Shown: positions 1 through 56,084 of the stretch, piece after piece
Layout: each line of letters opens with the position of its first letter
Numbering within the stretch: position 1 is the first letter of the stretch
From: Bacteroidales bacterium
GTDB taxonomy: Bacteria; Bacteroidota; Bacteroidia; Bacteroidales; TTA-H9
Direction: 5' to 3'
Assembly (NCBI GenBank): GCA_030656615.1
Contig: JAUSOY010000011.1
Coordinates: 1 to 56,084, forward strand
Length of the DNA stretch: 56,084 bases
Position numbers and translations under genes: made by a program
The notes under the pieces: generated by a model
Told to the model about the DNA's origin: nothing
The model's input: only the letters and a program-made list of their open reading frames with translations
Databases searched by the model: none

Positions 1-82
1 CAAATTGCGTATCAAACAATCCTTGTTTCCCACTCGTTTTGTAAGACTGCTTTTTAATGCTTTTTGTGTGCTTTTTCATACA

Positions 83-112
83 CAAATATAGCTATATATA
101 TTTGAATTACAA
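83..112 (-). promoter_or_regulatory. Leftward Bacteroidota-type promoter for a gene beyond the left edge
   Basis: Read on the minus strand there is TTG (110-112), a 19-base spacer and TATATTTG (83-90), which fits the Bacteroidota -33/-7 consensus. No start codon follows before the window edge, so the gene it serves lies to the left. The box is half of a palindrome (arms CAAATATA 83-90 and TATATTTG 97-104), so a rightward -7 box is also present, but nothing credible is encoded rightward. Confidence 0.45.
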
Positions 113-151
113 CAGTTTAATTTATAGAACTCCCCTTAAATCTTTATATCA

Positions 152-868
152 CTACATTCTATCAAAAATTGGTCTGGGCATTCGTTTTAAAATCGCAGCA
201 ACTATACCCCAACGTTTTGTAACATATGCAATTTTTCTTTTCTTTTTTATTGCTTTATAAATTTGTTGTACAGCCTTCTCTAAAGGCATTACCCAAAATA
301 GTCCTTCTCCTTTTGCCATAACCGTATCAACAAGCCCTGGTCGGATGTCTGTTATAAAAACTTGCTTTTTAAGTTTAAATGCTTTTTGCCTTAAGCCTTC
401 CAGATAATTTATTTGATAGGCTTTTGTTGCATTATATGATGGTGCATGTTTGCTTCCGCGAAGTCCTGCAATTGAACTTATTCCTACTAAATGCCCATGT
501 TTTTGTTTTTCAAAATAGTTAAAAGCCCAGTCAGCAACGCAAGTAAAACCAAGTACATTCGTTTCGATGGTTCGTTTTTCTATATTAAAATCAAGATTCT
601 CATTTATGTCACCAGTTCCTGAACTAATAATTAGCAAATCAAGTCCACCAAGTTCAAGGGTTAATTCTTCTAATTTTTCGACCACGATTTTTGACTCAGA
701 TACATCAAGACTTTTGATGAAGTATGATTCGGGATTTTCTGATTTCAATTCTTCAAGTAATTCGGTTCTTCTGCCTGTTATTCCAACAGCATAATCATTG
801 TCGACAAGTCGTTTGGCAAGTTCTTTTCCAATTCCGGATGTTGCTCCGATTATGATTGCTTTTTTCAT
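152..868 (-). CDS. Short-chain dehydrogenase/reductase (SDR), 238 aa
   Basis: A classical SDR of usual length (about 240 aa). The N-terminus carries the Rossmann glycine motif GATSGIG (residues 8-14) followed by TGRR near residue 31, an arrangement usual for NADP(H) preference. The catalytic set is complete: Asn104, Ser131/132 and the Tyr145-x3-Lys149 pair (YNATK). The usual NNAG motif is changed to SSGTG around residue 83. It is a soluble cytoplasmic oxidoreductase; the substrate cannot be read from the sequence. It lies alone, 71 bases after a leftward propeller gene with no functional link. The family assignment is firm; the specific reaction is unknown. Confidence 0.9.
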   Translation of the reverse strand: MKKAIIIGATSGIGKELAKRLVDNDYAVGITGRRTELLEELKSENPESYFIKSLDVSESKIVVEKLEELTLELGGLDLLIISSGTGDINENLDFNIEKRTIETNVLGFTCVADWAFNYFEKQKHGHLVGISSIAGLRGSKHAPSYNATKAYQINYLEGLRQKAFKLKKQVFITDIRPGLVDTVMAKGEGLFWVMPLEKAVQQIYKAIKKKRKIAYVTKRWGIVAAILKRMPRPIFDRM

Positions 869-939
869 TATTGTTTCTTCGCTCCTGATGTCTGTTTATC
901 GTTTGCTAAAATTACCTTAAAAGTATGTTGTGTATGTGT

Positions 940-1785
940 TTAAAATGCTGCAATTTTCTTTCTGATTTTTTCGATTACATTTGAACTAACCCAATAAATA
1001 TCACTTTTCCCATTATTATCATTATACCTGCTAAAGAATATATATTTTCCATCTGGTGATAAAGAAGGACATGTTTCATTGTATTCAAGCGTGTTTATTT
1101 GATTGCCAAGTATAATGGGATCAGTCCATTGACCATCAGCCTTTTTAAATGCTATAAAAATATCCCCCCTACCATTAAATAATACAAAATCTTCGTTTGG
1201 CGATATAAAAGGATGTACACCAAACCTTAGTCCTCCTTTTTCCGTTTCTTTGTAATGGCCATCAATTAAAGATGATTTATAAATCTGAAAATTTGATAAA
1301 TTAGTATAATACATGGTACCAGTTTTTGATAGAGTTGCCCAAAATACCGGTGTATTATTCACAGGTGAATCCAATAAAACAGCTGAATCCCATCCGATTG
1401 CTGATTTTTCAGAATACCATAAATAAGATGTATCATTTATATCTGATGAAAAATAAAGTTTTGTGCCATCAGTTGAATAAAATGCTTCAAATTCCCAGCT
1501 AGCATTCCCTCTCAGATTAGCAACCATAGGATTTGACCAAATTTCATCTTTTAGTTTTCTCATCACCATCAGGCCTTGTTTCTCCGATGTAAAAAACAAT
1601 TCATCATTATTTGGTGAAATGGCTAAACCGTATTCATACCTGTCATGAATAGAAATTATTCCTTTTGCGAAAATTTTTGGAATTGAATCAGGTGGATTTT
1701 CAAAAATTATACTGCTATTAATTTGAGCATGTCCTAAAAAGGAGAATCCGACAAATGCTATTAAAGAATAAGTTAGATTTTTCAT
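940..1785 (-). CDS. Exported PD40 (TolB-like) beta-propeller protein, about 281 aa
   Basis: After a signal peptide (MKNLTYSLIAFVGFSFLGHA) the protein contains at least four PD40/WD40-like blades with the pattern S-P-(N/D)-x-x-x-(L/I)-(F/Y)-F-(T/S)-S, for example SPNNDELFFTSE, DGTKLYFSSD and SPDGKYIFFSR. An upstream ATG at 1803 gives six more residues, but AAAGGA lies six bases ahead of the ATG at 1785 and only that start gives a clean signal peptide, so 1785 is preferred. It is probably periplasmic or surface-exposed. The gene to its right encodes a related propeller and points the same way, suggesting tandem duplication followed by divergence. The binding partner is unknown. Confidence 0.75.
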   Translation of the reverse strand: MKNLTYSLIAFVGFSFLGHAQINSSIIFENPPDSIPKIFAKGIISIHDRYEYGLAISPNNDELFFTSEKQGLMVMRKLKDEIWSNPMVANLRGNASWEFEAFYSTDGTKLYFSSDINDTSYLWYSEKSAIGWDSAVLLDSPVNNTPVFWATLSKTGTMYYTNLSNFQIYKSSLIDGHYKETEKGGLRFGVHPFISPNEDFVLFNGRGDIFIAFKKADGQWTDPIILGNQINTLEYNETCPSLSPDGKYIFFSRYNDNNGKSDIYWVSSNVIEKIRKKIAAF

Positions 1786-1914
1786 TATTTGTCCTTTATC
1801 CATTTTTCAATAATTTGCGTTGCTTGCATTACCGTTGATTTTCTTGTCAAGATATTTAATATGGAAAGTTATTAATTATTGTCATGCCGTTTCTACACGT
1901 ATACTTGCAGTAAT

Positions 1915-3102
1915 TTACGGTTTGTCGGTAATTACTATTCTAAACGCACCAATCCCTGAATCATTTCCGGTATCGGTTGCCGTTACTATAATTCTAAGTT
2001 CTCCTGTTCCTGTTGGCACACCTGAAAAAGTTTTTGTAAGTTCATTAAAAATCAACCATGATGGCAATGGACTGCCATCGATTTGAGTTGTCGTATATGA
2101 AAAGATAGTGCCACCATCTTCATCAAAAAAAGTATCGTCAGGAATCGAGAAACTAAACGAATCACCCACCAATGCTTTTTGACTTTTTAATTTATTTTTA
2201 TTGTAAGGCGGAATATTAGTGAACTTCAAACTATCAATCAAACCATCAACACGAACCCAATACACATTAACGTCTGAATAATCAGGCTTGGTGCCCGTTG
2301 TATAAAAAAGGTATCTATTATCGGATGTAACATAAGGTCCCCACATGCCAAGCCCGAAGTTTATTTTAGAGCCCAAATTTCTTGGATTTGTCCAACTACT
2401 ATCTTTTTTAGGATAACTAATACTTAAACCCCATGGCGTTGTTACTATCATAAACGATTCATCTCTGGAAACAAAAAAATCCAAATTATCCCAGGCGGTA
2501 TTTAGTGGCATTCCCAGACCAATTACGGTGGTATCGGAGTTTGTAATATTAATTTTACACCAGTCAGCTACTCCAATTGTATTTTCAGGTCTCGATGAAA
2601 CATAATAATTTCCATAATTTGTAACTTGCAAATAGTGTGCTGATTCGAGTTTGGAAAATACGCTCTTGGGCATACTCCACTCCGATTCCTTTTTTATAGA
2701 AAAAAATGCTTCAGCATTTCCGTTTTCAAAATACATGGTATCACCAGTAACAGATAAGGCAGGAGAGCAAAAATCGTCGAATAAAATAACTGGACCTGTC
2801 CATTGACCCTCAGTATATTTATAACTTCTGATTTTAGCAGAATTAATGGGATAATAACTTTTAATTTCTGAATAAAATACTTCCCTTCCATTGTTAGAAA
2901 TGCTCATTCGTTCCGCTGCAAAAGATCCATTACTGACCTCCAATTTAAATATTTGAGGAGTAATTCCTGGAGGTGTTTGTCCAAGGTACAAACTATCGTG
3001 AGGAATTGTTTGTGATAAACCTGAAATGACCAGCACTGAAAGAATGCCTGAAAGAATCAGAGTTCTGAGAGGATATATAATCCTGAGATTTGTGATATTC
3101 AC
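1915..3102 (-). CDS. Exported PD40 propeller protein with C-terminal cadherin-like/Ig domain, 395 aa
   Basis: The N-terminus has a hydrophobic export signal (about residues 12-30). PD40-like blades follow (SNNGREVFYSE, SVTGDTMYFENG, SRDESFMIVTTPW, SDNRYLFYTTGTK). From about residue 310 to the end is a putative Ig or dystroglycan-type cadherin-like domain, recognisable by FSFSIPDDTFFDEDGG, LPSWLIFNE, TFSGVPTG and VTATD. Such domains in bacteria bind partners or calcium at the cell surface. There is no T9SS sorting tail. It is probably the upstream partner or paralogue of the propeller gene to its left; 129 bases separate them. Function unknown; the domain call is reasonably sure. Confidence 0.75.
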   Translation of the reverse strand: MNITNLRIIYPLRTLILSGILSVLVISGLSQTIPHDSLYLGQTPPGITPQIFKLEVSNGSFAAERMSISNNGREVFYSEIKSYYPINSAKIRSYKYTEGQWTGPVILFDDFCSPALSVTGDTMYFENGNAEAFFSIKKESEWSMPKSVFSKLESAHYLQVTNYGNYYVSSRPENTIGVADWCKINITNSDTTVIGLGMPLNTAWDNLDFFVSRDESFMIVTTPWGLSISYPKKDSSWTNPRNLGSKINFGLGMWGPYVTSDNRYLFYTTGTKPDYSDVNVYWVRVDGLIDSLKFTNIPPYNKNKLKSQKALVGDSFSFSIPDDTFFDEDGGTIFSYTTTQIDGSPLPSWLIFNELTKTFSGVPTGTGELRIIVTATDTGNDSGIGAFRIVITDKP

Positions 3103-3166
3103 AATTAATAAGCTTTAATTATAAACAATTCATCAAAGAAATGAATACAAATCTCCGGAATAAAAC

Positions 3167-3203
3167 AAAATATGATAAGCGGTTAAAAAATATGATAAGC
3201 GGT
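3167..3203. repeat. 17-bp direct repeat, 20-bp period
   Basis: AAAATATGATAAGCGGT occurs at 3167-3183 and again at 3187-3203. It lies in the divergent intergenic space between the propeller gene and the ABC-F gene, about 110 bases ahead of the ABC-F -7 box. A two-copy same-face repeat with a 20-base period could be a regulator site or simple slippage. Confidence 0.6.
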
Positions 3204-3310
3204 ATTTTAGGCAATGAAACAGAATATCAAATCCGCTAATTCACGATTTAAAATGAAACGATTTTTATCAGGCTGATTGATGCGATTTATAAAAATTGGC
3301 TAAAAACCGA

Positions 3311-3318
3311 TACCTTTG
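3311..3318 (+). promoter_or_regulatory. -7 box of the ABC-F gene
   Basis: TACCTTTG matches TAnnTTTG and lies 21 bases ahead of the ATG. No good -33 TTG is seen at the usual spacing. Confidence 0.5.
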
Positions 3319-3339
3319 CCGGCTCATTAAAAAATAGAA

Positions 3340-4983
3340 ATGATTTCAGTTGATGGATTAAGCGTTGAGTTTGGGGGAACCACACTTTTTAAAGATGTTT
3401 CATTTGCAATAAACGATAAGGACCGAATTGCCCTCATGGGTAAGAATGGTGCAGGAAAATCTACCTTACTGAAAATTATTGCTGGTACAAAAGCGCCTAC
3501 GCGCGGTAATGTTTCTGCACCCAGAGATGCCGTTATTGCGTACTTACCACAGCATCTGCTCACGGTAGACAGCCGTACCGTTTTCGAAGAGGCTGCTCAG
3601 GCATTTGCCCAGATTTTTGATATGGAACGCGAAATTGAAGATCTGAATACTCAACTCTCTACCCGAACCGATTATGAATCGGCCGAGTACTACGAGCTGA
3701 TTGATCAACTTTCGACGCTTTCTGAGAAATTCTATTCCATCGAAGGCATTAATTACGACGCCGAAGTGGAAAAGATATTATTGGGACTTGGATTTGTGCG
3801 CGAAGATTTCACCCGTCAAACGAGTGAATTTAGCGGTGGATGGCGGATGCGCCTCGAACTGGCTAAAATCCTTCTTCAAAAGCCTGACCTCATTTTACTT
3901 GATGAGCCCACCAACCATATGGATATAGAATCAATTCAATGGTTCGAGGATTTTTTGATTAATAGTGCGAAAGCGGTCATCGTCATTTCTCATGACCGGG
4001 CTTTTGTAGATAATATAACCACCCGTACCATTGAAGTTACCATGGGACGTATTTATGATTACAAGGTTAACTATTCTGAATATCTTCAACTACGAAAAGA
4101 AAGACGTGAACAGCAGCAGAAGCAATTTGATGAACAGCAAAAAATAATAGCCGATAATCAGGACTTTATCGATAGATTCAGAGGTACTTACTCAAAAACC
4201 AATCAGGTTCAATCGCGGGTGAAAATGCTGGAAAAAATGGAACTGATTGAGGTTGATGAAGAAGATAATTCAGCCCTTCGATTGCGCTTTCCGCCCTCAC
4301 CCCGTTCAGGAAGCTATCCGGTAATCCTCGAAGGTGTTACGAAACGATATGGCAATCATACGGTGTTTGCCAATGCAAGCATGAGTATCGAAAGAGGAGA
4401 GCGTGTAGCTTTTGTTGGAAAGAATGGAGAAGGCAAATCTACCTTGGTTAAATGTCTGATGAATGAAACTGAATGTGAAGGCACTCTTACCCTGGGACAT
4501 AATACAATGATTGGCTATTTTGCCCAAAACGAAGCCTCATTATTGAATGAAGAAGTCACCGTATTTCAAACGATTGACGATGTAGCCAAAGGCGATATCC
4601 GTACGAAAATTAAAGATATTTTAGGCGCTTTTATGTTCGGAGGCGATAGCTGGAATAAAAAAGTGAAGGTACTTTCCGGTGGCGAACGCACCCGACTGGC
4701 CATGATAAAATTGCTTCTCGAACCGGTAAACCTTCTGATTCTGGATGAGCCCACCAATCATCTGGATATGAAAACGAAAGATATCCTGAAGGCTGCATTA
4801 CAAGATTATGATGGTACACTCATCCTTGTTTCACATGATCGTGACTTTTTAGACGGCTTGGTGAATAAGGTTTTTGAATTTGGCAATAAGCGTGTTCGTG
4901 AGCATCTGTATGATATCAATGGCTTTTTGGCAAAGAAAAAGCTTGAAAATCTCAGAGAATTGGAAAGAACAATAAAAAAATGA
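3340..4983 (+). CDS. ABC-F family ATPase, 547 aa
   Basis: Two ATP-binding cassettes lie on one chain with no membrane segment, the hallmark of ABC-F translation factors and ribosome-protection proteins. NBD1 has Walker A GKNGAGKST near residue 35, signature SGGWRMR and Walker B LLDEPTNHMD; NBD2 has GKNGEGKST, LSGGERTRL and LILDEPTNHLD. Both Walker B glutamates and both switch histidines (ISHDR, VSHDR) are intact. A charged, glutamine-rich stretch (about residues 240-330) is the interdomain P-site tRNA interaction motif. Length and sequence fit the housekeeping Bacteroidota members rather than a resistance type, but subfamily cannot be decided by eye. It is monocistronic. Confidence 0.92.
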   Translation: MISVDGLSVEFGGTTLFKDVSFAINDKDRIALMGKNGAGKSTLLKIIAGTKAPTRGNVSAPRDAVIAYLPQHLLTVDSRTVFEEAAQAFAQIFDMEREIEDLNTQLSTRTDYESAEYYELIDQLSTLSEKFYSIEGINYDAEVEKILLGLGFVREDFTRQTSEFSGGWRMRLELAKILLQKPDLILLDEPTNHMDIESIQWFEDFLINSAKAVIVISHDRAFVDNITTRTIEVTMGRIYDYKVNYSEYLQLRKERREQQQKQFDEQQKIIADNQDFIDRFRGTYSKTNQVQSRVKMLEKMELIEVDEEDNSALRLRFPPSPRSGSYPVILEGVTKRYGNHTVFANASMSIERGERVAFVGKNGEGKSTLVKCLMNETECEGTLTLGHNTMIGYFAQNEASLLNEEVTVFQTIDDVAKGDIRTKIKDILGAFMFGGDSWNKKVKVLSGGERTRLAMIKLLLEPVNLLILDEPTNHLDMKTKDILKAALQDYDGTLILVSHDRDFLDGLVNKVFEFGNKRVREHLYDINGFLAKKKLENLRELERTIKK

Positions 4984-5004
4984 GCGCCTCAAAGAAGCGC
5001 CCAT
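4973..5004 (-). terminator. Probable terminator of hutU
   Basis: On the minus strand GGGCGC (5' arm) and GCGCTC (3' arm) enclose a nine-base loop and are followed by ATTTTTTT. It overlaps the ABC-F stop codon. The stem is only six pairs with one G-T pair. Confidence 0.5.
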
Positions 5005-5043
5005 CAAGTATTTCCCCAAAAAATGCAAAGGGTATTATAGGTT

Positions 5044-7047
5044 TTATAATTCCAATGAATTAATTAAAGCATCGTCAGCAATATTGGGTAATGTGACCTT
5101 TAGTGAGGGCTCTGTAACCATAGCCTGATTTATAGCCCACACGGCCTCCGGATTTCGTGCCCATGAACGTCGTGCAATTCCATTATTCACATCCCAGAAA
5201 AGCATGGATTTCAAGCGGCGTGAAGCATCTTCACTGCCATCCAGCACCATTCCGAAACCACCATTAATTACTTCTCCCCAACCTACGCCACCACCATTGT
5301 GGATGGAAACCCAGGTAGCTCCGCGGAATGAATCACCAATAACATTTTGTATGGCCATATCGGCTGTAAAAGAGGAACCATCATAGATATTGGAGGTTTC
5401 GCGGAAAGGCGAATCGGTTCCTGATACATCATGGTGATCGCGGCCAAGAACTACAGGGCCTGAAATACGACCCGTGGCAACTGCTTTGTTAAATGCTTCA
5501 GCAATACGAATTCTTCCGGCAGCATCCGCATACAATATCCGGGCCTGAGAGCCCACAACCATTTTATTTGTTTTCGCAGCCCGAATCCAACGGAGGTTGT
5601 CTTCAATCTGTTGCTTAATTTCTGGGGGCGCCACTGCAGCCATTTCTTCCAATACTTCAGCAGCTATCAAATCGGTAGTATCCAAATCATCTGTTTTTGA
5701 AGATGCACAAACCCAGCGAAAAGGACCAAAACCAAAATCGAAGCACTTGGGACCCATAATATCCTGTACATACGACGGATACCGGAAGCCTCCATCCGTA
5801 TTCATAACATCGGCACCTGCCCTGGACGATTCCAGCAGGAATGCATTTCCGTAATCGAAAAAATACATTCCCAAAGCAGTCATTTTATTGATAGCCTCCA
5901 CATGACGGCGAAGGGTTTCCTGAACCTTTTCTTTAAAAATTCCGGGCTGTGCGGCCATCATTTCGACCGATTCATCAAAGCTTAAACCAGCAGGATAATA
6001 ACCACCGGCCCAGGGATTATGAAGGGAGGTCTGATCAGAGCCCATATCCACATACACTTTTCTATCGGCCAAACGTTCCCATAAATCAACAATATTTCCA
6101 AGGTAAGCTATGGACCTGACTTGTTTCAACTCCTGATATTTCAAGGCCTGATCGATGGCTTCATCCACATCTTCTATCACCTCATCCACCCAGTTTTGTT
6201 CATGACGCTTATAGGCAGCTTTGGGATTAATTTCGGCCGTGATACTTACAACCCCGGCAATATTTCCCGCCTTAGGTTGTGCACCCGACATTCCTCCAAG
6301 ACCGCTGGTAACAAACAAGCGCATACGGGTTCCATCATCCTTAATCATCCTGCCAGCATTAAGAACTGTAATGGTTGTTCCATGAACAATTCCCTGCGGA
6401 CCGATATACATAAATGAACCCGCTGTCATTTGACCGTATTGTGAAACGCCGAGGGCATTAAATTTCTCCCAGTGATCGGGTAAAGAATAATTGGGAATTA
6501 CCATTCCATTCGTAACAACCACACGGGGTGCATCTTTGTGGGAAGGAAAAAGTCCCATGGGGTGTCCCGAATACATAACAAGCGTCTGCTCATCAGTCAT
6601 CTCTGCCAGATACTTCATAGTAATCAGGTACTGAGCCCAATTCTGAAAAACAGCACCATTACCGCCATAGGTAATCAATTCTCTGGGATGCTGAGCCACT
6701 GAATCATCCAGATTATTACTCAGCATCAGCATAATGGCGGCTGCCTGATGGCAACGATGAGGAAACTCGTCGATGCTGCGCGCATAAATCTTATAGGTCG
6801 GCTGAAAACGGTACATATATATCCGGCCATATTCCTTCAATTCCTTTGCAAATTCAGGAGCTAGAACGGCGTGATGTTCTGTTTTGAAATAGCGAAGTGC
6901 GTTACGGATAGCCAGTTGTTTTTCGCTGGCACTGAGAATTTCTTTCCGTTTGGGAGCATGGCTAACATTGGTATCCCATTCAGGAACAGCAGGTAAAACA
7001 TCAGGAATGCCCTGCAATATCTGTTTTTGAAAATCGTTCAATGACAT
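5044..7047 (-). CDS. hutU: Urocanate hydratase, 667 aa
   Basis: This enzyme performs step two of histidine breakdown, adding water to urocanate to give 4-imidazolone-5-propanoate, with tightly bound NAD+ as electrophile. Recognisable blocks are YGGNGAVFQNWAQY, MYSGHPMGLFPS, GGMSGAQPKAGN, FRWVCAS (with a conserved cysteine) and ATWVSIHNGGGVGWGE. The length matches the long form found in Bacteroidota and animals (about 660-680 aa) rather than the roughly 550-aa enzyme of Pseudomonas. It is cytoplasmic. No hutH, hutI or ftcD/hutG is in the window, so the pathway must be completed elsewhere. A -7 box lies 36 bases upstream of the start. Confidence 0.95.
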   Translation of the reverse strand: MSLNDFQKQILQGIPDVLPAVPEWDTNVSHAPKRKEILSASEKQLAIRNALRYFKTEHHAVLAPEFAKELKEYGRIYMYRFQPTYKIYARSIDEFPHRCHQAAAIMLMLSNNLDDSVAQHPRELITYGGNGAVFQNWAQYLITMKYLAEMTDEQTLVMYSGHPMGLFPSHKDAPRVVVTNGMVIPNYSLPDHWEKFNALGVSQYGQMTAGSFMYIGPQGIVHGTTITVLNAGRMIKDDGTRMRLFVTSGLGGMSGAQPKAGNIAGVVSITAEINPKAAYKRHEQNWVDEVIEDVDEAIDQALKYQELKQVRSIAYLGNIVDLWERLADRKVYVDMGSDQTSLHNPWAGGYYPAGLSFDESVEMMAAQPGIFKEKVQETLRRHVEAINKMTALGMYFFDYGNAFLLESSRAGADVMNTDGGFRYPSYVQDIMGPKCFDFGFGPFRWVCASSKTDDLDTTDLIAAEVLEEMAAVAPPEIKQQIEDNLRWIRAAKTNKMVVGSQARILYADAAGRIRIAEAFNKAVATGRISGPVVLGRDHHDVSGTDSPFRETSNIYDGSSFTADMAIQNVIGDSFRGATWVSIHNGGGVGWGEVINGGFGMVLDGSEDASRRLKSMLFWDVNNGIARRSWARNPEAVWAINQAMVTEPSLKVTLPNIADDALINSLEL

Positions 7048-7082
7048 AAAATTGATTTATAGTTGCGGCTATGGATAGGCTG

Positions 7083-7090
7083 CAAAATTA
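7083..7090 (-). promoter_or_regulatory. -7 box of hutU
   Basis: Read leftward the bases are TAATTTTG, matching TAnnTTTG, with an ATG 36 bases downstream. No clear -33 TTG. Confidence 0.45.
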
Positions 7091-7113
7091 CGAAAACGGA
7101 AAGGAAGGGAAAA

Positions 7114-7725
7114 CTAAATCTTTTCGACCTTATTTTTCATGACCTGGAAAAGCAATTCGCGGGCTCTGAAAAGCTGAGCTTTTACAGTACCCAGTGGCAA
7201 ATTAAGTTCATTGGCAATTTCTTCATACGATAGCTCATTAAAGTAACGCAATTCGACCAATGTACGGTAATGGGGCTTGAGTTTTTCTACAACCGATCGC
7301 AAAGTCCGGTATTTCTGCTTTAATATCAAACTTTCTTCCGGATCCAAACTATCAGCGGGAATATTTTGGGCGATTTCGTCGTTAAAATCTTCGCCACCCA
7401 TGTTTTGGTTGATTGAAAAAGGGGCTTTTTTCTTTTTCCGCATAAAATCAATGGCATTGTTGGCGGCAATCTTAAAAAGCCACGTACTGAAAGCGTAGTT
7501 TGGTGAATATTGTTTCAGGTTTTTAAAAGCCTTACCAAAGGCTTCAATCGTAAGATCCTCCGCATCAGTCGGATCATTGGTCATCTTCAGAAGTAGAAAA
7601 TAAAGCGAATCTCTGTAATTATTCAATAACTCGGCATATGCCTTCTGATCATTATCGTTCAGTGCGGCTTGTACGAGTGTATAATCCCGATTCCCTTTTT
7701 CTGTAAGATGTGATATTATCTCCAT
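7114..7725 (-). CDS. RNA polymerase sigma factor, ECF/sigma-70 family, 203 aa
   Basis: Region 2 spans about residues 25-100, with DAEDLTIEAFGKAF and FSTWLFKIAANNAIDF followed by a basic RKKKK stretch. Region 4 spans about residues 140-198, with LRYFNELSYEEIANEL and LPLGTVKAQLFRAR as the helix-turn-helix. Regions 1 and 3 are absent, as in ECF factors. It directs core RNA polymerase to a special promoter set. No anti-sigma gene is adjacent. Its start lies inside the 3' end of the glycosyltransferase gene (10-base overlap), so the two are co-transcribed and translationally coupled, hinting that the regulon concerns the envelope. That link is inference. Confidence 0.92.
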   Translation of the reverse strand: MEIISHLTEKGNRDYTLVQAALNDNDQKAYAELLNNYRDSLYFLLLKMTNDPTDAEDLTIEAFGKAFKNLKQYSPNYAFSTWLFKIAANNAIDFMRKKKKAPFSINQNMGGEDFNDEIAQNIPADSLDPEESLILKQKYRTLRSVVEKLKPHYRTLVELRYFNELSYEEIANELNLPLGTVKAQLFRARELLFQVMKNKVEKI

Positions 7726-8852
7726 TTATTTTCTTTTCCAAACAGGTTCGCCAGGCTAATAGTGGGATAAATAAATAAGAAAACAATCTCTAACAAAGGC
7801 GAAAATAATAATAAATTTCGCTCTTTCAACTTCAACATAGATTTTTTAAATATAAATAGATAAATAAAGAATTTAATTCCAAAAAAAATGACCAAAGGCT
7901 GCCAGGGATATTTAAGCACCAATAACAAGGTAAATAAACCATAAAAAGTATATTGAAAAAAAACATAGGCACCCAAAAGCAGTTGATGTTTAAACTTATA
8001 GTATCCGGAGGTTGTTAAATGACGTCTTTTCTGCCGGAACCACTCTTCAAACGATTTCTTTGGTTCTGAATATGTAAAACTTTGTGGCGCAATCATTACC
8101 GCTGTATTTTTTGAGTTTGCAACCTTATTGATAAACAAATCATCATCGCCCGAGGCAATGCCATAATGAGAAATAAAACCTTTATTACTATAAAACAAGC
8201 TCTTTCGATATGAAAGATTCCGTCCCACACCCATATACGGTATCCCTGCTCTTGCCATCGACAAATACATCATCGCAGAAACTACAGTTTCGTACCGGAT
8301 AATCTTATTAAGAAAACCAGTGACTGTTTTGTATGCACCGTACGCCAAAACCACAGATGTATCTTTATTTTGGTATGCCGATGTCATTTCACGAATCCAC
8401 TGATCAGAAGCCGGGATACAATCAGCATCGGTGAGTAGTAAAATGTCGTGCGAAGCCGACTTTATTCCAATAGATAATGGGAATTTTTTTCCCTTAAAAA
8501 AATTAATCTCCTTCTCAATATTAACCACCTTCAGATTCTCATGCTGGTCGCTTAATACCTTAAGCAGGAAATACGTATCGTCCTGTGAGGCATCATTCAC
8601 CACCACAATCTCAAATTGTGGGTAATCCTGTGATAAAAATAATGGTAAGTTATCCTGAAGATTTTGATACTCATTACGGGCACATATTACAACAGAAACC
8701 GGCTCATTGTGTAATGGACTTTCAGACATTCTATAAAAAGCAAGACGACTAAACAAACCAAAATAATAGAGCATAAGCACTGCAACGGAAACCATATATC
8801 CGATAAACAGCTGGAAATATAGGTTTTCAGGCGAAAACCAGTTTTGAATCAT
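7716..8852 (-). CDS. Membrane glycosyltransferase, family 2, 378 aa
   Basis: A GT-A fold catalytic domain lies between an N-terminal membrane helix and two or three C-terminal helices, as in processive or lipid-linked family 2 transferases. Visible motifs are SVVICARNEYQNL, VVVNDASQDDT, the metal-binding TDAD in LLLTDADCIP, and RQKRRHLT, which corresponds to the Q/RxxRW-type acceptor motif. A TTG codon at 8873 would add seven residues but lies inside the predicted -7 box (8871-8878), so the ATG at 8852 is the true start. It is the first gene of a two-gene unit with the sigma factor. Sugar donor and acceptor are unknown; an envelope polysaccharide or glycolipid role is likely. Confidence 0.88.
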   Translation of the reverse strand: MIQNWFSPENLYFQLFIGYMVSVAVLMLYYFGLFSRLAFYRMSESPLHNEPVSVVICARNEYQNLQDNLPLFLSQDYPQFEIVVVNDASQDDTYFLLKVLSDQHENLKVVNIEKEINFFKGKKFPLSIGIKSASHDILLLTDADCIPASDQWIREMTSAYQNKDTSVVLAYGAYKTVTGFLNKIIRYETVVSAMMYLSMARAGIPYMGVGRNLSYRKSLFYSNKGFISHYGIASGDDDLFINKVANSKNTAVMIAPQSFTYSEPKKSFEEWFRQKRRHLTTSGYYKFKHQLLLGAYVFFQYTFYGLFTLLLVLKYPWQPLVIFFGIKFFIYLFIFKKSMLKLKERNLLLFSPLLEIVFLFIYPTISLANLFGKENKWR

Positions 8853-8870
8853 ACCAATAAAATTATACAA

Positions 8871-8878
8871 CAAATATA
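8871..8878 (-). promoter_or_regulatory. -7 box of the glycosyltransferase-sigma factor unit
   Basis: Read leftward the bases are TATATTTG. It overlaps the apparent upstream TTG start of the glycosyltransferase, which rules that start out. Confidence 0.5.
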
Positions 8879-8985
8879 TCCCATTCCTTTTGCCCTAAAA
8901 CATCGAATCATGCAGTTTTATCATTTTTTTATCAACGATACATTGTCGCTGCTTCATTAAAAAGTATTCATATGCAAGGAATCAT

Positions 8986-8993
8986 TAACTTTG
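8986..8993 (+). promoter_or_regulatory. -7 box of tgt
   Basis: TAACTTTG matches TAnnTTTG and lies about 65 bases ahead of the ATG at 9059, inside the longer open frame. This excludes the upstream ATG at 8972. Confidence 0.55.
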
Positions 8994-9058
8994 CCGCTCT
9001 TTTACAAAAATCGGATTTTTATATCTATCTGATTAAAAATCACACGACTAAACAAATT

Positions 9059-10189
9059 ATGAAATTCAGTATTCATCATACCGATAGTGCGTCCAGTGCC
9101 CGAAGTGGGCTTTTAGAAACCGATCACGGACAGATATCCACCCCTATTTTTATGCCTGTAGGAACCGCAGGTGCTGTTAAAGCCGTGCATATCAGAGATG
9201 TAAAGGAAGATACTGATGCCAGGATTATCCTCGGAAACACCTATCATCTCTATCTGCGGCCCGGGCTGGATGTTTTAAAACAAGCCGGCGGACTTCATAA
9301 ATTCAATGGATGGGACAGGCCAATATTGACCGATAGTGGTGGTTATCAAGTATATTCGCTTGCCGCATCCCGCAAGCTTAAAGAAGAAGGAGCTGTTTTT
9401 CAATCGCATATCGACGGTTCAAAACATATGTTCTCGCCAGAATATGTCATGGATATTCAGCGAATTATTGGCGCCGATATTATGATGGCATTTGACGAAT
9501 GCACGCCCTACCCCTGCCCTAAAGATTATGCTCATAAAAGCATGGACATGACCCACCGTTGGCTCGACCGTTGTATTACACAATTCAATAATACGGAGGG
9601 TATTTACGGACATTCCCAAAGCCTTTTTCCTATTGTACAGGGCAGCACCTACCCTGATTTACGGAAAATTTCCGCTGAATACATTGCCTCCAAAGGAGCT
9701 GAAGGCAATGCAATCGGTGGCTTATCAGTGGGCGAGCCAGCCGAAATGATGTACGAAATGACCGAGCTGGTTTGCAAGATACTGCCATATGATAAACCAC
9801 GTTATTTGATGGGCGTCGGAACACCATCCAATATTCTGGAAAGCATTGCATTAGGTGTGGATATGTTTGATTGTGTGATGCCTACGCGCAATGGCCGCAA
9901 CGGACAACTTTTTACCAGCCAAGGTATCATTAACATCCGAAATGAAAAATGGAAAAAAGACTTCTCACCCATCGATGAAGAAGGATTATCCTTTGTTGAT
10001 TCCTTGCATTCGAAAGCATATTTACGTCACTTGTTTATTGCAAACGAATATCTGGCACCCATGATAGCCAGCCTTCACAATCTTAAGTTTTATCTTTGGC
10101 TTGTGGATGAAGCAAGAAAGCACATCATCCAGGGAGACTTCACAAACTGGAAAAACATCATGCTGCCACGTTTGTCGGCACGCCTATAA
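9059..10189 (+). CDS. tgt: Queuine/preQ1 tRNA-ribosyltransferase, 376 aa
   Basis: This enzyme exchanges guanine-34 of GUN-anticodon tRNAs (Asp, Asn, His, Tyr) for the queuosine precursor preQ1 by a ping-pong mechanism. The first catalytic aspartate is in ILTDSGGYQVYSL, the nucleophilic aspartate in MFDCVMPTRNGRNG, and GNAIGGLSVGEP is intact. The start is ATG 9059, because the predicted promoter is downstream of the ATG at 8972. Unusually, the CxCxxC zinc site of the E. coli enzyme is replaced by GLSFVDS (about residue 307), although the fourth ligand histidine survives in SLHNLKFY. I recall the same replacement in other Bacteroidota Tgt proteins, so this looks lineage-wide and not a defect. 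An LptF/G-type permease gene follows after 39 bases. Confidence 0.95.
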   Translation: MKFSIHHTDSASSARSGLLETDHGQISTPIFMPVGTAGAVKAVHIRDVKEDTDARIILGNTYHLYLRPGLDVLKQAGGLHKFNGWDRPILTDSGGYQVYSLAASRKLKEEGAVFQSHIDGSKHMFSPEYVMDIQRIIGADIMMAFDECTPYPCPKDYAHKSMDMTHRWLDRCITQFNNTEGIYGHSQSLFPIVQGSTYPDLRKISAEYIASKGAEGNAIGGLSVGEPAEMMYEMTELVCKILPYDKPRYLMGVGTPSNILESIALGVDMFDCVMPTRNGRNGQLFTSQGIINIRNEKWKKDFSPIDEEGLSFVDSLHSKAYLRHLFIANEYLAPMIASLHNLKFYLWLVDEARKHIIQGDFTNWKNIMLPRLSARL

Positions 10190-10204
10190 TTCAACTGTAA
10201 ATAC

Positions 10205-10212
10205 TATTTTTG
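10205..10212 (+). promoter_or_regulatory. -7 box of the LptF/G permease gene
   Basis: TATTTTTG matches TAnnTTTG and lies 16 bases ahead of the ATG, so the gene can be transcribed independently of tgt. Confidence 0.5.
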
Positions 10213-10228
10213 TAGCCAAAGCATACCT

Positions 10229-11347
10229 ATGCTAAAAAATATCGACAAACTCAGAAGACTCACGGGTCTGACCATCATCGATCTGTATATTATCCGCAAA
10301 TTTCTGGGTACTTTTTTCTATTCTATTGCACTGCTAATATCGGTCGTTATTATTTTTGATATTTCCGAAAAAATTGACGATTTCATCGACAAACAAGCAC
10401 CCTTGTCGGCCATTATTTTTGATTATTACCTTAACTTCATCCCCTTCTTCATCAATCTGTTTTCTGCCCTTTTTACCTTTATTTCCGTCGTATTTTTTAC
10501 ATCGCGTCTGGCAGCACGGACCGAAATTATAGCCATACTGAGCAGTGGCATCAGTTTTCGGAGACTGCTAAGGCCATACATCATTGCTGCATCATTTTTA
10601 GTAATTCTGACAATTTATCTGGCCAATTTTTTAATTCCTGTATTAAATATCGACCTGCGAGAATTTGAAAAGAAATATATTAAAAATCCGATTAAAACCA
10701 GAGATATTGATATTCATATGCAAATTAGTCCTGGCACATTTATGTATGTCGAAAGTTGGGATAATTCAAAAAATCAAGGAACACGATTCAGTCTGGAGCA
10801 ATTTGAAAGGGGACGGATGATTTCAAAAATTACCAGCGACCGAATTACCTGGGATACAGCCTCCAGTCATTGGCAAATTCATGATTATATTTTGCGTACC
10901 ATCGATTCGATGAATTATCAGACTCTTACGCGCGGCAAAATTCTGGATACCGCCATGACCATGAATCCTGCAGAATTTGTTATCGATGTTGAAGATATCA
11001 AAACAATGAATTACAGTCAGTTAAGAAATTTTATTGATCGTGAGACTTTAAAAGGCAGCAAAAATATTAAGGTTTACGAAGTAGAAAAATACAAACGCAT
11101 CGCTTTTCCTGTTTCAGCCCTCATTTTAACGATTATCGGAGTGGCATTGTCGAGCAGAAAAATCCGTGGTGGAATCGGTATGCATCTGGGTTTGGGAATT
11201 GCCCTGACATTCTCATACATTCTCTTTATGCAGATTTCATCGCAATTTGCTATTTACGGTTCATTACAACCCATGGCGGCCGTATGGATGCCTAACCTAT
11301 TCTTCGGAATAATCGCGGTTTGGTTGCTAAAAATAGCACCAAAATAA
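10229..11347 (+). CDS. LptF/LptG (YjgP/YjgQ) family lipopolysaccharide export permease, 372 aa
   Basis: A protein of the family that extracts lipopolysaccharide from the inner membrane with the LptB ATPase and passes it to LptC/LptA. Three membrane segments precede a periplasmic jellyroll domain (about residues 130-275) and three more follow, the family layout. Diagnostic stretches are YFLSRLAARTEI-like FFTSRLAARTEIIAI (the coupling-helix region), LSSGISFRRLLRP and FPVSALILTIIGVALSSRK. Whether this is LptF or LptG cannot be decided by eye. The order tgt-lptF is one I recall from other Bacteroidota. A fragment closely resembling residues 262-340 of this protein lies 1.6 kb downstream (12933-13184). 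A terminator follows the stop. Confidence 0.88.
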   Translation: MLKNIDKLRRLTGLTIIDLYIIRKFLGTFFYSIALLISVVIIFDISEKIDDFIDKQAPLSAIIFDYYLNFIPFFINLFSALFTFISVVFFTSRLAARTEIIAILSSGISFRRLLRPYIIAASFLVILTIYLANFLIPVLNIDLREFEKKYIKNPIKTRDIDIHMQISPGTFMYVESWDNSKNQGTRFSLEQFERGRMISKITSDRITWDTASSHWQIHDYILRTIDSMNYQTLTRGKILDTAMTMNPAEFVIDVEDIKTMNYSQLRNFIDRETLKGSKNIKVYEVEKYKRIAFPVSALILTIIGVALSSRKIRGGIGMHLGLGIALTFSYILFMQISSQFAIYGSLQPMAAVWMPNLFFGIIAVWLLKIAPK

Positions 11348-11348
11348 A

Positions 11349-11386
11349 AAAGCTGCAAAATCCATTTTGGATATGCAGCCTTTTTA
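11349..11386 (+). terminator. Terminator after the LptF/G permease gene
   Basis: Stem GCTGCA (11352-11357) / TGCAGC (11374-11379) with an inner ATCC/GGAT pairing, followed by CTTTTT. A run of A on the other side means it may also serve the convergent lipoprotein gene. Confidence 0.7.
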
Positions 11387-11400
11387 AATCATTAAAACGC

Positions 11401-12780
11401 CTAGAATATTATACTGATTTTCCGCACCTGACCTGCCATAGGATTACCAGTTGTTATTACCGTTGCGGTAATATCATCCCTTACGCCCTGCGCTGCACCG
11501 GGAATATACATCGAACAGGTAGCTGAGGCGTCGAGGGTAAATGTCTGTTCTTTTGTATATCCATCCGTCCCTATCATGTAGAGGGTAATTTGATCCACTC
11601 CAGCAATAAAATTCTCTGCCTTTGCGGTAATGGTATACCCTTGTTGAGGATCCGGATCGGCCGGACTGGTATACAATTGACTAATCACACAATAATCGTC
11701 GTAGAAAAAATTTGCTTCAGGAAACGTCCCCATCGAAGGTTTGGCATTTACGCTTACCGTTTTGCTGGGTAAACTCGCATGTTGGGCGGTGATGCTTACC
11801 TTGACTTGCTCGGCTGAGTAACTGTCTTTAATATAGCTGCCGATGCGACGGCCAGTATTTGCCCTGCATAGCCACACGTATGCTGTGAGGATGGCTTCGC
11901 ACTTAATAATGGCTATTGGATTAACCATTCTCAAGCAAATCTGATGTTTGGCCAGTCCGAGAGGAATAGCACCCAGACAGACATTGTTCATCAATTCAAG
12001 AGCCTTATCGCCATAGCCTGCTGGAGGAGTCGGCGGTCCTGGGGATGTAGGTAAAATGTAATGGAATTCTCCGATTTGTTCTCCGGGTTCCACGGCAACA
12101 ACGGATATACTCTTATCAGAAGCTTCCGCTATCGCAGAGACGCTCAATCCGGAAACTCCTGAGCCCGAAACATTATATTGGGCATAAATATTTCCGGCAC
12201 CCGATGTTGCATGGAGATTAAATGCTGATTTCTGCTGTGGTCTCTGATTCCAATCCAAGAAAGGAGTGACAGGGGCTGTTTCCTGCCTTTTTGAAAAAAC
12301 AGTATTAGCTGATGATTCTCCACAATTACATCCTTTTGATTTGGTAGGTTTCAATGGATTAAAGGACGTTTGAAAAGCACCCTGATTGTCGGGAAGATTA
12401 AATACAATAACAACACTGGTATCGGATATATAATTCAGTCCCATCATACCTCCACTGGGGCTGCTGAGTGAAGAAACCCTTCCCTGCGCGTCAAATTGAA
12501 TTAAGGTCTGATTTAATGGACTCAAATCCGGAGCATCCACCAAAGCCTGAGTAATGCTTGTAGGCATCCCGTTAACGGATTTCGAACCCAAATAGGTCAC
12601 TTTTCGGCCGGCACTATCGAGTGTCAGAATCTTAGGATCTCCAAAATTGGAGTAGTAGGTTTCGGTAAAGCCCTTTTCTTCTGGTGGAGGGTCTACTTTG
12701 TCTTTGCTGCATCCGGAGTATGACAGAGCTATGGCAATGCTCACAAATGCTAGCGGCAATAGAGGTTTGTACCATTTCAT
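11401..12780 (-). CDS. Hypothetical lipoprotein, 459 aa
   Basis: The N-terminus is a lipoprotein signal: basic MKWYK, a hydrophobic core and the lipobox SYSGC with lipidation at Cys24, followed by SKDKVDPPPEE. The mature part shows beta-rich sequence and a C-terminal segment (about residues 320-459) reminiscent of bacterial Ig or carboxypeptidase-regulatory folds (VKVSITAQHASLPSKTVSV and GVRDDITATVITTG). A cysteine-rich middle (KGCNCGE near residue 150; NVCLGAIPLG, HQICLRMV and IIKCEAIL near residues 265-305) could form disulfides. I do not recognise the family. It is likely anchored in the outer membrane. It stands alone between the permease terminator and an old permease relic. Confidence 0.7.
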   Translation of the reverse strand: MKWYKPLLPLAFVSIAIALSYSGCSKDKVDPPPEEKGFTETYYSNFGDPKILTLDSAGRKVTYLGSKSVNGMPTSITQALVDAPDLSPLNQTLIQFDAQGRVSSLSSPSGGMMGLNYISDTSVVIVFNLPDNQGAFQTSFNPLKPTKSKGCNCGESSANTVFSKRQETAPVTPFLDWNQRPQQKSAFNLHATSGAGNIYAQYNVSGSGVSGLSVSAIAEASDKSISVVAVEPGEQIGEFHYILPTSPGPPTPPAGYGDKALELMNNVCLGAIPLGLAKHQICLRMVNPIAIIKCEAILTAYVWLCRANTGRRIGSYIKDSYSAEQVKVSITAQHASLPSKTVSVNAKPSMGTFPEANFFYDDYCVISQLYTSPADPDPQQGYTITAKAENFIAGVDQITLYMIGTDGYTKEQTFTLDASATCSMYIPGAAQGVRDDITATVITTGNPMAGQVRKISIIF

Positions 12781-12932
12781 AACTTTAATTTTTAATTACT
12801 GCCTAAATATAGTAATAATCAGAACCATTTGTACAGAATAGGTAAAATTGTTTTCTTTTTGTTCAACCAAAATCACATTTGAATTTGATTGTTTTTTGAT
12901 TTCATATCTTGGAAAAACGGCCAATCATAATT

Positions 12933-13184
12933 ACTAATTTCTTCATAGGACTAGAAACTCTATAAGGCAGCAAAATTTCTAAGGTTAACAAAATTGAAAA
13001 ATACAAGCGCAATAATTCTCCTGTTTCAGCTCTTATTCTGACAATATTCGATGTGGCTTTGTCAAACGAAAAAATTCGTGATGGGATTGGTACGTACCCG
13101 GATTTAAAAATTGCCCTCACGCTCTCTTATATTCTATTTATTCGAAGTTCATCACTATATGTCACAATCACCTGTAATTTGTAA
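12933..13184 (+). pseudogene. Decayed 3' fragment of a second LptF/LptG-family permease gene
   Basis: In one frame this stretch reads like residues 262-340 of the upstream permease: KIEKYKR, then PVSALILTI, VALS, KIRDGIG, and IALTLSYILF, aligned over about 75 codons without a gap (the intact protein has VEKYKR, PVSALILTI, VALS, KIRGGIG, IALTFSYILF). Many of the shared codons differ only at silent third positions, so the copy diverged as a working gene before it died. There is an in-frame TAA at 12963-12965 replacing a lysine codon, the upstream two thirds are absent, and the end is frayed. No start codon or promoter is associated. It is a relic of an ancestral duplicate rather than a recent copy. 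Confidence 0.85.
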
Positions 13185-13356
13185 CGTTTTACATATACTG
13201 TAACCTTCTATGAAGTCTGTAGTCCAAAGTGCCCTGATAAACCAAATCCGAATCCTTACAAGTCATTTAATCAAAAAAACTGCAGCTGACGATGATTGCC
13301 CTATCGGCAATTTTGTACAAAAAAATAAAATAATTACCATTCAAAAATAATTAATC

Positions 13357-14304
13357 ATGAAGCGTCTTCTTAGAAATCAGTATTTTTTAAGTTATTCAAT
13401 ATTATATATAATTATCCTGGCTCTAATGGCGTTTTTGGAACATTTTCCGGTGAGTCAGCCCATAGCCGTCCTTCTGATAGTTGGTGTATTATTTTCCTTA
13501 ATCGCCTATAAAGTATCAAAATCGTCTGTTACATTATCATTTAGCAGACCGGTACAAAAACTTGAATGGCTGGTTATCACTTCATTACTAGTTTATATAA
13601 CCTATACGCTGACCTGTGGTATCGTACAAATAAAATCCTTATTTTCTCCACTATTCAATGAAAATGAACAAATCCGGGAAATAATTACCCTTAGTTATAA
13701 ATTGCTGCTATTTGTTATCATACCCTTCTTCGTCTACAAGTTCGCCTACCAATTCCATTTGAAAGATTTCGGTTTACACGTAAAAGTAAAAGAGTTCTTC
13801 ACTAAGAAGAATGCAGTTATTCTGATTGTTATGTTTCTGGTACTATTTGTTTTTCAGTTTTTTCTTGGAAATGGAGCAAAACCTATACGTGAGGGATTGA
13901 TATCAAACAAACAACTGATGATTGGTTTGCCACTCTTATATATTTGGTTGCTTTTTGAGGTCGGATTGGTAGAAGAATTTTTCTTCAGATCATTGGTACA
14001 ATCCCGTTTGGCTGTATTGACTCAATCGGAGTTAGGTGGAATATTTTTAAGCGGTATTTTATTCGGTCTGGCTCACGCCCCAGGCATTTACATGCGGGGA
14101 GGAGGCACTTTAGACAATTTGGGACCAAACCCTTCTCTTATTATGTCTGTTGGATATAGTATTCTGGTTTTATCGGTGGCCGGGTTTTTCCTGTCGATAA
14201 TCTGGAGCAAAACCAGAAATTTGTGGCTGGTCATGGCCATACATGCTTTTATTGATTTGCTACCCGGAATTCATGAATTCGTTAACACATGGAAAATTTA
14301 TTAA
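13357..14304 (+). CDS. CPBP-family intramembrane metalloprotease, 315 aa
   Basis: A polytopic protein with about eight hydrophobic helices and the complete CPBP (CAAX protease/bacteriocin-processing, Abi) motif set: motif 1 EEFFFR (Glu206, Glu207, Arg211), motif 2 FGLAHA with His240, and the C-terminal motif AIHAFIDLLPG near residue 292. Family members are glutamic-type or metal-dependent intramembrane proteases; the substrate here is unknown and no bacteriocin genes are nearby. It begins about 170 bases after the permease relic and is followed by an acyltransferase gene with its own promoter. Confidence 0.88.
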   Translation: MKRLLRNQYFLSYSILYIIILALMAFLEHFPVSQPIAVLLIVGVLFSLIAYKVSKSSVTLSFSRPVQKLEWLVITSLLVYITYTLTCGIVQIKSLFSPLFNENEQIREIITLSYKLLLFVIIPFFVYKFAYQFHLKDFGLHVKVKEFFTKKNAVILIVMFLVLFVFQFFLGNGAKPIREGLISNKQLMIGLPLLYIWLLFEVGLVEEFFFRSLVQSRLAVLTQSELGGIFLSGILFGLAHAPGIYMRGGGTLDNLGPNPSLIMSVGYSILVLSVAGFFLSIIWSKTRNLWLVMAIHAFIDLLPGIHEFVNTWKIY

Positions 14305-14393
14305 TACAAAAATTCAAAATTATCGAACTTCATATTTAGCCTAAACAAGCTGGCAGGTAAAAATTATTAATAAACCTAAACTATACTTATCCT

Positions 14394-14401
14394 TACCTTT
14401 G
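14394..14401 (+). promoter_or_regulatory. -7 box of the acyltransferase gene
   Basis: TACCTTTG matches TAnnTTTG. The apparent TTG start at 14399 lies in this box, so transcription begins downstream of it and ATG 14432 is the likely start. Confidence 0.55.
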
Positions 14402-14431
14402 CCCAAACGTTTTCTAAAAGTGATTGACCGT

Positions 14432-15304
14432 ATGAGCATGTTTATTTTTGTTTTTTTCATTCTCCTGGTATCCCTCTTTGCCTTGCTCCCCTTTTGGTTT
14501 ATCTATTTGCTATCCGATCTTTTCTACTTACTGTTTTTCTATATTATCCGCTATCGCCGCAAGGTCATGCATGATAATCTGCTAAAGTGTTTCCCTAAGA
14601 AAACAAAGGATGAGATTCTGATTTTAGAGAAAAAAACATATAAAAATCTCATCGATATCCTCATCGAAGGCATTAAAGGTTTCAGTATGCGTCCTGCGCA
14701 AATCAATAAAAGACATAAGGTTCTGAATCCTGAATTTATAAAAAGCTATCCCAATCAGGCCATCATCGCTTGCACAGCACATTATGCCAACTGGGAATGG
14801 GGCACTTTTTCGGCCAGCCTTCAAACCAATTTGAAAGTCTTTGGATTTTATAAACCCTTGAGCAATAAATACATCGATCGGTTTTTACGCTGGTCGAGGG
14901 CACGTTATGGTACCGAGCTGGTTTCGATCGGATTAACTACTCGTACATTCGATTCGAACAAGGATAAATCCGTGGCCATCATCATGGCAGCCGACCAAAG
15001 TCCAACCCGGCCGGAAAAATCATATTGGATAAATTTCATGGGGCAGGATACTGCCTTTTTACACGGCCCTGAAAAACATGCGCGGCGCTGCGGATTGGTT
15101 GTTATGTACGCAGCCGTTCGCAGAGTAAAACGGGGATATTATACCATTGAACTTTCTTTATTAACTAACGATATCCATTCATTACCTGATGGTGAACTCA
15201 CTCGTTTGTATGCGGAAAAAGTAGAATCCGAAATCAACAACAATCCTTCAGACTGGCTCTGGTCGCACCGCAGGTGGAAGCATAAGCGGGAAATAGGCGT
15301 TTGA
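14432..15304 (+). CDS. Lysophospholipid/lipid A acyltransferase, LpxL/HtrB family, 290 aa
   Basis: A single N-terminal membrane anchor is followed by the cytoplasmic-face acyltransferase domain. The catalytic HX4E motif is present as HYANWE (about residue 118), followed by the family stretches NKYIDRFLRWSRARYG, IIMAADQSPTRPEK and FLHGPEKHARRCG, and the C-terminal WLWSHRRWKH that ends most LpxL/HtrB proteins. It adds the secondary acyl chain to Kdo-lipid A or an equivalent lipid from an acyl-ACP donor. In Bacteroidota some members act on other lipids (for example aminolipids), so lipid A is likely but not certain. The TTG start 11 codons upstream is excluded by the overlapping -7 box. Confidence 0.88.
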   Translation: MSMFIFVFFILLVSLFALLPFWFIYLLSDLFYLLFFYIIRYRRKVMHDNLLKCFPKKTKDEILILEKKTYKNLIDILIEGIKGFSMRPAQINKRHKVLNPEFIKSYPNQAIIACTAHYANWEWGTFSASLQTNLKVFGFYKPLSNKYIDRFLRWSRARYGTELVSIGLTTRTFDSNKDKSVAIIMAADQSPTRPEKSYWINFMGQDTAFLHGPEKHARRCGLVVMYAAVRRVKRGYYTIELSLLTNDIHSLPDGELTRLYAEKVESEINNNPSDWLWSHRRWKHKREIGV

Positions 15305-15412
15305 TACGGGTTACGAGTTGCGGGTTGCTTTTTAATTGATGCACATCAGGAATTATAATCGTTCGTACATTAGTACACTGAATTTGTTAATTGAAAATAA
15401 AAACTAAACCAT

Positions 15413-15754
15413 ATGGCTACTGATCAAAGTTTTGTTGATTTCGTTATAGACCAGATTGAAAATGAAGGTGAAATCACCAGCAGAAAAATGTTTGGAGAAT
15501 ACGGTATCTTTTCGGGTAAAAAAATCTTCGGATTAATATGCGATAATAAATTGTTTATAAAGCCCACCGAATCAGGCAGGGCATTCATTAAGGATGTTGT
15601 AGAGGCACCACCCTACCCCGGTGCTAAAAACAGTTTTTTGATTGAAGACAAGCTGGACGACCGGGTGTGGTTAAGCGAACTGGTTCGCATTACATTAAAC
15701 GAACTTCCGGAGCCTAAGCCCAAAAAGCCAAAATCAAAAAAAAATAAGAATTAA
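15413..15754 (+). CDS. TfoX N-terminal domain protein, 113 aa
   Basis: A small cytoplasmic protein consisting only of a TfoX_N fold: VDFVIDQIENEGEITSRKM, FGEYGIFSGKKIFGLICD, LFIKPTESGRAF and PYPGAKNSFLIED are typical. The extreme C-terminus is a lysine/proline tail (PKPKKPKSKKNKN). TfoX in gamma-proteobacteria is a competence activator and has an additional C-terminal domain that is missing here; stand-alone TfoX_N proteins in Bacteroidota are common and of unknown role. It is monocistronic. Confidence 0.85.
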   Translation: MATDQSFVDFVIDQIENEGEITSRKMFGEYGIFSGKKIFGLICDNKLFIKPTESGRAFIKDVVEAPPYPGAKNSFLIEDKLDDRVWLSELVRITLNELPEPKPKKPKSKKNKN

Positions 15755-15868
15755 TCGTACAATCAGCTGGTAATTGCGTTTTAACGGTAATTCAATCCTA
15801 TAAAACTTCCGGGCAATTTTATCCTTTAGCTTACTTGCAATGTGATACAGAAGCAATAATAAGCTGTA

Positions 15869-17659
15869 TTACAAATACATAGCTTCTATACGCATAGCGT
15901 ACGCCACTGCAATAACATCCCGCCTAAGCTTCAGTGTTGGGGTCATTTCACCTTGTTCAATGGAAAATGGAGTCAAGATGAGGTGATATTTTACAATTCG
16001 TTCATATGGATTTAAACTTTGTTGAACGATGTCTAATTTCTGATCGATCAGCTTTTTTATCTCCGGATGATCCATGAGGATGGAGATTTCGTCATTCAGG
16101 CCAAGTTTGTGAGCATATTTCATCAGCAATTCCTTTGCCGGGACAATCAAAGCGGTGATGTATTTTCTGTTATCACCAAAAACCATCACCTGTTCAAAGA
16201 GAGGCTCGGCACTCAATGCTGTTTCAACTTTTTGAGGTGCGACATAAAGCCCACCACTGGTTTTAAAAAGTTCCTTAATGCGGCCGGTCATCATGAGTTT
16301 TTCTGATTTTAGCATATGGCCTCTGTCTCCGGTATAAAACCAACCATCGTCAAAACATGCATTTGTGGCTATTTCTTTCTTATAATAACCACTGAACAGG
16401 CTTTTAGAGCGTATCAAAATTTCATCATCGGGGCCAAATTTTATTTCCACGCCTGGCATGGGAGTTCCTACGGTATCCAGGTCAAAATCATCGTGTTTAC
16501 AACAACTAACCGTGGCAGTTGTTTCTGTAAGACCGTATCCATAGTTGATAAAGATTCCCATTGCATGGAAGAATTTCAGAATATCCGGTGAAATAGCTGC
16601 TCCGGCACAAGGCATAAAACGAATATTTCCTCCAAAAATCATTCGTATTTTTTTTCGTACCAAGACATCGGCAATTTTGATTTTTAATCGCAAAACAATC
16701 GGAATGCCCTGATTTGACTGATGATAAGGAATTTGCTTCATTCCCGTTGATTCTGCCCAATCGAAAATTTTCCTTTTAATCAAAGGCCATCGTTTGTATT
16801 CCGTCCGAATTCCCTGCCATGTTTTTTCAAAAAAACGTGGTACCACACACATAACTGTTGGCCTGACTTCCGGTAAAACATCAATGACTTCTTTTGGATT
16901 ATCGAGATACACATTGAGTACCGACTTATGAATCATATAAAACGTCCAGGCTCTTTCAAAAACATGACACAGGGGCAGAAAACATAAAGAGATATCCGAT
17001 TTACTGACTTCCAGTCGCTCATCATGAATTCGGATGGTATTGAGTAACTGACGATGCTCAAGCATTACACCTTTGGGTTCACCGGTCGTTCCGGAAGTAT
17101 AGATTATCGTGGCCAGGTCTTCTTCCGAGGCAGATTCCAATCGTTCGGATAATTCAGAAAGCAAATCAGCATTCGCTTCGCCAGCGATAAATTCAGAAAA
17201 CGACAGTATGCCCTGATTCTGAAATTGGACAGGAATGTCATCATAACAAATTATTTTTTCGAGATGGGGACATCGTTTAGCCACCTCTACTACCCTATTA
17301 AGAATTTCACCACCAGCCGAAAAGAGTACTTTCATTTCGGTTTCCTGTAAAATATACTCCACCTGAGCTTCTGCTGAATTTGGATAAAGAGGAACAACAA
17401 CTGCTCCAATACTCAGAATAGCCAAATCGGTGATGGTCCATTCGGGACGGTTATGGCTGATAATTCCAATGCAGTCTTTTTTACTAATTCCGGCCTTTAT
17501 CAACCCGATTGAAATAGCATCCATCTGACTCAGTGCTTCGTTCCAATGGATGGTTTTCCAGTTGTTTTCGGGTTTTTGACGATATTTAAAGACTGCGTCA
17601 TTACCGTTTTCAGAAGCTCTTTGTCTGAAAAGCCTTGCGAGGTGGGTAGGATAATTCAT
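15869..17659 (-). CDS. AMP-dependent long-chain acyl-CoA synthetase, 596 aa
   Basis: An ANL-superfamily adenylating enzyme that activates fatty acids to acyl-AMP and then acyl-CoA. The ATP-binding P-loop is IIYTSGTTGEPKG (about residue 190), followed by FINYGYGLTETTATVSC, YTGDRG and the hinge/lysine region GRIKELFKTSGG with a C-terminal domain of about 110 residues. Its size and order match the Bacteroidota FadD15-like group. Two adjacent ATGs exist (17662, 17659). A strong promoter, TTG (17694-17696), 19 bases, TACTTTTG (17667-17674), places transcription start at about 17660-17663, so the mRNA would have almost no leader. It is transcribed away from ispE's 3' end in the same direction. Confidence 0.92.
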   Translation of the reverse strand: MNYPTHLARLFRQRASENGNDAVFKYRQKPENNWKTIHWNEALSQMDAISIGLIKAGISKKDCIGIISHNRPEWTITDLAILSIGAVVVPLYPNSAEAQVEYILQETEMKVLFSAGGEILNRVVEVAKRCPHLEKIICYDDIPVQFQNQGILSFSEFIAGEANADLLSELSERLESASEEDLATIIYTSGTTGEPKGVMLEHRQLLNTIRIHDERLEVSKSDISLCFLPLCHVFERAWTFYMIHKSVLNVYLDNPKEVIDVLPEVRPTVMCVVPRFFEKTWQGIRTEYKRWPLIKRKIFDWAESTGMKQIPYHQSNQGIPIVLRLKIKIADVLVRKKIRMIFGGNIRFMPCAGAAISPDILKFFHAMGIFINYGYGLTETTATVSCCKHDDFDLDTVGTPMPGVEIKFGPDDEILIRSKSLFSGYYKKEIATNACFDDGWFYTGDRGHMLKSEKLMMTGRIKELFKTSGGLYVAPQKVETALSAEPLFEQVMVFGDNRKYITALIVPAKELLMKYAHKLGLNDEISILMDHPEIKKLIDQKLDIVQQSLNPYERIVKYHLILTPFSIEQGEMTPTLKLRRDVIAVAYAMRIEAMYL

Positions 17660-17666
17660 CATACAG

Positions 17667-17696
17667 CAAAAGTAAAAGCATATGGGGGTTTTTCAA
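17667..17696 (-). promoter_or_regulatory. Promoter of the acyl-CoA synthetase gene
   Basis: Leftward TTG at 17694-17696, 19-base spacer, TACTTTTG at 17667-17674: a full match to the Bacteroidota consensus only a few bases ahead of the start codon. The flanks contain an inverted repeat, ATATGGG (17680-17686) and CCCATAT (17702-17708), which overlaps the -33 region and could be an operator or the end of the ispE transcript. Confidence 0.6.
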
Positions 17697-17736
17697 TAGA
17701 ACCCATATACAATTAGATGTTTACAATAAAATACGT

Positions 17737-18549
17737 CTAAAAATTCAGACGAAATGTCTGACTCCTGAAATTTTTTTTTGGGGTTTTTGCCTGTTCTTCG
17801 CTTTCAAAAAGGCCATAAACCGCCGATCCACTTCCACTCATTGCCGCATAAACAGCCCCTGCCTTATATAATTCCTGTTTGACTTCCGCAATCGCTGGAT
17901 GCAGCCTAAAAACCTGATGTTCAAAAATATTTTCAATCGTACCGGCCCATTGACTGATGGGTAATTCGGAAAACTTTTGCAATTCAAAATTTGCGGTTTG
18001 TGGTTTAAGATTATGAAAAGCCTCTGCCGTACTTACATGAATCTCAGGATATACCATGGTGATAAAAAGATTGCCAAGATTCAACAAAATCCTTTCCATG
18101 ATTTCGCCCCTACCTGTTGCAAAAACGGGCCTATTCTCAATAAAAAACGGACAATCGCTGCCTAATTTTATGGCATATTCCTTTAATTGGATTTTGGAAA
18201 GCGACAGTTGAAACATTTCATTCAATAGCAACAGCATAAACGAAGCATCCGATGAACCTCCACCCAAACCAGCACCCATGGGGATATTTTTCAATAGATG
18301 AATTTCAACAGGTGTGATATCAAAATCATTTTGTATAAGTCTCCAGGCTTTAATACATAAATTGGCATCCTGATTACCCGGAATTGGAATTCCATAGGAA
18401 TGAAAACTCAATTTTTCAGAAGGCAGCACTTCCAAAACGTCTTTCAGCGGAATCGGATAAAAAACCGTTTCGAGATTATGGTAATTATCCGGCCGTTTTG
18501 AGGTTACGTATAATCCCAGATTGATTTTTGCGTTTGGAAATACTATCAT
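17737..18549 (-). CDS. ispE: 4-diphosphocytidyl-2-C-methyl-D-erythritol kinase, 270 aa
   Basis: This enzyme phosphorylates CDP-methylerythritol in the MEP route to isoprenoid precursors. It is a GHMP kinase: PNAKINLGLYVT at the N-terminus, the glycine-rich ATP loop GAGLGGGSSDASF (about residue 93), the GSDCPFF motif and the C-terminal AMSGSGSAVYGLF. The open frame extends 39 codons further upstream but the -7 box at 18566-18573 is inside that extension, and family members begin at the MIVFPNAKIN-type start, so ATG 18549 is correct. The last 15 residues (AKTPKKNFRSQTFRLNF) are basic and less conserved. Cytoplasmic and essential in organisms using this pathway. Confidence 0.94.
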   Translation of the reverse strand: MIVFPNAKINLGLYVTSKRPDNYHNLETVFYPIPLKDVLEVLPSEKLSFHSYGIPIPGNQDANLCIKAWRLIQNDFDITPVEIHLLKNIPMGAGLGGGSSDASFMLLLLNEMFQLSLSKIQLKEYAIKLGSDCPFFIENRPVFATGRGEIMERILLNLGNLFITMVYPEIHVSTAEAFHNLKPQTANFELQKFSELPISQWAGTIENIFEHQVFRLHPAIAEVKQELYKAGAVYAAMSGSGSAVYGLFESEEQAKTPKKNFRSQTFRLNF

Positions 18550-18565
18550 CTCATTGATTCTTTCG

Positions 18566-18573
18566 CAAAAATA
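18566..18573 (-). promoter_or_regulatory. -7 box of ispE
   Basis: Read leftward the bases are TATTTTTG, 17 bases ahead of the ATG at 18549. It decides the start by excluding the upstream ATG at 18666. Confidence 0.5.
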
Positions 18574-18731
18574 GAAAATTAATCCTTGTCTGAAACATAG
18601 GTAATCAGGGCTAAATCGATAATCTTGCGTTCGATATAAATATACATGCAGAACCTCCTTCTTCATGTATTTATTTCAGAAAGTATAGAAAACTTTGTGG
18701 AAGGCGGCAAAGCACGGGTAATTGTAGAACT

Positions 18732-18763
18732 AAAAGCCGACGGAAATCTCCAATCGGCTTTTT
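18732..18763. terminator. Bidirectional terminator between ispE and acr3
   Basis: Nine-base arms AAAAGCCGA (18732-18740) and TCGGCTTTT (18754-18762) with a 13-base loop; T-runs follow on both strands. It most likely ends the leftward arsenic operon, whose last stop codon is at 18824. Confidence 0.75.
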
Positions 18764-18823
18764 ATCTATCGATGTCAGATCAGGAATTATCGTGTTACGA
18801 CAATAATATTACACACGAAAAAC

Positions 18824-19894
18824 CTAAGCGGCAAAGTACTTCCTTTTAAAATACAAAGAAACGTTCACCAGTCCTATTAACACCGGAACTTCTACCAATG
18901 GGCCAATAACAGCGGCAAAGGCCACACCCGATTGTATTCCGAAAACCGAAATAGCCACGGCAATGGCCAGCTCAAAGTTATTACTGGCTGCTGTAAATGA
19001 TATCGTTGCTGTTTTAGAATAGTCAGCACCCGATTTTTTACCCATCCAGAACGAAACCAGAAACATCACGATAAAATATATTAATAAAGGAAGAGCAATC
19101 CTCAAAACGTCCATGGGCAAGCGGATTATATAACTTCCCTTATACGAAAACATTACAATGATGGTAAAAAGAAGAGCAAAAAGTGTTATTGGGCTGATGC
19201 GGGGAACAAAAACGCTATGATACCATTCTTTTCCTTTTAAACTTACCAGCACATACCGCGTCAGAAAACCCATTATAAATGGAATTCCCAGATAAATAAA
19301 CACACTTTTGGCGATACTACTCATGGTTATGCCAAGAACAGCTTCTGTAACTGGCAATCCGAACCATGCAGGAATAATGGCGATAAAAATCCATGCATAA
19401 ACGGCAAAAAACAGCACCTGAAAAATGCTGTTGAAGGCAACCAAACCAGCAGCATATTCTGAATTTCCTTTTGCCAGTTCATTCCAAACAATCACCATGG
19501 CAATGCATCTTGCCAATCCGATAAGAATCAATCCATACATATATTCCGGATATTGATTCAGAAAAATTATGGCCAAAAAAAACATGAGTACCGGGCCAAT
19601 CAGCCAATTTTGAATGAGTGAAAGACCAAGAATTTTATAATTTCTGAAAACCTGTGGCAATTCTTCGTATTTCACTTTTGCCAAAGGAGGATACATCATA
19701 AGAATCAATCCAATAGCCAATGGAATATTGGTTGATTCGTATTCAAACATTTGCCAGAAATCACCGATTCCCTCATAAAAATAGCCTAGCAAAACGCCTA
19801 AGAGCATGGCGGCAAATATCCAAAGGGTAAGATACCGATCGAGAAAGCCCAAACGTTGTCGGTGAATACACTCTTGTTGATTATTTTTTTCCAT
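18824..19894 (-). CDS. acr3: Arsenite efflux permease Acr3, 356 aa
   Basis: An inner-membrane secondary carrier with ten hydrophobic helices that expels arsenite (and possibly methylated trivalent arsenic) using the proton gradient. It has the family's functionally essential cysteine in helix 4 (Cys130 in [17 protein letters not shown]) and the helix 9 sequence [16 protein letters not shown]. Length fits the Acr3 family. It is the last gene of the arsenic operon and starts four bases after the stop of the arsC-arsM fusion, so translation is likely coupled. The ArsB family is excluded by sequence and size. Confidence 0.95.
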
Positions 19895-19898
19895 GAGC

Positions 19899-21101
19899 TT
19901 ACATTTTACTTCCGGAAACCGTTATTGAAAATATTCCACTCTCTGATTTTTTATAGGTTTCAAAACCTTGTTTATCAAGATATTTATGAAGAAGTTCATC
20001 GGGTAAACTCACCTGTTTTTCTTTATGAATTTTCACATTTTTAAAACCAGCTTTCTCAATAATTGCCAAGTAATCATTCTTTTGCAATGCACCCGAAACG
20101 CAACCGGCATAGAGGACAGCATCCTGACGAAGGGCTTCGGGAAGTTGTCCAATCAAAACTACATCGCTAACACAAAAATGTCCATCATTTTTCAAAACGC
20201 GCATCATTTCTGCAAAGGCTCTCTCTTTGGAAGGGACAAGATTAAGAACGCAATTGCTGATGATTACATCGGCTATGGCATCCGGAAGTGGCATATTATC
20301 GATATCACCAGCCACAAACTCCACATTTTTAAGACCCAGTTTTTTTACATTTTTTCGGGCTTTTACCAGCATTTCATCCGAAAAATCCAAACCGATGACT
20401 CTTCCCTTTTCGCCAGTTTCTGCTCTGGCAACGAAACAATCGTTTCCGGCACCCGAACCTAAATCCAGGACAGTATCACCAGCTTTAATACCAGCAAATT
20501 CAGTTGGAATTCCACATCCCAGTCCCATATCGGCATCCGGATTATACCCTTTAAGTTGATCATAACTTTCAGAAAAAATACTATAATCCACATCAGCCGG
20601 CGATTCGCAGCAGCATCCACCGGCAGAAGCAATGGCAGAATATTTTTCAAGAACAATGGCCTTAAGCCGGGCCTCTTCCAATGGCGATTTAAGTTTTTTA
20701 TCAAAAAAGGCGGCAAAATCATGCTGAATTTCATCCCGTACCCTGCGGAAAACAGACAATATTTCCTCGCCAGAACCCGTAGCATCTGCCGGATCATCAA
20801 AACCAATATGCAGCCTGTTTTTTACTTTTCCGGAAAATACCGGACAATTTTCCTGTGCACCTCCGCAAACCGTTATCACATAATCCAAATCCACGGAAGC
20901 AAACATATCTGCCGACTTCGGATAGCCAAGCGAAATATCAATTCCGGCTTCTTTCATCACCTGAATGGCGATTGGATGAACGATAGAAGATGGATGCGTT
21001 CCTGCACTCCAGACCTGAAGCGCAGGGTGCATTTGCTTTAAAAACCCCTCTGCCATTTGCGAACGGCAGGAATTACCAGTACACAATATTAAAACTTTCA
21101 T
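19899..21101 (-). CDS. Arsenate reductase - arsenite methyltransferase fusion (ArsC-ArsM), 400 aa
   Basis: One uninterrupted frame holds two complete arsenic enzymes. Residues 1-138 are a low-molecular-weight-phosphatase-type, thioredoxin-coupled arsenate reductase: CX5R loop CTGNSCR (Cys7-Arg13) and the shuttle pair Cys79 and Cys86 ([10 protein letters not shown]). Residues 142-400 are an ArsM methyltransferase: SAM motif DLGSGAGND (213-221), Cys163-165 (GGCCCE), Cys196 (GLGCGIP), Cys284 (SNCVLNL) and Cys334 (AGCVSGA), i.e. all arsenic-binding cysteines expected. The junction is end-to-end with essentially no linker: the segment after KSPLEEARL corresponds to the usual ArsM N-terminus. The expected activity is As(V) to As(III) to methylated arsenic on one chain. 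Placed between the CDF-like gene and acr3. Confidence 0.93.
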
Positions 21102-21123
21102 TTTTATTGAATTTTACAATGAA

Positions 21124-21774
21124 TTAATTTTCACACGAATGACATGAACAAGCCGTTGGGTTCGTCGATTTTTGCCATGCTTCCCGTCCTTCCTTAAATG
21201 AAAACCAGATTATGCCTAAGGTTCCGGCAATATCTATCCAGGGAATTGCCCATAGTTCATACAATAAAGAAGATAAAAGCAACACAATCGACATATACAC
21301 ACATACCAGATTACAGTTTGCATCGGCCCTTATCGCGTCTGAATTGAGTTTTTTGCCAATGCTTTTCTTTGCTTTGATTAAAAAAATCATTGAGGCGATG
21401 CTAATTAACGAAATAATCAGTCCGGGCAAAGTACTTTCTGGTTGAGTCTTATTCACAATGCTGTTGCCTATACCTACGGCAAGTAAAAGACACAAAATAA
21501 AAAAACAAATGGAAGTTATCCTCAGAGTTGTTTTTTCAAAAATTGAAGGTGAAGAGTCAGTGTTACGGCGGATTCGGTAAATCATCCACAGTACACCGGA
21601 AGCCGAAATGGTTTCAATGAAGCTATCGGCACCAAAACCTGCAAGGGTTAGTGAATCTTCTCTGATGCCAAAATATATGGAAATAATACCCTCCGCTAAA
21701 TTGAAGAGTATGGTGAAAACTGCCAACCAGATGGCATAGGTGTATAATCTTTGATTATTTTTCATGATCTTCAA
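21124..21774 (-). CDS. CDF-like cation transporter, membrane domain only, 216 aa
   Basis: Five or six membrane helices resembling the cation diffusion facilitator transport domain, with no C-terminal cytoplasmic metallochaperone-like domain. The metal-site positions are altered: helix 2 has Asp50-x3-Glu54 (DSFIE) and helix 5 has Cys154-x3-Cys158 (DANCNLVC) where zinc carriers have HxxxD. The C-terminus is ACSCHSCEN, rich in cysteine. It sits inside the arsenic operon 22 bases ahead of the arsC-arsM fusion and 35 bases after the rhodanese gene. The cysteine pair suits a thiophilic substrate such as As(III), Cd or a thiolated arsenical; that is inference. Either Met1 or Met4 could be the start. 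Confidence 0.8.
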   Translation of the reverse strand: MKIMKNNQRLYTYAIWLAVFTILFNLAEGIISIYFGIREDSLTLAGFGADSFIETISASGVLWMIYRIRRNTDSSPSIFEKTTLRITSICFFILCLLLAVGIGNSIVNKTQPESTLPGLIISLISIASMIFLIKAKKSIGKKLNSDAIRADANCNLVCVYMSIVLLLSSLLYELWAIPWIDIAGTLGIIWFSFKEGREAWQKSTNPTACSCHSCEN

Positions 21775-21809
21775 TTATTGATCGTTAACACATCGTTCAA
21801 AATTATATT

Positions 21810-22202
21810 TTACTTCTTTTTAAATCTGGGTCTTAGCTGACACATACATGAACCCGAAAGTTTTTCAGAAATATCGGTGATGACCGGCAAACCACCACGC
21901 TCCCATTCGATGAAACCGCCAGCCAAAATATACACTTCTTTGAAGCCGTACTCAAGAAGTGCGTTTGCAGTTCTTCGACTATGTACTCCGGCTGAATCAC
22001 ATAAAACAAAGATTCCGTCTCTGGAAATTTCCTGCCACCGCGATGGTATTTCATAATACGGAATGTTGATCGCATCTGATACCTGCAACTTTTTAAATGC
22101 AAACTCCCATTCCGGCCGGATATCAATTAGCCTTGCTCCCTGCTTAAATAAAACAAGAGCTTCTGAGTGTAATATCACCTGGATGCCATTTTCGGGATTC
22201 AT
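21810..22202 (-). CDS. Single-domain rhodanese, 130 aa
   Basis: A rhodanese-like sulfurtransferase domain with the persulfide-forming cysteine in the loop CDSAGVHSR (Cys68 to Arg76), an N-terminal LIDIRPEWEFAF and the C-terminal LAGGFIEWERGGLPV. A short tail adds SCMCQLRPRFKKK, giving two more cysteines. The start codon overlaps the arsR stop by four bases, so it is translationally coupled to the repressor and clearly part of the arsenic operon. It could move sulfane sulfur, for instance to form thioarsenicals or to recycle a persulfide on the reductase; neither is shown. Cytoplasmic, no signal peptide. Confidence 0.88.
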   Translation of the reverse strand: MNPENGIQVILHSEALVLFKQGARLIDIRPEWEFAFKKLQVSDAINIPYYEIPSRWQEISRDGIFVLCDSAGVHSRRTANALLEYGFKEVYILAGGFIEWERGGLPVITDISEKLSGSCMCQLRPRFKKK

Positions 22203-22531
22203 TTTCTACAGGAATTAGCATCATCAATAATCGAAATATCCTTGTCAAAAAATGATAAAAAAAGAATGCGGGCCTTTTCCCAGTTTTCTGTGTTTACACA
22301 ATAGCGAATGCGGGGTAATTCAATTTCGCCATCAATAAGGCCGGCGTTCTTTAGCTCGGTAAGATGTTGAGAAAGTGTACTCCTGGCAATCGGAATTTCA
22401 GTGGCCATATCACCGCTATAGCAACAACTCTGACTGAGTAAAATTTCCATGATCTGAACCCTGGCCGGATGCGAAAGCGCTTTAGAAAACCGGGCGAGGT
22501 CGTTCTGTAAACTACTATACTTTCCTTTCAT
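22199..22531 (-). CDS. arsR: ArsR-family arsenic-responsive repressor, 110 aa
   Basis: A winged-helix dimeric repressor: ARFSKALSHPARVQIMEIL at the N-terminus and a recognition helix in IARSTLSQHLTELKNAGLI. Candidate As(III) thiolates are the adjacent pair Cys36-Cys37 in the segment before the recognition helix, plus Cys78 and Cys108; the classic ELCVCDL box is not present, so this is an atypical sensor site. It heads a five-gene operon and its promoter carries a palindromic operator around the -7 box, implying autorepression relieved by arsenite. Confidence 0.93.
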   Translation of the reverse strand: MKGKYSSLQNDLARFSKALSHPARVQIMEILLSQSCCYSGDMATEIPIARSTLSQHLTELKNAGLIDGEIELPRIRYCVNTENWEKARILFLSFFDKDISIIDDANSCRK

Positions 22532-22542
22532 GCTTATTTCGT

Positions 22543-22578
22543 ATTTCGCAAAATTACGAAATATAAATAATAAGTCAA
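22543..22578 (-). promoter_or_regulatory. Arsenic operon promoter with overlapping palindromic operator
   Basis: Leftward TTG (22576-22578), 19-base spacer and TAATTTTG (22549-22556) form a full Bacteroidota promoter. The -7 box is exactly enclosed by inverted arms ATTTCG (22543-22548) and CGAAAT (22557-22562). A dimer bound there would block the -7 contact. Transcription start is predicted at about 22543, 12 bases ahead of the arsR ATG. Confidence 0.7.
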
Positions 22579-22620
22579 GTATTATTTATAAAATCACCAT
22601 TAAGTACCGTCTTTTATTCC

Positions 22621-22628
22621 TATTTTTG
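22621..22628 (+). promoter_or_regulatory. -7 box of the GH3-dNK unit
   Basis: TATTTTTG lies 19 bases ahead of the ATG, diverging from the arsenic promoter. Confidence 0.5.
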
Positions 22629-22647
22629 AATACAATAAAATTCATTT

Positions 22648-24162
22648 ATGGCCATCTTAAATTCTGTATTTTCCTGGCTAATCAAGAAGCGCATTCACCA
22701 GATTGAATTATTTAAAAAATATCCTAAAGATGTTCAGAATGAATGGTTCAGCAAACTGATTTTAAATGCCCGTGATACAGAATGGGGGAAAAAATTTGCT
22801 TATGCTGATATTAAATCCTACAAGGATTTCAGAAGAAATGTTCCGGTGAGTGATTACGAAGATATATATCCATACATCGAACGATTAAGAAATGGTGAGC
22901 AAAATCTGTTATGGAACAGCGAAATAAAATGGTTTGCCAAATCATCGGGAACCACTGCCAATAAAAGCAAGTTTATTCCGGTAAGCTATGAATCGCTGGA
23001 AGAATGTCATTTTAAGGCAGGCAAGGATTTAATATCCATCTATTACAATAATTTCCCCGACGCTAAACTCTTTGAAGGCATGGCACTGGCCATGGGTGGG
23101 ACGCATACGCCACGTCATATTAATAATCAATTGTATTATGATGGCGATTTATCGGCCATTCTTATTCAAAACCTTCCATTCTGGGCTGAATTCAGGCGCA
23201 CCCCACAGATTTCGATTGCATTAATGGACGAATGGGAAAGTAAGATTGAAATGATGGCTCATGAAACCTCTGTGGAAGATGTTACGAACATCAGCGGAGT
23301 CCCCAGTTGGTCGCTGCTGCTTATGAAACGTATACTTGAAATTAGTAATAAAAAGAATATGTCTGAGGTATGGCCCAATATGGAAGTATTCTTTCATGGA
23401 GGTGTGAATTTTGAGCCCTACAGAGCTCAGTTTGAAGCATTGTTTCCAGCGGGCGGAGTAAACTTTGTAGACACATATAATGCATCGGAAGGGTTTTTTG
23501 GTATTCAGGACATCCCTACCCAATCGGATATGCTACTGATGCTTGATTACGGGATTTTTTATGAATTCATTCCTCAGGATAAACTCCTTCTTGGAATCAG
23601 AGATGCCATTCCGTTGGAAGAGGTAAAAATGGATATAAATTATGCCATGGTTATTTCTACCAATGGTGGTTTATGGAGATACCTTATCGGAGATACCGTT
23701 ATGTTTACGTCGGTGTGCCCTTTCCGGATACGTATCACCGGACGTACAAGAAACTTCATCAATGCTTTTGGGGAAGAATTGATTGTTGATAATGCCGATA
23801 AGGCCTTTGCTACTGCTTGCGAAAGGTGCGATGCACGCATTAACGAGTATCATGGTGCGCCCGTTTACTTCTCCGGAAATGCCAAAGGAGCGCACGAATG
23901 GATGATTGAATTTGAAAAAGCCCCTTCCGATCTGGATCTCTTCACCGAAATATTTGATAATGCCTTAAAGAATTTAAACTCAGACTATGAGGCGAAAAGA
24001 TATCATTCGATGGTATTAGAACTTCCAAAGATTCTTCCATTAAAAGCCGGAACTTTTTATCTTTGGCTCAAAAGTCGGGGGAAATTGGGAGGGCAGCATA
24101 AAGTACCCCGACTATCAAATAACCGTGAAGTGATAGAAGAAATTTATAAAATTATCCAATAA
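22648..24162 (+). CDS. GH3-family acyl-adenylating (amido synthetase-like) protein, 504 aa
   Basis: A bacterial relative of plant GH3 acyl-acid-amido synthetases, which adenylate a carboxylate and join it to an amine. The ATP loop is KSSGTTANKSKFIPVS (about residue 95), followed by FHGGVNFEPYRAQFEALF, YNASEGFFGIQD, WRYLIGDTV, RITGRTRNFINAFGEE and the C-terminal GGQHKVPRLSNNREV, all in family order and at family length. It is common in Bacteroidota, but acid and amine substrates are not known to me. It is the first gene of a two-gene unit with a deoxynucleoside kinase 11 bases downstream. Confidence 0.9.
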   Translation: MAILNSVFSWLIKKRIHQIELFKKYPKDVQNEWFSKLILNARDTEWGKKFAYADIKSYKDFRRNVPVSDYEDIYPYIERLRNGEQNLLWNSEIKWFAKSSGTTANKSKFIPVSYESLEECHFKAGKDLISIYYNNFPDAKLFEGMALAMGGTHTPRHINNQLYYDGDLSAILIQNLPFWAEFRRTPQISIALMDEWESKIEMMAHETSVEDVTNISGVPSWSLLLMKRILEISNKKNMSEVWPNMEVFFHGGVNFEPYRAQFEALFPAGGVNFVDTYNASEGFFGIQDIPTQSDMLLMLDYGIFYEFIPQDKLLLGIRDAIPLEEVKMDINYAMVISTNGGLWRYLIGDTVMFTSVCPFRIRITGRTRNFINAFGEELIVDNADKAFATACERCDARINEYHGAPVYFSGNAKGAHEWMIEFEKAPSDLDLFTEIFDNALKNLNSDYEAKRYHSMVLELPKILPLKAGTFYLWLKSRGKLGGQHKVPRLSNNREVIEEIYKIIQ

Positions 24163-24173
24163 TACAAACAATC

Positions 24174-24791
24174 ATGCACATTGCAATCGCTGGCAATATC
24201 GGTTCTGGGAAAACCACCCTTACATCACTTTTATCGAAACATTTCAACTGGCAACCTCATTATGAGGATGTTGATACGAATCCATACCTGCATAGTTTTT
24301 ATGATGAAATGCAGCGCTGGTCATTCAATTTGCAGGTTTACTTTCTGAATAGTCGTTTCAGACAGGTGGTCGATATCCGGAAAGGTGGCAAAACGGTTAT
24401 TCAAGACCGAACCATTTATGAGGATGCGCACATCTTTGCTCCTAACCTGCATGATATGGGCCTGATGGATACCCGTGATTTTGAAAATTACAAGTCACTT
24501 TTTGAACTCATGGTTACTTTTATTCAACCACCCGATTTATTGGTATATCTGAGGGGCTCTGTTCCTTCCCTGGTCAGAAACATTCAGAAGCGAGGAAGAC
24601 CCTACGAAGAAGCCATTCGTCTCGACTATTTAAAGCGATTAAACGAACGATACGAAGCATGGATTTCAGCGTATGATATCGGTAAGTTACTCATCATCGA
24701 TATTGATCAGATTGATTTTGCTAATAATCCTGAAGATTTAGGACAGATTATTGATAAGATAAATGCCAATATCCATGGGTTATTTCAATAA
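24174..24791 (+). CDS. Deoxynucleoside kinase (dNK family), 205 aa
   Basis: Phosphorylates deoxynucleosides in the salvage pathway. The P-loop GNIGSGKTT is at residues 7-15, followed by the substrate-site motif EDVDTNPYL, the QDRTIYEDAHIF block (the DRS-type motif of the dCK/dGK/TK2 group) and the arginine-rich lid IQKRGRPYEE. Length fits the bacterial dAK/dGK type. The exact base preference is not readable. It follows the GH3 gene by 11 bases and precedes a strong hairpin terminator. Confidence 0.92.
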   Translation: MHIAIAGNIGSGKTTLTSLLSKHFNWQPHYEDVDTNPYLHSFYDEMQRWSFNLQVYFLNSRFRQVVDIRKGGKTVIQDRTIYEDAHIFAPNLHDMGLMDTRDFENYKSLFELMVTFIQPPDLLVYLRGSVPSLVRNIQKRGRPYEEAIRLDYLKRLNERYEAWISAYDIGKLLIIDIDQIDFANNPEDLGQIIDKINANIHGLFQ

Positions 24792-24810
24792 GTCGATTTA
24801 AAATATTCAT

Positions 24811-24840
24811 AAACAGCCCGAAATTCTGGCTGTTTTTTTT
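24811..24840 (+). terminator. Terminator of the GH3-dNK unit
   Basis: Arms AAACAGCC (24811-24818) and GGCTGTTT (24828-24835) with a nine-base loop and a run of nine T. Confidence 0.85.
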
Positions 24841-24865
24841 TGTTTTTCACTATTGGTATTTATTA

Positions 24866-24903
24866 AAAAACGCCATTCCCTATCGACAGGAATGGCGTTT
24901 TTT
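24866..24903. terminator. Bidirectional terminator, mainly for the leftward T9SS gene
   Basis: Long perfect arms AAAAACGCCATTCC (24866-24879) and GGAATGGCGTTTTT (24889-24902) with a nine-base loop, 17 bases beyond the stop codon of the leftward gene. Confidence 0.85.
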
Positions 24904-24919
24904 ATAAATATCAGAATAA

Positions 24920-26578
24920 TTATTTTCTGATGATAATCTTTTGAACACTTCGGCTTCCATTCACTTCGATACTGAGAATATAAACTCCATTTGTCAGCGA
25001 TGAAGTATTCATATCGAAAATATGATAACCAGGCATCATGGACGTTTTGCTTATCCTAATTAAGCGGCGACCCGAAATATCGCTTAGCGAAATATTTACA
25101 TCATCTTTACGATACTGCTCTAATTCTATGTTGATAACATTACTGGCAGGATTCGGATACACTTTTAATCCGGCAACTTCGGGTTGAACAATTCCAACTG
25201 GTGTACCAAAAGAAAAATCGGTAGTATGTGTTCCATAAAATGCTCCCCCACTAACAATGGTCTGATTGTTTTTGTCAGCAATTTTATACATTCCGTTGCC
25301 CGTCAGACAACAAATTCCGTTGTTTCCGGCATCCTTGAAAATGAATCGATAATTTCCAAGGGCTGTTGAGGTAAGAGGAATGATAATTACTGTATTTGGG
25401 TTGGTATAAGGGCCGCCAGCTTGTAAAACAGTACCACTTCCATCCTGAAGTTCCCAGGTGCTTTCCCCTGGATTATTATCCGTTTTAATTACAAGTGTGG
25501 CGGGCGATTCATAGCCACTGGTCAAAAATACAAACGGAGTATTAATGGTATCATTAACAGGGTTTAAATCCGTTTGATTATTGGGATTGCTTACATAAAT
25601 CTTAATTTTATTGGTCATTTCGAGCGTAAAGTCAACTTCCGGCAAATTTACAATGGCTTCATCAAGGTAAGCCAAATTGCCTGCCCAATTATAAACCACT
25701 GGGGTTTCATTGTTTACCTGATAGTGGATAGCCGCGGAAGTAATGTTTGCAGCTCCAAGATTCTGGATATGAACTTCAGGGCTTAGCCTTCCAAAACCAA
25801 CTTTTGCAGGAACGTTTGCCACCAGCGTATTGGCCAGATCAATGTTTAATGTAGGTAGAAGTGCTGACAAAGGAATCTTAGTAGCCTGAGTAATTTCTTT
25901 TGTAACATCGTTTTGTAGAAATGCTACCAACTCCATATGTACAACTTTCCATGTAGGATCCGGAGTAAAATTCAGGGAAACATTATGGGTTGTCTGTGTT
26001 GTAAAATCAAGCGCTGTACCATAATGGTTTGGAATCATTAAACGCTGAACCCAATTGAGTTCCGTCTGTCCCTGCCAATTTTCCTGGATTTCTGATTCTG
26101 TAAGAACCAAGTGAAGTTTAAGATTATTGTTCGAATAAGTTGCCACCCGTGTAGCAGTTATATTAGCAGTATAAACGCCACCGGTAACAGAACCATCGAG
26201 ACTTATAGTAAAACTTGAAGGAACATTATTCCTGGCATTAACATAAGGAAGATAAGCACTAAAAAGGCTTTGGGTGTTACTGCCGCCAACATAAGGAGTA
26301 AGCCCGTCAAACCTTGCTGTAGGATATCCGGTAATATTGTAGTACGAATTTCGGAAATTAGAGGCTGCATTGGTATAAGCGTCTCCGTTATGGTTTTTGA
26401 TTACCGCAACGTTATACCCCGCATTGATTAAATCCTCAGCAGCCATACTGGCTCCCGGACAATACTGACACCAGGTACCAGTACCAATTTCAAGCACCAC
26501 CTGTTCGCGTGCAACTTGCTGACCCATAAGGCCACAGGAAAGCAAAACAAAAGTGAAAATAGATAAAATTCTGTTCAT
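24920..26578 (-). CDS. Omp28-like thioredoxin-fold T9SS-secreted protein, 552 aa
   Basis: A signal peptide (MNRILSIFTFVLLSCGLMGQ) leads into a thioredoxin-like region of the Omp28 type with a CxxC centre (TGTWCQYCPG) and a TGYPTARFDG segment resembling the cis-proline loop. Beta-sandwich sequence follows, then a type A T9SS sorting domain from about residue 478: GLKVYPNPASNVINIEL, ISDVSGR-like LSDISGRRL and LTNGVYILSIEVNGSRSVQK at the end. The protein is thus exported and anchored or released at the surface. An upstream ATG at 26608 overlaps the -7 box (26606-26613) and is rejected. Role unknown; disulfide chemistry at the surface is possible. Confidence 0.88.
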   Translation of the reverse strand: MNRILSIFTFVLLSCGLMGQQVAREQVVLEIGTGTWCQYCPGASMAAEDLINAGYNVAVIKNHNGDAYTNAASNFRNSYYNITGYPTARFDGLTPYVGGSNTQSLFSAYLPYVNARNNVPSSFTISLDGSVTGGVYTANITATRVATYSNNNLKLHLVLTESEIQENWQGQTELNWVQRLMIPNHYGTALDFTTQTTHNVSLNFTPDPTWKVVHMELVAFLQNDVTKEITQATKIPLSALLPTLNIDLANTLVANVPAKVGFGRLSPEVHIQNLGAANITSAAIHYQVNNETPVVYNWAGNLAYLDEAIVNLPEVDFTLEMTNKIKIYVSNPNNQTDLNPVNDTINTPFVFLTSGYESPATLVIKTDNNPGESTWELQDGSGTVLQAGGPYTNPNTVIIIPLTSTALGNYRFIFKDAGNNGICCLTGNGMYKIADKNNQTIVSGGAFYGTHTTDFSFGTPVGIVQPEVAGLKVYPNPASNVINIELEQYRKDDVNISLSDISGRRLIRISKTSMMPGYHIFDMNTSSLTNGVYILSIEVNGSRSVQKIIIRK

Positions 26579-26605
26579 AGTTTTTGGTTTTAAGTCATTA
26601 GTCCG

Positions 26606-26613
26606 CAAATATA
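26606..26613 (-). promoter_or_regulatory. -7 box of the Omp28-like gene
   Basis: Read leftward the bases are TATATTTG. It lies 27 bases ahead of the ATG at 26578 and excludes the ATG at 26608. Confidence 0.5.
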
Positions 26614-26690
26614 AGAATTTCGCCTGCCCAAGGGAACAAAATGTTTCTGTTAAAAAATCTAAAATCGGATATTCATATTATACCATCTAT

Positions 26691-26698
26691 TATCTTTG
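26691..26698 (+). promoter_or_regulatory. -7 box of the giant T9SS protein gene
   Basis: TATCTTTG lies 46 bases ahead of ATG 26745, inside the longer open frame, so the in-frame start at 26553 is not used. Confidence 0.55.
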
Positions 26699-26744
26699 CC
26701 GATCTTTTTATTCTATTCTAACCATTTACACTATAAAACTGCAA

Positions 26745-29700
26745 ATGAATATTAAACATTTTCTCACCGGGGTTCTACTCCTTCTAATGACACCCCTATT
26801 TGCACAAAATGAAGCGGTAAAACCTTCCGTTGTACGTCAGGGTACCTTTCTGGGAATTTCTCCTGCCCTACGCGACTTACCAGCACTAAGTCCGGAAGAA
26901 CTTGCCCTTCATGAACAAAAGGCACAAAAAAAGCTTTTGAATCCAAAGCTCAGAAACAGGGTTTTTCCTTTCCAGGAAACCGCCTTACCCAATGGACCTG
27001 ATGCCGTTTGGCAAAAAGCTATGGGAACTACCGACAATGCAAGTAGTACTATTCAAAACTGGGAAGGACAGGCTTCTCCTTATTTTCCTCCTGATTGTAG
27101 CGGTTCTGTAGGTCCCAATCATTATTTTCAGGTTGTTAATACCGTATTTGCAATTTATAGTAAAACAGGAACTCTGGTAACTGGCCCAACGAATCTTAAT
27201 ACGATATTTAGTGGTGTAACTGGAGCCAACTACAATGATGGTGATCCGATTGTTTTATATGATCAGCAGGTTGACCGTTGGTTCTTTTCAGTGTTTTCTG
27301 TTTCGGGTTCAAACGATTACATGCTTATTGCCGTTTCCACCACCAACGATCCCACCGGAACCTGGTACAAATATTCCTTTGATGTGGACGATATGCCCGA
27401 TTACATGAAATTTGGTATTTGGCAGGATGGTTATTATATGGGAACCAATACCACAGGATCCAATAAAAAAGATATCTATGTTTTTCAGCGTTCCGTAATG
27501 CTTACTGGCGGAGCCAGTCCAACCATGATTGGCTTTGATAATCCCTGGCGTGGTACAACCATCGATGGTTTCAACTGCGTTCCACCCCTGGATAATGATG
27601 GTGCATGGGCACCTGCAGGATCTCCCGGTTTGTTTATTGCCATTAACGATGACGCTATTGGTGGTGGTGCCGACCAATTATGGATTTATGAACTTAACGC
27701 TAACTGGACAACACCATCCTCATCAACCTGGAACCGTGTACAGCAATTAGCCGTTTCACCTTTCGACAGTAATTTTGGAAATACATGGAGTAATATTCCG
27801 CAACAAGGAACATCACAAAAAGTGGATGCTATTCCTATGGTCATTATGAATCCTCCTCAATACCGGAATTTTGGCACGTATCAGACCATTGTTTGCTGTC
27901 ATACCGTTGATGTTAATGGTAGTGATTTGGCCGGTATCCGCTGGTATGAATTACGGAAAACAACCGGAGCCTGGACTGTACGTCAGCATGGAACTTATTC
28001 ACCCGACGCTACAAACCGTTGGATGGGTAGTGTTATGATGAATGCTGCAGGTGAAATTGGTTTAGGCTATTCTGTTTCAAGCACTTCGATGTATCCAGGT
28101 ATACGATATACTGGTCAGACTCAAGCAGCCAATGCCGCAGCCAGTGGAATCATGGACATTCCGGAAGTTGTGATTCAAAATGGGATAGGATTCCAGTCGG
28201 GTTCAAACCGTTATGGCGATTACTCCCAACTGTCAGTAGATCCCATTGATGACGAAACTTTCTGGTTCACAACTGAATATATTGGTACAAGTGGTTCAAG
28301 AAAATCGCGCGTGGCCTCTTTCCAGATTGGTCCTATCGCACCTTCCGCTCAGTTTACCGCCAGTACAACCACACCCTGTCAGGCTCAAACGGTAACCTTT
28401 ACCGACCAAACCACCGGCAACCCAACAAGCTGGGCCTGGACCTTCACACCAAGTACTGTTACCTATGTTGGTGGAACGACTTCAACTTCTCAGAATCCAC
28501 AGGTTCAGTTTAATGCCCTTGGAAGTTATACCGTGGCTCTAGTCGCTACAAATACCGTTGGTAACAATACACAGACAAAAACCAATTACATACAGGTAAA
28601 TACGGCCAATGCAAACTTTGCAGCTTCACTGACATCCATTGTCGTTGGAAACTCAACAACATTCACCGATGCATCTACTTGTAATGTAACTTCATGGTCA
28701 TGGAATTTTGGAGCAGGTGCTACACCCGCTACTGCCACCACTCAGGGACCCCATTTGGTGACATATTCTACCACCGGACAAAAAACAGTGGCATTAACGA
28801 TTAATGGAAGCATCACCGAAACAAAAACCAATTATGTTACGGTATTGGATCCCAACTTCAATATGAGCAATACCACCATTAATACCTGTACCGGTAACTT
28901 CTACGATCCGGGTGGTCCAACAGGAAATTACAGTAATAATCAGGACTTTACAACGGTATTTAATCCAGGAACCCCAGGCAATAGTTTACAGTTTGTCTTT
29001 ACCAGTTTTGCCCTTGAAGCACAGGCAACCTGTAATTACGATTACCTTAAAATTTATAATGGCAACTCCATCGCCGCTCCTCTTATCGGAACATATTGTG
29101 GTACTAATTCACCCGGAACCGTTACTGCAAACAATGCCACAGGTAGTCTGACCTTTGTATTCCATTCTGATGTCAGTACGGCCTTGGCAGGTTGGGCTGC
29201 TTCCATCAGTTGTATTTCAACCGGACCAGTTAATCCGGTAAGTCTCACAGCAACTGCAAGCAGTAGTTCACAAATCAATTTAGGCTGGACGAAAAATGTC
29301 TCGAACAATAATGTTATGATTGTATGGTCACCAAATACCTCCTTTGGTGTTCCTGCAAATGGTACAGCATACATAGCCGGTAATGCTATTGCAGGCGGTG
29401 GAACTGTAATTTACAATGGTAATGCTACAACATACAATCATACCGGTCTTATTTCCAGTACAACTTATTATTACAAAGCGTATTCGGTTGATGGTAGTAA
29501 TTACTATTCAACAGGATTATCGGCCAATGCTACCACCCTGGCTTCAAGTTCCACACTGGCCGTAACGCCTTCCAACCAGAATGTAACAGCTCCAGCAGGA
29601 TCGACCAATTTTAGTCTGACATCCAACGCTTCATGGAGCGCCATCAGTGACGTCACATGGTGTACCATCACTCCTTCGGGAAGCGGAAACGGAACTCTAG

Positions 29701-31112
29701 TAGCCAATTATCTCGAAAATACGCTGACTACTCCACGTACAGCAACCATCACCGTTACAGTTGTCGGTATTCCCACGGTAGTAGTAACGGTAACTCAATC
29801 CGGTGCGCTGCCTACTTTAGCAGTTACTCCTCCAAATCAAAACGTAATTGCTTCTGCAGGTAATACTGTTTTTAATGTTACATCCAACTCCAACTGGACT
29901 GCTACAAGTGGTGCTATCTGGTGTTCTGTTACTCCTTCAGGAACAGGAAATGGCACGATTACAGCCACTTATCTTGAGAATACGACAACAACGCCCAGAA
30001 CAGCAACTATTACAGTTAACGTTACAGGCTTAGGCCCTGTAAATGTTACGGTTAGTCAGGAAGGAGCCAATCCGCTTTTGTCAGTAAGTCCTTCGAACCA
30101 GAACGTTCCTGCACCAGCCGGAGCTACCAGTTTCTCCATCACAACCAATACTGCCTGGACTACTTCAAGTAATTCAACCTGGGCCACACCAACGGCCTCA
30201 GGAAATGGTAACGGAACCATCGTCGTTAACTACGAAGAAAACCTGTCAGTCGATCCACGGGTTGCCACGATAACTGTAACAATTAGCGGTTCATCACCCG
30301 TAACGGTCACCGTAAGCCAAGCAGGTGCCACAACCTATCTTAGTGTTTCACCAAGCAGCCAGAGTGTAACATCTGCTGCCGGTAATACCAACTTTGATGT
30401 AAGCAGCAATGTTAACTGGACAACTGTCAGTAATGTGACTTGGTGTACTGTAACACCTTCGGGTAGTGGAAACAACCAAATGACGGTTACATATACCGAG
30501 AACCTCTCCGTACTTCCTCGTACCGGTGTTATCACCGTAAACGGAACAGGAACAAATCCTGTTAATGTAAGTGTGGTTCAGGCCGGAGCAACTGCTTCGC
30601 TTCTGGTTACCCCCAACAGTCAAACCGTTAACTACCCGGAAGGTACTGCCCTTTACACCGTGACATCAAATGCTTCATGGACAGCATTAAGTGACGTTAA
30701 CTGGTGTACAGCTACTCCATCAGGCAATGGCAATGGAGCTATTGAAGCTAACTATTCAGCAAATACTACGAGTGTATCGCGCACAGCCAATATCACGGTT
30801 ACTGTAAGTGGAATTACACCTCAGGTCATTCAGTTGATTCAGTTGCCAAACAGCGTTTCTACTGGTAATATTCAGGGCGAAGAAATTCGTTTATTCCCCA
30901 ATCCGACCAATGGATTATTTACGATTAGTGCTCCCGTTCAATCCACTCTTGAAGTAAGCATCCATGATGTTCGTGGACGTTTGATCCTTCAAAAGGAAAT
31001 GAATGGTGAAGCGGCTTATTATTTCGATTTATCACCTTGGGCCAGAGGCACATATTATGTAAGAGCGGTTCTTGAAGGTAAATCATACGCCTGGAAACTC
31101 GTTCTTCAATAA
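26745..31112 (+). CDS. Large multidomain T9SS-secreted protein (PKD, CUB-like, Fn3, five BACON), 1455 aa
   Basis: A signal peptide (MNIKHFLTGVLLLLMTPLFA) is followed by about 520 residues that look like a beta-propeller (repeats of DRWFFSVFSV, DYMKFGIWQDGYY, NRWMGSVMMN, GDYSQLSVDP). Then come two PKD domains (TFTDQTTGNPTSWAWTF; TSWSWNFGAG), a CUB-like domain (CNYDYLKIYNG, GTYCGTNSPG), one Fn3-like domain and five tandem BACON domains, ending in a type A T9SS sorting domain (IRLFPNPTNGLF). It is a long surface protein suited to binding glycans or other macromolecules; no catalytic motif is seen in the propeller part, which may still be an enzyme of a family I do not recognise. Start chosen by the promoter at 26691. 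Confidence 0.88.
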   Translation: MNIKHFLTGVLLLLMTPLFAQNEAVKPSVVRQGTFLGISPALRDLPALSPEELALHEQKAQKKLLNPKLRNRVFPFQETALPNGPDAVWQKAMGTTDNASSTIQNWEGQASPYFPPDCSGSVGPNHYFQVVNTVFAIYSKTGTLVTGPTNLNTIFSGVTGANYNDGDPIVLYDQQVDRWFFSVFSVSGSNDYMLIAVSTTNDPTGTWYKYSFDVDDMPDYMKFGIWQDGYYMGTNTTGSNKKDIYVFQRSVMLTGGASPTMIGFDNPWRGTTIDGFNCVPPLDNDGAWAPAGSPGLFIAINDDAIGGGADQLWIYELNANWTTPSSSTWNRVQQLAVSPFDSNFGNTWSNIPQQGTSQKVDAIPMVIMNPPQYRNFGTYQTIVCCHTVDVNGSDLAGIRWYELRKTTGAWTVRQHGTYSPDATNRWMGSVMMNAAGEIGLGYSVSSTSMYPGIRYTGQTQAANAAASGIMDIPEVVIQNGIGFQSGSNRYGDYSQLSVDPIDDETFWFTTEYIGTSGSRKSRVASFQIGPIAPSAQFTASTTTPCQAQTVTFTDQTTGNPTSWAWTFTPSTVTYVGGTTSTSQNPQVQFNALGSYTVALVATNTVGNNTQTKTNYIQVNTANANFAASLTSIVVGNSTTFTDASTCNVTSWSWNFGAGATPATATTQGPHLVTYSTTGQKTVALTINGSITETKTNYVTVLDPNFNMSNTTINTCTGNFYDPGGPTGNYSNNQDFTTVFNPGTPGNSLQFVFTSFALEAQATCNYDYLKIYNGNSIAAPLIGTYCGTNSPGTVTANNATGSLTFVFHSDVSTALAGWAASISCISTGPVNPVSLTATASSSSQINLGWTKNVSNNNVMIVWSPNTSFGVPANGTAYIAGNAIAGGGTVIYNGNATTYNHTGLISSTTYYYKAYSVDGSNYYSTGLSANATTLASSSTLAVTPSNQNVTAPAGSTNFSLTSNASWSAISDVTWCTITPSGSGNGTLVANYLENTLTTPRTATITVTVVGIPTVVVTVTQSGALPTLAVTPPNQNVIASAGNTVFNVTSNSNWTATSGAIWCSVTPSGTGNGTITATYLENTTTTPRTATITVNVTGLGPVNVTVSQEGANPLLSVSPSNQNVPAPAGATSFSITTNTAWTTSSNSTWATPTASGNGNGTIVVNYEENLSVDPRVATITVTISGSSPVTVTVSQAGATTYLSVSPSSQSVTSAAGNTNFDVSSNVNWTTVSNVTWCTVTPSGSGNNQMTVTYTENLSVLPRTGVITVNGTGTNPVNVSVVQAGATASLLVTPNSQTVNYPEGTALYTVTSNASWTALSDVNWCTATPSGNGNGAIEANYSANTTSVSRTANITVTVSGITPQVIQLIQLPNSVSTGNIQGEEIRLFPNPTNGLFTISAPVQSTLEVSIHDVRGRLILQKEMNGEAAYYFDLSPWARGTYYVRAVLEGKSYAWKLVLQ
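29556..30850 (+). repeat. Five tandem BACON-encoding repeats (about 261 bp each)
   Basis: The first two units start at 29556 and 29817 (261 bases, 87 codons). Each unit encodes L-x-V-(S/T)-P-x-x-Q-x-V ... F-x-(V/L)-T-S-N-x-x-W ... W-C-T-(V/I)-T-P-S-G ... P-R-(T/V)-A-x-I-T-V, closing with Q-x-G. The third unit has lost the WC cysteine (WATPTASG). The DNA differs substantially between copies, so this is an old array and not recent slippage. Confidence 0.85.
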
Positions 31113-31135
31113 TCCGGATTGAGCATTATTTTTTG

Positions 31136-31170
31136 AAAAGACTGCGGCGATTAGCTGCAGTCTTTTTTTT
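31136..31170 (+). terminator. Terminator after the large T9SS gene
   Basis: Arms AAAAGACTGC (31136-31145) and GCAGTCTTTT (31157-31166), then a T-run. Confidence 0.85.
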
Positions 31171-31223
31171 TGAAATCTCCTTTCATGGCGTAATATTTGT
31201 GATAAATACAAGGCATTTGGTCA

Positions 31224-31255
31224 TTTGATCATGTATTCAAAAATAAATATCTTTG
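31224..31255 (+). promoter_or_regulatory. Promoter of the small T9SS protein gene
   Basis: TTTG (31224-31227), 20-base spacer, TATCTTTG (31248-31255): one of the best matches to the Bacteroidota consensus in the window. Confidence 0.7.
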
Positions 31256-31295
31256 TAGGCAACTTTAATCATCCCACAAATCAACACTTTTGTTT

Positions 31296-32393
31296 ATGCG
31301 CAAACTAATACTCTTTTCAGCAGCTCTTTTTGGCAGCGCCCTTATGATGGCTCAAAGCCTCAGTATCACCACCCACGAAAATCAGGCTATTGCCAATGGC
31401 CAGAAGATATATGCCGGCGGACTTCCCTCCAATGAAATCGTGGTGGAACTCAAAGTAAAAAACACTTCAGCCAATTCGTTGATGGTAAAAGCAAAAAAAA
31501 CCGAAATTTCAGTAGTTAGCGAGAGCACCAATGTTTTTTGCTGGACACTGTGCTATTCTCCATCAACCTATGTTTCACCCGATTCAGTCGTTATTGAAGC
31601 GGGTAATAGCTACGATGAATTCTCGGGTCATTACAATACCGGAATTAATCTTGGACATACCGTTATTATGTACACCTTCTTCGATATCATGAATCCTTCT
31701 GATAGTGTATCGGTTCTGATAGAATACTCACCCAGCTGGATTTCACTTTCGGCAGCCAAAGGTGATGTAATGGCCGGCAGTTTATTAAAAAAACAAGGCC
31801 CTCCTACTCAGGAAATGTTTGAAGAAATTGAAATGACAAACAATGATGCCATGGATAAAAATATAATGGTGAAAAAAGTTCATGGTATACAAACAGCAGG
31901 AACAGCGAATTATTTCTGCTGGGGTGCTTGCTTTGATCCTTCCATATTTGTGTCTGACCCAGTTTATCTATACACTGGTCAGTCGTCGAATGAATTTTCG
32001 GTGCATTATATGCCCAATAACAATCTTGGTACTTCAGAAGTTAAATATGTAATTTGGGATGCAGATAACAGGGCCGATTCCATATGGTTTACCATGCAGT
32101 TTGATGCTACCGACGTAGGTATCGAACATCCTGCCACGACCTCAAAACTATCAGCTTACCCGAATCCCGCAAGCAACCAAGTTAATATCTCATATCAGTT
32201 ACCAGTTTCGGCCAAAACAGCCACACTGCGCATTGTTAATCTAACCGGGCAGGAAGTTTACAATACCCGCCTGAATGGAAACAAAGGCATACAAAATATA
32301 AATATCAGCATATTAAGCCCGGGAATGTATATTTATGCGCTATATGCCGATGGTAAACCCATCACCTCACAAAAGCTGACGATTAACCGCTAA
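31296..32393 (+). CDS. Secreted T9SS protein with two repeated beta domains, 365 aa
   Basis: A signal peptide (MRKLILFSAALFGSALMMAQ) is followed by two similar beta-rich halves. Each contains a pair of tryptophan-cysteine signatures, FCWTLCYSPSTYVSPD and FCWGACFDPSIFVSDP, and a matching NEFSVHYMPNNNLG / DEFSGHYNTGINLG segment, so the protein arose by internal duplication. The end is a type A T9SS sorting domain (LSAYPNPASNQVNISY, GMYIYALYADGKPITSQK). Conserved cysteines may form one disulfide per half. A TTG two codons upstream also opens the frame, but ATG 31296 is preferred. Surface or extracellular; function unknown. Confidence 0.85.
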   Translation: MRKLILFSAALFGSALMMAQSLSITTHENQAIANGQKIYAGGLPSNEIVVELKVKNTSANSLMVKAKKTEISVVSESTNVFCWTLCYSPSTYVSPDSVVIEAGNSYDEFSGHYNTGINLGHTVIMYTFFDIMNPSDSVSVLIEYSPSWISLSAAKGDVMAGSLLKKQGPPTQEMFEEIEMTNNDAMDKNIMVKKVHGIQTAGTANYFCWGACFDPSIFVSDPVYLYTGQSSNEFSVHYMPNNNLGTSEVKYVIWDADNRADSIWFTMQFDATDVGIEHPATTSKLSAYPNPASNQVNISYQLPVSAKTATLRIVNLTGQEVYNTRLNGNKGIQNINISILSPGMYIYALYADGKPITSQKLTINR

Positions 32394-32414
32394 GCGGAAT
32401 AACCAAAATATCAG

Positions 32415-32446
32415 ACCGCCCCTTTTTCCGGGGCGGTTTTTTTTTC
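32415..32446 (+). terminator. Terminator after the small T9SS gene
   Basis: GC-rich arms ACCGCCCC (32415-32422) and GGGGCGGT (32430-32437), then nine T. Confidence 0.9.
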
Positions 32447-32610
32447 AGACGAATTCATATGGATTTTATTGAAAACCAACAAATAATGACACTACCATGA
32501 GCGGAATCATAAAGTAATGAAGTATTGGACGAAACAGAAAAAAATATTAAATCCCAAAAATCAATATTAAATTATCCATCAGATTAAGAGCATTCACCAC
32601 ACCAATTTTA

Positions 32611-32618
32611 TATCTTTA
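32611..32618 (+). promoter_or_regulatory. Near-consensus -7 box of the LytS-like gene
   Basis: TATCTTTA differs from TAnnTTTG only at the last base and lies 19 bases ahead of the ATG. Confidence 0.35.
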
Positions 32619-32637
32619 CACTTGAAATAGTTCCACA

Positions 32638-33393
32638 ATGAACAACTGGTATCTTCATGTAATTTTATTAATTGCAGCCTCTGCAGCTGGTTTTGGAATT
32701 AGTGCAATATTGTATAACATTAAAATTCAACGCCTTCAGCGCGAAATTAACCTATCAGAAATTCGCCTCAAGTCATTTTTACATCAATTCAGCACTCATG
32801 ATTTATTGAATGTCATCAATGTTTTGGGAGCCGGGATTCTAAAAAAAACCGCCGACGAGAGTTATGATATGTTAGCAATTTTTGCCCGTGAACTTCGACA
32901 TAGCCTTCATTATACCGATAAACTTCTGGCCAATCTATACGAAGAAACAGAAAAAGCAGCCGATATGATTCGCAAAGAAATCAATCTTCGGGAGCTTGAC
33001 ATTCAGTTGGTTTACCCGATTGCGGATAAAAACGATAAAGATATTCAGGTTCCCCGTATGCTCATTTATTCAATAACTGCAGCCCACCTGCGATATCTTT
33101 CACAATTCGGTAAAACATCATCTTACCTCCACATCAACTATCAGGTAGCTGATGACAAGTTGCATCTCGAAATAAAATCGGGTATAATACATGTTCCTGT
33201 GATGGAAATCCCACCAATGCCATCTTCTCTGGGCGGCAAACTTATGCCCTTATATCTCAACCTATTTGAAGATCGCCCGAAAGCTCTTCATTTTTCGGAA
33301 TCCCTTTTCCAAAGAAAATCGGAAGGAATTGAGAATATTTCGTGCCTGGACTGGCATAGTAAATGGTCGCATATGCTGATCTCAGATAATTAA
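32638..33393 (+). CDS. Degenerate LytS/YehU-type histidine kinase-like protein, 251 aa
   Basis: One N-terminal membrane helix and a short coiled coil precede a region matching the His_kinase (PF06580) core. HQFSTHDLLNVINVL aligns with the family's QINPHFLFNSLNSI, keeping the histidine (His54). FARELRHSLHYT aligns with the LSxLLRYxL segment. The ATP-binding part is degenerate: where the family has VENAxxHG there is SITAAHLRYL, and no G-box can be seen, and the protein is short (251 aa). It is therefore probably a pseudokinase or a phospho-acceptor/dimerisation module. It lies just upstream of the tetR-efflux operon but has its own promoter. The relationship is inferred from alignment by eye. 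Confidence 0.6.
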   Translation: MNNWYLHVILLIAASAAGFGISAILYNIKIQRLQREINLSEIRLKSFLHQFSTHDLLNVINVLGAGILKKTADESYDMLAIFARELRHSLHYTDKLLANLYEETEKAADMIRKEINLRELDIQLVYPIADKNDKDIQVPRMLIYSITAAHLRYLSQFGKTSSYLHINYQVADDKLHLEIKSGIIHVPVMEIPPMPSSLGGKLMPLYLNLFEDRPKALHFSESLFQRKSEGIENISCLDWHSKWSHMLISDN

Positions 33394-33414
33394 TAAAAAA
33401 TTTCGAAAAAAAAC

Positions 33415-33474
33415 TTGACATTTTTAAAAATGCTTTTTATTTTTGCCGCATGGTTTAACCAATTGGATAAACCA
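33415..33474 (+). promoter_or_regulatory. Promoter and palindromic operator of the tetR-efflux operon
   Basis: TTG (33415-33417), 20-base spacer and TATTTTTG (33438-33445) form a full promoter. Immediately downstream, at the expected transcription start, is a 24-base near-perfect palindrome (33451-33474) with arms TGGTTTA and TAAACCA around CCAATTGG; only one base pair breaks symmetry. Its size suits a TetR dimer. A 100-base leader separates it from the tetR ATG. Confidence 0.75.
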
Positions 33475-33575
33475 AACAGTTATGTATAAATCGCTGATTA
33501 TTAGTGAATCATTAAAACAACAAAATCATTAAAGCCAATAATATACATCCTCTATACATTGTTAATCAATAAATT

Positions 33576-34199
33576 ATGAGAAAAGAACTCGACTCAACCA
33601 CCGAATTAGCCATACTGGAGGCGGCACGCAAAGTATTCATTATGAAAGGATTTGATGGTGCACGCATGCAGGAAATTGCAAACGAGGCAGAAATCAACAA
33701 AGCCTTGCTTCATTATTATTTCCGTTCAAAAGACAAGCTCTTTGAGGCCGTATTTATTGAAGCTTTTGTAAAGCTGGTCCCTGCCATATTAATCGTTTTA
33801 AACAGTAAGCTAAGCCTTTTTGATAAAATCAGGGATTTTGTCGAAGTTTATCTGGATGCACTCAATCAAAATCCGCATATACCAATATTTATTCTTCATG
33901 AGTTATCGCATAATGAAGATCGTTTATCTCGAATTGTGCGTTCATCCGGTCTTAATCCAACGCTGTTCATTCAGCAGGTTAAGGATGAAATATCAGCAGG
34001 AAACATCATCCCCATCGATCCCCGTCAATTAATTGTAAATATGCTGGCATTATGCATATTCCCATTCGTAGGAAGACCCATCTTAAAAACTGTTTTATTT
34101 AATCAAAGCGAACAGGAATTCCGCGATTTTATTCAGACCCGTAAAGCTGTGGTGCCTTCCTTCATTATTTCTGCTATATCAAAAAAACAATCCTCCTGA
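33576..34199 (+). CDS. TetR-family repressor of the efflux operon, 207 aa
   Basis: The N-terminal helix-turn-helix is typical ([47 protein letters not shown]), followed by an all-helical ligand domain. It is the first gene before a six-gene exporter set and its own promoter carries a near-perfect palindrome at the start site, so autorepression and control of the exporter are expected. The pairing parallels CecR, the TetR-type regulator of ybhGFSR in E. coli. The inducer is unknown but is presumably an export substrate. Confidence 0.92.
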
Positions 34200-34271
34200 A
34201 TGATTCAATGATAAATACGAATTGTTCTCCCGACATGATTCAGCAAAGCATCTCATTAAAACTGTGTCTTT

Positions 34272-35561
34272 ATGATTAAAAAAACCTTTTCAATATTGTT
34301 ATTATTACTGGGAATAACATTGAATATGCTAGCCCAGCCTTCCGATACCCTTTGGTTGGAGCAGTGCCAAAATGCCGCAGCTCATAATCTTCCTCTTTAT
34401 AAAAATCAGGAACTGGCCCGGCAATCGGCTCAATTGGCTATTGAAAATATACGGGCCACCTACCTTCCTCAAATAAATGGTAATGCGCAAGCTACATGGC
34501 AGTCGGCTGTCATTGAGCTTCCATTTAGTTTGCCCGGTGTAAGTGTGCCACAAACACCCAACGAACAATATAAAATCACGGCTGATGTAAGCCAGCGGAT
34601 TTATGATGGCTCACTGGGGAAAAAAAGAAAAACAGGAGAAATTATCCGTCGCGAACAGCAAATCAACGAAACTGAAAATGCTATTTTCCAGTTAAATACT
34701 CAAATCACATCGATATTCTTTCAGATTAACTTGCTAAAGGCTCAGTTAAAGGTTGTTCAGATGAATCAGGACATTCTGGAAGCCCGTCACATGACTTGTG
34801 AATCGGCATACCGCCATGGACTTAAAACCAAAGGAGAATGTCTGACGCTGAAAGCAGAAATCCTTAAACTCCAACAGAATGAAAAAGTAATTCAAAGCAA
34901 TTTAAAGAGTCTAGCAAAAGGTCTGAGTGAATTAAGTGGATTAAACGTAAATCCGGATGGCATTTTCTATTTGCCCATACCTCCGGTTCATGAAGAATTT
35001 AATTCACAATTACGTCCTGAAGAAAGCACATTTTCTTTGCAGATTGCTACAATCGATAATTACTCCGACCAACTTCAGTCGAAATTACTACCGGGTATTG
35101 GCGGCTTTTTACAAGCGGGATATGGAAATCCGGGATTAAACATGCTCAAAGGCGAAGCCGACGGATGGCTGATGGCTGGTGTAAAACTCAGCTGGACACT
35201 CTGGGACTGGAATCAAAACCGAAAAGACATACAGCGGAATTCTGTCACGCAAGAAAGTATTAAAAATTCCAGAGAAACATGGAGGCGCAACCTCCACATA
35301 GAACTGATTACAAAGCTTGAAGAAATCGACCGTTACGACACATTATTAAAATCAGATACAGAAATCATTGAAAGCTATTCCAGTCTGAGTCGTGAAGCTT
35401 TTGTCAATTTCGAAAATGGCACCCTTACTGCCGCAGATCTCATTAAAATTGTTGGCGACGAACAGAATGCCATTCTCAACCGCGAAATCCATTACCTGCA
35501 GTCCATTTACGCAAAGCTCCAGTACAACGAACTTCAGGGACTTTTTATCCAACCCGAATAA
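34272..35561 (+). CDS. TolC-family outer-membrane efflux protein, 429 aa
   Basis: A signal peptide (MIKKTFSILLLLLGITLNMLAQ) is followed by two long coiled-coil halves with the OEP repeat pattern: NIRATYLPQINGNAQATW in the first half, VKLSWTLWDWNQNRKDIQRN and FENGTLTAADLIKIVGDEQNA in the second. The length is within the TolC family range. It forms the trimeric outer-membrane duct for the ABC exporter encoded downstream. It begins 72 bases after tetR and runs directly into the adaptor gene, which starts 12 bases later. Confidence 0.9.
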   Translation: MIKKTFSILLLLLGITLNMLAQPSDTLWLEQCQNAAAHNLPLYKNQELARQSAQLAIENIRATYLPQINGNAQATWQSAVIELPFSLPGVSVPQTPNEQYKITADVSQRIYDGSLGKKRKTGEIIRREQQINETENAIFQLNTQITSIFFQINLLKAQLKVVQMNQDILEARHMTCESAYRHGLKTKGECLTLKAEILKLQQNEKVIQSNLKSLAKGLSELSGLNVNPDGIFYLPIPPVHEEFNSQLRPEESTFSLQIATIDNYSDQLQSKLLPGIGGFLQAGYGNPGLNMLKGEADGWLMAGVKLSWTLWDWNQNRKDIQRNSVTQESIKNSRETWRRNLHIELITKLEEIDRYDTLLKSDTEIIESYSSLSREAFVNFENGTLTAADLIKIVGDEQNAILNREIHYLQSIYAKLQYNELQGLFIQPE

Positions 35562-35573
35562 TTGAATTATACC

Positions 35574-36491
35574 ATGAATAAAACAATGAACATCAAATTT
35601 TTAACCATCATTTTGTGGTTCACCTCCATGGCATTTTTAACGTCATGCCGTGATAATAGTAATGCTTCGGATGCCTTCGGCAATTTCGAAGCCACTGAGT
35701 ATACTGTTTCTGCAGAAGCCAACGGACAGATTTTTGTCCTGAATGTAGAAGAAGGTCAAAAACTGGTCATGAACCAACAAATTGGAATTATAGATACCAT
35801 CGATTTATCGTTGAAAATTCAGCAAATCTCGCATCAGATTAAAGCCGCTGCATCACGAGGAAATAGTCTAAATGCACAGGTTGCCGTATACCGGGAACAA
35901 CTCAGTACGCTGAGCAAGGAAAAAGAACGTTTCGCAAAGATTTATGAAGAAGGTGCAGTTAATCAGAAAACCATCGATGATCTGGATGCATCCTTCCGGC
36001 TTGCTAACCGACAAATGGAAGCAGCTCAGTCGCAGTATGAAGGAATCTACCAGGAAACAGAAGCCCTGCGAATGCAACAGGCCCAACTCAGAAATGCCCT
36101 GACCAAATGCTATATAAAGAGCCCGGCCGATGGCGTGGTGATACGCAAGTTTACCGAAGCAGGCGAACTGGCCAATATGGGAAAAGCCCTGTTTAAAATG
36201 GCCGATTTGGAGCAAATGATTCTGCGCGTTTATATCAATGGCAACCAACTGAGCGATGTTTTCATCAGTCAGGATGCAGATATTCGGATTGATGACGGAA
36301 AAGGTGGCGTGGAGCAATTAAAAGGAACGGTCAGTTGGATTTCTCCCGAAGCGGAGTTCACACCAAAAACAATACAAACCCGTGATGAAAGGGTTAATTT
36401 GGTATATGCCGTTAAAATTGCTGTGAAATCGGATGGAAGAATAAAAATCGGACAGCCCGGAGAAGTGGTATTTGTAAAAAAACAGAAATGA
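35574..36491 (+). CDS. HlyD-family periplasmic adaptor lipoprotein (YbhG-like), about 305 aa
   Basis: The membrane-fusion protein joins the ABC permease to the TolC duct. A lipoprotein signal ends in MAFLTSC, so it is anchored by lipid and not by a helix. It contains the two halves of the lipoyl domain (VSAEANGQIFVLNVEEGQ; AVNQ...CYIKSPADGVVIRKFTEAGE) around an alpha-helical hairpin (about residues 85-175), then a beta-barrel. It resembles E. coli YbhG, which is also short. A TTG at 35562 opens the frame, but ATG 35574 or 35586 is more likely. The stop overlaps the next ATG (ATGA). Confidence 0.9.
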   Translation: MNKTMNIKFLTIILWFTSMAFLTSCRDNSNASDAFGNFEATEYTVSAEANGQIFVLNVEEGQKLVMNQQIGIIDTIDLSLKIQQISHQIKAAASRGNSLNAQVAVYREQLSTLSKEKERFAKIYEEGAVNQKTIDDLDASFRLANRQMEAAQSQYEGIYQETEALRMQQAQLRNALTKCYIKSPADGVVIRKFTEAGELANMGKALFKMADLEQMILRVYINGNQLSDVFISQDADIRIDDGKGGVEQLKGTVSWISPEAEFTPKTIQTRDERVNLVYAVKIAVKSDGRIKIGQPGEVVFVKKQK

Positions 36492-37393
36492 TAGAAGTTG
36501 AAGGAATTTCTAAAACATACGGAAAGGTTCTGGCCCTCGATGATATTCATTTTAATACCAAAAAGGGCGAACTCTTCGGTCTGATTGGTCCCGACGGTGC
36601 CGGAAAGACAAGCCTTTTCAGAATTCTGACAAGTCTGCTGCTCCCTGACAAAGGCCGGGCCAGTGTTGCTGGTTTTGATGTTGTAAAGGATTATAAAAAA
36701 ATCAGAAGCATCATTGGATACATGCCCGGGCGCTTTTCGCTATATCCTGATTTAAGTGTAGAAGAAAACCTGCAGTTTTTTGCCAAAGTTTTCAAAACCA
36801 GTATAGAAGAAAACTATCATCTGATTAAAGATATTTACCAGATGCTGGAGCCCTTTAAAAAACGTCCGGCAGGAAAACTCTCCGGTGGCATGAAACAAAA
36901 ACTGGCCCTTTCCTGCGCCCTTATTCATAAGCCCGAGGTATTATTTCTGGATGAACCCACCACAGGCGTGGATGCTGTATCGCGCAAAGAATTCTGGGAA
37001 ATGCTGGCAAAACTCAAAGAGCAGGGCATCAGTATATTGGTTTCTACTCCGTATATGGATGAAGCTGCCATGTGCGAACGCATCGCGCTGATACAAAATG
37101 GCCGTATCATGGATATCAATACGCCTTTTGGAATTACACAAGCCTTTCCGGATGAACTTTTTAGCGTAAGCAGTGATAATATCATTCATTTGGTGAAGGA
37201 CTTACGTGAATACCAAGAACTAAAAACAGCTTATACTTTTGGCAGCAATATCCATATTACCTTCAAAAACCTGCCCGACATCACCACATTGCAAACCTAT
37301 CTCGAAAAATCAGGACATAGCAATATCAAAATTATTCCTGAAAATGCAGGCATAGAAGATTGTTTTATGAACCTCATGCAAAATCAAGCCTAA
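36488..37393 (+). CDS. ABC exporter ATPase 1 (equivalent to the N-terminal half of YbhF), 301 aa
   Basis: A stand-alone nucleotide-binding domain: Walker A GPDGAGKTS, Q-loop-region GYMPGRFSLYPDLSV, canonical signature LSGGMKQKLALS, Walker B VLFLDEPTTGVD. The switch histidine is replaced by proline (STPYMDEA where the second ATPase has TTHYMDEA). The sequence follows the first half of E. coli YbhF, including GPDGAGKT and the same loss of the H-loop histidine. About 75 residues after the fold are extra and less conserved. It overlaps the adaptor gene by four bases and its partner ATPase starts two bases after its stop. Confidence 0.92.
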   Translation: MIEVEGISKTYGKVLALDDIHFNTKKGELFGLIGPDGAGKTSLFRILTSLLLPDKGRASVAGFDVVKDYKKIRSIIGYMPGRFSLYPDLSVEENLQFFAKVFKTSIEENYHLIKDIYQMLEPFKKRPAGKLSGGMKQKLALSCALIHKPEVLFLDEPTTGVDAVSRKEFWEMLAKLKEQGISILVSTPYMDEAAMCERIALIQNGRIMDINTPFGITQAFPDELFSVSSDNIIHLVKDLREYQELKTAYTFGSNIHITFKNLPDITTLQTYLEKSGHSNIKIIPENAGIEDCFMNLMQNQA

Positions 37394-37394
37394 C

Positions 37395-38123
37395 GTGAAC
37401 GACAAGCAAATAGCCATCAAGTCAGAAAATCTGGTTAAAAAATTCGGAAATTTCGTTGCAAATGACCATTTGACGTTTGAAGTTGCCCAAGGCGAAATAT
37501 TCGGTTTTCTGGGAGCCAATGGTGCAGGCAAAACCACCGCCATTAAAATTCTTTGTGGCATTTCGAAACCCACTTCCGGAAACATCCGCGTGGCCGGATT
37601 TGATGTGTATACCGAAAACGAGAAAATTAAAAAAAACATCGGCTACATGAGCCAGCGCTTTTCGTTATACGAAGAGCTAAGTATATGGGAAAACCTACGG
37701 TTTTATGGCGGAATTTACGGCCTTTCGGCCAAAACCATCAGAGAACGTTCGGAAGCGGTACTAAAAAGGCTTGGATTGGAAGATCAGCGCAATGCTCACG
37801 TACGCTCACTCCCGCTCGGATGGAAACAAAAGCTCGCTTTTTCGGTGGCTATTTTGCACAGGCCGGGCATTGTATTTCTGGATGAACCCACAGGCGGCGT
37901 TGATCCAATAACACGAAGGCAGTTCTGGGATCTGATTTATGAAGCTGCTGCCGATGGAATTACTGTGTTTGTTACCACACATTACATGGATGAAGCTGAA
38001 TACTGCCAGCGGGTATCCATTATGGTCGATGGGAGAATAGTTGCCCTGGACAAGCCTACGGCATTAAAAAACACTTATTCCTGTAAAAGCATGGAAGAAG
38101 TATTTCTGAAACTGGCCCGCTAA
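37395..38123 (+). CDS. ABC exporter ATPase 2 (equivalent to the C-terminal half of YbhF), 242 aa
   Basis: A second nucleotide-binding domain starting with GTG. Walker A GANGAGKTT, GYMSQRFSLYEELSIWENL, Walker B IVFLDEPTGGVD and the switch histidine in TTHYMDEAEYC are all intact, but the signature motif LSGGxKQ is replaced by LPLGWKQ. The same LPLGxKQ is found in the second half of YbhF. With its partner it makes an asymmetric heterodimer: this protein's Walker/H-loop with the partner's LSGG gives the working site, while the other site is degenerate. It is two bases downstream of its partner and 13 bases ahead of the first permease. Confidence 0.92.
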   Translation: MNDKQIAIKSENLVKKFGNFVANDHLTFEVAQGEIFGFLGANGAGKTTAIKILCGISKPTSGNIRVAGFDVYTENEKIKKNIGYMSQRFSLYEELSIWENLRFYGGIYGLSAKTIRERSEAVLKRLGLEDQRNAHVRSLPLGWKQKLAFSVAILHRPGIVFLDEPTGGVDPITRRQFWDLIYEAAADGITVFVTTHYMDEAEYCQRVSIMVDGRIVALDKPTALKNTYSCKSMEEVFLKLAR

Positions 38124-38136
38124 TAATTGAATTGAT

Positions 38137-39234
38137 ATGGAAGCATTTATTAAAAAAGAGTTTTTTCATATTTTCAGAGATGTACGTTCGATGATGATAC
38201 TTTTTGGTATGCCCATCGTACAGCTTTTAGTTTTTGGTTTCGCCATCAGTACAGAACTGAACAATGCCGGCATTGCCATTTACGACCAATCCAGAGATCC
38301 AATGTCAAAACAATTGGTTCAGAAAATCGTTTCTTCAGGCTACTTCGAGCTGCAACAGGTTTTTAGCACCAACGCTGAAATAGAAGCGGGTTTTAAAAGT
38401 GGAAAAATTAAGGCAGCCATCGTTATCGGAAAAGACTTCGAAAAACATTTTATCCAACAGGATGGAGCACAAATTCAAATCATTGCCGATGCCAGCGATC
38501 CCAATACGGCCAGTATCATTTCCAATTATCTGCAAGGAATAACACGAGCCTTCCAAGCCGAAAAACTACCAAATCTGAAACTACCCGTCGAAATAAAAAC
38601 CGAATCCCGTCTTTTGTACAACCCTGAGATGCGTTCTGTATTTATGTTCGTTCCCGGAACAATCGCCATCATACTTATGCTGGTATCGGCCATGATGACC
38701 TCCATCAGCATCGCCCGCGAAAAAGAAACCGGCACCATGGAAATATTGCTAGCCTCTCCGCTAAAACCCTGGCAAATAATCCTCGGAAAAGTTACGCCTT
38801 ATGTTATTTTAAGCTTCATCAATGCCATGACAATCGTAGTAGTGGCCTGGCTTGTCTTCGAAATGCCCATCAAAGGAAGTTTTCTGTTACTCATGGGCGA
38901 AGCCATTTTATTTATCGTGATGTCGCTGACACTCGGAATACTGATTTCTACCGTAAGTCCCACGCAACAGGTAGCCATGCTGCTTTCAATGTTTGCCTTA
39001 ATGTTGCCTACCATTCTGCTTTCGGGTTTTATTTTCCCCATAGAAAATATGCCCGTGGTCCTTCAGGGTATCAGTAATATTATGCCCTCACGATGGTTTA
39101 TCATCATCATGAAATCAATCATGGTTAAAGGATCAGGCTTCATGTATGTATGGAAAGAAACACTAATCATACTCGGTATGACGGTCTTTTTTGGCATCCT
39201 GAGTATTAAAAAATTCAAAATAAGACTTTCTTAA
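38137..39234 (+). CDS. ABC-2 type permease 1 (YbhS-like), 365 aa
   Basis: One N-terminal helix, a large periplasmic domain (about residues 50-170) and five C-terminal helices, the layout of ABC2_membrane_3 permeases such as YbhS/YbhR. Family stretches are KKEFFHIFRDVRSMMILFGMP at the start, MEILLASPLKPWQIILGK (coupling region) and LLSGFIFPIENMPVVLQGIS near the end. It pairs with the next gene's permease, whose ATG follows the stop by one base. Likely substrates are drugs, cations or lipophilic molecules; none can be named from sequence. Confidence 0.92.
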   Translation: MEAFIKKEFFHIFRDVRSMMILFGMPIVQLLVFGFAISTELNNAGIAIYDQSRDPMSKQLVQKIVSSGYFELQQVFSTNAEIEAGFKSGKIKAAIVIGKDFEKHFIQQDGAQIQIIADASDPNTASIISNYLQGITRAFQAEKLPNLKLPVEIKTESRLLYNPEMRSVFMFVPGTIAIILMLVSAMMTSISIAREKETGTMEILLASPLKPWQIILGKVTPYVILSFINAMTIVVVAWLVFEMPIKGSFLLLMGEAILFIVMSLTLGILISTVSPTQQVAMLLSMFALMLPTILLSGFIFPIENMPVVLQGISNIMPSRWFIIIMKSIMVKGSGFMYVWKETLIILGMTVFFGILSIKKFKIRLS

Positions 39235-39235
39235 T

Positions 39236-40348
39236 ATGAGAACCATATTATACATTTTACAAAAAGAATTCATTCAGATTTTTCGTGATAAGTTCATGCC
39301 ACGAATCATTTTTGGGATGCCCATCATGCAATTGATTGTTTTATCCTTTGCCGCTACCTTCGAAATAAAAAATACCGATATCATTTTTGTTGATGATAGT
39401 CATAGCATAGAATCGGCCCATCTCATTTCAAAATTTGAAGGATCTGCCTGGTACACAGTTAAAGCGACTGTAAGGAATTACAATGAAGCCGCTGATATGC
39501 TTCGCAAAAATCAGGCCCATCAGATTCTTATCATTCCTCGCGATTTTTCAGAAGACATTGCCAGAGGAAACAAAGCCAGTTTACAGATAGTAACCGACGC
39601 CGTGGATGGTAGTGCCGCTGCGCTGCGCAACGGATATGCCCAGGCCATTATTTCCGGATATCAAAAAGATATTATTGTTCAAAAAACAGGACTCGATCAT
39701 TTTAAACAACCCATAGAAACCAGTACCCTCTTCTGGTTTAATCCGGAACTCAACTATCAAACATTTATGGTCCCTGGCATTCTGGTATTACTGATATCAA
39801 TGATGGGTATGTTTCTGGCCGGGATGAATATTGTAAAAGAGAAAGAAATTGGCACCATCGAGCAAATCAATGTATCGCCCATTAAAAAATCGCAATTCAT
39901 CATCGGAAAACTATTGCCCTTCTGGCTTATTGCTATGTTTGAACTGGCTTTCGGCCTGGTTCTGGCAAAGCTCATTTTTAATATTCCGATGCTTGGATCT
40001 GTAGGGCTGCTCTTTTTGGTAGCAGGTGTTTATATGGTACTCATTCTTGCTATTGGACTCATCATTAGTACTGTTAGCGATACCCAACAACAAGCCATGT
40101 TTATCGCCTGGTTTTTTATGGTAATTTTCATCCTACTCAGTGGACTGTTTACACCGGTAGAAAGTATGCCTGAATGGGCTCAGCGAATAAATTACCTCAA
40201 TCCCATTGCCTGGTTTATCAAAATCATCCGGCTGTTGATGCTTAAAGGTGCCGGTTTTGCTGAAATAAAACAGATATTTTTCATACTGTTGGTTTATGGA
40301 AGTCTGATGATGACGATAGCCGTGAAGCGGTACAAGAAAAGGGTGTAA
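39236..40348 (+). CDS. ABC-2 type permease 2 (YbhR-like), 370 aa
   Basis: Same architecture as its neighbour: ILQKEFIQIFRDKFMPRIIFG, a periplasmic domain with the pattern of ABC2_membrane_3, then IEQINVSPIKKSQFIIGKLLP and ILLSGLFTPVESMPEWAQ in the membrane part. It starts one base after the first permease ends and is the last gene of the tetR-tolC-hlyD-ABC-ABC-permease-permease unit. The two permeases are related but clearly distinct, consistent with a heterodimeric channel that matches the asymmetric ATPase pair. Confidence 0.92.
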   Translation: MRTILYILQKEFIQIFRDKFMPRIIFGMPIMQLIVLSFAATFEIKNTDIIFVDDSHSIESAHLISKFEGSAWYTVKATVRNYNEAADMLRKNQAHQILIIPRDFSEDIARGNKASLQIVTDAVDGSAAALRNGYAQAIISGYQKDIIVQKTGLDHFKQPIETSTLFWFNPELNYQTFMVPGILVLLISMMGMFLAGMNIVKEKEIGTIEQINVSPIKKSQFIIGKLLPFWLIAMFELAFGLVLAKLIFNIPMLGSVGLLFLVAGVYMVLILAIGLIISTVSDTQQQAMFIAWFFMVIFILLSGLFTPVESMPEWAQRINYLNPIAWFIKIIRLLMLKGAGFAEIKQIFFILLVYGSLMMTIAVKRYKKRV

Positions 40349-40929
40349 GGAAGCATTGAATATAGATAATCGGAATGTGGTTAGTTTTTAATTTTAGAGA
40401 TTAAAAACTCAGAAATTCATTCCCGAACTATATAACGACGAGATAGGTGTTCAACTTTCCCGATTGGTGATTTTACATTTATAGGGTTATTGAGTTACAA
40501 GGCTATATTTTGAGACGCACAGCCGTATATAAATCGTCAGAAAAATCACGTATGTTTGAAAAATTGGATACGGATTATTGATTTATTGATGATGGATTGT
40601 TTTTCATGTACTGACCGAAAGCTGTAAATTTCATAGACTATAAGCGGGGAAGACTAGGCTAATCGTTTATGTAGAATAAATACCTTTCAAATGCTGCTAA
40701 AATAGACCCATAACCTCATTCTGGAGGCTTGCATTGCTATAAGTTAAATCATGGATTCATCCTTAAGAAATCTACATTCATCCTCCTTTTTTACACTCCT
40801 GTCATATTCTTGTTTATACATTGTGTAAAGCCTTTTAATTTAGCTCATAATATGGATGCTAAAATTTTCCTAATTTTATAGCAGGGCAAAATTTTCATGC
40901 TTCATTCCCTCATAATAAAATAGCTAGCG
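40349..40929. other. Intergenic region, 581 bases
   Basis: No credible gene is seen on either strand. An AT-rich hairpin with perfect 10-base arms AGTTTTTAAT (40383-40392) and ATTAAAAACT (40400-40409) follows the exporter operon and may act as a weak terminator, but it lacks a T-run. The remainder is AT-rich and shows no RNA gene or mobile-element ends that I can recognise. Confidence 0.4.
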
Positions 40930-42048
40930 ATGAAAATATTCATTAATATACTGGTAATTTCCCTCCTTGTGATTCTGGGTTTCTTTGTTTTACTTTTTGT
41001 GATACTCTATTTATACAGCCCTGGCAAAATCACTCAATTTTCAGGCCCTGATGGAAAACCACTGGCAGGCAGCATTTCCGAAAAAACCTTTGTAAGCATT
41101 GGCGGTGTGAAACAAGGGATGTTTATCCGCAGTAAAAACATTCAAAATCCGGTACTTCTGTATGTTCATGGAGGTCCGGCTTTCCCGAACTATTTCCTCT
41201 TTGACCGGTATGAACCCGGCCTTGAGGATTATTTTACCGTATGTTACTGGGAACAAAGGGGTGGCGGACTCTCCTATCACAAAGACATACCGCTCGAAAC
41301 CATGACTTTTGAGCAATTTACTTCGGATGCCATCGAGCTAACTAAATATCTGCGCAAGCGCTTTAACAAGGAAAAGATATATATTATGGCTCATTCAGGA
41401 GGAACGCCCTTTGCCCTGGAAGCCGTGGCAAAAGCCCCTCAACTTTACGAGGCATACATAGGCATGGCTCAAATCACCCGCCAGGCCGAATCAGAAAAAC
41501 GGGCTTACAACTACATACTCGAACAATACTCCGTAGCAGGAAATACAAAAGCATTATCTGAACTTAAAAAATATGCTCCTCCAACCGACAGCCTCAGCTT
41601 TGCTGCCTTTTTCAAATCCATGTTGCGCGATAATGCCATGCATGAACTCGGAATTGGAACCATGCGAAATATGAGGTCTGTTTTTACGGGAGTTTTTATC
41701 CCAGTATGGACATGTAAAGCCTACACTCTGAAAGAAAAGTTCAATATTTGGATCTCGAAACTGAAGTTTGTTAAAAAGGCAAAATTTGTTGAAGAGCTAT
41801 TTGTTTTGGACATTCCAGCTTCAATACCGAAAGTGGAAATTCCGGTCTATTTTTTTAGTGGACAATACGATTTAACCGTCAACATTGACCTGTCAAAAGA
41901 CTATCTGAACGAAATACAAGCACCGGTGAAAGGTTTTTATACGTTCAGAAACTCGGCACATAGTCCGCTTTTTGAAGAGCCGGAGAAGGTGAGGCAAATT
42001 ATCGAAAACGATGTGCTAAAAAAGAAAACCAATTTGGCCGACCAATAG
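40930..42048 (+). CDS. Alpha/beta hydrolase, proline iminopeptidase-like, 372 aa
   Basis: An N-terminal membrane helix (about residues 4-30) anchors an alpha/beta-hydrolase fold. The oxyanion region is VHGGPAFPN followed by YWEQRGGGLSY, typical of the prolyl aminopeptidase branch. The nucleophile is Ser156 in AHSGGTP, the acid is probably the aspartate in FSGQYDLTVN and the base the histidine in RNSAHSPLFEEPEK. The catalytic domain faces the periplasm if the helix is a signal anchor. The substrate is unknown; a peptide or small ester is likely. It stands alone between an empty region and the restriction genes. Confidence 0.87.
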   Translation: MKIFINILVISLLVILGFFVLLFVILYLYSPGKITQFSGPDGKPLAGSISEKTFVSIGGVKQGMFIRSKNIQNPVLLYVHGGPAFPNYFLFDRYEPGLEDYFTVCYWEQRGGGLSYHKDIPLETMTFEQFTSDAIELTKYLRKRFNKEKIYIMAHSGGTPFALEAVAKAPQLYEAYIGMAQITRQAESEKRAYNYILEQYSVAGNTKALSELKKYAPPTDSLSFAAFFKSMLRDNAMHELGIGTMRNMRSVFTGVFIPVWTCKAYTLKEKFNIWISKLKFVKKAKFVEELFVLDIPASIPKVEIPVYFFSGQYDLTVNIDLSKDYLNEIQAPVKGFYTFRNSAHSPLFEEPEKVRQIIENDVLKKKTNLADQ

Positions 42049-42212
42049 TATCAGGCGAAGGATTTATTAAATACCGCGGCTCACTATAATTCCAGATTAA
42101 AAGAAACAGATGTTTGTCTTCAGGCAAAATATTGAATTATATGCAGATGCAGCTAAATGCAATGGCCAATAAATATTTTTATGGTATTGACACAGATAAA
42201 ATAAGTTCTTGC

Positions 42213-42220
42213 TATATTTG
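42213..42220 (+). promoter_or_regulatory. -7 box upstream of the restriction endonuclease gene
   Basis: TATATTTG matches TAnnTTTG. TTGACA (42187-42192) lies upstream at 23-base TTG spacing, wider than usual. The leader to the ATG at 42331 would be about 105 bases. Confidence 0.4.
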
Positions 42221-42330
42221 CGTAGGATGCCATTTAGAAGTTCATCCCCGCAAGATGGTTTTCATTCTGTATAAGAATAGAGAGTACGTAAGTTTAAAAT
42301 ATTTATCTTTGATTATTAGACAAATACATA

Positions 42331-43044
42331 ATGACAGAAACGATACTAATACAGAAAATTGTTGATTATTTTGAGACAAATATATTTAGTAATCATATTG
42401 AAGCATCACTAAAGAAAAACTCAAAGCTAAAGTCTTACAATATTAACCCGATTGTAGTAAAGTATCTTTCAAGAGTTCTTGAAGGTAACTACAGCCCAGA
42501 GGGAGTAGCAAAAGCACTATTTTATCCTCGCGTACTTGGAACCTCCATAAATACTTCTTTTGGAACTCGAATCCAAAATATGTTTGTTGACCTTGAAATT
42601 GCAAGCGGTTCACTTATAAAAGGAATGGATATCGAATTTATTGACCAAATTGACCAAAGAAAAAAATGGTGTCAACTAAAGTCTGGTCCGAATACGATTA
42701 ATTCGGAAGATGTTAAACCCTTAATTCAAAAATTCACTAAAACCATAAATTTAGCAAGAACAAATAATGCTTTCTTAGGAATAAGTAATTCTGATTTTAT
42801 TGTAGGTGTACTTTATGGAGAACCAAATGAATTAAGTATGCATTATAAGGACATTGATAAAACTCATCCTGTATTTATTGGCACAGAGTTTTGGCACAGA
42901 ATTACAGGCTATCCAAATTTTTATAAAGGTTTAGTTCTGGAGTTACACAGAAGTATAAATACGATCGATACAAAAGATTTAATAAATAAGGGCTGTGAGA
43001 TTTTGGCAGCAGAGATTAAAACGTCTCCGCTTTTTGATTTTTAA
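42331..43044 (+). CDS. Type II restriction endonuclease, Eco47II/Sau96I-like, 237 aa
   Basis: The PD-(D/E)xK nuclease core is visible as Asp100 and Glu102 (GMDIEFIDQID) and the Gln115-x-Lys117 of CQLKSGPNTINSEDV, a combination I associate with the Eco47II family, whose members cut GGNCC. The fold and length (about 240 aa) agree. It is convergent with the cytosine methyltransferase and their 3' ends overlap by 29 bases, a compact tail-to-tail restriction-modification pair. Codon use is strongly AT-biased relative to the exporter operon, which suggests horizontal acquisition. Specificity is inferred from family membership only. Confidence 0.85.
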   Translation: MTETILIQKIVDYFETNIFSNHIEASLKKNSKLKSYNINPIVVKYLSRVLEGNYSPEGVAKALFYPRVLGTSINTSFGTRIQNMFVDLEIASGSLIKGMDIEFIDQIDQRKKWCQLKSGPNTINSEDVKPLIQKFTKTINLARTNNAFLGISNSDFIVGVLYGEPNELSMHYKDIDKTHPVFIGTEFWHRITGYPNFYKGLVLELHRSINTIDTKDLINKGCEILAAEIKTSPLFDF

Positions 43045-44266
43045 TAGTGTAATATTCATTTAAGAATTTCACAATTGAGTAACCCACTTCTTGGCCTAAG
43101 TTAACGGGGACAGCATTGCCAATTTGTTTGTATTGTTGAGCCATTGAGCCAGAAAAACTCCATTCATCAGGAAAGGTTTGAATACGAGCATACTCGCGGA
43201 TAGTAAAAGGACGAGTAACGTCTGGATGACATCTTTCCGTTTGTTTTTGAGCAGGACTGCATGTAAGAGTTAAAGAAGGTTCATCCCAGCCTATTCTACG
43301 AGCCATTCCAGTTTTTCCACCACCCAAATAGAAACTCCCACCCATGTATTCTTTCTGAACATCAACTGGTAAATCTCGCCAATATCCTTTAGGTGGAACT
43401 AGGTCAAGAACATCTTTCTTGTACTTTGGATAAGTAGCCCCTTCAGACGTTGGAACATTAGTATTGAAAAGCTCACCTTTTCTTAATGCATCTTTAAGTG
43501 TGTAAATTTTATTGTGTGGTTTTGGATATTCAAAACTTGTATCTATGTCTTTTCTAACGCCAACTAAAATTAGCCTTTCCCTCTTTTGCGGAACTCGATA
43601 ATGAATAGCCTTTAAAATTTTAAAAGGCACCACGTTATAACCAATTTCATTTAGAATCGATATCATTCCTTGTAAGGTTTTTCCTTTTTCGTGACTTAAT
43701 AAGCCTCGGACGTTTTCGCCAATACAAATCAATGGATTAACTTCTTGAACGACTCTTGCAAACTCATAAAAAAGTGTTCCACGGGCATCATTAAGCCCGA
43801 GTTTTTTACCAGCATAACTAAAAGCTTGACAAGGAAATCCGCCAGTTATGACATCAACTTTGTTCTTAAAATGTGTAAAGCTGAAATCCTTAATATCGCC
43901 TTCCAGAACATTCCAGTTAGGCCTGTTACTCCTAAGAGTCTGGCATGCCCATTTATCAATTTCATTTAGTGCCACACATTTCAACCCGGCCTTCTCGAGA
44001 CCAACAGCTAAACCCCCTGCACCAGCAAAAAGTTCAAGCACTGAATATTGCTTTTTAGATTCCGTATAGTTTGAAACTTCATCACTATTCGAATTGTCAA
44101 ATAGTGATCCTAACAAAATTTGAACATCTGATCTTTTATAAACCCGATAATTTGAAACAGGTTCACGAACTGCATTTAATATACCCTCTTTATCCCATCT
44201 TCGCAAAGTTTCTTTACTCTTACCTATAAGCTCTGCGGCTTCTGATAATGACAGATAATTCTTCAT
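43016..44266 (-). CDS. DNA (cytosine-5) methyltransferase with N-terminal MerR-like helix-turn-helix, 416 aa
   Basis: Residues 1-52 form a DNA-binding domain of excisionase/MerR type (YLSLSEAAELIGKSKETLRRW, YRVYKRSDV). From residue 75 is a C5-methyltransferase: motif I VLELFAGAGGLAVGLE, catalytic Cys146 in GGFPCQAFS, motif VI GENVRGLL, motif VIII PQKRERLI, then the target recognition region and QIGNAVPVNLG. It protects sites cut by the convergent endonuclease, probably GGNCC. The extra DNA-binding domain is well placed to control expression of the pair, as N-terminal HTH domains do in some other C5-methyltransferases such as M.SsoII. Overlap with the endonuclease gene is 29 bases. Confidence 0.9.
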   Translation of the reverse strand: MKNYLSLSEAAELIGKSKETLRRWDKEGILNAVREPVSNYRVYKRSDVQILLGSLFDNSNSDEVSNYTESKKQYSVLELFAGAGGLAVGLEKAGLKCVALNEIDKWACQTLRSNRPNWNVLEGDIKDFSFTHFKNKVDVITGGFPCQAFSYAGKKLGLNDARGTLFYEFARVVQEVNPLICIGENVRGLLSHEKGKTLQGMISILNEIGYNVVPFKILKAIHYRVPQKRERLILVGVRKDIDTSFEYPKPHNKIYTLKDALRKGELFNTNVPTSEGATYPKYKKDVLDLVPPKGYWRDLPVDVQKEYMGGSFYLGGGKTGMARRIGWDEPSLTLTCSPAQKQTERCHPDVTRPFTIREYARIQTFPDEWSFSGSMAQQYKQIGNAVPVNLGQEVGYSIVKFLNEYYTIKNQKAETF

Positions 44267-44270
44267 ATAA

Positions 44271-44386
44271 CCACATTATTAAACATTATTCAATGGTTAC
44301 AAATATACGAATAATTTTAACATGATAGAAATGAACAATCGCATAAAAATAATACAATTAAAATTTTTAAAAACATGATAATGTGG
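44271..44386. promoter_or_regulatory. Methyltransferase promoter region with repeated ATAATGTGG sites
   Basis: Leftward TATATTTG (44300-44307) is the -7 box. ATAATGTGG appears leftward at 44271-44279, just ahead of the start codon, and rightward at 44378-44386. A related AATAATGTTT lies next to the first copy. Repeated sites flanking the promoter are candidates for binding by the methyltransferase's own HTH domain. Confidence 0.4.
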
Positions 44387-45006
44387 CGATTGCAAATTAA
44401 CTTAGAATGGATATGAAAATCAATATGTCTCATCCGATCTTTTAACTAATTGATTATCTGATGAAATTTAACTAGCCATTAAACTTTAGAACGCGTGTAA
44501 AAAAACAAGAAAAAAGCAATTATTAGGCTAAGCTCGGAAAATTGAAGTAGACACTTATAGTTTTTGCCTTTCTCATTTTAATCTAGCAGGAAATAACATT
44601 ATTCTGCATTTCGATATAGTTCCAGACCTTGACTATTTAAAAACGAACCCCTCTTTTCAAAAATATTCATGCATCTTACAAGTTAAGCATTAACAATTAA
44701 AAAGTTAAAGTGGTAATAAATCTATTTGCATTGTTTCTCAGTTCTTATCACTTTCGATATGCTAAATAATTGGATTTAAACGGAATATCCGAAACAAAGT
44801 CTTAAGCCAATTCGTAAGTTTTATGCTACCTACCGGAATGCGAAATCGTTGATTTGCTGAGCATAAGCTAGATCCAATATTTACAATTAATCCTTAAAGT
44901 ATTTGAAATTAAATAGTTTTACCCAGTTTGTTGACCCATCTTCCGTAGAAAATCACTATTCTCAAATTTTTGTCATGTACTTTTGATGATTTCATCGTAA
45001 GTTCAA
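44387..45006. other. AT-rich intergenic region without recognised content
   Basis: No open frame, RNA gene or repeat that I can support. Base composition is among the most AT-rich in the window, fitting a recently acquired or decayed stretch next to the restriction genes. Confidence 0.4.
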
Positions 45007-45014
45007 TATCTTTA
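44982..45014 (+). promoter_or_regulatory. Near-consensus promoter of the lipoprotein gene
   Basis: TTTG (44982-44985), 21-base spacer, TATCTTTA (45007-45014), 40 bases ahead of the ATG. Confidence 0.35.
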
Positions 45015-45054
45015 TGCACAATAATCAGATGAAACCAGATCAACTCTTATTACT

Positions 45055-46374
45055 ATGAAACATACTTACAAGAGCGTTTTACAAGTGGTATTGAACACAG
45101 CATTTTTTTGTTTTCTGTTTTTTGTGATAGCCTCGTGCGGAAAAGAAATTGAAACATCGCCAATTAATTTCAAGGTAGAACAGATTCCGGGAAGTAAAAA
45201 TCATAGTCCTAATGGAACCTGGTGGGGTTATAATCAAAGTAAAATTGTTCGCTTCGGAAACACGGTTTATATGTATGTTATCGACAATCAAAACATTGAT
45301 ATTAATCCAAACCCCAACGCCTCCAATCCCTCTAAAATTGTATTGTACCGAAAAGAAGACGATAATAGCTGGCAAAAAGGTGCTTCGTTTAACACTTCGA
45401 GACCTGGTAATATATTAATGGATTCAGAAGGCATTGTGCATCTTATTGTTTTTGAACCTACATACACACAGTCTTTCGAAAATGGTGCTTATGGAAAATT
45501 ACTGCACTATTGGTTCCCCAATTGTAAAACAGGTGATATCAGCATTTTTAATCAGGAAATCATTGTTGATAATGATGGTGTAAGTCAGGGCGAAACCGTG
45601 AATATGCGCGTTGGAGCCTCTATTGGAGACGATGATATGATTAGCGTTTCATTTGGCTTAAATAAGGGTCATCAGATTTATTATAAAGAAAAGAACGGAA
45701 TTAAATGGCAGATGGAATACGCCTGGCAAAATTTAAACAGCGATGTGTATTATCCGTACGTAATATCAACTGATTTTGGATTAGGAATACTGGCAATTCA
45801 GGATAATTTTGTTGGTGAGAATATGCCCAATATCTACCAAAAAATATTTTATTTTGAAAGAAAATCCGGTATTTGGACACCCGAGACCATTATTGACCTG
45901 CAAAACAATGCTTTAGCCTCTACAAGACCCCAACTGGTAGAAAATTGCGACATTTTTCAAGATAGAAACAAACAAATCCATTTACTTTATCAAACCAGAC
46001 TGAATCCGGCCGATCCGTGGTTAAATACCTTTTATCTCGCCACGCAAACTATTTCCGGTTGGGAGCATAAGGAAATCTCAATTTCTGAAGAGTCGACAAA
46101 CTGGCTGCGGATGATTGAAATTCAAGGGACACAATATTTTTTATGTACTTCCTGGGATAAACTTTATGTAAAAAAGGGTATTGATGGTCAGTTTTACGAG
46201 ATACCGATTCCGAAAATGAGTGGGATTTATGTATATATTAACTCCCCCCGTGGCGGTACCAAAACCAATGAAAATTTCATCGATATTCTATTGTTAAATG
46301 GAAATAGCAATGATTATCCAAACGCAAAAAATTATTATCTGCGTATTGAAAAATCGGAATTCTTAAAACTCTGA
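45055..46374 (+). CDS. Exported lipoprotein with BNR/sialidase-like propeller character, 439 aa
   Basis: The signal peptide ends in a lipobox (FVIASCGKEIE), so the protein is lipid-anchored after export. The mature part has a repeating pattern of paired beta strands separated by D-S-x-G and S-x-x-P turns (KIVLYRKEDDNSWQKG, NILMDSEGIVHLIVF, ISVSFGLNKGHQIYYKE, HLLYQTRLNPADPW), reminiscent of six-bladed BNR-repeat proteins. No sialidase arginine triad can be assigned. I do not recognise the exact family. It is isolated, with long AT-rich gaps on both sides. Confidence 0.65.
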   Translation: MKHTYKSVLQVVLNTAFFCFLFFVIASCGKEIETSPINFKVEQIPGSKNHSPNGTWWGYNQSKIVRFGNTVYMYVIDNQNIDINPNPNASNPSKIVLYRKEDDNSWQKGASFNTSRPGNILMDSEGIVHLIVFEPTYTQSFENGAYGKLLHYWFPNCKTGDISIFNQEIIVDNDGVSQGETVNMRVGASIGDDDMISVSFGLNKGHQIYYKEKNGIKWQMEYAWQNLNSDVYYPYVISTDFGLGILAIQDNFVGENMPNIYQKIFYFERKSGIWTPETIIDLQNNALASTRPQLVENCDIFQDRNKQIHLLYQTRLNPADPWLNTFYLATQTISGWEHKEISISEESTNWLRMIEIQGTQYFLCTSWDKLYVKKGIDGQFYEIPIPKMSGIYVYINSPRGGTKTNENFIDILLLNGNSNDYPNAKNYYLRIEKSEFLKL

Positions 46375-46927
46375 CCACTTTTTTAGGGCCGATACAATTG
46401 TACAAGTAAGCCGTACTAATTCATCTTTTCGAAATTTTTGTCGAAAAGATTGGGTATTTGGTAATTCCTTCGTCTGAGAAATTGAATACCGATTATGTAC
46501 GTACGATATTCTATTGATATTCAACTTAACCCGTATTGGCTTCATCCAAGAGTTTCGATCTTTTGCAAAGACCCTTCCTACTACCCACACAAAGTACAAA
46601 ACGCGTTCAAATGTATTATTCAGGAGATGAAAATATTTTTTACCATTGGGTTAGAAAGGGTTAAAATAGCATTATATTTGGGGAGAACGTATCAAAGCGT
46701 TTGGAACAAGTGAGGAAATATGCTTTTGGAATTAATTTAAATGCGATTGCTCATGAAAACGAAAATTCCCAATAATAGGATAATTGTAAGGATTGAAAAA
46801 ACTCAGGATTTTGGAGTATTTAGCAACATGAGTTGTGCGTGTATAAACCAATGAGGCAGATAGAATGAAAAATGGAAGGCGTAGTATATTAGCATCCAAT
46901 TATGTATAACAGCTTTATCAAATTAAC
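46375..46927. other. Intergenic region, 553 bases
   Basis: Short open frames here have no recognisable sequence, no promoter match and poor coding character. I see no hairpin terminator after the upstream lipoprotein gene and no RNA gene. Confidence 0.35.
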
Positions 46928-47065
46928 ATGATTGATTCTTCACAAAAAAACAATGAGATTATTTTGGTGCTGCATTTTATCACTTCGCAAATTGCTGCTG
47001 GGGTTACCGATTTAGAACTGAAAAACGAAATTGAAGATTTGGATAAGAAGAAAACTAAAATATAA
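46928..47065 (+). CDS. Possible small protein, 45 aa
   Basis: ATG at 46928 opens a short frame reading MIDSSQKNNEIILVLHF and ending in a charged tail, NEIEDLDKKKTKI. It ends ten bases ahead of the ATG of the PocR-PAS gene, a spacing typical of co-translated genes, and its amphipathic helix-like sequence is plausible. No homologue comes to mind and no promoter box is clear, so it may be either a real small protein or chance. Confidence 0.3.
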   Translation: MIDSSQKNNEIILVLHFITSQIAAGVTDLELKNEIEDLDKKKTKI

Positions 47066-47075
47066 AAGCTGGATT

Positions 47076-48158
47076 ATGACAAGAAATATTTTAGAATTAA
47101 TCGATTTTGAGAAAGTCGACATTTTACTGGAAGGCTTTAACAAAACTACCGGTTTTGTAACGGCTATTTTAGATTTGGACGGTAATGTTTTGTCTCAATC
47201 GGGCTGGAGACAAATTTGTACAAAATTTCACCGGGTTCATCCGGAAACGGCTAAACGTTGTACAGAAAGTGATACTGTTTTGGCTGGAAAGATGGCCGAA
47301 GGCGAAAAATATCACTTTTATCAGTGTTTAAACGGGTTGGTAGATGTAGCCGTGCCTCTCGTAATAAATGGAGAACACATAGCCAACCTGTTCTCAGGGC
47401 AATTCTTTTTTGAGGAGCCAGAACGCGAGTTTTTTATAAAACAAGCCCAAAAATATAATTTTGACAATAACGAATACCTCGAATCTCTTGAAAAAGTTCC
47501 TGTAATATCAAAAGAAAAAGTCAAAACAGCCATGGACTTTTTACTTGATATGACGCAGCTTATCACCGAGATGACCTATCAGAAATTAGAACAAACAGAG
47601 CTAAATGAAGCTGTATTAAAGAGTAATATGCTAATCGATAATATTGTTAACAATAGCTCAGCTTTGATTTATGTCACTGATATTGTAGGAAATTTCCAAA
47701 TGGTAAATAGCGAAACGGAAAAACTGTTTAAACTGCCAAAGGATAAATTAATCGGCAGAAATCGTCAGCATTTGATGTCAAAAGAAATTGCTGAACAACA
47801 TCGCAATAATGATCTAACGGTTATTCAATCAAAAAAATCAATTACCATTGAAGAAGAAAACATAGAGCCGGATGGTACACATTACTATTTGACTCAAAAA
47901 TTTCCGCTGCTTAATATGAATAGTGAGGTTTATGCAGTTGGAGGTATTTCAAGCGATATTACCGAACTCAAAAAAGCCGAAGAAGAAATCAGAAAATTCA
48001 ATGAAGAACTTGAAAAAATGGTAGCAGAAAGAACTGCAGAAATTGTACAAAAAAATCAGGAGCTGGAAAAAATGAACAGTCTATTCGTTGGCCGGGAATT
48101 CCGCATTAAGGAGTTGAAAGAAAGAATCAAAGAGCTGGAAGAAAAATTAAAACCTTAG
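47076..48158 (+). CDS. PocR-domain plus PAS signalling protein, 360 aa
   Basis: Residues 1-170 form a PocR ligand-binding domain, with the conserved cysteines in ICTKFHRVHPETAKRC and YQCLNGLVDVAVPLV followed by IANLFSGQFF. Residues 185-300 are a PAS domain (LIYVTDIVGNFQMVNSE, GRNRQHLM, SSDITELKKAEEE), and a C-terminal coiled coil runs to the end (RIKELKERIKELEEKLKP). There is no kinase or output domain, so it probably acts by protein contact with the kinases downstream. An in-frame ATG at 47031 overlaps the small upstream frame; ATG 47076 gives a clean PocR start. It heads the signalling cluster. Confidence 0.87.
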   Translation: MTRNILELIDFEKVDILLEGFNKTTGFVTAILDLDGNVLSQSGWRQICTKFHRVHPETAKRCTESDTVLAGKMAEGEKYHFYQCLNGLVDVAVPLVINGEHIANLFSGQFFFEEPEREFFIKQAQKYNFDNNEYLESLEKVPVISKEKVKTAMDFLLDMTQLITEMTYQKLEQTELNEAVLKSNMLIDNIVNNSSALIYVTDIVGNFQMVNSETEKLFKLPKDKLIGRNRQHLMSKEIAEQHRNNDLTVIQSKKSITIEEENIEPDGTHYYLTQKFPLLNMNSEVYAVGGISSDITELKKAEEEIRKFNEELEKMVAERTAEIVQKNQELEKMNSLFVGREFRIKELKERIKELEEKLKP

Positions 48159-48220
48159 CACTATGGCGATTAAGCTTTTTTTACCGCAAAAACAGAAAGA
48201 CGCCGAGAAAAAAACATATT

Positions 48221-50434
48221 ATGAATGAACCAGTTGTTATCGGAATCCTTCAAAACATTGCTGTGCTTTTTGCATTAAGCATTGTTTTTGAATATTTTAA
48301 AGCTGCGCACAGCAAAGAAAGGAAATTTGCAACCTCAGCATTCATCGGTTTATTACTAGGTGGTATTTGCATCCTTTTAATGCTTACCCCTTGGATTTAT
48401 ATACCCGGAATTACATTTGATACACGTTCCATTTTGCTATCTGTATCAGGATTGTTTTTTGGGGCAATTCCAACCTTAATAGCCATGCTTATAGCTGCAA
48501 TATACAGGATTTATGTTGGAGGAACAGGCGTTTATATGGGCTTGGCTGTAATCATTTCATCCGGCTTTATCGGAATTTTGTGGAAAAAATATCTTTTCAA
48601 ATTAAAGTACGAAAATTCAACTATAAGTTTGCTTTCTATGGGTCTTGTGGTTCATACAACCATGCTTGCTTGTACATTGTTGCTTCCTGTCGGCACAATA
48701 TGGACAACACTGAAGGTTATTGCATTGCCGGTGCTGGTTTTTTATCCAATAGGCTCCTTATTATTAGGAAAGTTACTCCTGCGGCAATCGCTAAACTGGG
48801 AAACGAAATCAGCCTTAAAAGACAGTGAAAAAAAATATAGAACATTGTTCTCCTCTATGAATGAGGGTTTTGCGTTGCATGAATTGATTTTTGATTCAGC
48901 AGGCAAGGCCATTGATTACACGATAATGGATGTTAATCCGGCCTTTGAAACTATTTTAGGTATTAAAAAGAAAATGGTGGTAGGAAAAGCATCCAAAATT
49001 GCCTATCAGGTATCCGAACCACCCTATTTTTCTAGATATTCCGAAGTTGCTAATGGTGGGAACTCTATTATCTTTCAAGACTATTTCGAACCCATGGACA
49101 AGCATTTTCTGGTTTCGGTTTTCTCTCCTAGTAAAGGAAAATTTGCAACTCTTTTTAGTGATGTTACCGAACTACGAAAAATGGAAGCTGAAGTTCAACG
49201 AGAGCAGGAATTGCTTTCGGTAATATTCGACAATCTGGAGGAAGGTATTGTTGTGTGTGACGAAAACGGCATTCTTAAACGATTTAATGAGTCCACCCGG
49301 CGTTTTCACGGATTACCTGAAAAACCAATTCCAGCAAACAAATGGGCTGATTATTACGACCTGTATATGCCTGATGGTAAAACACCTATGAAAAAAGAAG
49401 ACATTCCTTTATTCAGGGCTTTATATGAAGGTGAGGTTAAAAATGCTGAACTGACGATTATTCCAAAAAACTCTGAACCCTTATCGTTTATCGCAAATGG
49501 AAGAAAAATGGTTGATAATAAAGGGGTTACTATTGGAGCTGTTGCAACCATGCACAATATTACTGAAAAGAAAAAGATTGAAGCCAAACTAAAAGACTAC
49601 CAACAAAATCTTGAAAAATTGGTAGAAAATCGTACTACAGAACTTGAAGAACAAACTCAAAAACTACGCGATTCCCAAACTGCTTTGACATACTTATTAG
49701 AAGATGTAAACGAATCGCGTGAACAATTAAAATCAGTAAACAAACAACTCGAAAACAGCAATATAGGTCTGGATTCGTTTACTTATTCAGTTTCACACGA
49801 TTTACGGGCACCCCTACGCGCAATGCAGGGACTTTCGAAAGCCCTTCTGGAAGATTATAGCGAGGTGCTTGATGATTTAGGCAAAAACTATTCGCAGCGA
49901 ATTGTAGCATCAGCTGAGCAAATGGACAAGCTAATCATGGATTTATTGCAATACAGTCGATTATCGAGAGTTGAAATCGCATTGGATGTAATTGAAATTG
50001 TACCGATTATCGATAAAGTCATCAAACTGCTGAGAGATGAAATCAAAAAAAAGGACGCCAAAATTATTATAAAAACGAAGCTGCCCGCTGTTAAAGGCAA
50101 CCAAACTATGCTGGAACAACCAATTTTAAATCTCATTGAAAACGCGTTGAAATTTACAGAGCCCGGTAAAAAACCTGTTGTGGAAATCTGGCACGAAGAA
50201 ACTGATAATCAATTATCAATCTTCATCAAAGACAATGGCATTGGGATACCTCAGGAATACCACGAAAAGATTTTCAAAGTACTCGAACGCTTGCACGGAG
50301 TTGAAGCCTATCCGGGTACAGGAATCGGTTTGTCGATAGTAAAAAAATGCATCGAACGAATTGGCGGAACAGTGGAATTGCACTCGGAAGAAAATAAAGG
50401 CAGTACATTCATTTTGAAACTAAAAAAAAGCTAA
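48221..50434 (+). CDS. Sensor histidine kinase with LytS-type 5TM domain and two PAS domains, 737 aa
   Basis: Residues 1-190 are the 5TM receptor domain of the LytS/YehU class (hydrophobic helices, FDTRSILLSVSGLFFG, IPTLIAMLIAAIYRIYVGG). Two PAS domains follow at about 205-310 and 325-450, then a coiled coil. The HisKA site is His526 in YSVSHDLRAPLRAM, and HATPase motifs are NLIENALKFTEP, IKDNGIGIPQ and GTGIGLSIVKKC. Joining a 5TM-LYT sensor to a HisKA core is different from the usual LytS kinase. The gene is 62 bases after the PocR-PAS gene, and the single-domain response regulator follows by 24 bases. Confidence 0.92.
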   Translation: MNEPVVIGILQNIAVLFALSIVFEYFKAAHSKERKFATSAFIGLLLGGICILLMLTPWIYIPGITFDTRSILLSVSGLFFGAIPTLIAMLIAAIYRIYVGGTGVYMGLAVIISSGFIGILWKKYLFKLKYENSTISLLSMGLVVHTTMLACTLLLPVGTIWTTLKVIALPVLVFYPIGSLLLGKLLLRQSLNWETKSALKDSEKKYRTLFSSMNEGFALHELIFDSAGKAIDYTIMDVNPAFETILGIKKKMVVGKASKIAYQVSEPPYFSRYSEVANGGNSIIFQDYFEPMDKHFLVSVFSPSKGKFATLFSDVTELRKMEAEVQREQELLSVIFDNLEEGIVVCDENGILKRFNESTRRFHGLPEKPIPANKWADYYDLYMPDGKTPMKKEDIPLFRALYEGEVKNAELTIIPKNSEPLSFIANGRKMVDNKGVTIGAVATMHNITEKKKIEAKLKDYQQNLEKLVENRTTELEEQTQKLRDSQTALTYLLEDVNESREQLKSVNKQLENSNIGLDSFTYSVSHDLRAPLRAMQGLSKALLEDYSEVLDDLGKNYSQRIVASAEQMDKLIMDLLQYSRLSRVEIALDVIEIVPIIDKVIKLLRDEIKKKDAKIIIKTKLPAVKGNQTMLEQPILNLIENALKFTEPGKKPVVEIWHEETDNQLSIFIKDNGIGIPQEYHEKIFKVLERLHGVEAYPGTGIGLSIVKKCIERIGGTVELHSEENKGSTFILKLKKS

Positions 50435-50458
50435 TATTACAACCTGAAAATAAAATGT

Positions 50459-50896
50459 ATGAGAACTGATATCCTGCTGGTTGAAGACGATCTTAATGAT
50501 GTTCTTTTAATAAAAAGGGCGTTTAAAAAATCAAATATTGCCAATCCGCTTTACGTTGTAAACGATGGCCAGACTGCAATCGATTATTTGCTTGGAGAAG
50601 GTGAATATAACAACCGAAAAATGTACCCATTACCGGTTTTAATTTTACTCGATTTAAAACTCCCAAAAAAAAGCGGATTCGAAGTGCTCGATATTATAAA
50701 AAATTCTACTGAGCTGAAGAAAATACCTGTTGTTGTTCTAACATCATCGAACCAGAAAAAAGATGTAGATCTTGCTTATACAAAAGGGGTAAATTCATAT
50801 CTTCTAAAGCCGGTTGAATTCGAACAACTTTCAGAGCTTGTCAAGACACTCAATATGTACTGGTTAATTTTAAATGAATTGCCAAATAAGGTGTGA
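50459..50896 (+). CDS. Single-domain response regulator (Rcp1-type), 145 aa
   Basis: A receiver domain only: acidic pair LVEDDLNDV, phospho-acceptor Asp65 in LILLDLKLPKKSGF, threonine/serine in VVLTSSNQ and Lys in YLLKPVEF. The insertion around residues 48-58 (GEYNNRKMYPLP) marks the Rcp1/phytochrome-associated subgroup, which usually partners kinases with the NSNxxLDSFxYSVSHDLRAPL-type HisKA found in the gene just upstream. It has no output domain and probably relays phosphate, perhaps to the hybrid kinase encoded next. Its stop overlaps the GTG that opens the next frame. Confidence 0.93.
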   Translation: MRTDILLVEDDLNDVLLIKRAFKKSNIANPLYVVNDGQTAIDYLLGEGEYNNRKMYPLPVLILLDLKLPKKSGFEVLDIIKNSTELKKIPVVVLTSSNQKKDVDLAYTKGVNSYLLKPVEFEQLSELVKTLNMYWLILNELPNKV

Positions 50897-50898
50897 AA

Positions 50899-53700
50899 AT
50901 GAAACATAAACTAAATGCAATTGTAATCGATGATAACCCTGACGACAGGCTGTTGGTTATCCGGGAGCTTAAAAAAGCTTTCGATTGTACAATACTTGAA
51001 ATCAGCAACCAAAAAGAATTGGATACTGTGCTTGGGTCATTTGTTTATGATGTAGCTATAACCGACTACCAGCTAAAATGGAGCGATGGCGTTAGAGTAT
51101 TAAAAGAACTTAAAAAAAACTACCCGCAAAAACCGGTTATCATGTACACCGGTACCGGTAACGAGGAAGTGGCAGTAGAGGCCATGAAAAATGGCTTGGA
51201 CGACTACATCCTCAAATCGTCGAAACATATTTTTAAATTACCGCATGCAGTCAGCACCCTGATTGGGTCGGTTATTGAAAAACAAAAACGGTTAAAAGCA
51301 GAGCAAAAATACGAGGCATTGGTAACCAACCTGGGTGTTGGCGTTGCACACTACGACCTGGATCAAAATATTATTGTGGTCAACAAAGCAATGCTTGATA
51401 TTTATGGTATTGAAAACTGCGATGTTATTGGTAAAAAATGTTACAATGCATTTAAAGATTTAAATGATGAAATTTGCCCCGATTGTCCGGCAAAAGTTGC
51501 TATTGAATCGAAAAGCACGCTCGTGAAGGGACCCTTGAAAATTATGACGGATAAGGCGGAACGCTGGCTGCAATATACGTATTTTCCATCTTACGATGAA
51601 AATAAAGAAATCAATGGAAGCGTAGTACTTACCGAAGATGTTACTACTATTATGGTGGCGCGCCGCGAAATAATTGAGTCGGAAGAAAAATACCGATCGA
51701 TGGTTGAATTGGCTCCCGACAGTATTTTTACCCTCGATTTGGAAGGAAATATTACTGCTTGCAACTCTTCGTTTTACAAATTCTCGGGATATGAGGAATC
51801 GGAAATTTTAGGAAAAAATTTCCGCGATATGAAATTCGTATTAGGAGAAAAAATGGACGCGTTTGAAAAAATATTTGGATCCATTTTAACAGGCGAAGTA
51901 CCTGAACTTATTGAAATTGAATGGAAAACAAAAGACAAGAGGATCATTTTCAGTGAAGTGCATGCAAGTATTTCATACAAAGACAACAAAATATCGGGTA
52001 TTCAGGTAATTTCAAGGGATACTACCGAAAGAAAAAAGGCCGAAACACTGAAGAATGTGGTATTTAATATTGCTTCAGCAGTTAATATTGCCAATGAACT
52101 GAACGAATTATTTGGTTTTATAAAGAACGAATTGGCAAAAGTTATAAAAACAGAGAATTTTTATATTGCTCTCCTCGATGAAGAAACTGATGAGTTAAAA
52201 TTAAGTTACTACCATGACTCTAATAATCACATGGAATCTTTTCCAAATGTAAAAACTCTTGCTCATTATTTATTGAATAAAAATAACCCCCTATTGCTTG
52301 ACGAAAATAAGATCACAGATTTAATAAAAACTGATGTTGTTGGGGAATACGCTCTTGGCATTAAATCGTGGCTGGGCACACCACTAAAAATAAAGCAGGA
52401 CACAATCGGGGTCATGGTGGTTCGCGATTACGATCAGAAGAATGCATTTGTTAAGGAAGATAAACAAATATTCGAGTACGTTTCGAATCAAATTGCTATT
52501 TCCATTCAAAGGAAACGGGATTACGAGCAACTCAAAATTGCAAAACTGGCTGCTGAGGAATCCGACCGCTTAAAATCGGCATTTTTAGCCAATATGAGCC
52601 ACGAAATCCGCACCCCTATGAACGGAATTCTGGGTTTTGCCGAGCTACTTAAAGAACCTGAACTTACAGGGGAGAAACAAGAGAAATATATCGAAGTAAT
52701 CGAAAAAAGTGGCCAAAGGATGCTCAATATCATCAACGATATTGTTGATATTTCAAAAATTGAATCGGGTTTGGTAGAGTTGCAAATTTCGGAAACAAAT
52801 ATCAATGAGTGTATTGAACTCGCATTCAATTTCTTTAAACCCGAAGCCAGCAAAAAAGGAATTAAACTCATCCATCACTTAAATTTACAAACACAAGATG
52901 CTATTTTAAGCACCGATCAAGAAAAATTGAATTCAATTCTTATAAATTTGATTAAAAATGCACTAAAATATACTGACTCCGGTAAAATTGAATTCGGGTA
53001 TACTTTAAAAAAAGTAAATAGTTCAGAATATGTTGAGTTTTATATTTCTGATACCGGTATCGGAATCCAAAATGACAGGAAAGAAGCGATATTCGACCGT
53101 TTTATCCAAGCCGAAATTGTTGATAAGAAAGCAAGACAAGGAGCCGGATTGGGCCTTTCTATATCAAAAGCTTATGTGGAACTTTTGGGTGGAAAAATTT
53201 GGGTCGAAAGCGAATTGGGAAAAGGCTCAACTTTTTATTTCACATTGCCCTATTCCACTAAAAAAATAACAAAAGTACCAGAATCTAATATTATATCCGA
53301 TGATGCTCATCCTAATCGTAAAAGACTGAAAATCATGATTGCCGATGACGATGAGGTCTCTGGACAATTTGTTTCTATAATTCTTGCTCATTACTACAGT
53401 GAATTATTGATAGCCCAGGATGGTGCAGAAGCCGTTGAAATGTGCAGAAAAAATCCGGACATCGATGTTGTTTTAATGGACATTCAAATGCCTGTGATGA
53501 ATGGATATGAAGCCACCAAACAAATAAGAGAATTTAACAAAAAAATTATTATTATCGCTCAAACGGCATATGCTCTGTATGGTGACAAAGAAAAATCGAT
53601 TGATGTTGGCTGCAATGATTACATTTCAAAACCTATTAAAAAAGAAGAATTGGTATCGCTTATTCTAAAGCATAGTAATCCTTTAGTCATGAACCTTTAA
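50899..53700 (+). CDS. Hybrid sensor histidine kinase REC-PAS-PAS-GAF-HisKA-HATPase-REC, 933 aa
   Basis: A soluble multi-domain kinase. Receiver 1 (residues 1-125) has Asp56 in VAITDYQLKW. PAS1 (about 145-255) carries a CPDC motif, PAS2 spans about 262-375, and a GAF domain about 385-535 (NFYIALLDEETDELKL). The dimerisation/phospho-acceptor helix has His568 in NMSHEIRTPMNGIL. HATPase motifs are NLIKNALKYTDSG, ISDTGIGIQ and GAGLGLSISKAY. Receiver 2 (about 810-930) has Asp861 in VLMDIQMPVMNGYEA. A GTG at 50893 overlaps the previous stop, but ATG 50899 is the better start. It can take phosphate through receiver 1 from the upstream kinase/regulator. No DNA-binding output is encoded nearby. Confidence 0.93.
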   Translation: MKHKLNAIVIDDNPDDRLLVIRELKKAFDCTILEISNQKELDTVLGSFVYDVAITDYQLKWSDGVRVLKELKKNYPQKPVIMYTGTGNEEVAVEAMKNGLDDYILKSSKHIFKLPHAVSTLIGSVIEKQKRLKAEQKYEALVTNLGVGVAHYDLDQNIIVVNKAMLDIYGIENCDVIGKKCYNAFKDLNDEICPDCPAKVAIESKSTLVKGPLKIMTDKAERWLQYTYFPSYDENKEINGSVVLTEDVTTIMVARREIIESEEKYRSMVELAPDSIFTLDLEGNITACNSSFYKFSGYEESEILGKNFRDMKFVLGEKMDAFEKIFGSILTGEVPELIEIEWKTKDKRIIFSEVHASISYKDNKISGIQVISRDTTERKKAETLKNVVFNIASAVNIANELNELFGFIKNELAKVIKTENFYIALLDEETDELKLSYYHDSNNHMESFPNVKTLAHYLLNKNNPLLLDENKITDLIKTDVVGEYALGIKSWLGTPLKIKQDTIGVMVVRDYDQKNAFVKEDKQIFEYVSNQIAISIQRKRDYEQLKIAKLAAEESDRLKSAFLANMSHEIRTPMNGILGFAELLKEPELTGEKQEKYIEVIEKSGQRMLNIINDIVDISKIESGLVELQISETNINECIELAFNFFKPEASKKGIKLIHHLNLQTQDAILSTDQEKLNSILINLIKNALKYTDSGKIEFGYTLKKVNSSEYVEFYISDTGIGIQNDRKEAIFDRFIQAEIVDKKARQGAGLGLSISKAYVELLGGKIWVESELGKGSTFYFTLPYSTKKITKVPESNIISDDAHPNRKRLKIMIADDDEVSGQFVSIILAHYYSELLIAQDGAEAVEMCRKNPDIDVVLMDIQMPVMNGYEATKQIREFNKKIIIIAQTAYALYGDKEKSIDVGCNDYISKPIKKEELVSLILKHSNPLVMNL

Positions 53701-53856
53701 TAAGTTCTTATTTTATGCCATAAAATTTGCATCAAATTTTCAATTCTGAGTAGTGAGAATAAACAAATACAAATGTTTACTTATGAAAAAACACTTCTAA
53801 CTACATCTTTTAAAACGACTTTACACTAAAATAAATCACCAAATTCAATTATTATA

Positions 53857-54477
53857 TTGGAAAGAAATAAAAAAATTCTGCTGCTATCAGGAGTTTTGGC
53901 TGTTTCTATTTATGCTCTGCATGTTGTGATCGGTGGTTTTTTATGGAAGGGATATAGTCATCTGCAACAACCGATAAGTGATTTAACGGCGACAGGTGCT
54001 CCCAACAAAGCTCTTATGCTGTTATTTACAACAATTTATGGAATTTTGGCGTTAATTTTTGCCGTGTCCTTCACAATTTCTGAAAGCAAAAAGCATCACA
54101 AGCTTGTTTTTTGGGGAGGTATTTCATTTATTATCCTGCACTTTATATCAATTACTTATGGTCTTTTTCCTCAGGATTTGCCGGATACGGCAATTACATT
54201 TTCGGGTATTATGCACATCGTAATTACTGCATTGATTGTTCCATTTACGATAGTTACCCCCTTCCTTATTGGGTTTGGTTTTAAAAAAGAACCGAATTGG
54301 AAAAAGTTTGGAATCTATTCCATCATTACGGGCATTTTTATATTATTTTTTGGGGGAGCCTCGGGCATATTTTTTGCTCAGAAACTGCCTTATTTTGGTC
54401 TAGTCGAGCGATTAAACATTGGTACTTTACAGTTGTGGACTTTATTATTTTCAATTAAACTGCTTAAAACAAAATGA
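53857..54477 (+). CDS. DUF998-family membrane protein, 206 aa
   Basis: Six hydrophobic helices with the DUF998 signature near the first loop (YSHLQQPISDLTATGAPN), which resembles the family's conserved sequence after helix 1. The only available start is TTG at 53857. The stop codon overlaps the ATG of the following broken gene (ATGA), so the two were once translationally coupled. No biochemical role is established for the family that I know of. Inner membrane. Confidence 0.8.
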   Translation: MERNKKILLLSGVLAVSIYALHVVIGGFLWKGYSHLQQPISDLTATGAPNKALMLLFTTIYGILALIFAVSFTISESKKHHKLVFWGGISFIILHFISITYGLFPQDLPDTAITFSGIMHIVITALIVPFTIVTPFLIGFGFKKEPNWKKFGIYSIITGIFILFFGGASGIFFAQKLPYFGLVERLNIGTLQLWTLLFSIKLLKTK

Positions 54478-55103
54478 GAAGATTGAAATACACATTATTA
54501 TTGGCTTTGGTTTTTGTATTAACTTTTACTGGACAGACAAAAGCGCAGCCTGAAAAATTCCAAACGCTGTTTAGTCATAACGATACGTTGATTAGTGATG
54601 TCTGACTTTATGGTAGTTTACTTCATCGTCATCAGGACTTTTTTAATAAAGCCTTTTCATTTCAAGGAATTGAAGCCGGAGTTTTAATTAACCATAAACT
54701 TATACTCGGAATATCCGGTTCTACATTCGTTTCCAATCTTAAAACAGAAATTGGCAAAAGCATCATACATGTTTTCATCTGGCAAACCGGTTTAACAATT
54801 GGCAAAATCAATAATGAGGAATCGGCATTGCATACGGGATGGCTTATCAATGCAGGTTATTTTTCACTTTGGGCCAGCGAAACTGATTTTCAATTTTTCA
54901 ATCCGAATAATCCTCAAATTACAATTAATGGCTTGATATTGTCCCCTGAAATATTTGCAGAATGCAACATTGCCAAATGGATGAAATTCAGAACCGGGCT
55001 GGCCTATTCGTTTTATAGTTTTGAAGACCAAAAAACAATAACAAAAGAAGATTTGCAAAATATATCCGTGAATTTTGGATTCATTTTTGGCAAATTTGAT
55101 TAA
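54474..55103 (+). pseudogene. Outer-membrane beta-barrel-like gene interrupted by an in-frame TGA
   Basis: From ATG 54474 the frame gives a signal peptide (MRRLKYTLLLALVFVLTFTG, then QTKAQPE) and reaches TGA at 54603-54605, codon 44. The same frame then continues without another stop to TAA at 55101-55103, 210 codons in all. The downstream part has alternating hydrophobic strands and LYGSLLHRH, GIEAGVLINHKLILGISG and SVNFGFIFGKF, as expected for a small outer-membrane barrel with glycine- and aromatic-rich strands and a terminal aromatic strand. Related proteins that I recall read DxGxYG at this point, so TGA probably arose from GGA by one base change. It may be a true pseudogene, a sequencing error or a rare readthrough site. 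Confidence 0.75.
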
Positions 55104-55562
55104 TAAGCCAAAAAACTCACAGTAGAAAACTAATACGAAATCAGCTTGTATTCTGTTTATTTTAAACATTGTTGATGCAATTTCAATGAATTTGGTTGAA
55201 ACCAGATTCTTGCAATCAGTCTACATCTAAATCCCCTGACAATATGGCTAATACTTTATAAACCTAAAGATGGTTTTAAAAGCACCTGAATAATAACTGG
55301 CGCAGCCCGCTCATGAAATAATGGTCTTTTAACGATTTCAAAAGAATCATATTGATAATAAGGCGCAATACTTCAAAACTTTTCAACGAAACTGTGAGAA
55401 TACAATTGCATTCTGTTTATATTTGTTTTGGAACAATGAATAAAACTATTTTCCGAGGGTGTATGATACACCATGTGTAAATATGTAGAGGAAGAAAACC
55501 AGATATATTTAAACCCTGAACAGGAAAAATCAAGACTTATTAACCTTCTAATTTAAAAGTTT
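55104..55562. other. Intergenic region, 459 bases
   Basis: No gene is seen. It holds a 15-base motif, TTGTATTCTGTTTAT (55146-55160), repeated with one change as TTGCATTCTGTTTAT (55406-55420). The second copy runs into TATATTTG (55418-55425), a candidate -7 box rightward. Confidence 0.4.
55418..55425 (+). promoter_or_regulatory. Candidate -7 box
   Basis: TATATTTG matches TAnnTTTG; it lies about 137 bases ahead of the next ATG and no correctly spaced TTG is seen. Confidence 0.3.
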
Positions 55563-56003
55563 ATGAAAAAGAGAATGCTTTGGATTGTTTTAAGCTTAAT
55601 CGTCCTCACAACGACTCACATATCTTGCAAACGCGATGATTCATCCAATAATCCTACCTATGGAGAACAGACCTTAAAGTTGATTCAAATTGTGGAGGAT
55701 AATCCAAACATAAAATCAATGCTTATTAAATCCATTGAACAAGCAAAGATTATAAATCCTGATAAAAATACAAATCCGGCCCAAACGCTTGAAGAATATT
55801 ACCAATTTGTTACCTGGGCCGAGACGTGTATGCCCTGGAGTATTCTTCCGAAAACGCCTTACTCATCATTGTATGATAAAATAGATCAGAGTTTAGACTA
55901 TTTTTATTTCATAAACGACCAACCACTTACCGAGTTGGAAGACATGGGATTCTATAATAATTCATTACAGTATACTGCTGATGCGTTAAATTTTAATCAC
56001 TAA
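55563..56003 (+). CDS. Lipoprotein, probably the truncated N-terminal part of a phosphatidylserine decarboxylase-like protein, 146 aa
   Basis: A lipoprotein signal (MKKRMLWIVLSLIVLTTTHISC) precedes a helical segment with NPNIKSMLIKSI, INPDKNTNPAQTLEEYYQFV, MPWSILPKTPYSSLYDKID, DYFYFINDQPL and FYNNSLQY. From memory this resembles the N-terminal region of exported phosphatidylserine decarboxylase-family proteins of Bacteroidota, which continue for about 300 more residues containing the catalytic domain. Here the match stops at NNSLQY and is replaced by TADALNFNH and a stop codon, so the gene seems to have been cut by recombination. If the resemblance is wrong, it is a small lipoprotein of unknown function. 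Confidence 0.5.
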   Translation: MKKRMLWIVLSLIVLTTTHISCKRDDSSNNPTYGEQTLKLIQIVEDNPNIKSMLIKSIEQAKIINPDKNTNPAQTLEEYYQFVTWAETCMPWSILPKTPYSSLYDKIDQSLDYFYFINDQPLTELEDMGFYNNSLQYTADALNFNH

Positions 56004-56014
56004 ATAAATTTCTT

Positions 56015-56026
56015 TGTTCTTTGACA
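56015..56026 (+). promoter_or_regulatory. boxA-like antitermination motif at the right edge
   Basis: TGTTCTTTGACA matches the E. coli boxA TGCTCTTTAACA at 10 of 12 positions. In Bacteroidota such boxes lie in leaders of rRNA operons and of some other untranslated arrays. The window ends 58 bases later, before any product can be seen. Confidence 0.4.
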
Positions 56027-56084
56027 TTTTGATTTGTTTGATATTCCGTGAGTAACTCCCGTATTGAGGTTTTATCAAATACTG

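Follow-up and report, generated by a model that had tools for sequence, protein, structure and literature searches.

The C5-cytosine methyltransferase of a restriction-modification locus in a Bacteroidales genome is very likely the repressor of its own transcription, acting through an N-terminal MerR-type helix-turn-helix (HTH) domain at a 32-bp operator placed between the promoter box and the start codon. The locus lies within a stretch of 56,084 nucleotides (contig JAUSOY010000011.1), which was analysed as a whole and is referred to below as the window; its features are collected in Table 1. Comparison of related loci strongly supports self-regulation of the methyltransferase, probably without a C protein; binding, repression, stoichiometry and timing are the steps that we infer.

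Table 1. Positions of the genes and sites of the locus in the window.
Feature	Position	Strand	Remarks
Putative nuclease -7 box TATCTTTG, without operator	42304-42311	+	TAnnTTTG at -27 from the ATG
EcoO109I-type restriction endonuclease gene, 237 aa	42331-43044	+	PD-(D/E)XK-like; PF14511
Tail-to-tail overlap of the nuclease and methyltransferase genes, 29 bases	43016-43044	both
C5-cytosine methyltransferase gene with N-terminal HTH, 416 aa	43016-44266	-	PF00145
HTH-domain codons, residues 1-51	44114-44266	-	MerR_1 at residues 6-51
Proposed operator TAACCATTGAATAATGTTTAATAATGTGGTTA (methyltransferase sense)	44268-44299	-	outer arms 44294-44299 and 44268-44273; in 87/87 loci
Putative methyltransferase -7 box TATATTTG, abutting the operator	44300-44307	-	TAnnTTTG
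Distal ATAATGTGG copy, judged a chance match	44378-44386	+	shuffles and locus comparison

The gene pair and the N-terminal domain

The first-pass annotation had described a convergent nuclease-methyltransferase pair with overlapping ends, and the open reading frames agreed with this description. It had also assigned the nuclease to the Eco47II type. This label was rejected because the Eco47II profile (PF09553) gave 15.2 bits, below its cut-off of 25.9, whereas the EcoO109I family profile (PF14511) gave 89.5 bits with a cut-off of 22.5, which places the window nuclease in the EcoO109I family. A profile of this nuclease and five relatives matched the EcoO109I structure 1wtd in the PDB (E 4.5e-06), and D100 and K117 were invariant in all six aligned nucleases.

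The methyltransferase matched PF00145 with 280.9 bits, and its catalytic motifs were intact, with P145 C146, E184 N185 V186, Q227-R231 and G383 N384 invariant among 24 sequences. The additional N-terminal MerR-type HTH that had been noticed in this enzyme was confirmed: with the full-length protein, MerR_1 gave 34.1 bits (cut-off 21.6), and with residues 1-69 alone MerR_1, MerR and HTH_17 gave 38.2, 35.8 and 30.6 bits, respectively, all above cut-off. HTH_3, which represents the Xre/C-protein-like HTH, reached 14.9 bits on residues 1-69, below its cut-off of 23. When the structure of the domain was predicted alone, a MerR/BldC/Xis-like winged helix was obtained (pLDDT 82.5), for which the best PDB matches were MerR-family proteins, BldC and Xis (6ama, 6amk, 4j2n), with Z of 8.0-8.3 over 51-54 residues, where a Z near 8 can be due to a common arrangement. 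The motif ETLRRWD of the recognition helix corresponds to residues 19-25. In the full-length model (mean pLDDT 77.6), the HTH was joined to the enzyme through a low-confidence linker at residues 53-60.

A separate C gene beside the nuclease was not recognised among the upstream same-strand frames of at least 60 aa. The sole such frame directly upstream of the nuclease on the plus strand (42114-42365, 83 aa) had no Pfam match. Among 20 related genomes, relatives of the upstream neighbour of the locus were present in only two (51% and 32%), and the downstream neighbour had no relative.

A conserved element at the methyltransferase promoter

To the window were added six loci from whole genomes and 80 loci from genome_contigs, giving 87 loci, of which L002 and L003 are near-copies. 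The six close relatives were found in 395 genomes of the phylum; their nucleases were 47-70% identical to that of the window, and all were accompanied by the same convergent methyltransferase. The 80 loci were the best of 539 relatives obtained when genome_contigs was scanned with the methyltransferase alignment, which makes them a selection by similarity to the window protein; nearly all of their records are titled Bacteroidota, with one Limnohabitans and one Chlorobiota.

At these loci, an element TAACCA-N20-TGGTTA (N19 in L005 and L006) was located between the -7 box and the start codon of the methyltransferase gene. Over the 87 loci, window included, its arms had no mismatch in 79, one in 7 and two in 1. 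None of the control regions at -310 to -200 (78 loci) contained the element at up to two mismatches, and mono-nucleotide shuffles gave two mismatches in 6 of 435 cases and never fewer. A 20-base spacer is present in 85 loci, and column conservation was calculated from the 79 of these that differ in their upstream DNA. It amounted to approximately 1.4-2.7 bits in the columns of the three elements (TAACC, inner GGTT, outer GGTTA) and to 0-0.65 bits in the columns upstream of the -7 box. The consensus, TTTG-TAACCATTGTRTAAGGTTaaayaaynTGGTTA, contains three AACC/GGTT elements 13 bp apart; the inner GGTT element of the window itself is degenerate (ATGTT).

The Bacteroidota -7 box, TAnnTTTG, abutted the element in 81 of the 87 loci, and in 68 the last base of the element was also the first of a start codon. 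Because this box is placed at -12 to -5 in the account of Flavobacterium psychrophilum promoters in PMC9723704, the expected first transcribed base is the fifth of the element, which in the window is near 44295 (the ATG occupies 44266-44264). In L005, the interior of the element was inverted relative to the promoter, with a score of 46.0 when reversed and -10.6 in the forward direction (one base was inserted for the shorter spacer), as expected of a DNA site bound by protein.

The same arms could act in the mRNA, where TAACCA and TGGTTA would form a hairpin hiding the start codon, into which the 3' arm does extend in most loci. Such control appears highly improbable. Leaders beginning at the expected start were less folded than their shuffles (mean z +0.93; z < -2 in 1 of 87), and a start at the fifth operator base, given the box position in PMC9723704, would leave most of the 5' arm out of the transcript. 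For leaders taken from the first operator base, mean z was -0.01, with z < -2 in 2 of 87. Moreover, the arm changes in L046, L051, L060 and L100 were uncompensated, and that in L038 would leave a G-U pair.

A pair of ATAATGTGG sites on both sides of the promoter had been suggested previously as the site of control. Both copies are indeed exact (44271-44279 on the minus strand and the distal copy of Table 1) and occur nowhere else in the window. As regulatory sites they did not hold: when 44200-44500 was shuffled by dinucleotides, 191 of 500 shuffles contained a 9-bp exact inverted repeat, as did 36 of 186 window tiles. Of the 87 loci, only the window had an exact upstream copy, and 2 had one within one mismatch, compared with a shuffled mean of 3.35. 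Because shuffles and tiles give such repeats and the distal copy is not conserved, the pair was rejected as an operator. Its proximal copy falls inside the conserved 32-bp element.

The association of the element with the methyltransferase was studied in 395 genomes sampled evenly from the phylum; the methyltransferase is carried by 11 of them. A strict pattern of the element matched 18 genomes. Nine of these were carriers, and in each of them the match was directly upstream of the methyltransferase gene; in G011 and G016 it lay on the strand opposite to the gene, and the TTTG matched there was not the -7 box. The two carriers missed by the pattern were G112 (locus L004), which has one arm mismatch, and G077 (L005), in which the element is inverted and the box differs. 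The nine non-carriers with a strict match had unrelated interiors, and the reversed control pattern gave 12 matches. Four of the 11 carriers were outside the set of 87 loci: G296 has the same DNA as L088, and in G013, G057 and G186, whose DNA is distinct from the 87 loci, the element was present. The carriers of methyltransferase and element span eight family codes.

Two virus-like contigs, L142 and L237, which were found through the protein, also carry the element beside the methyltransferase with small departures; the strict pattern gave no match in viral_contigs. In L142, an ORF resembling a phage terminase was identified by eye. Searching viral_contigs with the nuclease profile gave 208 stretches matching a pattern, none of them a relative. 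The window methyltransferase had no match in the phages collection at E 1e-60, and L143, one of the distant methyltransferase records, had none in E. coli genomes. Scans with two others, L238 and L231, gave for the most part contigs that the comparison already contained.

MerR-type domains are found in many regulators. The element might accordingly be bound by another host regulator, with the HTH doing something else, for example guiding methylation. This explanation is improbable. A host regulon should show more copies, but in the genome of the window this copy alone has this interior, which speaks against a host regulator; a loose pattern matched one other place there, and its reversed control matched five on each strand. 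In the sample, the 384 genomes that lack the methyltransferase had the element at no more than background level, and the element accompanied the methyltransferase gene across the family codes and in both virus-like contigs. The conserved position, the linkage to the gene, the inversion in L005 and a leader no more folded than its shuffles together fit a DNA operator bound by protein.

Whether the HTH reads the half-sites of the element was approached with distant methyltransferases that have an N-terminal extension and stem from virus-like contigs, from plasmids and from a phage. Records carrying the helix [DE]T[LI]RRW[DE] had at least two TAACC/GGTTA half-sites at -120 to +20 in 9 of 10 cases, with varying spacing and layout, whereas records with other N-termini had them in 1 of 16 (Fisher p 3e-05, a value that serves only as a guide because the rule had been noticed before the count was made and some of the rows are related). 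The related rows are L226/L227 and L104/L233; in addition, the main set has close relatives in L142 and L237. With the stricter requirement of a full dyad, the counts were 6 of 10 and 0 of 16, respectively. Shuffled upstream regions of 22 of the compared records contained two half-sites in 123 of 4400 cases.

The exception among helix carriers was L229, which has a TTACC/GGTAA repeat instead of the half-sites. The exception without the helix was L305, the N-terminus of which looks Xre-like by eye; it is one of four records (L305-L308) that were added after the rule was noticed, all without the helix, and it still has two half-sites. In 93 further viral loci examined with the rule unchanged, no carrier of the helix motif was found. 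Of 19 records of plasmid relatives, 5 were retrieved for this comparison. The count leaves out the 87-locus set, L106 (no intact in-frame N-terminus), L145, which lacks an N-terminal extension, L224 and L230, which repeat L143 and L142, and some plasmid and phage matches.

Partner nucleases and the junction of the two genes

The nuclease beside the methyltransferase was of the EcoO109I type in 37 of the 87 loci, of the Eco47II type in 43 (some of them broken or short) and of the TdeIII type in 4 (L071, L078, L079 and L092; L071 by Pfam only). None of the three was found in 3 loci: in L027 a sequence of 3.5 kb contains no such gene, and in L057 and L074 the contig ends too early. When the three nuclease labels were placed on a tree of 86 methyltransferase domains, they changed 27 times, which is a parsimony count, since resolution of the tree is weak (3 of 83 inner branches starred). 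If 'none' is added as a fourth label, the number of changes is 30, compared with a shuffled mean of 33.2. The starred branches force at most 4 partner changes in any one group.

Individual pairs of loci illustrate the exchange. The methyltransferases of L025 and L030 are 96% identical and the nucleases differ; where the methyltransferase gene ends, DNA identity drops from approximately 0.9 to 0.4. In L050/L062 (two Confluentibacter species) and L066/L079 (Lutibacter), most of the upstream flank is also common to both members, which indicates that the nuclease was exchanged in place.

With Eco47II-type partners the overlap of the two genes was constant, at 25 bases in 39 of 43 loci. In the 37 EcoO109I-type pairs the junction ranged from a 55-base overlap to a 20-base gap, with 11 lacking any overlap, so an overlap is not a conserved requirement there, and TdeIII-type partners are codirectional with the methyltransferase. 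These data bear on the proposal that the tail-to-tail overlap provides antisense control of the nuclease or methyltransferase, which could coexist with autorepression. Antisense RNAs do act in the EcoRI and Eco29kI systems (PMC3874152), and the overlap of the window and the constant one of the Eco47II-type pairs agree with the proposal, but the variable EcoO109I-type junctions and the codirectional TdeIII-type genes make it rather unlikely.

EcoO109I cleaves RGGNCCY, and TdeIII recognises GGNCC. Eco47II homologues are taken to cut GGNCC (PMC10305163). From the three partner families, methylation of the GGNCC class is plausible, and a GGNCC methyltransferase would protect against all of them. 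Control of the CfrBI type, in which methylation of the recognition site in the methyltransferase promoter sets expression, is established for that system (PMC3978073), and GGACC is present upstream of the methyltransferase in two distant plasmid relatives, L103 and L107. It has next to no likelihood at this locus. With GGNCC as the presumed methylation motif, the site was found at -120 to +30 of the methyltransferase gene in 0 of 87 loci, and it is absent from 42690-46385 of the window. A methylation-sensitive promoter was thus rejected here, a result that holds if the recognition motif is of the GGNCC class. No depletion of GGNCC in the window is proposed either: the 63 sites are listed once, and the expectation of 116.6 seemingly counts both strands of the palindrome.

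Proposed circuit and its meaning

The first-pass annotation had expected the HTH to control the pair without a separate C protein. Self-regulation of the methyltransferase was strongly supported, at a different site from that proposed, by the element present in all 87 loci; control of the pair was not supported. None of 76 nuclease upstream regions contained the dyad at up to two mismatches (some Eco47II-type starts were guessed), and a TAnnTTTG box was present within 75 bases of the nuclease start in 35 of 77 loci. Because the nuclease gene lacks the element, the circuit probably consists of autorepression of the methyltransferase only.

In the autorepression circuit, the N-terminal winged helix would bind the operator through its TAACC, GGTT and GGTTA elements. 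The operator would cover the expected transcription start and the leader as far as the start codon, beginning right after the -7 box. As the methyltransferase accumulated, two or more molecules would occupy the operator and exclude RNA polymerase. The protecting enzyme would therefore be synthesised in a burst once the system had entered a new cell with unmethylated DNA, and its level would afterwards be kept steady. The convergent nuclease gene would have its own promoter and escape direct control. In the four codirectional TdeIII-type loci, the operator may govern both genes. By analogy with classical MerR proteins, the HTH may also have a role in activation.

Autorepression by a methyltransferase is known from the SsoII, EcoRII and MspI systems (PMC3978073), and the locus has the features of this class: an intact C5-methyltransferase, a separate N-terminal DNA-binding domain and a conserved non-methylation site overlapping the promoter. 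As described in PMC3978073 and PMC3695355, M.SsoII and M.Ecl18kI are likewise C5-methyltransferases with an N-terminal HTH and a flexible linker, and they use a regulatory site at their own promoter, distinct from the methylation site, without a separate C protein. Their HTH is C-protein-like (Xre-like), in contrast to the MerR/BldC/Xis-like domain found here. Their site is the 15-bp intergenic AGGACAAATTGTCCT, through which the nuclease is indirectly raised. The present locus has no intergenic site of this kind; here the genes converge, the nuclease starts approximately 2 kb away and the 32-bp TAACCA-N20-TGGTTA element extends from the -7 box to the start codon. Repression of the methyltransferase only, as in the proposed circuit, is reported in PMC3978073 for M.EcoRII, M.MspI, M.ScrFIA and M1.LlaJI.

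The EcoO109I system has a nuclease of the same family as the window (PF14511; 1wtd) and is presented in PMC4824078 as the prototype of a C-protein class (C.EcoO109I), whereas at the present locus a C gene was not recognised. The predicted fold is shared with BldC, other MerR-fold proteins and Xis; those are small free-standing proteins, and here the fold is fused to an enzyme. Among open-licence PMC papers, judged by title and the start of the abstract, none on a MerR-type HTH fused to a restriction methyltransferase was found. The mechanism class is thus known; new here are the MerR-type DNA reader, its tightly placed operator and the unusual extent of nuclease exchange.

A wider reading, which we put forward tentatively and regard as somewhat less probable than its alternatives taken together, is that the self-regulated methyltransferase and its operator form a stable heritable 'immunity platform'. 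Onto it GGNCC-class nucleases of at least three families (EcoO109I, Eco47II and TdeIII) would be docked, and there they would replace one another, the breakpoint falling exactly where the methyltransferase gene ends; a code linking the MerR helix to TAACC would extend this control to distant phage-like relatives. Since the protecting enzyme would need no signal from the nuclease, a new nuclease could be accepted without re-tuning.

A standing question about restriction-modification systems is how they can enter a new cell and not kill it. The worked examples named in the papers cited here are C proteins, antisense RNAs and a few methyltransferases that regulate themselves. The 87 loci constitute a natural series with one precisely placed operator, a case of its inversion and in-place exchange of the nuclease, and this series is suited to asking whether autoregulated protection permits nuclease swapping.

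Possible traces of nuclease exchange beside the methyltransferase

Among loci L021-L100, the best 80 of 539 relatives, the nuclease and methyltransferase genes overlapped by exactly 25 bases in 39 of the 43 loci with an Eco47II-type nuclease. Therefore, the tail of the methyltransferase seems to move together with this nuclease. In L079, a stretch of 26 residues with 85% identity to the Eco47II-type nuclease was found approximately 2.4 kb beyond the methyltransferase end, past the TdeIII-type gene; it is perhaps a remnant of a replaced nuclease. Two more distant relatives were found to carry two annotated nucleases flanking a single methyltransferase, namely, Eco47II and TdeIII in a Vibrio sp. 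ED002 plasmid (L107) and SinI and TdeIII in Streptococcus phage YS162 (L307). These loci are possibly intermediates of nuclease exchange.

The element in other settings

The proposed 32-bp operator element was retained at the HTH-methyltransferase of Galbibacter orientalis (L027), and none of the EcoO109I, Eco47II and TdeIII nuclease families was recognised in the 3.5 kb downstream. Both the HTH-methyltransferase and the element were also present on the phage-like contig L142, together with the beginning of an Eco47II-type nuclease gene, which was codirectional with the methyltransferase. By eye, one ORF of this contig looks like a large terminase. For the ORF of the window listed below, no relative was found in 20 related genomes.

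Coordinates of the window ORF and of features on the phage-like contig
Sequence	Position	Feature	Remark
Window	45055-46374	ORF, 439 aa	no Pfam match
L142 (IMGVR_UViG_3300047994_000532)	762-2087		
L142	3001-4263		
L142	4316 on		

Upstream sites in plasmid relatives

An Aerococcus urinaeequi plasmid (L305), whose methyltransferase has an N-terminus judged Xre-like by eye, carried the long palindrome GGGTTATTAATAATAATATTAATAACCC upstream of this gene; the palindrome is possibly another autorepression site. In the plasmid relatives L103 and L107, the nuclease genes were divergent, and the HTH was a different one. Both harbored GGACC in the methyltransferase upstream region, approximately 65 bases from the start, with which methylation-sensitive control would be compatible.
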